A stretch of DNA of 37,939 nt from IMG/VR virus record IMGVR_UViG_3300027852_000101, positions 1 through 37,939 of that record, one strand, 5' to 3'. The notes below the pieces were generated by a model, which saw nothing but the letters and a program-made list of their open reading frames with translations, did not search any database and was not told the origin of the DNA. Shown here one piece after another: positions 1 to 37,939 of the stretch; position 1 is the first letter of the stretch, and each line of letters starts with the position of its first letter. The DNA is from a virus. The translations under genes were made by a program, and so were the position numbers.

Positions 1-1
1 A

Positions 2-127
2 GCCGAACAATAGTTAGCCATTATGCAGCTCCTTGTAACTGTAAATTTCTGAACTCAGTTCCGTTATTAATACCATCGACTATCTGATCAATAAGCGTGT
101 CATTGTCCTTAACAACTCCTGCTGCAA
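2..127. repeat. Terminal direct repeat, left copy
   Basis: These 126 bases are identical to 37814-37939; the base before the repeat differs (a versus t). The repeat holds the first codons of the HNH gene (start codon at 19-21 on the minus strand) and the 3' end of the tape measure gene. A repeat of this size is typical of a circular contig closed by assembler overlap, or of a terminally redundant genome. The sequence cannot tell these apart. The unique circle is about 37,813 bp. Confidence 0.95.
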
Positions 128-1664
128 TATTTACAGTGATATTACCACTCATTGATTCAGCAAGATTCTCTGTCATCGCTGCATTCAACACAACCTCTTG
201 AGGTGTAAGCATTGCCGGAACTGTATCACCCTGCCCTGTGTCTGTTCCAGGGACAATACCACCACTAGCCATTTTAACGCCTGCAATCTTCGCAACATTT
301 GCTGCTGTAGCGACTCCGACTAATCCTGCAAGTGCAAAGTTGAATGGCGGCGGCGCCGATGCCAAAGCTTTTTGAACTGCTGCGATTCCGTCAATCGTGG
401 CAACGGAAATTGCCCCGGCCTTCCCGATTACTGCAAGCACTTTGTTATTTGCAGTTGATAAAGAAGCTATGGTATTCGCTGTTGACTTGAAGTTTTCAAC
501 TTTTTGTTTCCCAGTTAGTTTATCGAAATTGGCTCTGTCTGATGCGGCTTTAAAATCAATCTTTAGGAACTCTGCAACCGATCTTTCCTTTTCAAGTTTT
601 AATGCTGCTTGATGGTCGCGCTCTGCTTGTTCTCTATCAGCATTACGTGTTTTAATCTTTTCTTTTCTGCGCTCCTCTTCCTCTGCCTCTATTTGAACTT
701 TTAGTTCTTCAATCTCTGCGCTGCCTTCAATAATTTGTGCTTTCGTGTCCGCTATAATAGGGGCAGCCCCAAGACCTGCAACACCTGGCAGGAATATTGC
801 TTCCTGAACTGTTGTGCCGGTTAATTTAATTTCATCTTGTAATTCTTTTAAGCGGTCTTTTGCTTTGTCTAAATCATCTCCAACAAGTCTTTCTGTGAAT
901 GTGCCGATCCCGTCACCAGCCTCAACAATCCAACCAGTGAGAGCTTTTATAGCCTCTATCATAACGGGACTTTTAGTTAAATAAGACCCTATCCCCTCGA
1001 GGAGATCCCCCCAAGCATTTGAAAGCTGGGTTGTCGCACCTGCGTATGTTTCAACCTTGGATGCCGCCACTCCTGCAAACTGGCTGTTAACGGCTGTTAT
1101 AGCATTAGTTAAAGTCTCTGCTCCTGTTGCACCTTTTTCTACAACAACATTATATCTCTTAAGACCGGAGCCACCATCCTCCGATGCTTTAGCTATTAAG
1201 CGCATTGATGTGTTTAGATCAACACCTAGAGCAGCACTCATGTTCTGAGCCGCTATAGTAGCTTGTTTTAAGCCCTCTCCTGTCATCTTTGTAAGCTGTG
1301 CAAATAAAGCTGCTGCGCTTAGAGTTGCCTCATCTCCGAAGGTAGTCATTGTTTGAAGTTCAGATGCAAAGGCTTGGAAGTCTCTGCTGCTTTCCTTGCT
1401 TGCATCTCCTGCGCTTGCAAGGGCAAATTCTAATTCATTTATTGCAGCCTCTTGAATCGCTGCTGCCTCAGTAACGGCGCTAATAGCGCCTGACAAGGCA
1501 CCATACACTTTCTGTCCCAGAGCAAGCCCCTGGTTAAGAACAATAACTGACTTGCTTAATTTGCTAAAGCCCTTCTCAGTCTTCTTAGATTCCTTTTCAA
1601 GCTTCTTCATTTGCGCTAGAGCTTGTTTAGCAATTAAATTAATGTCAATGTTAACGTCTGCCAT
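21..1664 (-). CDS. Tail tape measure protein
   Basis: 547 residues. This type of protein sets tail length and is carried inside the tail tube. The N-terminal 60 residues are Lys/Glu-rich and helical. Residues about 60-250 are the Ala/Gly/Ser/Thr-rich helical region usual for prophage tape measure proteins, and a charged coiled coil (EEEERR..., about 320-370) follows. A Gly/Ala-rich hydrophobic stretch lies around 435-470. At roughly 1.5 angstrom per residue the tail would be near 80 nm, a short siphovirus tail. The gene overlaps the upstream chaperone gene by 14 nt. Its TAA stop overlaps the ATG of the HNH gene across the circle join. The 3' end is repeated at 37833-37939. Confidence 0.9.
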   Translation of the reverse strand: MADVNIDINLIAKQALAQMKKLEKESKKTEKGFSKLSKSVIVLNQGLALGQKVYGALSGAISAVTEAAAIQEAAINELEFALASAGDASKESSRDFQAFASELQTMTTFGDEATLSAAALFAQLTKMTGEGLKQATIAAQNMSAALGVDLNTSMRLIAKASEDGGSGLKRYNVVVEKGATGAETLTNAITAVNSQFAGVAASKVETYAGATTQLSNAWGDLLEGIGSYLTKSPVMIEAIKALTGWIVEAGDGIGTFTERLVGDDLDKAKDRLKELQDEIKLTGTTVQEAIFLPGVAGLGAAPIIADTKAQIIEGSAEIEELKVQIEAEEEERRKEKIKTRNADREQAERDHQAALKLEKERSVAEFLKIDFKAASDRANFDKLTGKQKVENFKSTANTIASLSTANNKVLAVIGKAGAISVATIDGIAAVQKALASAPPPFNFALAGLVGVATAANVAKIAGVKMASGGIVPGTDTGQGDTVPAMLTPQEVVLNAAMTENLAESMSGNITVNIAAGVVKDNDTLIDQIVDGINNGTEFRNLQLQGAA

Positions 1665-2064
1665 TGTTAACCCTTTCTGCAGCCTTCTTTTTAATTTCTT
1701 CTTTCTCTCTGGTGCAAGCGTTATTGACTACCTGTAAAACTTCAATTGCTTGTGCTGGCTGATCCATTAATGAACCTCTAAAGGGTAGCACCCCCCTCTC
1801 ATAACAATCATTCATCGTCAAAAGTGTATCCATCATCGGATGATGAACCTTACAAAGGCATGTGTTGTATTTTATGTTGTCAATTCTATCTATTGTATGT
1901 TTAACAACAACCCCGCACCCTCTTGAACTGACATATGCTTTCTTTCTCTCAGGAGTTTTTATTTTAAGCATCTCTTCTTTACAATTATACCTATCACTAT
2001 ACAAAGCTCTAACATTGCCATTTATAGTTACGTAATCATAAGTTGAAACACTTGAAATTCTCAT
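1651..2064 (-). CDS. Putative tail assembly chaperone, distal (GT-type) part
   Basis: 137 residues directly upstream of the tape measure gene, where siphoviruses place the T part of a G/GT chaperone pair. The middle has several Cys and His residues (SSRGCGVVVKHTIDRID; TCLCKVHHPMMD) and the C-terminus is a charged helix. Its reading frame is open upstream of the ATG through the 44-nt gap into the preceding gene, up to a stop at 2164-2166, so it could be made as a -1 frameshift fusion. A weak ribosome site (aagaga, 4 nt before ATG) would also allow independent initiation. No residue motif proves the function; the call rests on position and frame. Confidence 0.5.
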   Translation of the reverse strand: MRISSVSTYDYVTINGNVRALYSDRYNCKEEMLKIKTPERKKAYVSSRGCGVVVKHTIDRIDNIKYNTCLCKVHHPMMDTLLTMNDCYERGVLPFRGSLMDQPAQAIEVLQVVNNACTREKEEIKKKAAERVNNGRR

Positions 2065-2108
2065 AATCTCTTGCAGAATGCATTCCCAAAAAACGGGAAG
2101 TGGGCTTA

Positions 2109-2522
2109 TTATTCCCTCTTCCCCTCGGTGGGGTTTACAATCGTCACGCCCTCCAATTCTTCTTTAGTCTCAGGATCAATTATTTTCTCTGGAACATTAT
2201 CAACAAATGCTATGCAAGTGGCAACAAGCCTTCCGGTGCACTGCAGATTCATTAAGTCATCAATGCACTTTTCACTTAAGATATCACCTTCAAATTCAAG
2301 CTTAAATCCCTGCCCGTTTTTTGTGATACCTTTTATATCCTTAACGCAAAACCTCAAAGCATCACAAGATGCTTCCATAAGTTTTGCATAATCAAGCTTT
2401 GTTCTGAAAGCCATTAAGTTGGGCTGAATGTTCATTTTCTGTTTAACCGTCAAGGGTGATATATAGACGGTTATGTCATCAATTTTAACCTCAACCCTGT
2501 CATCTGTTCCGTATAATTTCAT
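2109..2522 (-). CDS. Putative tail assembly chaperone, proximal (G-type) part
   Basis: 137 residues, starting immediately after the tail tube gene stop. The N-terminus (VEVKIDDITVYISPLTVKQKM) resembles tail assembly chaperones and related small tail proteins, which often begin with a beta-strand segment followed by 'PLT.KQ'. In siphoviruses such a protein binds the tape measure protein before tail tube polymerisation. It sits between the tube gene and the second chaperone part, the canonical order. A slippery-type heptamer lies near its 3' end at 2130-2136. Family membership is inferred from position and weak similarity. Confidence 0.55.
   Translation of the reverse strand: MKLYGTDDRVEVKIDDITVYISPLTVKQKMNIQPNLMAFRTKLDYAKLMEASCDALRFCVKDIKGITKNGQGFKLEFEGDILSEKCIDDLMNLQCTGRLVATCIAFVDNVPEKIIDPETKEELEGVTIVNPTEGKRE
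2130..2136 (-). other. Candidate -1 frameshift site (A AAC CCC)
   Basis: On the minus strand the heptamer AAACCCC is phased as A AAC CCC in the upstream chaperone frame, fitting the X XXY YYZ rule. The downstream gene is in exactly the -1 frame, with no stop between 2163 and its ATG at 2064. Slippage would give ...IVNP followed by HRGEEG... and continue into the 137-residue downstream protein. Y=C heptamers are less common than Y=A, so efficiency is uncertain. Confidence 0.4.
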
Positions 2523-3695
2523 TTATTCTCCAAATGCTAAAACTGCTGTTGGGTTAGTGCCGCCATCTCTCACAGAAAAAGTCATTGCGTTTTGAGCAAG
2601 ACCATTTATGTCGGATCTTCCAATTTCGTTAAACTGACAAACTGGAAAGTAGAATGCGATTACTTCCTCAAACTCTCCGTCTGTTGAAGTTGGATTGTAA
2701 GCGAATCCGAATAAAGTGAAAGTGTCATCATCTTCCCATTCATCAAATAAAGCAACACTATCATCTTCCATGTATGGATTGATAGCTCCTGTGATTTTTC
2801 TATCAGTTTGTCTGATTCCAGTTCTACCGTTTTCATTACAAGTGGTAGTTTTGGGGGCCAGCGTGTTCTCTAATGAAAAAGTAAAGTCATTTAACGCAAT
2901 CGAAATTCCATCTTTATAAATACATGCATTCAGTATTACAGGCGGAAGAGATGCGTCAAGAGATGGGTCATAGACATTTGCTGAAACAACCCTTGTGAAA
3001 CTCATCCCCTCATATGATGCTGTTAATTGTGGGAATTGCCCAGTTGTCCAGTTTTCTCCTGCAAGAGTTCCAACCTTACAACCCGCTGCGGTATGTTTAA
3101 CTGCATCCTCATCAAATCCGGTTACTGAGAAAGACTTAAAACCACTGTCAGCAGTTCTATAGTCAATCAGTTTTGTAACGGCAACTTCATTAGCTGGTGC
3201 TCCACCGGGACAAGGAACAAGTAATTCAATACTTGTATTTGTAACAACTGACTCAATCGGGCTCACATGATAAGCTCCTGACTCTTCGATTAAAACAATA
3301 TCTCCGGCTTGATAAGCAGCAGTAGCAGAAAATTTTATGCTTGTTGCCGAATGACTAGAATCATCACTCGCAGCACTCGCAACGGCTGCGTCTAATGTGC
3401 CAAGAGCACTTTCAAGAACAATCCCATATTCAGGAGCAGCCCCGCTGTCTCCAGCCTTCCACTCTAAAGGTATCGTCCCAGTAACGGCTTTTATACCGCT
3501 TCTGGCAATACTTGTATCAAGGGAAGCATTCTGATTTCCTCTTTCAAGTATTTCCTTATTAGGAATAATTAACTCATTAACCCCTTCAGCCAAGATACTT
3601 GTGAAATGATCAACACTTGATGGAGGCACATGAGTTCCCTCTGTCCCCTCTTCCATGACTGAAACATCTACGCTCCGATTTCTAACATCACCCAT
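2523..3695 (-). CDS. Major tail tube protein
   Basis: 390 residues, Ser/Thr/Gly/Asp-rich and almost entirely beta-strand-like, lying between the tail terminator-like gene and the tail chaperones. The N-terminus lists features of tube proteins (an EEGTEGTHVPPSS segment, then 'TGTIPLEW'). The segment from about residue 135 (AAYQAGDIVLIEESGAYH...I.SV) resembles an inserted Ig-like or surface domain, making it longer than simple tube proteins. It has its own predicted promoter at 3758-3786, giving a leader of about 56 nt. It should assemble hexameric rings around the tape measure. Confidence 0.75.
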   Translation of the reverse strand: MGDVRNRSVDVSVMEEGTEGTHVPPSSVDHFTSILAEGVNELIIPNKEILERGNQNASLDTSIARSGIKAVTGTIPLEWKAGDSGAAPEYGIVLESALGTLDAAVASAASDDSSHSATSIKFSATAAYQAGDIVLIEESGAYHVSPIESVVTNTSIELLVPCPGGAPANEVAVTKLIDYRTADSGFKSFSVTGFDEDAVKHTAAGCKVGTLAGENWTTGQFPQLTASYEGMSFTRVVSANVYDPSLDASLPPVILNACIYKDGISIALNDFTFSLENTLAPKTTTCNENGRTGIRQTDRKITGAINPYMEDDSVALFDEWEDDDTFTLFGFAYNPTSTDGEFEEVIAFYFPVCQFNEIGRSDINGLAQNAMTFSVRDGGTNPTAVLAFGE

Positions 3696-3706
3696 TTTGA
3701 ACCCCC

Positions 3707-4144
3707 TTATAAAGTTTCGCTGTACTCGACTAAAAAGCTAGCCTTAAGTACAAAATTATTATACTTGTCTCCGCCTAAAAATTCAAGCCCTGCATCGTCC
3801 TCGTATCTTGCACGAGTCACACCTGCAAGTCTGCCTTCAAATACTTTTATTATACTGGTGAGATCTTCAAATAAAGCCTTCTCCGCCACAATGCGTCTTG
3901 TTGTATCATTCTTTAATATAAACACTTCCCTGCTTAACACTATTCCAAAGCGTCTTTCAATATCTGCCCTGTTGTTGGTTGTCCTGGTGGTATTGATGGC
4001 CGGACCAACCGTAATCCCATAAGAGAGCTTGAGATTAACAAGCTCATTGCTTTCCAGAACATAAGGATTATCAATCTCGTTATATGTGGGAAATAAAGTT
4101 TCAAGCTCTGTCCTAAGTCTTGCATAAGCAGTAGTAAAACTCAT
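3707..4144 (-). CDS. Putative tail terminator / minor tail protein
   Basis: 145 residues between a head-tail connector-like gene (4-nt overlap) and the tail tube gene, the usual place of the tail terminator that caps the tube and joins it to the head. The sequence starts MSFTTAYARLRTELETLFP, a helix typical of such proteins, followed by alternating strands ending 'FVLKASFLVEYSETL'. Terminators of this fold often end with a beta-strand of this kind. The identification is by size, position and overall pattern. Confidence 0.5.
   Translation of the reverse strand: MSFTTAYARLRTELETLFPTYNEIDNPYVLESNELVNLKLSYGITVGPAINTTRTTNNRADIERRFGIVLSREVFILKNDTTRRIVAEKALFEDLTSIIKVFEGRLAGVTRARYEDDAGLEFLGGDKYNNFVLKASFLVEYSETL
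3758..3786 (-). promoter_or_regulatory. Sigma70-type promoter for the tail tube gene
   Basis: Minus strand: -35 TTGAAT (3781-3786), 17-bp spacer, -10 TATAAT (3758-3763). The -10 is a perfect consensus and the -35 matches 4 of 6. It lies inside the 3' end of the 145-residue gene and would start transcription near 3751, about 56 nt before the tail tube ATG at 3695. The spacing and distance closely match the capsid promoter at 9140-9168. Confidence 0.6.
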
Positions 4145-4992
4145 CTGAATAAACTCCCCTGGTTGATTCCTTGCTCATCGCTATCAACCTTTGCATTTTG
4201 GTTCGTGTCAACTGTAACGGGCGCATTCTTAATTAAACGCCTGTAAGTGGCGTGTTTTTTATCCCTCTCAAGTAATGCGTCCTCTCCCCGAACACCATCA
4301 TAAATCAAAGATATGGCCTTATAAGCACATGCTGTGTTCACATCATCGAATCTTAAAATCTGCCCAGGAGTTAAAGCAATACTTCTGCTTTTCAAATCAA
4401 TAAGGACCTGCTCGCTTGCCTCTATACACTGAGGTTCCCAATCTGCCTGTGACCCATCACCCCATGAAGTCAGATAACTATTAATCTCTGGTGCCTTCGC
4501 TATTATGTCAGCATCGGTGCAAAACCTGTATGTTACTCTTTTAAGTAAAGATCCTGCAGAGAGAGTTGCACTAAAACCAATTCTCACCCAATAAAGGTCA
4601 TAAATCTTTTCAGTTTCAAAACCTAATGCACTCCCCTCGTCTGTTGGGTCAGCTATTTTCCCCCACCCGGACTCATCTCTGTCAATCTCCCATTGGATAA
4701 CGCCTGACTGAGCCATTGAAACACCCGAGTCACTTGTTGAATCCAGAACATCAACAGCAGCTTTCCATTCTGTACCACTCCAGATATCAACCTCAGCAAT
4801 ACAGGCATTTGTATTAGCAGTGTCAACAGCGAAATATAAATTATTGAACGGGAAGTATTGACCGACATATAAATAGTCCTCATCTGTAGTGATTGGCAAG
4901 GTAAATGTGCTTGACCTATCCCCGGAGGCTAAAGACCTATCGACTAAAACCCCATTATCTGAATGCAGAACTCTAATCCATTGATTCAACAT
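4141..4992 (-). CDS. Head-tail connector-like protein with an extra N-terminal beta domain
   Basis: 283 residues. The C-terminal ~110 residues (ASEQVLIDLKSRSIALTPGQI, then AYKAISLIYDGVRGEDALLERDKKHATYRRLI) are helical and look like head-tail adaptor proteins (gp6/gp15-like), which insert between portal and tail. The first ~160 residues are beta-rich with a WSGTEWK / GVIQWEI / YWVRIGF pattern of the sort seen in jelly-roll structural domains. That makes the protein about twice the usual adaptor length. It overlaps the next gene by 4 nt. The fusion reading is inference. Confidence 0.45.
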   Translation of the reverse strand: MLNQWIRVLHSDNGVLVDRSLASGDRSSTFTLPITTDEDYLYVGQYFPFNNLYFAVDTANTNACIAEVDIWSGTEWKAAVDVLDSTSDSGVSMAQSGVIQWEIDRDESGWGKIADPTDEGSALGFETEKIYDLYWVRIGFSATLSAGSLLKRVTYRFCTDADIIAKAPEINSYLTSWGDGSQADWEPQCIEASEQVLIDLKSRSIALTPGQILRFDDVNTACAYKAISLIYDGVRGEDALLERDKKHATYRRLIKNAPVTVDTNQNAKVDSDEQGINQGSLFR

Positions 4993-5063
4993 ATTTTTCC
5001 CCCTGATCTAATATCTCACATATACCTATTGTCATTTTACTTACCTTTCTACAATAGTAGAAC

Positions 5064-5330
5064 TCATTTATTTTCCTTAAAATATTGTAATGCTTTTAAC
5101 TGTCTTTCAATTTCTATTTTTCTTTCATCAACATTTTTCATTTCGTCTTTTAATTTCTCTACAACTACATTTTCTTCGATAGGCATTGTCATCCTCTCAA
5201 TTTCGACATCACCTTTTGATATAGTTAAAATAGCAAAGATACTGCCATTAACTTTTTCATAGTTTTGATTAACATCTAATCCAAGTTGTTGTGCAGATCT
5301 AACCTTATTCATAAAAACTTGATTCTCCAT
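5064..5330 (-). CDS. Small coiled-coil protein, function unknown
   Basis: 88 residues, not recognised. The first half (FAILTISKGDVEIERMTMPIEEN) may form a small beta unit. Residues about 55-88 are a strongly charged helix, probably a coiled coil. It follows a fibre-like structural gene by 16 nt and precedes a 71-nt gap before the connector-like gene. The location within head/tail genes suggests a virion or assembly role, but nothing in the sequence proves it. Confidence 0.6.
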   Translation of the reverse strand: MENQVFMNKVRSAQQLGLDVNQNYEKVNGSIFAILTISKGDVEIERMTMPIEENVVVEKLKDEMKNVDERKIEIERQLKALQYFKENK

Positions 5331-5346
5331 TACATCCCCTTTCTTA

Positions 5347-6678
5347 TTAACTATAAAAATCTGGCGCCCTATCTTTAGTTGCTATGTTTGTTGACTGATA
5401 ATGCCCATCTGCTAAATGCAGAAATGGATCAGGCACAGCACCAGAACTTGTTATGTTATTTGCGCTAAGATAAAACCTTATAAGAATAAGTCCATCTGGT
5501 TCAAATAAATCACTGTCTAATTGCGTTCCACTCCCACCGCTCACTGATATCTGAGTATCATCGATTATATGTTGGTATTGTATTGTAGATGCGTTCGATA
5601 CTTGAGTTTGTGTTACATTGGTTCCAAACGCTGCTTGATTATGTCCTTTTGCATATGTCATTTCAAATGACCATGTTACAGAACCGCCTGTTACTAACGT
5701 TGAATTGTGTGACCAATGAGGATGTATAAATATATCTGTTCCCTCTACATAATCATGAGGTAAATGATAAGTTACCCACACTTCATCGTTGACATTTAAA
5801 CTATATGCTTTTATACCGCCTTTATATGTCGTCCAGTTTGGATCTGTCCCACCTGATCCTCTAACTACTATAGGACCAAGTAAATCTCTCCACCCAAATG
5901 TTGGTGTTGTTGCATCAACTTTAATCCCATTACCAGAAGCTTTGTCTAAAACTAAAAACTGTCCGTCTGCTATATATACATCATTATCAAAGTAGTACCC
6001 ATCAAAATTTTCAAATAAACAATCTCCTTGTCCATTTAGATGAAAATCAGTGCCATCAAACCATATTTCAACCTGCCTTGGGGCTCCTAAAAATACAGAC
6101 ACCGACCATGTTAATTTCATTCCATTTTCTAATAGAAAAGCTCCAACTGTCGGACTTCGTGAATATGTATGTTGTCCTACAACAGGTGAACCAAACCCTG
6201 CAGTTGTACCTGGTTCTGTAGAAAAGTATATTTCTTGAACAGTTGTATACCCTGGTGCACCTCCAAAAAATATTAGGTTCTGACCTATTGTTCCTATGGC
6301 ACCGAATATAGCAAGAGGTGCTTGACTACTATCATAATGTCTTCCACCCAGCCCTGTAAATTGATTCGCTGTTGCTGTTTCATTTGACTGAAAAAGTAAT
6401 TGACAGTTTCTTTGTGTGAAATCTATAGAACCCGTTAACTTCAATGGATAATCAGAAGGCTGAAACCCTTGTGAAGTATTATCTATATGGACAAAATTAT
6501 TAAACCTATTTGTGCCAGTCCATATGTTATTAGTATTAAAATCAAATCCGAAGCTTCTATCTGCTGATAAATCTCCTCCACCTGTTATAGGTGAATTTGC
6601 GGTTAGTATTCTACTTGTTGGGGTTCCAGCTTCAACAATGTCAAAGTTTCCAGTAAAGATGTTAAATTTATATCCCAT
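5347..6678 (-). CDS. Fibre-like virion surface protein
   Basis: 443 residues. The first residues, MGYKFNIFTGNFDIV, match a start common to phage fibre and collar proteins, and 'ILTANSPITGGGDLSADRSF' is a frequent fibre-stalk segment. The middle is rich in Gly, Phe, Tyr and Trp, with beta-type segments. A C-terminal domain from about residue 285 (VTYHLPHDYVEGTDIFIHPHWSH) resembles a compact beta-sandwich. It overlaps the preceding 92-residue gene by one base. It lies between head decoration and head-tail connector genes, not with the tail-tip genes, so it may be a head or neck fibre. The receptor is unknown. Confidence 0.6.
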   Translation of the reverse strand: MGYKFNIFTGNFDIVEAGTPTSRILTANSPITGGGDLSADRSFGFDFNTNNIWTGTNRFNNFVHIDNTSQGFQPSDYPLKLTGSIDFTQRNCQLLFQSNETATANQFTGLGGRHYDSSQAPLAIFGAIGTIGQNLIFFGGAPGYTTVQEIYFSTEPGTTAGFGSPVVGQHTYSRSPTVGAFLLENGMKLTWSVSVFLGAPRQVEIWFDGTDFHLNGQGDCLFENFDGYYFDNDVYIADGQFLVLDKASGNGIKVDATTPTFGWRDLLGPIVVRGSGGTDPNWTTYKGGIKAYSLNVNDEVWVTYHLPHDYVEGTDIFIHPHWSHNSTLVTGGSVTWSFEMTYAKGHNQAAFGTNVTQTQVSNASTIQYQHIIDDTQISVSGGSGTQLDSDLFEPDGLILIRFYLSANNITSSGAVPDPFLHLADGHYQSTNIATKDRAPDFYS

Positions 6679-6956
6679 TAGCTTCTCGTTACCGTAGCTA
6701 TCTCATCATCGCTATTATAAGTTAAAGTTAATGTAGCAACTGATGTTCCACCACTACCACCTTTTTTATATATCGCTGTTTCAATCTCCCCTGCTCCATT
6801 CCCAGCAGCAACATAGGTCAGAGCTATGTAGTCATATATCTTTGGGACTAACCCGCTTAAAATAGATGTTTTTATGTAATAATCTGACTTATCGCCAGCG
6901 GTAACTTCTTCACCTGATTTTTTTAGAACCTCAAGTCCATGATCTTCTACCGCCAC
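6678..6956 (-). CDS. Small structural protein, unknown
   Basis: 92 residues. It contains a central run (YIALTYVAAGNGAGEIETAIY) followed by a Gly/Ser linker and 'VATLTLTYNSDDEIATVTRS', a beta-hairpin-like ending common in small phage virion proteins. It sits between two other structural genes and overlaps the fibre-like gene by one base, which indicates translational coupling. Function not recognised. Confidence 0.6.
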   Translation of the reverse strand: MAVEDHGLEVLKKSGEEVTAGDKSDYYIKTSILSGLVPKIYDYIALTYVAAGNGAGEIETAIYKKGGSGGTSVATLTLTYNSDDEIATVTRS

Positions 6957-6987
6957 TTTGCCCCCTTAAATATTATTAGATAGGGTT

Positions 6988-7500
6988 TTAACTTACTGTA
7001 TCAGGATTAATCTTTCTAGCCGTAGGTGAGTCCCCGGGACTTTCATATGGAAAAGATTTGGAACTTCCGTCTACTGCGCTGACACCTATAGACCCAGCAC
7101 CACTATCATCTTCATCTTTTGGAACAAAATCAGTCGCATTGCCAGTATCTGATATAGCACATGTAATTGTTCCATCTAAATTATCAGTAAAAGTCATATC
7201 AGTTACATTCCCGTTAAGAGCAGTGTAAGCTAATGTTCCATTTTGAGCTGCTGTCCCGCCACCCACAATATCCACTTCTATCTGATTATCAGAAGCAACA
7301 TAAAGAGCACCTGTTGGAGCCGTTCCATCTGCATCAATATCCAACCACATCGCATAGGATGTTCCAGCTGCATTATAAAGAACTACATAATCAGCTTGAG
7401 CCGCACCGGCTGTAGTTGGCAGAGTTACTGTGTTGACTTCTCTAGTTCCGGGAACATAATTAAGATCATTAACTATTTGACTTGGTAAAAACTTACTCAT
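6988..7500 (-). CDS. Putative virion structural protein
   Basis: 170 residues, Ala/Gly/Thr/Asp-rich and beta-dominated, with almost no Lys after the N-terminus. That composition is typical of phage head-decoration or fibre-anchor domains. The N-terminus (MSKFLPSQIVNDLNYVPGTREVNTVTLP) looks like an anchoring segment. It lies in the block between the capsid cassette terminator and the connector genes. No family is recognised. Confidence 0.55.
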   Translation of the reverse strand: MSKFLPSQIVNDLNYVPGTREVNTVTLPTTAGAAQADYVVLYNAAGTSYAMWLDIDADGTAPTGALYVASDNQIEVDIVGGGTAAQNGTLAYTALNGNVTDMTFTDNLDGTITCAISDTGNATDFVPKDEDDSGAGSIGVSAVDGSSKSFPYESPGDSPTARKINPDTVS

Positions 7501-7508
7501 TGGTCCTC

Positions 7509-7709
7509 CTAATCTAAATCCCCGGAGACTGCTTCCTTTAAAACACTATTCTCCGGTAACACAAACCATATAAACCATTTTCCTTTGACAAATGTGGGAT
7601 TGCCTTTTATCTCAACTTTATATCCCAATAACTTATTGAGGTATGCAAGTATAATGTCTGGATCTTTGCTGCTTACATACCTTAAACGAGTTACTGAAAT
7701 TTCTGACAT
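7509..7709 (-). CDS. Small protein, unknown
   Basis: 66 residues. The ATG at 7707-7709 is chosen because GAGGGGGG lies just upstream; a longer frame starting at 7754 would run through the terminator hairpin. The protein alternates charged and aromatic residues (YKVEIKGNPTFVKGKWFIWFVLPE), suggesting a small alpha/beta fold. It is the first gene after the terminator at 7719-7746, so its expression depends on read-through. Function not recognised. Confidence 0.55.
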   Translation of the reverse strand: MSEISVTRLRYVSSKDPDIILAYLNKLLGYKVEIKGNPTFVKGKWFIWFVLPENSVLKEAVSGDLD

Positions 7710-7718
7710 ATCCCCCCT

Positions 7719-7746
7719 CAAAAGAGGAAGCCCCCGGTTGGAGGCT
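7719..7746 (-). terminator. Rho-independent terminator after the capsid/decoration genes
   Basis: On the minus strand a 7-bp stem (AGCCTCC / GGGGGCT, one G.U pair, loop AACC) is followed by TCCTCTTTTG. It lies 20 nt after the stop of the decoration gene at 7766. It would end much of the transcript from the promoter at 9140-9168 while letting some polymerase through to the tail genes. Confidence 0.6.
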
Positions 7747-7765
7747 CCCCCCAAAAACTTACGAA

Positions 7766-8209
7766 TTAAACTTCTGATGGCATTAAATATTCAACCATGA
7801 AATTAATTTTCCCGGCTGTCAAATCTGCTGTAGAAATAAGAACCGCAAAACCACCTGCACCGGCATCAGCCACTCTTGGAGTTAACATGTGATCATTTGT
7901 GTCATCCCAAAGCAATGCCGCGCCAAGATCCCAACCGTTAACTAAAAAGTTTCCTACCAGGGTTGCCTCTGCAATTGTCGTTCCTGAATATCCGTCAGGG
8001 TCTGTCACAGAACCCCAACTCACCGTTGAACTGGTCCCCTCAATGGCTGTCTTAACAACAGCTATAACACTTTTGATTACTGCACCAACCGGAATTGGAT
8101 TCTTTCCATCTTTGTTTGAAAGAACGATGTTCACATCTTTGACCCCACCATCAACGGCGAAATCATATGTGTATTCTTGAAGATGAACTTTGTTTGAAAT
8201 ATTACTCAT
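7766..8209 (-). CDS. Putative head decoration protein
   Basis: 147 residues, 30 nt downstream of the major capsid gene and sharing its promoter and terminator. The sequence is beta-rich with hydrophobic strands (AVIKSVIAVVKTAIEG; INFMVEYLMPSEV) and few charged residues in the second half, as in proteins that bind the capsid surface. A GGAGGG ribosome site precedes the ATG. The high-expression cassette is the main argument that it is a high-copy head component. Confidence 0.55.
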   Translation of the reverse strand: MSNISNKVHLQEYTYDFAVDGGVKDVNIVLSNKDGKNPIPVGAVIKSVIAVVKTAIEGTSSTVSWGSVTDPDGYSGTTIAEATLVGNFLVNGWDLGAALLWDDTNDHMLTPRVADAGAGGFAVLISTADLTAGKINFMVEYLMPSEV

Positions 8210-8239
8210 TATAAATCCCTCCCTAGCAAGCTTGCCGCA

Positions 8240-9079
8240 TTATGAGATGCTGACAATCCTTACATCGTCTAATTGTTTAATACCATAAAGGATATCAGAG
8301 TTAACTCTGGTTCCCCTTACACCATCTGCACCGAGGTTAAACACTTCTGTGCTCAACCTATCCTGTACTGCCATTGTCATGAACGTTGGATGTAAGAAAT
8401 AAGAAACTGTGCTCACGATGTTTGTCATCTTAGGCATGAACCCAGCTATAGGAGTCTGGATTGAACCACTTGTTAGTGGTGAACCTGCGGGGATGAAATC
8501 CCTTGAAACAAAACCAGTGATGTTGAATAGATCATTCCAAGCTGCTGAACCAAGAACACATGACCTGCTGTCTTCATCAACATTTGCAGCATCAAGAAGC
8601 TCTTTGGCTTCTAAAATATCTGCTAGTGCAAGAGTTGTTCCCGAATCATAAGCAATCTGATGATCAGGAGTGGCAGCACTAGGCACAATCGCTGTGATTA
8701 TGTCAGCCTGCATTTTCTTCATGATCGCAAAAATTGCCTTGTCTCTTAATTTGTCCATGAAAGCAAGAGACTGGATTTGAGCTTTCTTGGTTACGAGAAA
8801 ATCTTTATAAGCCCTTGAGTCAATTGTTAGCTGTTGGCCTGATACTGTCACTGCTTCGGAATCTCCCTTTGCACCTTCTGCCAAAAGAGTTGCCTGGTCA
8901 AACTCAGGGACCGAGGAAATATTTACAATATCTCCCAATGCTTGAATTTCACCCTCATAGTCTTTGTCAATAATGTCCAGGAAAGGCAGTCTGTCCAGAA
9001 GGACATCAAAAAACTTGCTACTCCAGACTTCTGGAATAATAGCGGCATTGCTTGTGGTGTTTGTTATTTGATCACTCAT
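8240..9079 (-). CDS. Major capsid protein (P22 coat/HK97 fold type)
   Basis: 279 residues. The start (NAAIIPEVWSSKFFDVLLDRLPFLDIID) and the following 'GDIVNISSVPEF..ATLLAEGA' region are characteristic of P22 coat-like capsid proteins, as is the late 'FLHPTFMTMAVQDRLSTEVFN..GADG' segment. It follows the scaffold gene, as expected. Length is within the range for small HK97-fold capsids. It has its own promoter at 9140-9168 and a strong ribosome site (AAAGGGGG) about 8 nt before the start codon. Confidence 0.85.
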   Translation of the reverse strand: MSDQITNTTSNAAIIPEVWSSKFFDVLLDRLPFLDIIDKDYEGEIQALGDIVNISSVPEFDQATLLAEGAKGDSEAVTVSGQQLTIDSRAYKDFLVTKKAQIQSLAFMDKLRDKAIFAIMKKMQADIITAIVPSAATPDHQIAYDSGTTLALADILEAKELLDAANVDEDSRSCVLGSAAWNDLFNITGFVSRDFIPAGSPLTSGSIQTPIAGFMPKMTNIVSTVSYFLHPTFMTMAVQDRLSTEVFNLGADGVRGTRVNSDILYGIKQLDDVRIVSIS

Positions 9080-9139
9080 GATCGTACCCCCTTTGAAAAA
9101 TTAATTCATCGAGGCCAATCACCCGAACCCAATAACTGA

Positions 9140-9168
9140 ATTATACGGGCTCTTCTTTTATTTTACAA
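9140..9168 (-). promoter_or_regulatory. Sigma70-type promoter for the capsid cassette
   Basis: Minus strand: -35 TTGTAA (9163-9168), 17-bp spacer, perfect -10 TATAAT (9140-9145). It straddles the scaffold stop codon. Transcription would begin near 9133, giving a leader of about 54 nt before the capsid ATG at 9079. With the terminator at 7719-7746 it bounds a two-gene capsid/decoration unit. Confidence 0.65.
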
Positions 9169-9781
9169 CCTTTAATCTTTTGCCCATCTCTTCTTGGTAT
9201 TTCTTCTTGTCTGTCTTTTCCAGTTTAATGAGTTCAGCAGTAGTCATGTCTTTTGGATCTGTAGGTTCAGGATTGCCGTTGTTAATCTTTGGAGGCGCTG
9301 AGTTGTTGAACCAATGCGGCTTTGAGGCTACTAGAGTTTCAACAAATCCCTCTGCCCCAATAACATTTGTTTTTCCCGTGCTTGTTGTTTCAACTTGCAC
9401 TAGCGGATTATCTTGTATGTTAATGTCCTCAATAGCTTCATCACGGATGCCTGCTTTTATAGCATGCTCTTTTACGGCAGACATCTTTAACCCATCAAAA
9501 AAACTAGTGGCTATCTTTTTTGATTTTTCTTCCGCAGCAACCCTCTTATCTTTTTCAAGCTCATAAAGTTCCTTGAAACTTTCCTTCTCAGTGAGCTTTG
9601 CCGTTTCAGCATCATCAAGCTTTTTCTGCAATTCCTCGTTGTCTGAGATAGCCTTTGCAAGTTTCTCTTTGTAGAAATTAGAGCCTCCCTTTGGTTCTGG
9701 CTTTGGTTCTGGATCGGGCTTAGGGTCTGGTTTAGGATCGGGATCTGGACTAGGTTTAGGGTCTAAATTTTCATCTGACAT
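9158..9781 (-). CDS. Capsid scaffolding protein
   Basis: 207 residues directly upstream of the capsid gene. It begins with an acidic Pro-rich tract of DPKP/DPEP repeats (residues about 6-32), then a long charged coiled coil (about 38-90), and ends in a short Lys-rich helix (EEMGKRLKVVK). This is the usual layout of scaffolds, whose basic C-terminus binds the capsid protein during procapsid assembly. No protease gene is seen nearby, so scaffold release without cleavage, as in P22, is plausible. Confidence 0.8.
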   Translation of the reverse strand: MSDENLDPKPSPDPDPKPDPKPDPEPKPEPKGGSNFYKEKLAKAISDNEELQKKLDDAETAKLTEKESFKELYELEKDKRVAAEEKSKKIATSFFDGLKMSAVKEHAIKAGIRDEAIEDINIQDNPLVQVETTSTGKTNVIGAEGFVETLVASKPHWFNNSAPPKINNGNPEPTDPKDMTTAELIKLEKTDKKKYQEEMGKRLKVVK

Positions 9782-9793
9782 AAATTTTCTCCT

Positions 9794-10303
9794 TTAAAAT
9801 TTTCTTAGTAATGCAACTAAAGCATCATTTGTTGCTCTAATCAATTCTTTTTTTGCATTTTTCATTACGGATTTCTTATAATCTTCGTTCTTGTCTGGAA
9901 GTATTTTTCTAATCGTTTTACTTTTACCTGCACCCATAGAGCTGTGAATCTCTGCAAGGTTCAAACCGCTCTTAACTTTCTTCTTGAAAAATATAGTGAT
10001 CCCGCTAGATGTTATTTTATGTTTTATACTTTTAAGCAGCTCTCCGTTTACCTTTAGATTTACAGGTCTTAGTCTCTTGCCTTTAACCCGACCTTTCTTG
10101 ATTGCCTTAGCATAACTGTCTGAATACTTTTCAAATCTCTTTTCACCCTCAACAGGTGATGCGCCACGTTCAATTGATTCAATGATATCTTTCTTAAGTA
10201 GTTTAGCGGCCTTCTCACCCCCACGCTTAATGACTTCTCGCTCAATGGATCTCATATTCTGGATAAGCTTGGGAAAGATTTGATTGAGTTTAAGCCCTGC
10301 CAT
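9794..10303 (-). CDS. HK97 gp10-like / tail completion-like protein
   Basis: 169 residues, very basic. The order 'ESIERGASPVEGEKRFEKYSDSYAK', 'VNLKVNGELLKSIKHK' and 'LAEIHSSMGAGKSKTIRKILP' follows the plan of gp10/gpG-like head-tail completion proteins (region around a G.W/Y.KY..Y motif, then LxLTGxLLxSI, then a late 'A..Hq.G....iPxR' block). It lies between portal and scaffold genes. A second protein of similar plan is encoded at 10899-11366. Family assignment is by motif order only. Confidence 0.5.
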   Translation of the reverse strand: MAGLKLNQIFPKLIQNMRSIEREVIKRGGEKAAKLLKKDIIESIERGASPVEGEKRFEKYSDSYAKAIKKGRVKGKRLRPVNLKVNGELLKSIKHKITSSGITIFFKKKVKSGLNLAEIHSSMGAGKSKTIRKILPDKNEDYKKSVMKNAKKELIRATNDALVALLRKF

Positions 10304-10909
10304 TCAATTAACTCCTGATGCAAAATCCTTAGCCATTTGTTTAGCATCTGCCATACTTTGAGCTGTCCACTCACCTTTACCAAACTTTTTTGGATATTCT
10401 GTGATCATTCCGCTAATTGTGCCACGCAATTTTATATTTTGTACGGCGTCACTATACTTCCATTCTGTCATAATAACAATTTTTCCACCTCTTCTGATGT
10501 TTCTTGATACCGTCCATTCATGGCTTTTTTTGTCATCCCAAAACATGTTTACATCTTCTAAAAAATCTTTCCTGTTGCTTGGGATATAATGGCAGTCACC
10601 TTTTTTACATGTTGAGCCTTTTTTAAATCCAAACATAGCTCTATGTGACCACCCATACCACTTCCTATGTTTCTTGGAATAACCTATAGAACAACAACCA
10701 TGTGTTTTACTAGCTAACTCCGGCGCTATTCCGCGATACACACACAGACTGTAAGCGTTTTTTGAATTTCCAATATAATCGCCATTTGGGTTATAGGCAC
10801 TCTTCATAATTGTGTCCTTAGTTCCAAACTCCTTACCATCAATAAGCTCTTCTTTAACAACATATCCAGCCTTATAATGTTTCTCTGATATAACCTTTTT
10901 AATTTTCAT
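10304..10909 (-). CDS. Conserved phage protein, function unknown
   Basis: 201 residues. The central segment 'GYSKKHRKWYGWSHRAMFGF' and an upstream Cys pair (THGCCSIGY) belong to a pattern I recognise from uncharacterised phage proteins. A downstream 'GSTCKKGDCHYIPS' adds a possible metal site. The 'GKGEWTAQSMADAKQMAKDFA' C-terminus is helical. It overlaps the 10899 gene by 11 nt and abuts the 9794 gene, so it is co-translated with two morphogenesis-type genes. No catalytic motif identified. Confidence 0.6.
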   Translation of the reverse strand: MKIKKVISEKHYKAGYVVKEELIDGKEFGTKDTIMKSAYNPNGDYIGNSKNAYSLCVYRGIAPELASKTHGCCSIGYSKKHRKWYGWSHRAMFGFKKGSTCKKGDCHYIPSNRKDFLEDVNMFWDDKKSHEWTVSRNIRRGGKIVIMTEWKYSDAVQNIKLRGTISGMITEYPKKFGKGEWTAQSMADAKQMAKDFASGVN

Positions 10910-11366
10910 CTAAAATTTCCTGTGCTAAAATTGCTACCTCTTTCATTATACCGGGCCTAAAAGTTTCTCCCTTGTTTGGGATGAACTGGCGTTTAGGCAG
11001 GGCTGTTTTTCTTGCTCTCGCTGTGGTCTTGCAGTGGTTCTCAGCTTTAAGCCCCTCATCAGAATCAAATACACCTATTTCAATACCATCTCTGTAAGGC
11101 TTATACTCAAGTGCGTCAAGCATGTCACCATGTAATTCTAAATTGGCAACACCTGGAGCTATCTCTTTCTTAATCGCCTTGTAATCTTTTGATAAGCCTT
11201 TCCATTTCTTACCAGTGACGGCGCTCATTTGCTTAGATGTGTCTTTGAGAATCAGATCAACTATAAACTCACCAACTTCATCTTTAATCCTGCCCTTCTC
11301 ATCGGGGGTCACGTCAGTTAGATCAATGAATGAGTCAAGCCTTAGCTTTGTCGTCACCTTCGACAT
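10899..11366 (-). CDS. Phage virion morphogenesis (gpG/gp10-like) protein
   Basis: 155 residues. 'TGKKWKGLSKDYKAIKKE', 'LELHGDMLDALEYKP' and 'ALPKRQFIPNKGE' occur in the order typical of the phage virion morphogenesis family (W..LS..Y, then L.l.G.M..sl, then lP.R.FlP). Such proteins act in head completion or tail attachment. It overlaps the portal gene by 32 nt; a GAGGAAG site just before the ATG lies within the portal coding sequence. Confidence 0.65.
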   Translation of the reverse strand: MSKVTTKLRLDSFIDLTDVTPDEKGRIKDEVGEFIVDLILKDTSKQMSAVTGKKWKGLSKDYKAIKKEIAPGVANLELHGDMLDALEYKPYRDGIEIGVFDSDEGLKAENHCKTTARARKTALPKRQFIPNKGETFRPGIMKEVAILAQEILDEN

Positions 11367-12966
11367 TTTCTTCCTCTTCTTCTTTTATTGGTTCTGCTGC
11401 AAAAGCTTTTAATTTATTACTAGATTCAACTAACTTTTCCTCAAGAATCTTTTTAAGCTTCTCTTCTGCGTCTTCCCTTTTGAGGTCTGGATTGTCACGC
11501 ATTATAGAATCTACCATACTATCGAGCCCTATCTCTTTTCTCTTCTTTATGGCCTCAAGCTTCTGATCCTCAGTCATGAAAGGCTGGGCATCCGCGAATT
11601 TAATATTAAGCTCCATGTCCTCATCAATAGCCCCAAGCTCGGTTAACTTCTTTGTTAAAAGTTTTTTACCTAGATAAAGATTATGCCATTTAGCGAGTAT
11701 CTTAAATAGCACCGGCTCTCCGTCCCTGTAGATCTCTCTTTGCTCGGCAACATCGTCTATATTCTCAGCTTTCTTAACAATCTCCTGAACACCACTTGCA
11801 GCATTAGAAGCAGAGAGCGTTCCTTGAACTGATCCGGGCTCCAGGTTATTAGTGCTCAGAATAAAAGCAAGATACGTTTCAATCATTTTCAGGTGCGCTT
11901 CTAATGGTGGGTTAGATGTTGCAAAACCCATTTGTGGAGTTGGGTCGTCTTGCCCTACATCTAGTGTAATAAAACTTGTTGGCCCTACTCTCATATTCTT
12001 AGGAACACCTTTACCGAATAGATAGCCAATCCCCATGCCCTGATATTTCGCTATGTAAAATAAATCAGTGAGTAAAACATTCAGCAGCACTGATGCGTCA
12101 ATTATGTCCTCCCCACCAACAGCCCAGAATTGCCCGTCCTGATCTTCTGAGAAATTAAAGAACGGCAACATTCCTATGGGGTTGCTGTAATCAGCTTCTT
12201 GCTTGCCTGAAAGTATCTCCCCTTTTTCATCAGTAGTGAAGTGATATTTATTAGACCACCAAACATACTCATTGTTCTCAGTGCCGAAATCATCTGGAGC
12301 GTCAGCAATCGTTTGATCCATTTTATCACCCTTGCGGAATGAAGCAGATTGTGAGCTTCCGTTTTGCTCTCTATTGCCAGCCATGCCTTCAGGCGCATGT
12401 TTAGGCATTTTCTGATTAGGATTGTAATAGCTAAAAATATAGACCCTTGCAATTTCAGGGTTGGTTTGATCTTCAATAACATCGTAAAGGTAAGGCTGTA
12501 AAACATCAATACTGTAGCTATATTTCCCTGGCTCACTGGGGCACTCATATGGCATTATTTTAATAACACCGTTCTTGAAAAGCTCAGTGTACTTATTAAC
12601 CTTTTTCATTTTAGTGTTAAAGTTCGTTATGTCAATTAGGAAATCAAGCTGCTCTTGCTGCTCATCTACACCTTCCCCTGCTATCTCACGAGTAACACCA
12701 TCTTTGTAAACCATGGCTTTCTTATCAACTATCTTCCTGCATATGGAAACATTTGAAACTCTGTTCTTAATCTCTTCCACAGCTTTCTTGTCTTTTGATT
12801 CTTCATTGAAGCTTTCGAGTACGAACTTCTTCGTGTTGTCCTTGTAAATATCATAACGCTTTTTCATTTCCTTCTTGCGACGTTGATTCTCGGTGCCGTT
12901 GATTTCTTTCAGAACCATTGCTCTAAAATCTTCTTCCAATACTTGTTCGTCATTTTTTAACTTCAT
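11335..12966 (-). CDS. Portal protein
   Basis: 543 residues, next to the large terminase gene and of the usual length for SPP1 gp6-like portals. Residues about 40-90 (YDIYKDNTKKFVLESFNEE, RKIVDKKAMVYKDGV) match the start of that family. The middle has the predicted stem/wing region ('LNVLLTDLFYIAKYQG'), and the tail is a long acidic Lys/Glu helix. It forms the dodecameric ring through which DNA is packaged and to which connectors bind. Confidence 0.85.
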   Translation of the reverse strand: MKLKNDEQVLEEDFRAMVLKEINGTENQRRKKEMKKRYDIYKDNTKKFVLESFNEESKDKKAVEEIKNRVSNVSICRKIVDKKAMVYKDGVTREIAGEGVDEQQEQLDFLIDITNFNTKMKKVNKYTELFKNGVIKIMPYECPSEPGKYSYSIDVLQPYLYDVIEDQTNPEIARVYIFSYYNPNQKMPKHAPEGMAGNREQNGSSQSASFRKGDKMDQTIADAPDDFGTENNEYVWWSNKYHFTTDEKGEILSGKQEADYSNPIGMLPFFNFSEDQDGQFWAVGGEDIIDASVLLNVLLTDLFYIAKYQGMGIGYLFGKGVPKNMRVGPTSFITLDVGQDDPTPQMGFATSNPPLEAHLKMIETYLAFILSTNNLEPGSVQGTLSASNAASGVQEIVKKAENIDDVAEQREIYRDGEPVLFKILAKWHNLYLGKKLLTKKLTELGAIDEDMELNIKFADAQPFMTEDQKLEAIKKRKEIGLDSMVDSIMRDNPDLKREDAEEKLKKILEEKLVESSNKLKAFAAEPIKEEEEENVEGDDKAKA

Positions 12967-12991
12967 TTTATCCCCCTAAAGTCTTCTAAAT

Positions 12992-13195
12992 TCATACCAA
13001 CATATCTTTTGTGCACTCCCTATAGATAAGGGCTTTCAAGGGGGTTTTCTGTTTAACAAGTTGGAAATATGTTCTTCCTTTTGGCCCCTCAAATTCAAAA
13101 GCACTTCTAACTGTTTCAGCATCCCCCCATAGGTTTAGAGGATTTGTTATAGTCTTTATTCCATTGTCAAGTATAAGCATAATTCTTTCTATCAT
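12992..13195 (-). CDS. Small protein between TerL and portal, unknown
   Basis: 67 residues. The ATG at 13193-13195 is preferred over an upstream frame at 13222 because TAGGAG lies 7-8 nt before it and it then starts just after the TerL stop at 13206. The sequence (DNGIKTITNPLNLWGDAETV..AFEFEG..GRTYFQL) suggests a small beta-rich fold. No family recognised. Confidence 0.55.
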   Translation of the reverse strand: MIERIMLILDNGIKTITNPLNLWGDAETVRSAFEFEGPKGRTYFQLVKQKTPLKALIYRECTKDMLV

Positions 13196-13205
13196 TTTAA
13201 AACTC

Positions 13206-14438
13206 CTAATTAGTTCTCCCAAGACTTAACCTATTCTCTGATCCACGAATTAGAGGATCAAACTTCCACGCAACATAACCTAATGCAACGGCTACATGCG
13301 CCTTGTCACCCTCTTTATCTCTTGCGCTCAAAATTTCTAACTCCTTGATTAAAGTTTTACAACTCGGATCTATTGTTATTCTATTCTTTTTGAATAAAAT
13401 GTTCAATGTGTTTTGACGATCCCTGATAAAAGGGTTTCTTGTTGTCATGACTTCAAGGCCGTAGCTTTCTAATATTTGAATATCTGTTTGGCCTGATGAG
13501 GCAGAGGTCTTGCGGCTTTTACCTGTGCTATCTGGGACGACTCTTTTCCTGTAGTTCTTGAGATCCGTTGTTATATTGCTCGCTGCATTATCAGTGTTAG
13601 CCCCATATTCTGATAACACCACTTCATTAGAGACATAATAGTGCCCTTGCTTTCTCTGAACATAAACACTGCACATATTGTCAATATTAAAATCCTGCCC
13701 CACGTCAACGATAAAATCCTTGTCCCTTTCAACTTTCCCAACATGCTTGCCACGATCAAAAGCCCAGTAAATAGCTCCTGCCTGGAGGTTGACAAACTGC
13801 CCCTCAAGTTCCTGCTGTGCAAGTGGGTTATCAATGCCGCCATAGTCCTCAAGGAGATCTTCATAATATCCATCGGGGAGGAATAGGTTTTCTTTTGTTT
13901 TAGCCCTGACTAAATGAACCCTGTCTGTTTTGTTCGCTCCATCCATGTTCTCGAACTTATCGTAGCCGAAATTAAAACCATTTGGGGAACTTGTCCAGCG
14001 CAATAGTAAGGGAGCATTAGGTGCTCTCACTCTGCCCCTTACAACCTTTAACGCTTCTTCTTTAGAGAATAATATTTCATCCCCAAAAACCCACCCTGTT
14101 TCAATACCTCGAATGTTGTCATATTTCTCAAGGGAGTAGAGATAAATCTTAGTAGCTCCTATTTGGATATGTTTCTTAGCGCCAGATAAAACGGCGTGAT
14201 AAGGAATATTTACTAGATCAAGTTCGGCAAGAAATGCCTCTACAGTTGCATTCATTAGCTGTGTGTAGGTATTTGCTACAATTAGGCCTTTAACCTTGGG
14301 ATATTTTGAGCACATCCCTATAGCGAAGTGTGAGCCTGCTGTGCTCTTTCCTGATCCAACACCTCCCAACAAGAGGGTTTCTTTTGCCTGGCTGGTTAAG
14401 AACTCATACTGGTAGCCAAGAAGTTCAACATTCGACAT
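13206..14438 (-). CDS. terL: Terminase large subunit (packaging ATPase/nuclease)
   Basis: 410 residues from the ATG at 14438 (MSNVELLGYQYEFL). Walker A GGVGSGKST is at residues 25-33. Walker B with catalytic Glu (GWVFGDE) is at about 115-121. The RNase H-like nuclease domain begins with DVGQDFN (Asp245, Asp249) and ends with a late acidic cluster (ARDKEGDKAHVAVALGY). It cuts concatemeric DNA and drives packaging through the portal. The start was moved down from 14495, because the longer frame would overlap the preceding gene by 71 nt instead of 14 nt. Confidence 0.9.
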   Translation of the reverse strand: MSNVELLGYQYEFLTSQAKETLLLGGVGSGKSTAGSHFAIGMCSKYPKVKGLIVANTYTQLMNATVEAFLAELDLVNIPYHAVLSGAKKHIQIGATKIYLYSLEKYDNIRGIETGWVFGDEILFSKEEALKVVRGRVRAPNAPLLLRWTSSPNGFNFGYDKFENMDGANKTDRVHLVRAKTKENLFLPDGYYEDLLEDYGGIDNPLAQQELEGQFVNLQAGAIYWAFDRGKHVGKVERDKDFIVDVGQDFNIDNMCSVYVQRKQGHYYVSNEVVLSEYGANTDNAASNITTDLKNYRKRVVPDSTGKSRKTSASSGQTDIQILESYGLEVMTTRNPFIRDRQNTLNILFKKNRITIDPSCKTLIKELEILSARDKEGDKAHVAVALGYVAWKFDPLIRGSENRLSLGRTN

Positions 14439-14718
14439 CAGACTTAAACATTGTTTGCGTGAAAGAAGGATCCAGCTCTTTTTCCTTAACCTCAAGTGCT
14501 GCTCTGCAGAACATGCTTGACATGTTGTTGATTAAGGTCTTGATTGTTGATCGGTTCTTTATGACATGGAATGACTTCTTAACTTCTCTCAACAAGTTTT
14601 CTTGAAACAACCCCTTGCGCTCATGGTTCAATAAGAATTTCCTAATATCATCTTTCTTGAAAGTCTCGTTAACGAAAACCTCAAAGCCGACTTTTATTAG
14701 TAAATCAATATCTGCCAT
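14425..14718 (-). CDS. Small helical protein next to TerL, unknown
   Basis: 97 residues, mostly helical and basic (DDIRKFLLNHERKGLFQENLLREVKKSFHVIKN). It overlaps TerL by 14 nt and the His-rich gene by one base, so it is translated with the packaging genes. It might be part of the terminase small-subunit complex, but the 127-residue gene at 15199 is the better TerS candidate. No motif settles the role. Confidence 0.55.
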   Translation of the reverse strand: MADIDLLIKVGFEVFVNETFKKDDIRKFLLNHERKGLFQENLLREVKKSFHVIKNRSTIKTLINNMSSMFCRAALEVKEKELDPSFTQTMFKSDVEC

Positions 14719-15182
14719 TAAATCTTGCTTCTATTCGAGATTGAGATCTGTGCATCCTCGTTGAATTTTCTTTTGAATATCTTATCAGAACGAATGTAGA
14801 TAATCTCATGAACGTGTTGATCACCTTCAATTTTTCCGCCAGTAGCGGGACCACACTTACCAATAAATTTCCCCTTTTCATCAACTGAAACATTTACTGC
14901 ATGTGTATGGCCACCAACAAAGCTTGATTTAACCTGGTCCCTACCGCTTGAGTCGATGGTCCTAAAAAAATGACAATGCTCAACATCTGCGAATATGGGT
15001 TTCTTCTCATGATAACCAACATTCTTTTTCATGTTGCCAATTTTGAGCTTGAATAGATCTGAGTCCAGCTCCATATTGTTTGAATACGTTCTCTTAGGTG
15101 TTACTGGAGCCTTTACTGGATCGGCTTCTTTAACTTCTGTTACTTCCTCATCACGACTACTGTTTTTCTTAGAACCACTCAT
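14718..15182 (-). CDS. His-rich putative metal-binding protein
   Basis: 154 residues. The first 35 are charged and probably disordered. The rest holds three His clusters: 'VEHCHFF' (about 68-72), 'GGHTHAVNV' (about 90-98) and 'GDQHVHEI' (about 120-126). HxH triplets spaced through a beta-rich region suggest a bound metal, possibly a small cupin- or carbonic-anhydrase-like beta fold. It sits between the terminase genes, so a structural or packaging role is possible. Function not recognised. Confidence 0.55.
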   Translation of the reverse strand: MSGSKKNSSRDEEVTEVKEADPVKAPVTPKRTYSNNMELDSDLFKLKIGNMKKNVGYHEKKPIFADVEHCHFFRTIDSSGRDQVKSSFVGGHTHAVNVSVDEKGKFIGKCGPATGGKIEGDQHVHEIIYIRSDKIFKRKFNEDAQISISNRSKI

Positions 15183-15198
15183 TCTTTTCCCCCTTGAT

Positions 15199-15582
15199 TT
15201 ATTTTTTGATTGTGTAGTTTATGTTTATAGGCACATCTGTGCCCTCTATCTTGTGAGTTTTAAGACCCTCAATGTCATGGATCTCTTTTGCAATCATCGC
15301 AGCTGTTTTCACATCATACAATTCACGCTTTTTATTAAAGCACTTTATCATAAGCCTTTCACATCGTTGGATTGCTCTATTGGTTTTCTGCGTCATGTTT
15401 TCTTCAGCTTTTGCACATAACTTGTCATTTATCTTCTTGATATATTTATCAATCATTCTTTCAGATATATTCCATTTATCCATACCATATTGAACAATTC
15501 GGTATCTAGAGTGGCCATCCAGCCTCATTTCGTGGATTTCCTGCTGTCTTTCAGCACTTTCTGCTTTGCTACATTTCCCCAT
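15199..15582 (-). CDS. terS: Putative terminase small subunit
   Basis: 127 residues. The N-terminus reads as a helix-turn-helix (RQQEIHEMRLDGHSRYRIVQYGMDKWNISERMIDKYI), followed by a Lys-rich helical oligomerisation segment. This two-part plan, the length and the position ahead of TerL fit small terminases that recognise the packaging site. The family is diverse, so identification rests on HTH plus context. Confidence 0.6.
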   Translation of the reverse strand: MGKCSKAESAERQQEIHEMRLDGHSRYRIVQYGMDKWNISERMIDKYIKKINDKLCAKAEENMTQKTNRAIQRCERLMIKCFNKKRELYDVKTAAMIAKEIHDIEGLKTHKIEGTDVPININYTIKK

Positions 15583-15596
15583 AACTCAAATATACT

Positions 15597-16832
15597 TCAT
15601 GGTTTCGGGTTTGTCAAATGTTCGGCTTTCCCGTTTCTCTTAAATGTTTTGTTCCCAGAGTAATCAACGTACCTTTGAATAATGACATCGGCATAATGCG
15701 GATCTATTTCCATCATGAAACATTTGCGCTTTGTCTTCTCGCAGGCGATTAGGGTTGAGCCTGAGCCGCCGAAAGTGTCTAGAACGGTTTTGTCTGAATA
15801 AAGACTAGTAAACTTTTCACATAGTTCTACTGGTTTGCTATAAGAGAGGTTGTTTTTCGGATCCTTGTTTCCAGAATACAGCTTTGAATATAGATTTTTA
15901 TCATACCCTTTACGCGGATCCAACTTTCCAATGATGGCTATATATTCAATATCTGTCATTAAGTGCCCAGAATAATTCGGAGCAGTATTGGTTTTATGGT
16001 AAATTGCAAGATCATAAGATTTATTGTTTCGTTTTGCCAACTCTATATAATCCCCTATTAAACTTTTATTGTGAAAGAAAATATTAACTCCAGCATGTAA
16101 ACGCAAGCTTTCTGGATTAAAATCATGAACTTTATTTTTTATTACCTGCTTCATTGATGCGGAGTCTTTCAAGACTCCGCCGCCTTTTGGTTCAAATTTA
16201 TACGGCGGATCAGTAAAAACCATATCAGCCTTCTCCCCACCCATCAACTTATCAACATTCTCCTTAATGGTAGAATCGCCACATAACAATCGGTGATTCC
16301 CAAGCTCTATTAAATCCCCAAGCTTAGTTCTAGGCGTCTTAGGTACGGATGGTACTTCGTCTTCTTTGTTATTATCTGGAACAACATCTTTGAAATAACT
16401 AGCCTCGAAATGGTCTATATCAATTTCTGGAAAAGAGAATGAATCCGCAACATCGACAAAATCAAGCTCTGCCTCTGCCATATACTCGTAAAGCCCTTGC
16501 TCGGTTATATTGCCATACTGAGATGTAAGAGCCAGAACTATCTCCTTCGCCTCTTTTTTATTCTTAGCGTTAATTATGTTAACTGGGATTTTAGGAATAA
16601 CAAACCCCTCTGTTTGCATCTGCTGGAGAGTTCTTAATCTCTGATGCCCATTGAGTATATTGTTTTCCCATATAGAAATCGGCTCACAAAAACCGAGTTT
16701 AAGAATCTCACCACGCAATTTTTTATAATTTATTTTTGAAAGGTCTTTAAGATTTCCCTGGAATGGTATCAACTCAGAAATTTCTAATTGCTTTTCACCC
16801 TTGCACTTTATTTCGATAACACGTGGTTCCAT
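15597..16832 (-). CDS. ParB-domain DNA methyltransferase (N4/N6 type)
   Basis: 411 residues. Residues about 15-110 form a ParB/Srx-like domain (ISELIPFQGN ... GFCEPISIWENNILNGHQRLRTL). From about 170 an N6-adenine/N4-cytosine methyltransferase follows, with catalytic TDPPY (207-211) preceding the SAM site DTFGGSGST (352-360), the beta-class order. It should methylate phage or host DNA; no partner restriction enzyme is present, so protection from host restriction or regulation is likely. Its start overlaps the HNH gene by 25 nt. Confidence 0.85.
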   Translation of the reverse strand: MEPRVIEIKCKGEKQLEISELIPFQGNLKDLSKINYKKLRGEILKLGFCEPISIWENNILNGHQRLRTLQQMQTEGFVIPKIPVNIINAKNKKEAKEIVLALTSQYGNITEQGLYEYMAEAELDFVDVADSFSFPEIDIDHFEASYFKDVVPDNNKEDEVPSVPKTPRTKLGDLIELGNHRLLCGDSTIKENVDKLMGGEKADMVFTDPPYKFEPKGGGVLKDSASMKQVIKNKVHDFNPESLRLHAGVNIFFHNKSLIGDYIELAKRNNKSYDLAIYHKTNTAPNYSGHLMTDIEYIAIIGKLDPRKGYDKNLYSKLYSGNKDPKNNLSYSKPVELCEKFTSLYSDKTVLDTFGGSGSTLIACEKTKRKCFMMEIDPHYADVIIQRYVDYSGNKTFKRNGKAEHLTNPKP

Positions 16833-17320
16833 ATTTTTCTTTCTTTGATTAATTGTATTACTGTTTTGGAGACAGTATAATTTTTAGATATTTCTAATTG
16901 AGATAATCCTTTTTTTAACAACATTCTTATTTTTGGGATATCGCTTTCTCTTAATTTAGCTCTTCCGTTCTTAGAACCTATATTGCCCTTACGGCCTAAT
17001 TTTTCAAATGAATGAACCATGTTTTCTCTATGTGTTACCCATTCTAAGTTTTCAATTCTATTATCTGACACAACTCCATTTATATGATTGATGTGGGGCT
17101 TATTGTTCGGGTTTGGGATAAAAGCCAATGCTATTAACCTATGTAGGCCAAGAGTATGTTGCTTGCATCTTTTTTGCATTTTTATCTGCTTGTACCCACC
17201 AGGATTCGGATATGCATTTAATATTCTCGGCTTCTTTCTTGCAGAAGATGAAACAACGCCACAATTAAAAATAAAATATCCAGGGAACCCTTCAATTGGC
17301 TTCACTTGTATTTGATTCAT
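16808..17320 (-). CDS. NUMOD4-HNH homing endonuclease
   Basis: 170 residues. The N-terminus (VKPIEGFPGYFIFNCGVVSS) is a NUMOD4-type DNA-binding module. It is followed by an HNH core (INHINGVVSDNRIENLEWVTHREN, about 77-100) and a C-terminal helix-turn-helix (LRESDIPKIRMLLKKGLSQLEISKNYTVSKTVI). This is the classic free-standing homing endonuclease plan. Its ATG overlaps the stop of a 33-codon ParB fragment upstream and its 3' end overlaps the ParB-methyltransferase gene, so it appears inserted into a ParB locus. Confidence 0.85.
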   Translation of the reverse strand: MNQIQVKPIEGFPGYFIFNCGVVSSSARKKPRILNAYPNPGGYKQIKMQKRCKQHTLGLHRLIALAFIPNPNNKPHINHINGVVSDNRIENLEWVTHRENMVHSFEKLGRKGNIGSKNGRAKLRESDIPKIRMLLKKGLSQLEISKNYTVSKTVIQLIKERKIWNHVLSK

Positions 17321-17418
17321 TTCTTGATCTGCTCCTTAGGATGCTTGCGCCTGTTCTTCTTGTTGAGTTTAATTTCTTTTGGGTCTAGTAACTTATCGTA
17401 TTTGCAATGGATTTTCAT
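17317..17418 (-). pseudogene. ParB N-terminal fragment cut off at the HNH gene
   Basis: 33 codons from the ATG at 17416-17418. The segment PKEIKLNKKNRRKHPKEQIKK matches the start of ParB-like domains in phage methylases ('...L.pNpkNRRKHPkeQI..La'). It stops at TGA (17317-17319), overlapping the HNH start codon (ATGA). The complete ParB-methyltransferase downstream has its own, different N-terminus. This looks like the remnant of a second ParB gene, or the original start of the methyltransferase, replaced by the endonuclease. Confidence 0.55.
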
Positions 17419-17466
17419 TTCCAAAATTCCCCCTTTTGATCTTTACAGTAATGAAATCAAAATTAA

Positions 17467-18714
17467 TTAACCCTTAATCACAGCTAATGGTTTTAGCTCA
17501 ACAACAATATCTATTAAATCTTTTTGCTCATTCATAACGATATTAATATCTTTGTATGCACCGCTTGCCTCATCCAGATTACTACTACCTCTAACAGAGT
17601 GAATAATCCCTCTTAACTTTTCTTGTTCTTTTTTAAGATCTAATTCTTTTATCGCTTTTGTTCGGCTCATTTTTCTTCCAGCTCCATGTGAACAAGACAT
17701 GAATGATTTTTCATTTCCTTTGCCACTTACAATATAGCTGCAGGTTCCTTGTGATCCAGGAACAATACCAAATTGCCCTTCTCGTGCTGATGTTGCACCC
17801 TTACGATGTACCCATAAATTTTGGCCGAAATGATTTTCTATTGCAGCATAATTATGATGTATATTAATAGCATTCTCAAACTTAACTTTCTTCTCTGTTT
17901 TGAAATATCCATAGCCACCACAATGTGCGCATTTTTTGCCTTTAAAGCCACCATCCCCTTTACATGTGACGCATGGATCTTGTATGAAAGCTTCCTTGAT
18001 TCTTTCAGCCATTAATTCCCTATTGGCTTGAGCATACTCTAAACAAAATTGCATTTCCCTTATGTACTTTCTTCCATCGTCAGAATCTATCGGGAGAAAA
18101 GCTAAGCCGTCCTCGCCCTTAAAAGGCGGTATATTGGAATGCCATTTTTTACACATTGATTGTGCTAAATTATTATAGTTCTTTGCAACCGTGTAGCCTA
18201 GGTGTCTGCTGCCTGAGTGGACCATAAACCAGATACAACCATCAGAACCTTTTTGTATTTCTATAAAGTGATTACCACCGCCTAAAGTACCCAATTGTCT
18301 CAATGCTTTATTATATTCTTGTTGACAAATTAGCATGCCAAACTCACCTACTGGCATTAACTCTAGCTCCTGCGCCTTACTGTGTGAATTGAATCCTACA
18401 GGGATCTTCTTTCTAATTAATGTCAGTATGTCTTTGAGCCTCTCGGTACTAATTTCTGTTAAATCTGTTTTGATAGCCAACATACCACATCCAATGTCTA
18501 CACCAACAGCATTAGGGATTACAACACCTTTGCAAGCGATAACCCCACCTATTGGCATCCCATAACCTTGATGTGTATCTGGCATTAATGCAACATGTTT
18601 AAAAACAAATGGCAATTTAGCTAAGTTTTCAGCCTGTGCTATCGCTCCATCCTCTGGATTCTCACACCAGCTAAAAACCGGGATTCTCATATTGGCAGTT
18701 TTAATTACCCTCAT
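17467..18714 (-). CDS. rtcB: RtcB RNA-splicing ligase with inserted zinc finger
   Basis: 415 residues from the ATG at 18714 (GAGGGG upstream; a TTG codon precedes). RtcB joins RNA 2',3'-cyclic-phosphate or 3'-phosphate ends to 5'-OH ends using GTP and Mn. Expected residues are present: Cys76 in VDIGCGM, His149 in GGGNHF, His166/His171 in HSGSRHLG, His303 in WVHRKGAT and the guanylylated His343 in CSHGAGR. Residues 248-270 carry an extra C-x2-C-x10-C-x2-C finger with Gly spacing like a DnaJ half-finger. Phage RtcB probably repairs tRNA cut by host anticodon nucleases. Confidence 0.93.
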   Translation of the reverse strand: MRVIKTANMRIPVFSWCENPEDGAIAQAENLAKLPFVFKHVALMPDTHQGYGMPIGGVIACKGVVIPNAVGVDIGCGMLAIKTDLTEISTERLKDILTLIRKKIPVGFNSHSKAQELELMPVGEFGMLICQQEYNKALRQLGTLGGGNHFIEIQKGSDGCIWFMVHSGSRHLGYTVAKNYNNLAQSMCKKWHSNIPPFKGEDGLAFLPIDSDDGRKYIREMQFCLEYAQANRELMAERIKEAFIQDPCVTCKGDGGFKGKKCAHCGGYGYFKTEKKVKFENAINIHHNYAAIENHFGQNLWVHRKGATSAREGQFGIVPGSQGTCSYIVSGKGNEKSFMSCSHGAGRKMSRTKAIKELDLKKEQEKLRGIIHSVRGSSNLDEASGAYKDINIVMNEQKDLIDIVVELKPLAVIKG

Positions 18715-18796
18715 CAAAACCCCTCACACACTCAAACCAAACTAAAAACGCGAAAGACAGCGCCATAAAAACCAAAGTGACATTTGCATTACTCAT
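18701..18796 (-). CDS. Predicted 31-residue membrane peptide
   Basis: Short frame starting MSNANVTLVFMALSFAFLVW, one hydrophobic segment flanked by polar ends. AAGGTGA lies about 6 nt before the ATG. The start overlaps the stop region of the 99-residue gene and the end overlaps the RtcB start by 14 nt, filling the gap between those genes exactly. Tight nesting and a good ribosome site favour a real gene, but its size leaves doubt. Confidence 0.4.
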   Translation of the reverse strand: MSNANVTLVFMALSFAFLVWFECVRGFDEGN

Positions 18797-19088
18797 TGAC
18801 GGTCACCTTCCCTTCTAAAAAATAATCCGTGCTGGGAACATAGATATGCTTATCTTTTGATGTGCCAAACGCTTTCTCAAACTTTCTTCTCCTGCTCAGC
18901 CATGCGTTAAAATTCCTTGTCTTTGTTTTTAAGTATGCCTTGCGATTAACCGGGTCACCATATTCGGGGTCATGAAACCTTGAGAAGTACTGCTGTTTAG
19001 AGCCAGGGAAGCACTTGAAGGTCTTATCACACCCGCATGCGCAGCTTCTTGTAACAGTTTCATAATCAATCCCCTTGTAGCTGATCAT
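18789..19088 (-). CDS. Small Cys-containing protein, unknown
   Basis: 99 residues. The N-terminus has a compact Cys cluster (RSCACGCDKTFKCFPGSKQQYFSRFHDPEYGD) that could bind zinc, like a short treble-clef finger. A basic middle (RNFNAWLSRRRKFEKAFG) suggests nucleic-acid contact. It is 5 nt downstream of the 87-residue gene. No family is recognised. Confidence 0.55.
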   Translation of the reverse strand: MISYKGIDYETVTRSCACGCDKTFKCFPGSKQQYFSRFHDPEYGDPVNRKAYLKTKTRNFNAWLSRRRKFEKAFGTSKDKHIYVPSTDYFLEGKVTVNE

Positions 19089-19093
19089 ATCCC

Positions 19094-19357
19094 CTACTTG
19101 AATTTTATTGTATCTGCCTCTTGACCAAATATCTCTTTAAAACCCATGCACCTAATTGGTTCAGAGATAACTTCATGTTGAGTAATTTTAGGAGCTTCTT
19201 CAACTACTTCAAAATCACCATCGCCTAAAAACCAATTATTAAAATCATCATAATAAAAACAAGCCTGCTTTTCATTGCCACTCACCGCCGCATCTATTAT
19301 TATGTTTTTATACTGCTTGTTATTTAATTCTATATCACATAAAATCTTAATCTTCAT
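19094..19357 (-). CDS. Small protein, unknown
   Basis: 87 residues, acidic, with alternating strands (MKIKILCDIELNNKQYKNIIIDAAV; ACFYYDDFNNWFLGDGDFEVVEEA). It precedes the Cys-cluster gene by 5 nt and belongs to the small-gene block between replication and RtcB. No motif or family recognised. Confidence 0.55.
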   Translation of the reverse strand: MKIKILCDIELNNKQYKNIIIDAAVSGNEKQACFYYDDFNNWFLGDGDFEVVEEAPKITQHEVISEPIRCMGFKEIFGQEADTIKFK

Positions 19358-19367
19358 CCCGCCCCCA

Positions 19368-19481
19368 TTATTTAAAAAATCTTAACAGCAAACTCACGAC
19401 ATATGCAAGAACTATTATTCCAACAAACAAAAACATAATAATTCCAAAAACAAAGCATGTCTCAATAATATAATCAATCAT
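19368..19481 (-). CDS. Predicted 37-residue membrane protein
   Basis: The frame starts MIDYIIETCFVFGIIMFLFV and continues as one long hydrophobic helix ending LLLRFFK. The start codon (19479-19481) overlaps the end of the 99-residue gene at 19474-19773 by 8 nt, and GGGGGAATAAGT lies upstream. It fills the gap before the 87-residue gene. A single-pass inner membrane micropeptide; role unknown. Confidence 0.45.
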   Translation of the reverse strand: MIDYIIETCFVFGIIMFLFVGIIVLAYVVSLLLRFFK

Positions 19482-19773
19482 ACTTATTCCCCCAATAAAG
19501 TGCCCAACCACATGATTCACACTCAACAGAATACTTCTCTAACTCCAAAATAGCTCCGCCCCCTACAGCATGGTTAGTAAATATTGCATATTGCTTCATA
19601 TTATACTCACTCTCAAGCGCCCTATACTTCGCTCTCTCGGCGGTTTTCAGACTCCATGTGTTTTTTAATTTACCGTAGTGATCAATCTGTTTTTTGTTTT
19701 CTTTATACTCTTCATGGTGCTTAAGCAGATACTTTTTTATGCATTGAGTTGAGAAGCAACGGGCTGTTACCAT
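19474..19773 (-). CDS. Small protein with C-terminal CxxC, unknown
   Basis: 99 residues. A Lys/Glu-rich helical N-terminal half (CIKKYLLKHHEEYKENKKQI) is followed by a middle with 'YNMKQYAIFTNHAVGGGAI' and a C-terminal 'VECESCGWALYWG' that could be half a zinc site with the N-terminal Cys residues. It overlaps the HNH-like gene by 7 nt. Unknown function. Confidence 0.55.
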   Translation of the reverse strand: MVTARCFSTQCIKKYLLKHHEEYKENKKQIDHYGKLKNTWSLKTAERAKYRALESEYNMKQYAIFTNHAVGGGAILELEKYSVECESCGWALYWGNKYD

Positions 19774-20015
19774 TCCCTTGCGCTCCCTATCTTACTGCGT
19801 TGCTTTATCCCCAGGGCATTTGTAAATTCTAACTCCGACCACTTTATTAAACCGGGAGCATGGCCTATATGGCAATTCAAGCAACACTTTTGAATATTCC
19901 TTGGATCATCCATGAGCTTGCCATATAGCTGCCTGTTCCTCTTGGTGTTGGGAAACTGATGGTGAGAGGTTAGGCAGTCGTACTGTCCGCAAATTGTGCA
20001 TTTACCGTAGTCCAT
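19767..20015 (-). CDS. Small HNH-like zinc-binding protein
   Basis: 82 residues. CTICGQYDCLTSHHQFP (6-22), DPRNIQKCCLNCHIGHAPG (37-55) and WSELEF follow the order C-x2-C ... HH ... N ... C-x2-CH of a zinc-stabilised HNH nuclease core. Unlike the two homing endonucleases here it has no additional DNA-binding module, so it may be a minimal nickase-like protein or a degenerate non-catalytic finger. It overlaps the repeat-rich gene by 14 nt. Confidence 0.5.
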   Translation of the reverse strand: MDYGKCTICGQYDCLTSHHQFPNTKRNRQLYGKLMDDPRNIQKCCLNCHIGHAPGLIKWSELEFTNALGIKQRSKIGSAREW

Positions 20016-20544
20016 TATTCTTCAACACATATTTAATAATATCAATCTGAGTTTTTCTCTCTGCGGCCCAGTCTGCGGCCCAGTCTGCGGCCCTGTCTGC
20101 GGCCCAGTCTGCGGCACTGTATGCGGCCCAGTATGCGGCCCTGTCTGCGGCACTGTATGCGGCCCAGTATGCGGCCCTGTCTGCGGCACTGTCTGCGGCC
20201 CAGTCTGCGGCCCAGTCTGCGGCCCAGTCTGCGGCCCAGTCTGCGGCACTATCAAAATTCGGATCGTCTTCAAACAAGAACAAGATTAGCATAAATAAGT
20301 CTTTTACTTCTTGGCAGTCACAACTAGTCACAGCCCTGTCAGCACACTCAAAAGCAAAAGCTCTTTTAACTTTATCCTCAAACGGAAGCATCTTGAAAAC
20401 CCACACTTTGTCTTCATCTAATACTTTTTCTAAATCAAGAAACTCAAGAAAAGTGCCTTCCCAATCGTTATAATGCTCAAGATAGTTTTTCCAGCTACCA
20501 CTACACGGGTTTAAATCTTTTAAAATTTGTTTAGTTATTTTCAT
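20002..20544 (-). CDS. Tetrapeptide-repeat protein (AA[DYE][WSR] repeats)
   Basis: 180 residues. About 90 N-terminal residues are non-repetitive (FLEFLDLEKVLDEDKVWVF ... VKDLFMLILFLFEDD). Sixteen tandem four-residue units AADW/AADS/AADR/AAYW/AAYS follow, then a short charged tail (KTQIDIIKYVLKNNGLR). The regular Ala pairs with large residues between them suggest a helical or solenoid scaffold. It overlaps the next gene upstream by 4 nt. Not assigned to a characterised family; see the DNA repeat at 20060-20251. Confidence 0.7.
   Translation of the reverse strand: MKITKQILKDLNPCSGSWKNYLEHYNDWEGTFLEFLDLEKVLDEDKVWVFKMLPFEDKVKRAFAFECADRAVTSCDCQEVKDLFMLILFLFEDDPNFDSAADWAADWAADWAADWAADSAADRAAYWAAYSAADRAAYWAAYSAADWAADRAADWAADWAAERKTQIDIIKYVLKNNGLR
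20060..20251. repeat. 16 x 12-bp tandem repeat inside coding sequence
   Basis: Sixteen contiguous 12-bp units of the form t[c/a]tgcggc[cca/cct/act]g on the plus strand. In coding sense the Ala-Ala codons are always GCC GCA. Variation is confined to GAC/TAC at the third position and TGG/AGG/AGT at the fourth; only the last unit departs. Units 5-10 form a 36-bp higher-order unit repeated twice, with its first 12-mer repeated as unit 11. This indicates recent expansion by slippage or unequal recombination. Confidence 0.9.
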
Positions 20545-20822
20545 TTCTTATTCCTTTCATCCCTATCCTTACTCACATCACACCAGAGCTTAAGGGCTTT
20601 CAAAACTTTTCCCCTTAGCTCCACACTTCTGCAATCTATTTTTTTCAGGAAACATGTAATTCTTTTCTTGAAAAGCTTTACATCTCCTGTCTCATAGTAT
20701 TCGGTTAAGAACGCTCCTGATAACTCAAGCTTCTCATCAGTAGTTAGAAAGTGCCCGTGTTGCTCTAAAGCATGGGCCACATACTGCATACTCACAATTA
20801 GACTATTTGAATTTGATACCAT
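20541..20822 (-). CDS. Small helical protein, unknown
   Basis: 93 residues, wholly helical in appearance (QYVAHALEQHGHFLTTDEKLELSGAFLTEYYET), with a basic second half. It lies 5 nt after the helicase-loader gene and overlaps the repeat protein gene by 4 nt. Its place in the replication block suggests a replication accessory role, but no motif supports this. Confidence 0.55.
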   Translation of the reverse strand: MVSNSNSLIVSMQYVAHALEQHGHFLTTDEKLELSGAFLTEYYETGDVKLFKKRITCFLKKIDCRSVELRGKVLKALKLWCDVSKDRDERNKK

Positions 20823-20827
20823 ATTGC

Positions 20828-21550
20828 CTACCTCAATGAATCAAAGTTAAAATTAATTATAGTTGATGTTTGCTTTAGTCTGTCAATAATCCTTTCAGCA
20901 TAAGTTTTTTTGAGCTGATCAGATGTTAAATTGGTTGTTATTATTGTCGGTAATTGCCTATTATATCGCTCGCTTATTATTGAATCAACTTTTGTTAACA
21001 CCCACCCTTCTGTATGTTCGGCCCCCATATCGTCTATCACTAAAAGCGTTGACTTCTTTATCTTATTTTCAAAGTCTACCCATTGATTTGAACTGACGGC
21101 TTTATAAGTAAATATGTCATCTAACAGGCTCGGCATGGACACAAAGAAACCATTATTCTCTCGTAGCCATTCAACAAGTAAAGCAATTGCAAAGGTTGTT
21201 TTCATGGTTCCAACACTGCCCTTTAAAATTAAACCCTCACCTTTTTTAACATGAGCGTTAAGGTTGTTTTTATATTCCATCACCTCATCATACTGTTTTG
21301 ATATTTTGTTAGGGATACCGTCCCGCTTTATTTTGTCGAATGTAATATTTTCATACCTCTTCAATATTCCTGCTTTTTTTATCTTTTCTTTCATCATGTC
21401 TATAAATTTAACACATGAATAATATTTATCTTGATTATAGCAATCTTCATAAGCCACGACTGGCTTCAAGCAAGCATCACAAGGTATCTGGTTCGCTGTC
21501 CCAGTCTTGTTTGGAAGGAAATCTCCCAGGTTTTTCTCTAGTTTTTCCAT
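20828..21550 (-). CDS. DnaC-like helicase loader ATPase
   Basis: 240 residues. An N-terminal Cys set (C24, C27, C37, C46) probably binds zinc. The AAA+ core has Walker A GSVGTMKT (111-118), where Met replaces the usual Gly before Lys, Walker B LLVIDDMGAE (169-178), sensor TIITTNL and an Arg-finger-like ERIIDRL. Such proteins load the host replicative helicase on the phage origin. An AGGAG site precedes the start, which lies inside the 3' end of the initiator gene (74-nt overlap). Confidence 0.85.
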   Translation of the reverse strand: MEKLEKNLGDFLPNKTGTANQIPCDACLKPVVAYEDCYNQDKYYSCVKFIDMMKEKIKKAGILKRYENITFDKIKRDGIPNKISKQYDEVMEYKNNLNAHVKKGEGLILKGSVGTMKTTFAIALLVEWLRENNGFFVSMPSLLDDIFTYKAVSSNQWVDFENKIKKSTLLVIDDMGAEHTEGWVLTKVDSIISERYNRQLPTIITTNLTSDQLKKTYAERIIDRLKQTSTIINFNFDSLR

Positions 21551-22289
21551 TATTTACTCCTTTTTTTCTATAAGGGCTTCTCAACCAATTACTAAAAGCA
21601 GCACTATAATTTTTATACTTCTTCCCATTTGCTTCTATCCAATTTTTAAAATTATCAAGCTCCTCAACCAGATCCTCCGGGGAGTTTTTATCTAACCACT
21701 TCTTTTGTGTGGGTTCTGGAGTTTTCATTTTTTCTAAAAAGAAAGCAAGCAATTCTTCCTCTCTTTCTAACACTATGCGTATAGGCTCAGAAATATTATA
21801 TATGAAATATTTCTCGACGTCCTTACTCTTACTCTTAACCTTAGTCTTAGTCTTATCCTTAGCCTTAATAGTTACCGAACTATTAGCTATGGGTTTACTA
21901 ACCCTATAAGATCCTAATAATTCTAAACAGTTACTAATGTTTTCATTTTGTGAGTATTCTGCACTAACTAACTCTTTTTCTAATAAAGAGCGTACACTAG
22001 CACAAACTTTTCTTTCAGAAGTTATATCACCATATTGAAACAATACAAATTTTGGTATGAATATCTTTTCTTCAGACACTTGATAAACTCTTGACCCGAG
22101 GTGTCTAAATATTTCTTCTAATGTTGTTTTATCACCTATATGAAAAATCATAGCATCAATGTCAATTTTATAAATTCCCGCATGATCACATTTAGAGATT
22201 AGAAATTCCCAGACAACTTTCATTTTAACCGGAAGACCCCTATACCAAGGATCATCAAATTTTCTTGAATCGAAAAACCTCTTCGCCAC
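21477..22289 (-). CDS. Replication initiator-like protein
   Basis: 270 residues from the GTG at 22287-22289 (VAKRFFDSRKFDDPWYRGLPVKMKVVWEFLISKCDHAGIYKID in two parts). This start is a common winged-helix N-terminus of phage replication proteins encoded next to DnaC-like loaders. A low-complexity Lys/Thr/Ser linker (KAKDKTKTKVKSKSKD) is followed by a C-terminal helical domain (WLRSPYRKKGV). GGGGGA lies upstream. An ATG at 22349 was not used because the frame would run through a terminator hairpin. It probably binds the origin and recruits the loader. Confidence 0.7.
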   Translation of the reverse strand: MAKRFFDSRKFDDPWYRGLPVKMKVVWEFLISKCDHAGIYKIDIDAMIFHIGDKTTLEEIFRHLGSRVYQVSEEKIFIPKFVLFQYGDITSERKVCASVRSLLEKELVSAEYSQNENISNCLELLGSYRVSKPIANSSVTIKAKDKTKTKVKSKSKDVEKYFIYNISEPIRIVLEREEELLAFFLEKMKTPEPTQKKWLDKNSPEDLVEELDNFKNWIEANGKKYKNYSAAFSNWLRSPYRKKGVNNGKTREKPGRFPSKQDWDSEPDTL

Positions 22290-22303
22290 CACTCCCCCTG
22301 TAT

Positions 22304-22338
22304 AAAAAACCCCCCAGTATGTCACAGAAACTGAGGGG
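22304..22338 (-). terminator. Leader terminator / attenuator before the replication genes
   Basis: On the minus strand a 9-bp stem (CCCCTCAGT / ACTGGGGGG, one G.U pair, 11-nt loop) is followed by TTTTTT. It lies between the promoter near 22.44 kb and the initiator GTG at 22289. Every replication and late transcript from that promoter must pass it, so it is a candidate attenuator or antitermination target. Confidence 0.7.
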
Positions 22339-22415
22339 CAATATTGCATAGCCGTTATGGCTGTTGCATTCGGTAACTGACTTAGCTTTGTGATTGTTTA
22401 TGTGACATGAAAAGC

Positions 22416-22455
22416 ATCTTACTTATAAATTTTGGAAAGTAAAGTAAAAAATGAA
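22416..22455 (-). promoter_or_regulatory. Leftward promoter of the replication/late unit
   Basis: Minus strand: -35 TTTACT (22438-22443), 16-bp spacer, weak -10 TAAGAT (22416-22421). A TATAAG at 22422-22427 is an alternative -10. The -35 lies within TTCATTTTTTACTTTACTTT (22436-22455), present identically and in the same relative orientation at the rightward promoter. The 9-mer agccgttat occurs on both sides, at 22350-22358 and 22467-22475. The element is clear; the exact -10 is uncertain. Confidence 0.5.
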
Positions 22456-22482
22456 ATTATCTTGAAAGCCGTTATAGACAAT

Positions 22483-22509
22483 AAAAAAGGGAGGTTGTTA
22501 GCCTCCCTT
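22483..22509 (-). terminator. Terminator of the leftward early operon
   Basis: Minus strand: 8-bp stem AAGGGAGG / CCTCCCTT with a 7-nt loop, followed by TTTTTTATTG. It lies 23 nt after the stop of the ribbon-helix-helix gene and closes the six-gene early operon just before the next promoter. Confidence 0.85.
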
Positions 22510-22532
22510 AAAAACCAATGCTTGCTTTATGC

Positions 22533-22700
22533 TCACTTCTTTATGAATTGCTTCATATAGTATTCAAGCACATTTGAAAATTTAACTTTCTCTTTCTTGC
22601 ACTTCTTCTCAAAAGCCTTAACGACTTCCGGGTCAAATGTGTAAGATCTCATGGCCCTGGTTTTCTTCTTCTTAATCTGATCAATCATTTTCTTAGTCAT
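22533..22700 (-). CDS. Ribbon-helix-helix DNA-binding protein
   Basis: 55 residues. After a Lys-rich start, MRSYTFDPEVVKAFEKKCKK begins a beta-strand/helix/helix pattern that continues KEKVKFSNVLEYYMKQFIKK. This fits Arc/CopG-type ribbon-helix-helix repressors, which bind operators as dimers through the strand. It is the last gene of the early operon. Candidate targets are the palindrome and repeated sites at 23759-23831 or the shared 20-mer. A good candidate for the early/late switch. Confidence 0.65.
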   Translation of the reverse strand: MTKKMIDQIKKKKTRAMRSYTFDPEVVKAFEKKCKKEKVKFSNVLEYYMKQFIKK

Positions 22701-22710
22701 TTTTACCTTC

Positions 22711-22932
22711 CTAAATTTTAATTAATCCTCTTGGATAATATAACTTCCAATTAGTAATCATAAAAGATTGCTCATCATACATTGAACAGTACTTTCTACC
22801 AAAATATTCAATTGCTTTAACTCTAGCAGCCTCAAAGTCTTTAGCTTCTATAACAGCTACACAGTCTTTATCCAATGTTTTACCACTTATAGAGTGTGTA
22901 TGGACTTGACCGAATGTTATATAGATTTTCAT
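22711..22932 (-). CDS. Small conserved phage protein, unknown
   Basis: 73 residues (MKIYITFGQVHTHSISGKTLDKDCVAVIEA in parts; ends YYPRGLIKI). The 'FGQ.H.H...GKT.DKDC.AVIEA' opening followed by 'AR..A.EYFG.KYC..Y' is a pattern I recognise from small uncharacterised phage proteins. The start overlaps the stop of the preceding 57-residue gene (ATGA). Function unknown. Confidence 0.65.
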   Translation of the reverse strand: MKIYITFGQVHTHSISGKTLDKDCVAVIEAKDFEAARVKAIEYFGRKYCSMYDEQSFMITNWKLYYPRGLIKI

Positions 22933-23102
22933 ATCTCTTTCCCTTTCTCACCTCTGAATAATAAGTAAAGCTGTAGGTTTTGGATTGCCATCTTAGCAGC
23001 CCAAATCTCCTCAATAAGATCTTCACCGTTTGCTTGTCTCTCCTCAAGTTCCGCAAGTCTGGTATACCCCTTTGCTATTTGCATACCTATTGTTTCTTTC
23101 AT
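22929..23102 (-). CDS. Small helical protein, unknown
   Basis: 57 residues, start ATG 23100-23102 preceded by GGAGGAGTA. The sequence is helical with an amphipathic pattern (MQIAKGYTRLAELEERQANGEDLIEEIWAAKMA). Its stop overlaps the next start by 4 nt. Part of the leftward early operon; likely a host-takeover or regulatory small protein, without a recognised family. Confidence 0.6.
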   Translation of the reverse strand: MKETIGMQIAKGYTRLAELEERQANGEDLIEEIWAAKMAIQNLQLYLLFRGEKGKEI

Positions 23103-23118
23103 TACTCCTCCTAATGTT

Positions 23119-23316
23119 TTATAAGTCTATTTCTTTAAATCCTGTTGAATCATAACCACAACCAATCCACTCACATATGTCAATAGCCGGGGTCTCATCA
23201 TCGACTAAAAAGAAACGGGCGCCTTTTTGAAAATTCTCCTTCTTGTGTACTTTAGGGTTAGAGTAGAATTGTAGATCACCACTCTTAAATAAAACTATTA
23301 AAACTTTCTCTTCCAT
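23119..23316 (-). CDS. Small protein, unknown
   Basis: 65 residues, alternating strand/loop pattern (KVLIVLFKSGDLQFYSNPKVH ... ARFFLVDDETPAIDICEWIG). One base separates it from the preceding stop, and GGAAGGAGATAG precedes it. Early operon member; function not recognised. Confidence 0.6.
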   Translation of the reverse strand: MEEKVLIVLFKSGDLQFYSNPKVHKKENFQKGARFFLVDDETPAIDICEWIGCGYDSTGFKEIDL

Positions 23317-23317
23317 A

Positions 23318-23509
23318 CTATCTCCTTCCTATTACCTTTAAAAAGGCAGTTGCAAGTTTGTTTCTGTCCTCATCATCCATCATAATCGGCTCATTGTCAG
23401 GCTCTTTCATCCTCTTAAACATTAGTCTCCACCAATCCAATTCATCCATTTGCTTCGGCTCTGGTTTGATTAGGTGCTGTCTGTGGGCCTCTTGGAATTT
23501 ATTAGACAT
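23318..23509 (-). CDS. Small acidic/basic mixed protein, unknown
   Basis: 63 residues with many charged residues (KFQEAHRQHLIKPEPKQMD, then WWRLMFKRMKEPDNEPIMMDDEDRN). Preceded by GGAGGCGCT and followed with one-base spacing by the next gene. Second gene of the early operon. No family recognised. Confidence 0.55.
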   Translation of the reverse strand: MSNKFQEAHRQHLIKPEPKQMDELDWWRLMFKRMKEPDNEPIMMDDEDRNKLATAFLKVIGRR

Positions 23510-23518
23510 AGCGCCTCC

Positions 23519-23695
23519 TCAACAATCAAAAAGCCATTCGATAAAATCTTTTTGAGCTTCCATTTTTAACTCATTTTTCTTATCCTTTTGCTGCTCCCTT
23601 TTTGCTGTTTTCATCTCATACATTTTCCTTTTAGATTTTTCAAGACTAACACAGAGTTCACCATACTTTTTTAAAACACTTAATTTACATTTCAT
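23519..23695 (-). CDS. First gene of leftward early operon, small coiled-coil protein
   Basis: 58 residues from ATG 23693-23695. AAAGGAGAG lies 7 nt upstream. The protein is very basic and helical (SLEKSKRKMYEMKTAKREQQ), ending with an aromatic tail FIEWLFDC. It lies 35 nt from the -10 of the promoter at 23730-23758, so it should be strongly expressed right after infection. Function unknown. Confidence 0.6.
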   Translation of the reverse strand: MKCKLSVLKKYGELCVSLEKSKRKMYEMKTAKREQQKDKKNELKMEAQKDFIEWLFDC

Positions 23696-23729
23696 AATAA
23701 CTCTCCTTTCATTTCCAACCTATGATTAT

Positions 23730-23758
23730 ATTATAGCATAACTTATCCTTAAAGTAAA
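23730..23758 (-). promoter_or_regulatory. Leftward early promoter
   Basis: Minus strand: -35 TTTACT (23753-23758), exactly 17-bp spacer, perfect -10 TATAAT (23730-23735). It reads into the six-gene early operon. The -35 directly abuts an 8-3-8 palindrome at 23759-23777. It is the strongest-looking promoter in the window. Confidence 0.8.
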
Positions 23759-23831
23759 TATATATTTTGAATATATAGGAAATATATACATAGTGATTAT
23801 ATACGCTTATAACCTATTGTTATTATATAGG
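23759..23831. promoter_or_regulatory. Operator/iteron-like array between divergent promoters
   Basis: A perfect inverted repeat TATATATT-TTG-AATATATA (23759-23777) abuts the -35 of the leftward promoter. Four directly oriented copies of A(A/T)TATATA(G/C)N start at 23770, 23781, 23796 and 23822. The whole 311-base gene-free stretch 23696-24006 is AT-rich and holds both divergent promoters. The array could be repressor operators or origin iterons. Confidence 0.5.
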
Positions 23832-23876
23832 CATTAAATGCATGTAATTACAGGGGAATAAAACTTCATTTTTTAC

Positions 23877-23905
23877 TTTACTTTTGATTTTTGGGGTAGT
23901 ATAAC
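23877..23905 (+). promoter_or_regulatory. Rightward promoter of the recombination operon
   Basis: -35 TTTACT (23877-23882), 17-bp spacer, -10 TATAAC (23900-23905). The -35 is the end of TTCATTTTTTACTTTACTTT (23865-23884), identical to the element at the replication promoter. Transcription should start near 23912, producing a leader of about 95 nt before recT. Confidence 0.75.
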
Positions 23906-23916
23906 CGGATAATCGT

Positions 23917-23985
23917 ATGCGGGAATTTTTAAACGACTTATATATAATTTTGAGGCTTGCTAGATCCCGCATTCTGGTGAGCCTC
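23917..23985 (+). promoter_or_regulatory. Predicted RNA pseudoknot in the recT leader
   Basis: GAGGCTTGCTAG (23952-23963) pairs with CTGGTGAGCCTC (23974-23985) to give a 12-bp stem with three G.U pairs and a 10-nt loop. Eight of those loop bases, TCCCGCAT (23965-23972), are perfectly complementary to ATGCGGGA at 23917-23924, only about 5 nt from the predicted transcript start. Together they form an H-type pseudoknot ending 8 nt before the AAGGAG ribosome site (23994-23999). There is no T-tract, so it is not a terminator; translational control, RNA end protection or ligand sensing are possible. Confidence 0.55.
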
Positions 23986-24006
23986 CCCAGGGTAAGGAGT
24001 AATTAA

Positions 24007-24798
24007 ATGGATATATTAGAGATAAAAAAGTTACTTTCTAAGTATGAAGAAAACGAAGTTAGAAAATACATCGAATACGTACTAAAACTTTCAACTGAAA
24101 AAAAGAAAAATAGCACACAACCGAAAAATTATTGGATAACGAAAAAAACAGCCAAGGCTATAGCTTGGTATTTCGAGCAAGTTAAGATTGATGGCATGGT
24201 GATTGATGGTGTGAATATAACATTACAATCAACAGGTATTAGCTACAATTATGTGGCCTATAAAAATAAAATGCTCATGGTCTACCCGGAGAGTTTAATT
24301 GATATAGATGTTGTTTGCAAAACCGATGAATTTACAGACGTTAAAAAAGAAAGCGGAAAAGTTTATTACACCCATACGATTGTAAACCCATTTGAAAGGG
24401 GTGAAATAATCGGCGCATATTGTGTTATAAAAAATAAAAGAGGCGAGTTCTTAATACTATTAGATAGGAGTGAAATTGATAAGCATAGGAGAGTTGCTAA
24501 AACTGATTTCATTTGGAAGCAATGGTTTAAAGAAATGACTCTGAAAACCGTTATAAAGAAAGGATGTAAGCAGCACTTCTCAGACATCTATGAAAAAATA
24601 GAAGCAATTGACAATGAAAATTACAACCTGGATAACCCTCTTGATTTAGATATTAAGCTCAAACAAGAGATAGATGCCTGCACTAATATGGAAGGAGTTA
24701 AAAAGGTTTATGATAAATACAAAGACTCTACTGACAATAAAGCAGCTTTCAATAAATATATCAGCATGAAGAAAGAGAGTTTAAATGATAATTCATGA
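24007..24798 (+). CDS. recT: RecT-family single-strand annealing protein
   Basis: 263 residues. The region 'GAYCVIKNKRGEFLILLDRS' (136-155) followed by 'FIWKQWFKEMTLKTVIKKGCKQ' (in parts, 168-189) is the diagnostic core of the RecT family (GAya.i...g....e.ms..ei, then W..f..EM..KTvirr..k). RecT anneals single strands made by a partner exonuclease, encoded immediately downstream with a 14-nt overlap. It is the first gene behind the rightward promoter and the predicted leader pseudoknot; AAGGAG lies 7 nt before ATG. Confidence 0.88.
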   Translation: MDILEIKKLLSKYEENEVRKYIEYVLKLSTEKKKNSTQPKNYWITKKTAKAIAWYFEQVKIDGMVIDGVNITLQSTGISYNYVAYKNKMLMVYPESLIDIDVVCKTDEFTDVKKESGKVYYTHTIVNPFERGEIIGAYCVIKNKRGEFLILLDRSEIDKHRRVAKTDFIWKQWFKEMTLKTVIKKGCKQHFSDIYEKIEAIDNENYNLDNPLDLDIKLKQEIDACTNMEGVKKVYDKYKDSTDNKAAFNKYISMKKESLNDNS

Positions 24799-25402
24799 CA
24801 TGGAACAACGCTCTGATGAGTGGTATAAAATAAGGGAACTGAAATTAACAGCTAGTAATGCAACAGCTATTGCAAGCTCTGGCAAGGGATTGGAAACCTA
24901 CACTACGAAAATTGTTTCAGAATATTTTAGCTCTAGTGAAGAAGAGTCCTACTCGAATAAACATATTGAAAGAGGAATCGAATTAGAATCGGAAGCAAGA
25001 TCAATCTATGAATTAGAAACTAGTAATGTTGTTAAAGAAGTTGGTTTTATAGAGCATAGTGAAAATGTCGGATGCTCTCCTGATGGTCTAATTGAAAAAG
25101 ATGGCGGGATTGAAATAAAATGCAATGAAGATAAGGCATATACAGAGCTTGCTATAAGCGATAAGGTCGACACAACATACATGTGGCAGATGCAAATGAG
25201 TATATTGATATGTAATTGCAAGTGGTGGGATTTTGTGTGTTATAATCCTAATTATAAAAGGTCAATTTATATAAAAAGAATCACACTTGACACTACTGCA
25301 CAAGATAAGCTCTTAAAGGGTATTGGCAAAGGAGTCGAGCAGATCAAATTAAAGATAGAAAAAATGGAGAATTATTTAAACGGAAACAAAATAATAAGGT
25401 GA
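24785..25402 (+). CDS. YqaJ/lambda-type 5'-3' exonuclease
   Basis: 205 residues. 'MEQRSDEWYKIRELKLTAS' (6-24) and 'RGIELESEA' (63-71) are hallmark segments of the YqaJ family. The PD-(D/E)xK site is SPDG (98-101) with IEIK (109-112). It would resect double-stranded ends and hand single strands to RecT. The ATG at 24785 is used because GAAAGAGAG lies just before it and it couples translation with recT. Confidence 0.88.
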   Translation: MIIHDMEQRSDEWYKIRELKLTASNATAIASSGKGLETYTTKIVSEYFSSSEEESYSNKHIERGIELESEARSIYELETSNVVKEVGFIEHSENVGCSPDGLIEKDGGIEIKCNEDKAYTELAISDKVDTTYMWQMQMSILICNCKWWDFVCYNPNYKRSIYIKRITLDTTAQDKLLKGIGKGVEQIKLKIEKMENYLNGNKIIR

Positions 25403-25412
25403 AGGAATAAGC

Positions 25413-25658
25413 ATGCCTTACTGTAGAAACTTGCTACATGAAAACAAGTTTGAAGATTTTAAAGACTATTTAGCATCATCGGGATGGAGAATTGAGAAAA
25501 TTAAAAATATTTATGAATGCATTAGGGCAACAAAACACAATGAAAAAACTATTGTATTATATAAAAGATGTGGCACGAGGCATGCAACAGTTGGGTGGAA
25601 CATGGGACATGCTTTAAAATTAATTAATAAATTTATTAGGAGGACCAATGAAAACTGA
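25413..25658 (+). CDS. Small protein, unknown
   Basis: 81 residues. The pattern (FKDYLASSGWRIEKIKNIYECIRATK, VLYKRCGTRHATVGWNMGHAL) suggests a small alpha/beta fold with strand pairs. It follows the exonuclease by 10 nt with GGTGAAGGAAT upstream and overlaps the next gene by 11 nt. Recombination-operon context; no recognised family. Confidence 0.6.
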   Translation: MPYCRNLLHENKFEDFKDYLASSGWRIEKIKNIYECIRATKHNEKTIVLYKRCGTRHATVGWNMGHALKLINKFIRRTNEN

Positions 25659-25890
25659 ACAAATTGTAAAAGACTATGAAAAGGAACTGGAGAGTATTGA
25701 AAAGGCTATCGTCAGAGAGAATGATAGTATAGCTGCAACAGAGTTTGAAATTGAAAAGCTACAAGTGCGGAAAAAACTTATCGAAGGATTTATTAACAAA
25801 CTTATAGACAAGCCTAAAAAACCAAAGCAGAAGCCAAAAACCGAAACATCTAATAAAACCCAAGCTGTAACAGTTAAAGGTAGCAATTAA
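25648..25890 (+). CDS. Small coiled-coil protein with basic tail
   Basis: 80 residues. Residues 1-52 are a continuous charged coiled coil. The rest is a Lys/Pro/Thr-rich disordered tail (KPKKPKQKPKTETSN) typical of proteins that bind nucleic acids or acidic partners. Strong ribosome site TTAGGAGG. Possibly a recombination accessory; function not recognised. Confidence 0.6.
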   Translation: MKTEQIVKDYEKELESIEKAIVRENDSIAATEFEIEKLQVRKKLIEGFINKLIDKPKKPKQKPKTETSNKTQAVTVKGSN

Positions 25891-25901
25891 CGAGGCGTAG
25901 C

Positions 25902-26111
25902 ATGGAAGTAAGTAAAGAAAAAAGAAATGAATTGTATTTAAAACAACCGGCACCATTTGAACATCTTCCAGACACTAAGTTTGTAACAGATGATTTTATT
26001 TGTTGGAAATGCCATAAAGATTTACTTTCAAATAAAAATACGCTAGAAGATGCTATTAAAGGGATCATGATAACAGGCTGTCCTTTTTGCAATAGAAGTT
26101 ATTGTGATTAA
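25902..26111 (+). CDS. Small zinc-finger-like protein
   Basis: 69 residues. Two CxxC pairs, CWKC (34-37) and CPFC (60-63), are spaced 22 residues apart with a helix between (NTLEDAIKGIMITG), as in a zinc ribbon or treble clef. First of a run of small Cys-rich proteins in this operon. The partner is unknown. Confidence 0.6.
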   Translation: MEVSKEKRNELYLKQPAPFEHLPDTKFVTDDFICWKCHKDLLSNKNTLEDAIKGIMITGCPFCNRSYCD

Positions 26112-26128
26112 ATAAACAAGGAGAGGAT

Positions 26129-26374
26129 TTGAGAGCATTAACCCTAATCTTAGCAATTTTAATTATCAGCTTTGTGAAATTCCGTTTCAACATTGAGCAG
26201 GTTAGGAGAATGGATAGCCTATCAAGGACAGTTCTCTCACAGCAAAAGGTTATTGATAACTTCGGTGATCTTAATTGGAAGCTGGAAAACGCCTTGATTA
26301 ATGTTAATGAACTTAGTATAAAGTTAGAACAATTTATTTACATGAGGAAAAAAAGCAATGCTCCCACACGGTAA
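26129..26374 (+). CDS. Single-pass membrane protein with coiled coil
   Basis: 81 residues from a TTG start with AAGGAGAGG upstream. Residues 2-17 (RALTLILAILIISFVK) form an N-terminal membrane anchor. The rest is a soluble helix rich in Asn/Leu/Glu (LSRTVLSQQKVIDNFGDLN). The layout resembles inner-membrane spanins (Rz), but it lies in the early operon away from the lysis genes and no overlapping outer-membrane partner is present, so that reading is weak. Confidence 0.5.
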   Translation: MRALTLILAILIISFVKFRFNIEQVRRMDSLSRTVLSQQKVIDNFGDLNWKLENALINVNELSIKLEQFIYMRKKSNAPTR

Positions 26375-26378
26375 TTAA

Positions 26379-26672
26379 ATGAAAGAATCTGATATACAAA
26401 AAGAAATTATGCAATACTTAAAAGCTAAAAACATTTATCACTGGAGATCCCCAAACCTCACAATAAGAAGGCGTAAAAACATTATTACTAAGGGCGTTTC
26501 AGACATACTTGGTTTCTACAAGGATAAATTTCTAGCAATAGAGGTTAAAAAGCCCGGAGGCGTACAATCTGAGGATCAGAAAGACTTCCATAATGAAGTG
26601 AAAAAGCACGGACACTTGGCGGTTGTTGCTTATTCTCTGGACGATGTCATAAGGTTTTTGGGACTATGCTAA
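26379..26672 (+). CDS. VRR-NUC domain nuclease
   Basis: 97 residues, the usual size of a stand-alone VRR-NUC domain. 'KESDIQKEIMQYLKAKN..HWR' is the N-terminal helix. 'GVSDILGFYKDKFLAIEVKKPGG' contains the PD-(D/E)xK residues Asp and Glu-x-Lys, and a late Gln/Asp pair (SEDQKDFH) completes the site. These nucleases act on branched or structure-specific DNA, consistent with the recombination genes upstream. Confidence 0.85.
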   Translation: MKESDIQKEIMQYLKAKNIYHWRSPNLTIRRRKNIITKGVSDILGFYKDKFLAIEVKKPGGVQSEDQKDFHNEVKKHGHLAVVAYSLDDVIRFLGLC

Positions 26673-26923
26673 AAAAAGAACTTATAACATGCTTAAACTG
26701 CGGAGAACACAAAGAACAATGGATATACAAGCAAGGCAAGTATTGCAGCAGGAAGTGTTATTATGCATCGGCGGGAGATAGGTCTAAATTGAAAAGCAGG
26801 GGTAAAAAGAAAATACTGATTTACATAGACAACAAGCTGAAAAACAGTGTAGAAAGGTATTGCCTTAATAATAGGGTGACGGTAACGGGGTTGGTTGAGG
26901 AGTATGTAAGGGGTGTTATGTGA
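26666..26923 (+). CDS. Zinc-finger / ribbon-helix-helix fusion, putative regulator
   Basis: 85 residues. CLNCG (9-13) and YCSRKCYYA (26-34) make a C-x2-C ... C-x3-C finger. A basic linker (KLKSRGKKK) leads to 'ILIYIDNKLKNSVERYCLNN', the strand and first helix of a ribbon-helix-helix, and 'VTVTGLVEEYVRGVM' for the second helix. A finger joined to an RHH in so short a protein is unusual. It overlaps the VRR-NUC gene by 7 nt. Likely DNA-binding. Confidence 0.55.
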   Translation: MLKKELITCLNCGEHKEQWIYKQGKYCSRKCYYASAGDRSKLKSRGKKKILIYIDNKLKNSVERYCLNNRVTVTGLVEEYVRGVM

Positions 26924-27234
26924 AATATACAAAGAAGCATTTAATGGAAGTAAGGCGCAGGCTTTTGGAATATAGCTTTACAGAGGAAACGGGGTTCGAT
27001 TGTTTTACTAAGTGTAAAATATGCACAACGGTAGGTCTTGATTGTTTAGGCCTATATGCATGTGAGCGGTGCGTGTTAGATAAAGCCTTTAAAGCGCCTC
27101 ATGGGCCTAGTTGTGTTGGTGGCTCCTACACCAAGGCACACCCAAACCCTAAAAAAGGTCTTCCGTTGAAAGCCGTTAGAGCTCGCCGTAAAGAGATAGA
27201 AGACCATTTAGTTAGTAAGGGAATTGAACTATAA
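26920..27234 (+). CDS. Cys-rich small protein, unknown
   Basis: 104 residues from a GTG that overlaps the previous stop. Seven Cys lie in residues 28-66 (FDCFTKCKICTTVGLDCLGLY, then CERCVLD and SCVGG), enough for two zinc sites. Both ends are basic. Nucleic-acid binding is plausible. Its last base is the first base of the next gene. No family is recognised. Confidence 0.55.
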   Translation: MKYTKKHLMEVRRRLLEYSFTEETGFDCFTKCKICTTVGLDCLGLYACERCVLDKAFKAPHGPSCVGGSYTKAHPNPKKGLPLKAVRARRKEIEDHLVSKGIEL

Positions 27235-27422
27235 TGCCAGACAAAATAATTGAAGTGCCTAAAGACGATTGTTTAATGTGCAGGTTTCTTACAACCGTAG
27301 ACGGGCACGAGGGGTTAAGACACATCTGTGTATTGTTTAGACAAGAGGTTTTGTTTAGGCCTCTTATAAACAATAAGCCCTCATGGTGCAAGGCAGTTCG
27401 TGTTAAAATAGAGGAGCGGTAA
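27234..27422 (+). CDS. Small Cys-containing protein, unknown
   Basis: 62 residues. DDCLMCRF (11-18), HICVLF (30-35) and WCKAV (51-55) give a four-Cys set that could fold around one zinc. The start overlaps the stop of the preceding gene (TAATG). Probably a small finger protein; no family assigned. Confidence 0.55.
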   Translation: MPDKIIEVPKDDCLMCRFLTTVDGHEGLRHICVLFRQEVLFRPLINNKPSWCKAVRVKIEER

Positions 27423-27423
27423 A

Positions 27424-27678
27424 ATGCATAAATGTGAAACATGCGGGCAAAAGGTAAAGGTAGGGGGCAGGACAACACATTATTATATTGGGGTGGAGAG
27501 GGAACAGGCGCTTGATGAGGCTTCATGTTCTGTTCGTGGGTTTAAGACGGAGTTTTTAAAAAAATCCGCTGCATTAAAAAACCCAACAAGCGGGGAAGAA
27601 CATACTAAAAGAGTAACAGTGTTAGTTATAGATCTTATCTATAAACAAATCACCAACCTCAAAACGCAAGGGAGCTGA
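27424..27678 (+). CDS. Small CxxC protein, unknown
   Basis: 84 residues. Starts with HKCETCGQKVK, a half finger. A helical middle (REQALDEASCSVRG) and a C-terminal helix (RVTVLVIDLIYKQI) follow. One base separates it from the previous stop. Unknown function. Confidence 0.55.
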   Translation: MHKCETCGQKVKVGGRTTHYYIGVEREQALDEASCSVRGFKTEFLKKSAALKNPTSGEEHTKRVTVLVIDLIYKQITNLKTQGS

Positions 27679-27679
27679 T

Positions 27680-27898
27680 GTGAAGACAAACAAAGAACTA
27701 CTTGATAAATGGTGGAACACAGAGCCTTTTGGCTTTGACCATCCTGACACATACAATGGGATATTAGATCGCATGGATAAGGTTAAAGAAACCACCCTCA
27801 AAGAAGTAAGGGAAATCATACAAGATTTTTATGATTGTGAGGGCCGCCCGTTTGATCTGGAGACTAGGATAAAAAACTTAAGCGATAAGAGGGGATGA
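27680..27898 (+). CDS. Small acidic helical protein, unknown
   Basis: 72 residues from a GTG start with AAGGGAGCTGAT upstream. Aromatic N-terminus (LLDKWWNTEPFGFDHPDTY) and a long charged helix (MDKVKETTLKEVREIIQDF). Its TGA overlaps the next ATG. No family recognised. Confidence 0.5.
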   Translation: MKTNKELLDKWWNTEPFGFDHPDTYNGILDRMDKVKETTLKEVREIIQDFYDCEGRPFDLETRIKNLSDKRG

Positions 27899-28167
27899 TG
27901 GGAAATAGAGAGCTAGATTTTGGAGATTACTGTGAGATAGAGCAGAAAAGGTATGGATGCGATAATGAGAAGTATATTTATAAGGTGATCGGCGGTGGCA
28001 TACGGTCTAATAGTTGGGTAGATGTCCCAGTAAAAGCCCCCGGAAAAGAGACGTTACATAAGACCATGGAATTTGTTATAAGGTGTGTATGCGAGGGAGT
28101 TTGTGAAGAAGATGTTAGAAAGTTCAGGGTTGGGGATGTGGTAAAAAAGGAGTGTGACGATGAGTGA
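27895..28167 (+). CDS. Small Cys/Gly protein, unknown
   Basis: 90 residues; two in-frame ATGs (27895 and 27898) follow AAGAGGGG, so the start is uncertain by one codon. 'IYKVIGGGIRSNSWVDVP' and 'EFVIRCVCEGVCEEDVRKFRVGDVV' suggest an alpha/beta fold with a Cys cluster (CVCEGVC). It overlaps the next gene by 8 nt. Unknown. Confidence 0.5.
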   Translation: MMGNRELDFGDYCEIEQKRYGCDNEKYIYKVIGGGIRSNSWVDVPVKAPGKETLHKTMEFVIRCVCEGVCEEDVRKFRVGDVVKKECDDE

Positions 28168-28492
28168 AGAATTAAAACATGTTTGCCAAGAATCAGAATT
28201 TAACCCATTAGCAGATGATATATGCCCTGCGTGTGTTTATGAAAACGCTAAACGCTTGGGTTATTTTAAACAAGCCGAAAAGAAAGCATTATGCTGCGCT
28301 TGTTTCACAGAAGTAGAATATCCATTGTGTGGAAAATGCTCAGTGAAGACAAAGAAAGACATTGAAAAGAAGCTGCTGGGGAAGGTTTTGGGGATATTAG
28401 AAGCTAATTTACAAGATTCGGTTATTGTAGAGGTCACTGCAAAAAACATACATGCAAGAGCAATAGAAGAAATTGAAAAACTGGGAGGGTAA
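28160..28492 (+). CDS. Zinc-ribbon protein, unknown
   Basis: 110 residues from ATG 28160, chosen over a GTG six bases earlier because AAGGAG lies 7 nt upstream. Cys/His residues are CQESEFNP..DDICPAC at the start and CCACFTEVEYPLCGKC around residues 45-60, giving two possible zinc sites. A helical C-terminal half ('KKLLGKVLGILEANL') follows. No family recognised. Confidence 0.55.
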   Translation: MSEELKHVCQESEFNPLADDICPACVYENAKRLGYFKQAEKKALCCACFTEVEYPLCGKCSVKTKKDIEKKLLGKVLGILEANLQDSVIVEVTAKNIHARAIEEIEKLGG

Positions 28493-28741
28493 ATGAAAAT
28501 AGCACTATTATTAGCTTTAACGTTTTTTGCATGTTGTGAAAAAGTAGAACACGAGTATGCAACTGTTACGGAAGTTAAAAAATGCATGAGTGACGGAGGC
28601 GGTTTCTTTGGTAACGGTGTCTTATGTATTATTGAAACTGATAAAACAGAGGCACCTATAATAGTGGGGTTAGTAGCAAAAGGCATGAAACTAAGAAAAG
28701 ACCCATTTGGCAATTGGAGAGTATGGGGGAGAAATAAATGA
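28493..28741 (+). CDS. Small exported protein or lipoprotein
   Basis: 82 residues. MKIALLLALTFFACCEKVEHE has the Lys/hydrophobic start of a signal peptide; FFAC is an imperfect lipobox with Cys at 14. The mature part is small and beta-rich (EYATVTEVKKCMSDGGGFFG) with further Cys. Small phage-encoded lipoproteins often block superinfection; that is inference. It starts immediately after the previous stop and overlaps the phosphoesterase gene by 4 nt. Confidence 0.5.
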   Translation: MKIALLLALTFFACCEKVEHEYATVTEVKKCMSDGGGFFGNGVLCIIETDKTEAPIIVGLVAKGMKLRKDPFGNWRVWGRNK

Positions 28742-29304
28742 AAATAGGATTTAATGCAGATACACATCTTTATGGTCCGCATGCTATGGAGCTTGTAGAG
28801 CACGATAGGTTTCCGATACACCTTGTAGGGGATATTGTAGATTTAGATTTATGCAAGTACAGTGATCTTGACGAAGCCAGAGCGAAAATTGAACAGCTTA
28901 GAAAAAAGTACGGCGAGCGATTTAATTCTGGTAACCACAGTCTAATGTTCTTCAACCTCCACACCATACTAGAAACCCCTAAAGGAAGATACTATATTAC
29001 ACACGGAGACCGAGAACAATGGGGGGAGACAGGCTCAACGCTTTATAGAAACCTATTCCCAGGTGAAGGCTGGTTTGTACGCTGGTTTGTCAAGTGGACA
29101 TCAGGCATGAAGGATTTTTTTAGGCCAAAGCCCAACAAGAAATGTATAGCGAGGGCTGTTAAGAAGATGAAAGAGCATAACTGTACGGGCTATATAGCAG
29201 GCCACTGGCACACTAAGAAAGTTTTAGAGATAGTGGTGCATGATGAGCACAGGATTAATAAACTTAGATTTTTACCCCGCGGCTACAGCGAATTGGATTT
29301 GTAA
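28738..29304 (+). CDS. Calcineurin-like metallophosphoesterase
   Basis: 188 residues. The metal-binding blocks occur in order: NADTH (Asp8, His10), GDIVD (31-35), GNHS (65-68), THGD (88-91) and GHWH near residue 156. The region between (GSTLYRNLFPGEGWFVRW) is variable and probably sets substrate choice. It may hydrolyse phosphodiesters in nucleic acids or cyclic-nucleotide signals. Phage enzymes of this family can act in DNA repair or in removing host alarm nucleotides; no evidence selects one. Confidence 0.8.
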   Translation: MKIGFNADTHLYGPHAMELVEHDRFPIHLVGDIVDLDLCKYSDLDEARAKIEQLRKKYGERFNSGNHSLMFFNLHTILETPKGRYYITHGDREQWGETGSTLYRNLFPGEGWFVRWFVKWTSGMKDFFRPKPNKKCIARAVKKMKEHNCTGYIAGHWHTKKVLEIVVHDEHRINKLRFLPRGYSELDL

Positions 29305-29305
29305 T

Positions 29306-29851
29306 ATGAAAGTTTTAATAGCCTGTGAGTTTAGTGGAGTGGTTAGAGAGGCCTTTATAAAAAAAGGGCATATGGCAATTAGTTGTGATTTATTAAATAC
29401 GGAAAAACAAGGATTTCATTTACAAGGAGATGTCATTAATTTGCTTTCTTATGGTTGGGACTTAATGATAGCTCATCCACCCTGTACTTGTCTTGCAGTA
29501 AGTGGAGCACGCTGGTTTAAGGATCGCATCCAAGAACAAAAAATAGCTGTTGACTTTTTCATGAAACTGATTAACGCCCCCATTCCAAAGATATGTGTTG
29601 AGAATCCCATTGGAATAATGAGCACAAGATATAGAAAGCCGGATCAAATAATACAACCTTGGATGTTTGGCCATGGGGAAACAAAGGCAACATGTTTATG
29701 GTTAAAAGGATTGCCAAAATTAGAGCCAACCAATATAGTTTCTGGGAGAGAAGCAAGAATACATAAAATGCCTCCAAGCAAAGACCGGGGAAAGTTAAGA
29801 AGTATTACTTACCAAGGCGTGGCTGACGCCTTAGCGGATCAATGGGGATAA
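29306..29851 (+). CDS. Orphan DNA methyltransferase-like protein
   Basis: 181 residues from the ATG at 29306 (an upstream in-frame start at 29240 lies inside the phosphoesterase gene). 'MKVLIACEFSGVVREAFIKKGH' is the SAM-binding start seen in phage cytosine methyltransferase-like proteins. 'LMIAHPPCTCLAVSGARWF' holds the catalytic PPC motif, and 'VENPIG' follows as motif VI (ENP). Short for a full 5-methylcytosine enzyme, so the target-recognition domain is reduced. No restriction partner is present. Confidence 0.7.
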   Translation: MKVLIACEFSGVVREAFIKKGHMAISCDLLNTEKQGFHLQGDVINLLSYGWDLMIAHPPCTCLAVSGARWFKDRIQEQKIAVDFFMKLINAPIPKICVENPIGIMSTRYRKPDQIIQPWMFGHGETKATCLWLKGLPKLEPTNIVSGREARIHKMPPSKDRGKLRSITYQGVADALADQWG

Positions 29852-29852
29852 T

Positions 29853-30422
29853 ATGTCAAAAATAATCAGAGCAAATACTAATGTGCCAATACCTGGGCTT
29901 GTTGTGATATCCGGGGGCAATAGTAAGTTTGGAAAACTTGTGCAAGTGGGGACGAAAAGCAAATACGATCATGTTTCAATATTGCTCGGCAAGGTAGCTG
30001 GCAATGTAATTCTAAAATTTGAATCCCAGTGGAGGAGCATCAACCCTTATGTCTTTACAGTAAGTAAAGATGAGTATATGGAAATATGGCAATTGCTTGC
30101 ACCAATGGATAGGATTGAAGAAAAGCTCGAATGGCTTTTAATGAATCTAAGTAATAAGCCATACCCCTTTGAGAGCCTTATAGGACATGGTATTATGGCC
30201 GGGGCTGAATGGCTTGGGATAGAAACTAAATCACCATTTTCTGGTGGATGGGTGTGTTCGAGAGTCGGGCAGCATTTTGTTAATGAAGTTTTAGGTAGAG
30301 AGTTTTATAACGCTGCAACTGTGAGGCCCGATCATGTTGCAAAGATTTTTAGAGAAAACACCAATTATCTTAAATGGGTTGGTGTTTCAGATAAAGGACA
30401 GGATTTTGTTAAGTGGTTTTAA
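29853..30422 (+). CDS. Papain-like (permuted NlpC/P60, YiiX-type) hydrolase
   Basis: 189 residues. 'GLVVISGGNSKFGKLVQVGTKSKYDHVSILLG' in parts places His40 in a YDHVSI strand. 'GGWVCSRVG' places Cys135 at the start of a helix. This His-before-Cys order is that of circularly permuted NlpC/P60 enzymes. 'KPYPF' between them is also common. Such enzymes cut peptide or acyl-amide bonds in cell wall or lipids. Because it is early-expressed and not beside the holin, a role other than lysis is possible. Confidence 0.65.
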   Translation: MSKIIRANTNVPIPGLVVISGGNSKFGKLVQVGTKSKYDHVSILLGKVAGNVILKFESQWRSINPYVFTVSKDEYMEIWQLLAPMDRIEEKLEWLLMNLSNKPYPFESLIGHGIMAGAEWLGIETKSPFSGGWVCSRVGQHFVNEVLGREFYNAATVRPDHVAKIFRENTNYLKWVGVSDKGQDFVKWF

Positions 30423-30457
30423 AAAGTGACTTAATTATAATTTAACAAGGAGAGAAA

Positions 30458-30816
30458 ATGAAACAAGATGTAACTGAAATCGAAATCAATGGTGTGTCTT
30501 ACGTACCAAAAGGCACAGAGCAAAAGCAAGCCGAAAAAATGGATGGGCTAGCGTATTGCATAGTCCGTACTTATTCAGCTGGCGTATTTGCTGGGTACTT
30601 GAAAAGCCTGGAGGGTAAAAGTGGGGAAGTTTTAAATGCGCGAAGAATTTGGAAATGGGATGGGGCGGCATCTTTATCACAGCTTGCAGTTGACGGCACA
30701 AATAGCCCTGAGAATTGTAAATTCCCTTGTGAGGTTGATAGCGTAACACTAACAGAGGTGATAGAAGTACTTCCAGCTACAGAAAAAGCAAGACTTTCTA
30801 TTAAAGGAGTTCCAGT

Positions 30817-30829
<13 letters not shown>
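30458..30829 (+). CDS. DUF6948-family protein
   Basis: 123 residues. 'YCIVRTYSAGVFAGYLKSL', 'LNARRIWKWDGAASLSQLA' and 'LPATEKARLSIKGVPVWQK' are the conserved blocks I associate with DUF6948, a phage/metagenome family of unknown function. It is followed by the Gly-X repeat gene, overlapping by 13 nt, a pairing I have seen for this family. The 35-nt gap before it contains TATAAT (30436-30441) and AAGGAGAG. The role is unknown; Trp-rich blocks suggest a small beta fold. Confidence 0.75.
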
Positions 30830-31020
<191 letters not shown>

Positions 31021-31051
31021 TATTTTATCTTTTTAACTTAGGAGGGTAAAG

Positions 31052-31642
31052 ATGTTAAGTGTTAAAATCCATGGGGAAGCTCGCTTTGGAGAAGCCCGGG
31101 AAAAGTTCACGAAAGCCATTCAATGCGTTAATGATATGGTGGTTAATGAAGAGATCTGGCTAAACGTAAATTTAAAATACGGTAGCGCAAAGTTTGTGGA
31201 GGGTTTCAATCTATCGTACAGCAAGGATGGGAAAAAAATAAGCCTGAAGGAGATCAGAGGGTTTTTTGAAGCATCGCAAGCCGAGCTTCTTGTTAATACC
31301 TATGTTCCCAAGTTTTGCATGTCCAGGGCTATTGCCTACACACTGCCAGACAGCAACGTGATGTACTTTAACAAGAATAAGTTTGGCCACAAGATAATGA
31401 CACACGAATTTCTTGCAAACATAATAATCCATGAATCGGTGCATATAGTTGACTTTTCGCTTGAGGAATATGAATTTGGTCACGGGTCGAATAGTGGTCA
31501 GCACAAGCCAGAGAAGAAAAGAAGTGCTCCCATTTGGATGGGTGAGAACTTCCACGAACCACACAGGGGCAACGGAATAATTAAGCGGGGTTGGATAGAC
31601 AGGATGTGCACCACTGATTATTGTGTGAGGAAGAAAGCATAA
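31052..31642 (+). CDS. Putative zinc metalloprotease (HExxH)
   Basis: 196 residues. 'LANIIIHESVHIVDF' (121-135) is an HExxH zinc site in a helix (His127, Glu128, His131). A later 'EEYEFGHGSNSGQH' might give the third ligand. The C-terminal part is Cys/His/Gly-rich ('MCTTDYCVRKKA'). Strong ribosome site TTAGGAGGG. Last gene of the rightward operon, 5 nt before the terminator stem region. The substrate is unknown; a host protein is a reasonable guess. Confidence 0.6.
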   Translation: MLSVKIHGEARFGEAREKFTKAIQCVNDMVVNEEIWLNVNLKYGSAKFVEGFNLSYSKDGKKISLKEIRGFFEASQAELLVNTYVPKFCMSRAIAYTLPDSNVMYFNKNKFGHKIMTHEFLANIIIHESVHIVDFSLEEYEFGHGSNSGQHKPEKKRSAPIWMGENFHEPHRGNGIIKRGWIDRMCTTDYCVRKKA

Positions 31643-31647
31643 AAAAC

Positions 31648-31675
31648 AACCCCCGGTGAGTTAAGCCGGGGGTTT
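31648..31675. terminator. Bidirectional terminator where the two long units meet
   Basis: 9-bp perfect stem AACCCCCGG / CCGGGGGTT with a 9-nt loop. On plus it is followed by TTTATAAG and on minus by GTTTTTTATGC, so it can stop transcription in both directions. It separates the rightward operon (last stop 31642) from the leftward lysis genes (last stop 31732). Confidence 0.85.
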
Positions 31676-31731
31676 ATAAGGTATGAAAGGAATAATCTTG
31701 AGTCCTTATTTTAACTTTAAATTTCACTTTG

Positions 31732-32280
31732 TCAATAATTTCCATCAAATTTTATTAGCCCGTTAGCTATAGCCTTTGAAATCGCATCAATCCTCTTAAT
31801 GCCTAATTCCATATCTTCTTTGTTGTCTATAAAAAATGGTTCAATTAAGCAAGCAGGGTCTTTATGATATTTCAAATTAACATAACCAAAATCATCTGGA
31901 GATATCTTTTTCGCCATTCGATTGGTTTTCCCAGTTCTATTTAATGCACTTATTATGTTATAGTGTATTACATCACTTAGCAAAAAATTCATATAATTAT
32001 TTTCAATGTAAAGTGTCTCAGTTCCCCGTACTTTTTCGTTATATGCATTGCAATGGATCTCTATAATTGCGTCTGGATCATGTCTCTCGGCTACTTCTGC
32101 AACTTGTTCATTTGTTAACCCATCTTTTCTAATCACGAACCCGTAATGATCTTTTGCGCCAAGCTCACATGATATTCTTTCTGCAAGGCAAGTATTGTAA
32201 TTATACTCGTTAAACTCTCCGCCCAGGAACCTGGCTCCGGGAGAATTTTCTGTGTGTCCTATGATTATGCTTACATTCAT
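31732..32280 (-). CDS. Endolysin, N-acetylmuramoyl-L-alanine amidase (Amidase_3)
   Basis: 182 residues. Zinc ligands and catalytic Glu appear in the expected order: His9 in IIIGHT, Glu25 in FNEYNYN, His76 in IIEIHCNAY and the catalytic Glu147 in CLIEPFFIDN. The enzyme cuts the bond between muramic acid and the stem peptide. No signal peptide or separate cell-wall-binding domain is present, so it needs the holin candidates encoded just upstream. Confidence 0.85.
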   Translation of the reverse strand: MNVSIIIGHTENSPGARFLGGEFNEYNYNTCLAERISCELGAKDHYGFVIRKDGLTNEQVAEVAERHDPDAIIEIHCNAYNEKVRGTETLYIENNYMNFLLSDVIHYNIISALNRTGKTNRMAKKISPDDFGYVNLKYHKDPACLIEPFFIDNKEDMELGIKRIDAISKAIANGLIKFDGNY

Positions 32281-32283
32281 ATT

Positions 32284-32457
32284 CTATTGGGTATATTTCA
32301 GAATGGCTAGCGCAGCAGACCATAAGAAGGTGACAACAATAAACCCACCGACAAACATGTGCTTTATGCTAAGAAGCTTTAAAGTCCTTTTATCAATTTT
32401 ATCTAAGGTTCTTTCAATTCGAGGAATGACCTCCTCAAATTTACATTCGCAGCTCAT
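32284..32457 (-). CDS. Putative holin, XhlA-like
   Basis: 57 residues (start 32455-32457). A charged helix with heptad pattern (EEVIPRIERTLDKIDKRTLK) precedes one transmembrane segment (MFVGGFIVVTFLWSAALAIL) and a short tail. This is the plan of XhlA-type holin components. It ends 4 nt before the amidase gene and overlaps the next upstream small gene by 4 nt (ATGA). Good lysis cassette candidate. Confidence 0.65.
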   Translation of the reverse strand: MSCECKFEEVIPRIERTLDKIDKRTLKLLSIKHMFVGGFIVVTFLWSAALAILKYTQ

Positions 32458-32606
32458 TTCTTACACTCTATATCTTCCTTGTTGCCATCCTTGTCGACAT
32501 ACATAAAATAACCATGCTTTTCACAGCTTGTTTTAACTGTTTTTACGCCTGTGAAATAACCTACGGTCCCAAAAACCATGCTAAAAAGTAAAGTCATTAC
32601 TACCAT
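32454..32606 (-). CDS. Small membrane protein of the lysis cassette
   Basis: 50 residues. Residues 1-20 (MVVMTLLFSMVFGTVGYFTG) are hydrophobic, forming one membrane segment or an uncleaved signal. The rest is polar with two Cys (SCEKHGYFMYVDKDGNKEDIECKK), outside if the N-terminus is in. A GGGGG ribosome site lies upstream. It overlaps the holin candidate by ATGA. It may be a second holin, an antiholin or a spanin-like piece. Confidence 0.5.
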   Translation of the reverse strand: MVVMTLLFSMVFGTVGYFTGVKTVKTSCEKHGYFMYVDKDGNKEDIECKK

Positions 32607-32616
32607 ATTTCCCCCC

Positions 32617-33240
32617 TTAAACTATTTTAATTAAAAATTTCATTCCAATTGATTCTGGTTGTATGTCCTGGGTCGTTGATAGTTCTGTCGTTGCATCATC
32701 ATTTGTGTATCCATCTGTATTTTCACCCATATTGTTTGCTGATATAGGGATTCCAAAGAAACCACCAGTTTTACTATTAGGACCAAGATTAAAACCACTA
32801 CCACCAGAATTAAAAGTCTGATCATGCACCCCATCAGCTTTGCCATCATACCATTTGTGATTATGATCATGACTATGCTCGATATCTATCTCGTGGTCTG
32901 CATTTCCTTCACTTGTGATTGCAACTGTTCCAGCTTGCGTTGTCGCGATACCCACTGGATACTTAGCCACCATGTCAGGTGTGTATAAATCTTCAAGCAC
33001 AGTCGTTACTATATCTTCAGCCCACTTCCCCGCACCATGTATAGCATCATAATTCGTCTCTGTTATTTGATCACCGTTGCAAAGCATATATGCTGCTGGC
33101 ACCGAGAGAGTGCTGTTAAAGTCATACCAGGGTGTAACCATGCCCTGGAGCAACCCCAAATTGTCCCTGTAACCCTCTTTCATCAATATTTCATTTACAG
33201 GACTATTAGCATCTACTTGTTCTACTGTTGGTATAGCCAT
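32617..33240 (-). CDS. Tail-tip fibre / collar-like protein
   Basis: 207 residues. 'GMVTPWYDFNSTLSVPAAYMLCNGDQITETNYDAI' (in parts, about 33-68) resembles phage tail collar domains, as does the His-rich 'DHEIDIEHSHDHNHKWYDG' segment followed by Gly-rich loops and a final 'SIGMKFLIKIV' strand. The His-x-His cluster could bind metal along the fibre axis, as in other short fibre tips. It is the last tail gene before lysis; probably receptor-contacting. Confidence 0.7.
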   Translation of the reverse strand: MAIPTVEQVDANSPVNEILMKEGYRDNLGLLQGMVTPWYDFNSTLSVPAAYMLCNGDQITETNYDAIHGAGKWAEDIVTTVLEDLYTPDMVAKYPVGIATTQAGTVAITSEGNADHEIDIEHSHDHNHKWYDGKADGVHDQTFNSGGSGFNLGPNSKTGGFFGIPISANNMGENTDGYTNDDATTELSTTQDIQPESIGMKFLIKIV

Positions 33241-33252
33241 ATTAAATCTCCT

Positions 33253-35007
33253 TCATGCCAGGATGCCATATGCATTAGTGCCATCGGCAAATAAATTAGT
33301 ATTCGGACTTATCCAAGCATACTTTTGCTGCTGGATAGAATTAGCGTCACCGAAATCTGGAAAGGTTATTCTAATAGATGTTGTTAAAGTTGTTGAGAAA
33401 CTATCAACCATTGTTATTATATTCCCATTAATTGAATCAATTTCATTTGCTGCATCAGCATAATAAGATCCGTCTGAGTCCTTCCAAAGTCTTAGAAAAT
33501 AACCAGCTTTAAATAAAGTCCCATCAGGCACAGTAAATATCTTCTGAGAAGTCACTGCACTAATAAGTGGGCTAGGACTTATTAACCCGGCCCTCACGTT
33601 AGTGTAAGAAGTAAATGCGAGTTTGAAATTAATAACAGGATTGTCTTTAAAATTACTTGGTGACTTTGAGAGGACTTCGAGCATATAGTCAAACGCCTCA
33701 CCAGTTCCAGGTTGAGGCAAATATCTATGTACAACATTAATTTGATCAGCAGCATTTATATTAAAGCGATTAAATAAAGCTTTAACTCCTATTTCTGCTG
33801 TGGGGGAAGATAGGCGAGCAAGCAATTTTTTGGCTTTTGATGTGGCAAAACTAGCGCCATTATTGCCAATTGTGATGCCCTTCATTTTAAGAGTTAACGG
33901 CCTTTGTTCCCCATAGTTCGTTATTGATTCCGCATTAGTATTTATCGAAGTACTCTCATATTTTCCTGTTCCCCAATTATAATCGTATTTAACTATAATT
34001 TTATTAACAACTTTGTTCACATCAACTCTGTAACTAGGATCACCCATTATATGACTCTCTGTTATACTCTCAGAATCAGCTGCGAAAGCAACTTGATCAA
34101 GCAGGGCAATACTTATCTTATTATCCTTATTTATTAATCTGGTATTAGTAGCAATCAAAATACTTTCTTCCAGCCAGGTTAATGCATTCTCAACATTCCA
34201 CATATAAAACTTAAAGTCGCCATCGCCGCTCAAATCACCATCACGTAATGTCTCAAAAGCAGCAGTGTCAACAAGATCGCCATCGACGCCAACCTGTGTT
34301 TTAATTATGTCAAGAGCTAGATCCATTGACTCGTCTTCAATTAAGGTAACCTGATAAACTTCTGACCCATCATCATGGCTTGATGCATCAGAACTTAGCT
34401 GCGCTCTTGTGCAGCCTGTGAACGTGGTCGCTGTTTTGCCTGTATAGGTAATAAACTCATCTCCCACAGTAAATGTCCCGGAAGAGCTAAAATCCGTTGT
34501 GTCATCAACTGTGAAGGTCACAACAACGTCTGTGTGATCAGTTGTTAGTGTTGTTTCAGTTGTATAAATTGGCTCCTGTAATAATCCGGTTGGTGCCTTT
34601 GAAGTGAAACTGTAAGTATTAGCAGATTTTGAAAAACCCGTTATGTTTGTTGTTGATATAAGTTCATAGTCCCCCCAGCCAAAAGAACCGGTAAAAAAGC
34701 CATAATAAAACTCAACCTTGTAGCCCATTAATGCTGTTGTATCCGTGCTTATGAACACCGAGATATCATCATCTTTATCTAATAGGCTAAAGTTAAGTGT
34801 TGGGACTGAGCTTTTAACGTTCCTTAAATCAAGCGTTTCACCATTAACAGAAGCGTCAATAACATAACCCTCATAATCAACTGTAAGGCCGGAATCGACA
34901 GCATGCTGGCTAAAATAAGTAGTCGTAGGGGTGTTGTCAGTTATTGCAATGACTATATTTCCCTTAAATGATGGCTTGGCTAATTCAAGATCGAAGTTCG
35001 TAGTCAT
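33253..35007 (-). CDS. Tail hub / distal tail-tip protein with inserted domain
   Basis: 584 residues. The N-terminal part ('MGYKVEFYYGFFTGSFGWGDYELISTTNITGFSK' in parts) resembles siphovirus tail hub proteins that follow the distal tail protein. Residues about 155-215 (VGDEFITYTGKTATTFTGCTRA) form a short beta insert common in tail proteins. The C-terminal half returns to a hub-like pattern (INAADQINVVHRYLPQPG), and the last 100 residues (YFLRLWKDSDGSYYADAANEIDSI) look fibre-like. It should close the tail tube. Confidence 0.6.
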   Translation of the reverse strand: MTTNFDLELAKPSFKGNIVIAITDNTPTTTYFSQHAVDSGLTVDYEGYVIDASVNGETLDLRNVKSSVPTLNFSLLDKDDDISVFISTDTTALMGYKVEFYYGFFTGSFGWGDYELISTTNITGFSKSANTYSFTSKAPTGLLQEPIYTTETTLTTDHTDVVVTFTVDDTTDFSSSGTFTVGDEFITYTGKTATTFTGCTRAQLSSDASSHDDGSEVYQVTLIEDESMDLALDIIKTQVGVDGDLVDTAAFETLRDGDLSGDGDFKFYMWNVENALTWLEESILIATNTRLINKDNKISIALLDQVAFAADSESITESHIMGDPSYRVDVNKVVNKIIVKYDYNWGTGKYESTSINTNAESITNYGEQRPLTLKMKGITIGNNGASFATSKAKKLLARLSSPTAEIGVKALFNRFNINAADQINVVHRYLPQPGTGEAFDYMLEVLSKSPSNFKDNPVINFKLAFTSYTNVRAGLISPSPLISAVTSQKIFTVPDGTLFKAGYFLRLWKDSDGSYYADAANEIDSINGNIITMVDSFSTTLTTSIRITFPDFGDANSIQQQKYAWISPNTNLFADGTNAYGILA

Positions 35008-35014
35008 TTACTCC

Positions 35015-35386
35015 TCACAAGTTTAACAGTGTGACTAGCTCCGCATTGGCTTCCTGCTTTAATGCCGTTGCTTTATCTTTAAGTTTCACAGATGCGCTTG
35101 GATGAGCAATGACCTCATCAGCAGCGATTCTAATCAAGATTAAATCTAAAACCCTTTTTGCTTTACCTGTTTCAAGTGAAGCCAGGGACTCATTTTGCAC
35201 TGTAGCATCTTCATTTTCAAGCGCTATCATCAATGCGTCTGCGTTAGTATAAGTCTCTTGCAATAATACATTTTCCAACCAAAGCATCGGATTAGATACT
35301 GACGGATGCAATCTATTTACACAATATCTAAAATCACTTAAAGCTCTCGCCCTGTTTCTTAATTCTGTTATTTGTGCTTCATCCAT
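35015..35386 (-). CDS. Tail-region helical protein, unknown
   Basis: 123 residues, all-helical and Ala/Leu/Glu-rich (NPMLWLENVLLQETYTNADAL; RVLDLILIRIAADEV). It lies between a fibre-like gene and the hub gene (7-nt spacing), where some siphoviruses encode small tail-assembly proteins. Possibly a chaperone for the neighbouring fibre. No family recognised. Confidence 0.55.
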   Translation of the reverse strand: MDEAQITELRNRARALSDFRYCVNRLHPSVSNPMLWLENVLLQETYTNADALMIALENEDATVQNESLASLETGKAKRVLDLILIRIAADEVIAHPSASVKLKDKATALKQEANAELVTLLNL

Positions 35387-35387
35387 A

Positions 35388-36515
35388 TTAATCTCCTATT
35401 TTTTGAATTGTAACTTGCACATAAACTTCACCCATACCAAAACTTACTGCAACACCTTCACCTGTCGTAGTTTTAGTAACAGCATAATATGCCTGTATTT
35501 CAAATGTTTTTGCTGCCGTGATTGTAATGGCCCCATTTAAAGTAGAATCTTTATTAACTTGGTAACTATCTTGGGCCAGCACAGAAGAACCTATAATATC
35601 ATTAGTGCTGTCAGTTATATTCCTAACTCTGCTTTGCCAGCGCCCAACATCTTGTGCATTCACAATACCCGTTAATAAATATTTTCCAGGTTGTAAAGTA
35701 AATTGATTTGAAGAAAGAGAACACCAGTTCATTGAATTTTCAGTAGTGTTTAATGTTCTAGTTCTCCATGCTCCAGTTGTAGCCGAACCCCCGTCAGTTC
35801 CATCGGTTTGCACATCTTTAAGGAGAACAAATTGGCTGCTTAAATTTCTATCTAAAACAGTCCAGCTCGTTCCATTGCTTTGTATTTTTATATATTCATA
35901 TTGTTCATAAAGAACTCTTGCTGTTTTCCCATCAATCTCTTCTGCGCCCTCACCATCAATGGTAACCTTGCCCCCATCGGTAGAGGTGTTTTTAATTATT
36001 AATACTCGATCCCCATTATCTGCAACTGTTGGAAGGTCTATGGTTCTGTCGGTGCTACTGTCATCAACGAGGATAGTGGTAAATCCATCATCATCTAGTA
36101 TGGTGTAGTCTGCACTTTTAGTCGTTATATCATATGCAAGTTGTGAAATTGCTCCTGCGCCCTCGTCCGTTCCGCATGCTGGCAACCCCGCAGCGTATTT
36201 TATTATTTGCCCATTAGTGCAAACAGCTAACCTCTGGTAAGCAGAAGAATTATAATAAAGAATATCTCCATTAGTAGTTAGTTTGTTTAAATCGTCTAGT
36301 TGCGTTTGGACTGCACTTGAAAGCCCTGAAACAAAACCTAACTCCGTACTTGTAACAGTAGAGCTTTTAATGTTTTTATCTGCATCTAGATAGCATGCTC
36401 TGGATGCTGTTTCCGCGTCCAGTGTTACATCGGCTTTAAATGTTGTGTCATAATAATAAACATTTGCTGCGTATAAAGTGAGGGCCGCAAGGACTATTGA
36501 AATTAATATTTTCAT
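35388..36515 (-). CDS. Fibre-like tail protein with N-terminal signal-like segment
   Basis: 375 residues. Residues 1-17 (MKILISIVLAALTLYAA) look like a cleavable signal peptide, unusual for a virion protein. The body is a Ser/Thr/Asp-rich beta structure with fibre-type repeats (LTTNGDILYYNSSAYQRLA; TKSADYTILDDDGFTTILVDD, DRTIDLP) and a C-terminal C1q-like/jelly-roll pattern ending 'EVYVQVTIQKIGD'. It overlaps the upstream gene by 4 nt. Possible receptor-binding protein; the segment may instead be a hydrophobic trimer or attachment helix. Confidence 0.6.
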   Translation of the reverse strand: MKILISIVLAALTLYAANVYYYDTTFKADVTLDAETASRACYLDADKNIKSSTVTSTELGFVSGLSSAVQTQLDDLNKLTTNGDILYYNSSAYQRLAVCTNGQIIKYAAGLPACGTDEGAGAISQLAYDITTKSADYTILDDDGFTTILVDDSSTDRTIDLPTVADNGDRVLIIKNTSTDGGKVTIDGEGAEEIDGKTARVLYEQYEYIKIQSNGTSWTVLDRNLSSQFVLLKDVQTDGTDGGSATTGAWRTRTLNTTENSMNWCSLSSNQFTLQPGKYLLTGIVNAQDVGRWQSRVRNITDSTNDIIGSSVLAQDSYQVNKDSTLNGAITITAAKTFEIQAYYAVTKTTTGEGVAVSFGMGEVYVQVTIQKIGD

Positions 36516-37309
36516 TCTGCAACTCCTATGGTTGAGGCTCTAAATCTCATTATTGAGGTGTCAACACTTCCTGAAATATCAGTGCTCTTATATTGAAATT
36601 GTCCGGCAGCTGTAATCTGCATTTCTATACCCGCATCAATATCACTGCTTCTTGCGGGCTCATTCCAATCTACGGCTGTAGTATTATAGCTTATATGAAC
36701 TTCCCCAAACTCTGAAACCTCACTATTAGGCGTGGTATGTTTTCTCTGGATAAAATAATGAATTCTCGCACCGCCCACAGTGGAAGGGCTAAACGCCAGC
36801 CCAGTTATATCTGCCCAGGAAGTTTGATTATTTGCAATGGTAAACTGTGTCTCTGCTATACTGTTCACACCGCTCTCCTCTTCTGCATCAAGATCAAGGT
36901 CTAAGACCCTCTCCATTTTGAAGCCGAAATTATATTCAAAATCTCCTGACCCGTCAGGGATAGGACGATCAAATTTAACTGATTTATCAATAAGCCTGTA
37001 AGTATCATATTCTGATTCATCGCTATGAATATAATAATTGAAAACCCCGCCTCTGAAGCCATGAGTTAATAAAAATTCCTCGAATGAATCTTTGATTGCT
37101 GATGTCTGGAATAAAAACTTAACGGCTATTTGCTCCTTGTTATATGACCACTGCACCTGCTCTGTGCCATCACTTGATTGATTCTTTTTCATTACGCCGC
37201 TTAGTTTTTCGCCTAAGGGGTCAGATTCTGGAGCCGAACTAAAAGTAAAAGATTTACTAGAGCCTGTTGTAAGCTGGATATATGAAATTTTACTTATCCA
37301 ATTAGCCAT
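36512..37309 (-). CDS. Distal tail / minor tail protein
   Basis: 265 residues. 'KLSGVMKKNQSSDGTEQVQWSYNKEQIAVKFLF', 'EEFLLTHGFRGGVFNYYIHSDESEYDTYRLIDKSVKF' and 'YNFGFKMERVLDL' (each in parts) match minor tail proteins of the lambda gpM/DUF2460 type that cap the tape measure end. The last 120 residues are an added beta domain (ARIHYFIQRKHT; GEVHISYNTTAVDW). It starts where the HNH gene ends (1-nt overlap), so that nuclease separates it from the tape measure gene. Confidence 0.65.
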   Translation of the reverse strand: MANWISKISYIQLTTGSSKSFTFSSAPESDPLGEKLSGVMKKNQSSDGTEQVQWSYNKEQIAVKFLFQTSAIKDSFEEFLLTHGFRGGVFNYYIHSDESEYDTYRLIDKSVKFDRPIPDGSGDFEYNFGFKMERVLDLDLDAEEESGVNSIAETQFTIANNQTSWADITGLAFSPSTVGGARIHYFIQRKHTTPNSEVSEFGEVHISYNTTAVDWNEPARSSDIDAGIEMQITAAGQFQYKSTDISGSVDTSIMRFRASTIGVAE

Positions 37310-37833
37310 TACTTCATGCCTTTCTCAAGATTATCTTTTGTGAAAAGGGGCTGTGTGTTGATGTAATGGACTAAAGTATTATACATCCCTTTGTCTCGCA
37401 AATCATATTTACCTAATGGTATAATATGATCAACTACCCACGCAGAACCATAATTATTCCAGCTCATTCCTTCTTTCCACCTAGCCTCTATATATTTTCT
37501 ATAAAAAGACAAGGAACAGCCTAAATCTTTTTCAACAATAGATTCAGTTAATCCCCTTCTTAATGCTAGATATATTCTGGCTCTAATCCTGCATTTGATT
37601 TTATAATCTGGATTTAGTTTTCTAGACATGTGTTGCTTTTTGTTTAACTCTTTTTTATTTTTCACATATCTTATTTTTTGTTTTGATAATAATAGCGTTT
37701 TATTTTTCTCATGATATTCTCGCAAGTATGCTTTACATTTATCACAAGCAGAAAAATATTTGTTAGATTTAATATTAATGCTGAACCTGTTTGATGGCAG
37801 CACTTTTTTGCATGCCGAACAATAGTTAGCCAT
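37309..37833 (-). CDS. HNH homing endonuclease in the tail operon
   Basis: 174 residues. An N-terminal zinc ribbon (CSACKKVLPSNRF ... SACDKCKAY, about 5-35) is followed by a Lys-rich linker. The HNH core 'WVVDHIIPLGKYDL' with 'HYINTQPLFTKDNLEKGMK' lies at about 130-174. This layout is typical of free-standing phage HNH enzymes. Its ATG overlaps the tape measure stop (TAATG, read across the circle join), and its stop overlaps the next tail gene. It is inserted without loss of the neighbours. Confidence 0.85.
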   Translation of the reverse strand: MANYCSACKKVLPSNRFSINIKSNKYFSACDKCKAYLREYHEKNKTLLLSKQKIRYVKNKKELNKKQHMSRKLNPDYKIKCRIRARIYLALRRGLTESIVEKDLGCSLSFYRKYIEARWKEGMSWNNYGSAWVVDHIIPLGKYDLRDKGMYNTLVHYINTQPLFTKDNLEKGMK

Positions 37834-37939
37834 TATGCAGCTCCTTGTAACTGTAAATTTCTGAACTCAGTTCCGTTATTAATACCATCGACTATCTGAT
37901 CAATAAGCGTGTCATTGTCCTTAACAACTCCTGCTGCAA
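37814..37939. repeat. Terminal direct repeat, right copy
   Basis: Identical to 2-127. Besides the HNH start it contains the last codons of the tape measure gene (37833-37939, minus strand, 5' end missing here but complete at 21-1664). It proves that the two window ends join. Confidence 0.95.

Follow-up and report, generated by a model that had tools for sequence, protein, structure and literature searches.

Predicted pairing of the transcript 5' end with a hairpin loop in the leaders of both main operons of a phage

The recT operon of this phage and its other main operon, the minus-strand rep-dnaC operon, carry leaders that, read from their sequence, share one layout in different letters. In each, an 8-mer at or near the predicted transcript start (arm A) is complementary to bases in the loop of a downstream hairpin (arm A'). 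Comparison of the leaders supports this pairing of 5' end and loop well. The reading we prefer, with a probability of about 0.4, is that the pairing would capture the 5' end of the mRNA, with protection as the role common to both operons and attenuation added at rep; we infer the transcript starts, the fold in the cell and its effects. The coordinates of the features are collected in Table 1, numbered within the window, by which we mean the whole stretch of 37,939 nt analysed here.

Table 1. Features of the recT and rep leaders in the window.
Feature	Position	Strand	Remarks
20-nt promoter-region element TTCATTTTTTACTTTACTTT, recT operon	23865-23884	+	
Probable -35 TTTACT, recT operon	23877-23882	+	Consensus reading; within 20-nt element
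Probable -10 TATAAC, recT operon	23900-23905	+	Consensus reading
recT arm A ATGCGGGA	23917-23924	+	Watson-Crick partner of the whole hairpin loop
recT-leader hairpin	23952-23985	+	13 bp, 8-nt loop; read directly and folded
recT hairpin 5' arm GAGGCTTGCTAGA	23952-23964	+	
recT hairpin loop = arm A' TCCCGCAT	23965-23972	+	
recT hairpin 3' arm TCTGGTGAGCCTC	23973-23985	+	
recT Shine-Dalgarno AAGGAG	23994-23999	+	
recT	24007-24798	+	PF03837, E 2e-13; phrog_148
20-nt promoter-region element TTCATTTTTTACTTTACTTT, second copy, before rep leader	22436-22455	-	
Probable -10 TAAGAT, rep operon	22416-22421	-	16 nt after TTTACT; consensus reading
rep-leader arm A ATGTCACA	22401-22408	-	At predicted first base
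rep-leader hairpin	22309-22339	-	10 bp, loop TTCTGTGACAT, then T run; terminator-like
rep-like gene	21477-22289	-	Start taken as GTG 22289 (inferred)
dnaC	21550-20828	-	phrog_50; next after rep-like gene

The recT gene, which is followed by a YqaJ-type exonuclease gene, is preceded by a hairpin that the initial annotation had given as 12 bp with a 10-nt loop. The hairpin is present, but one A-U pair had been left out of its stem. Direct reading bore out the other structural points of that annotation: all eight loop bases of TCCCGCAT are Watson-Crick complementary to ATGCGGGA upstream; the arms follow one another as A, B, A', B', the order of an H-type pseudoknot at the sequence level, here as in the rep leader; and the hairpin ends 8 nt before the Shine-Dalgarno sequence, with no T-tract after it. 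Nested folding of the recT leader alone is modestly above chance (z -2.07). Arm A also lies, as had been claimed, close to the predicted transcript start, which a consensus reading of TTTACT-17-TATAAC places at about 23911-23912, so that 5 nt may protrude before arm A. An automatic promoter scan pointed to a different pair, TTGATT-18-GATAAT (23884-23913), which would place the start within arm A.

In the rep leader, the transcript is predicted by consensus reading to start at A22408. From that base onwards ATGTCACA (22408-22401) is complementary to the 8-mer TGTGACAT in the loop of the rep hairpin (arm A', 22326-22319). AGGGGG precedes GTG 22289, a codon lying past the hairpin, and the rep start is best put there; starting at ATG 22349, as in the listed rep ORF, the frame would read across the hairpin. 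Profile searches with the rep-like protein returned no family match, and a partial relative adjoins dnaC in a related phage, L010. Read by eye, the rep and L010 leader hairpins have the look of intrinsic terminators, G+C-rich and followed by a T-run, whereas the recT hairpin lacks the T-run; 22309-22339 lay outside the consensus scan. The small early operon upstream of rep appears, also by eye, to have a separate terminator of its own (22509-22487), and the second terminator (22339-22309) therefore belongs to the rep leader.

The two leaders are linked by the 20-nt element TTCATTTTTTACTTTACTTT, which occurs exactly twice in the window, where 0.04 occurrences would be expected at up to three mismatches, and which stands 32 nt (recT) and 27 nt (rep) upstream of arm A. 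Between recT and rep, both partners differ in four of the eight A/A' pairs and pairing is preserved, and the spacing between the arms is 40 nt in the one and 74 nt in the other. If both leaders share descent, these double changes amount to covariation; the identical promoter element suggests such descent, without proving it.

A third, weaker case comes from L010, which of the phages with a comparable rep-dnaC pair is the nearest (DnaC 55-58% identical, rep partial). Its rep leader begins with GATGGGTT, 8 nt after a consensus promoter (TTGACA-16-TATAAT), and this 8-mer can form seven Watson-Crick pairs and one G-U pair with GACCCATC, which lies in a long terminator-like hairpin as part of its loop; no other match of at least 7 occurs in the 32.7-kb record of L010. 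We count it as supportive only, because the L010 loop is able to form a small inner hairpin that competes with the arm pairing. At L024 4759-4959 of the same phage (G001 24759-24959, minus strand) there is also an intergenic array of short GGTCTT/GGTCTG-type repeats.

Among the other relatives compared, no close homologue with the same leader was found; some of them do not contain the region. An exact search of viral contigs for the recT hairpin gave no match, and the four stretches in which a search of viral contigs found the promoter element showed no similar leader. In the relatives L003-L005 the DNA ahead of recT, where the initial annotation had advised looking for compensatory changes, shows no similar leader. 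Records of terL relatives held no recT or dnaC match, and the intergenic stretches read in them no comparable leader; the short loci scanned from L034-class prophages with related DnaC contained no equivalent one. For named phages that carry a related rep, dnaC or recT, the gene tables show these genes within operons. Two candidates were rejected. In L033 a hairpin lies ahead of rep, but its partner site is inside an upstream ORF, with no promoter. The match in L038 is a long perfect hairpin in which an inner repeat imitates the motif; this hairpin (388-448, ~28 bp) is located upstream of a set of prophage-like genes and is itself immediately preceded by a partial repeat.

The best duplex of upstream sequence with the loop region is the 5'-proximal one in all three leaders, with arm A starting at predicted transcript position 1 in rep and L010 and at 6-7 in recT. 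Pairing minus opening costs comes to -11.4 (recT), -8.7 (rep) and -7.8 kcal/mol (L010); these energies include no pseudoknot loop penalty and are therefore upper limits of stability. The distance from A' to the 3' edge of the loop is 0 nt at recT and rep and 2 nt at L010, so a classical coaxial H-type geometry would be strained in the first two. By this reasoning a kissing of 5' tail and loop is a plausible better fit than the classical form, perhaps with 6-7 pairs, an estimate drawn by analogy from known kissing loops.

We propose that in mRNAs from the two main promoters the first nucleotides, arm A, would pair with A' in the loop of a strong hairpin that immediately precedes the first gene's ribosome site, and that the result would be an intramolecular kissing pseudoknot of 5' tail and loop. 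The 5' end would thereby be buried near or at the point where two stacked helices join, and the transcript would, as its most likely role, be shielded from 5'-end-dependent decay. At rep, pairing of the arms could also alter folding of the terminator and so act as an attenuator for rep-dnaC and later genes. We favour protection as the common role because it fits recT, rep and L010 alike, while control of termination fits only rep and L010. Among three roles suggested by the initial annotation, 5'-end protection thus fits all the cases best, with attenuation at rep as our addition; nothing points to a ligand, which was also suggested there, and autoregulation by RecT is taken up below.

Protection alone does not account for the placement of a terminator before rep, and the strongest competing explanation, which we regard as improbable though well worth weighing, is an attenuation switch throughout. 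The nascent 5' end would capture the loop strand before the hairpin closes, lowering (or, by stacking, raising) termination before rep, and the recT copy would have lost its T-run or would act on translation. The terminator-like hairpins of rep and L010, each between promoter and gene, speak for such a switch, as does the separate terminator of the early operon upstream. The recT hairpin, with no T-run, speaks against it, and pairing of arm A can coexist with the stem, leaving the direction of the effect ambiguous.

That the complementarity arose by chance is unlikely. On both strands of the window we searched for hairpin loops containing an 8-mer whose complement lies no more than 80 nt upstream; the recT and rep leaders were the only two places of this kind. 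In a strict form of the motif (stem of 9 bp or more, five or more of them G-C pairs; 200 shuffles of the window), 0.015 matches were expected per shuffled window against the two found, both of which lie behind the shared promoter element. Since the cut-offs were set after both cases had been seen, the value of 0.015 is somewhat optimistic; the shared element does not depend on their choice. The loose motif is common: with 6-bp stems about one match is expected per shuffled window, so loose matches mean little, and ~410 kb of other DNA gave seven matches at slightly looser settings, several of them in local repeats. The third case, in the corresponding leader of a relative, also argues against coincidence.

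About equally unlikely is translational autoregulation, in which RecT or another phage protein would bind the pseudoknot and block the ribosome site, like gp32 on T4 gene 32 mRNA. The pseudoknot order of the arms 8 nt before the Shine-Dalgarno sequence of a gene for a single-strand annealing protein fits this idea, and T4 and RB69 offer the precedent (PMC535899). Against it, and against the RecT autoregulation suggested earlier, stands the same device, in different letters, before the rep-dnaC operon.

Slightly less probable still is a leader peptide. An AUG inside arm A of all three leaders starts a short ORF, which has 29 codons and stops immediately ahead of the ATG in recT, has 40 and stops within the hairpin in L010, and has 8 in rep; its translation would disrupt the pairing and tune the downstream structure. 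No Shine-Dalgarno sequence precedes these AUGs, however, their frames differ widely in length, and open frames of this size are common. We give least credence to an operator acting as DNA, with the arms as half-sites of an inverted repeat bound by a regulator: the arms are close to the promoters and share ATGnnnnA/TnnnnCAT, but half of their positions, and the spacing between them, differ from one site to the other with complementarity retained.

Pseudoknot leaders and attenuators as such are already known. In T4 and RB69, gene 32 mRNA carries a 5' pseudoknot (~28 nt in T4) through which the gene's own product exerts autoregulation (PMC535899). The leaders described here are similar in placing a putative pseudoknot 5' of the ribosome site of a phage DNA-recombination or replication gene. 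They differ from the T4 one in that the arms span about 70-90 nt, with arm A at the predicted transcript start, and in that the device stands before two unrelated genes, once with a terminator-like hairpin. They also recall the 5' roadblocks that stabilise mRNAs in Bacilli (PMC3997798), which may not be the host's group, in that a structure, predicted in the present case, lies at the 5' end or close to it and immediately precedes a strong ribosome site. The Bacillus stabilisers are ribosome-stall sites, ribosome-binding sites or plain 5' hairpins, while here the 5' end would pair with a distant loop and would be protected by that pairing. As in intrinsic attenuators of 5' leaders, a terminator-like hairpin separates the promoter from the first gene in rep and L010, though not in recT; unlike in those attenuators, we recognised neither a competing antiterminator stem nor a ligand site, and the partner of the hairpin loop is the transcript's own 5' end. 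In HK022, too, two main operons each begin with a structured RNA, the put antiterminator. The put sites resemble each other in sequence, in contrast to the two hairpins of the window.

Rfam covariance models gave no match at gathering score in the window and only chance-level matches in the recT leader, and a limited literature search returned no description of a phage leader of this layout. The claim of a new phage regulatory RNA survives in part: a pseudoknot-type 5' leader outside the Rfam families is supported by the second leader with its compensating letters, and autoregulation specific to RecT is unlikely.

Several further observations concern the same genome. A third exact copy of ATGCGGGA (22183-22176, minus strand) lies within the rep coding sequence and was set aside, being at chance level for an 8-mer. 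It forms part of a recurrence in which 17 nt of the recT leader start (23917-23933, plus strand) return with one mismatch in rep coding sequence (22167-22183, minus strand); this is probably chance, though the rep mRNA would thereby be complementary to the recT hairpin loop. A minus-strand ORF (20002-20544) contains, at 20057-20284 and inside its coding frame, ~15 tandem copies of a 12-bp unit of the TCTGCGGCCCAG type, encoding an AADWAADW/AAYWAAD repeat stretch. An RtcB-type RNA ligase gene (17467-18717, minus strand; phrog_1075, E 1.5e-120) adjoins the gene for a ParB-like/DNA methyltransferase protein (15597-16832). The low end of the window (position 1) interrupts the late genes of the minus strand, and tail genes of that strand pick up again at the high end (37939), an arrangement suggestive of a circularly permuted genome that was cut within a single operon.

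These leaders may, tentatively, belong to a novel kind of phage leader RNA: the 5'-terminal nucleotides of the message would capture a loop, that of a hairpin or attenuator lying just before the first gene. One phage would use this at both of its main operons to coordinate the survival of its mRNAs or their read-through, and the letters that pair could vary from promoter to promoter. Should the fold form, two phage operons would have their 5' ends hidden in a knot that involves the hairpin preceding the first gene, a sequence-independent way of protecting an mRNA or tuning an attenuator. Because complementarity is kept and sequence is not, homology-based RNA searches would tend to miss such leaders, which could be searched for as a pattern near promoters.
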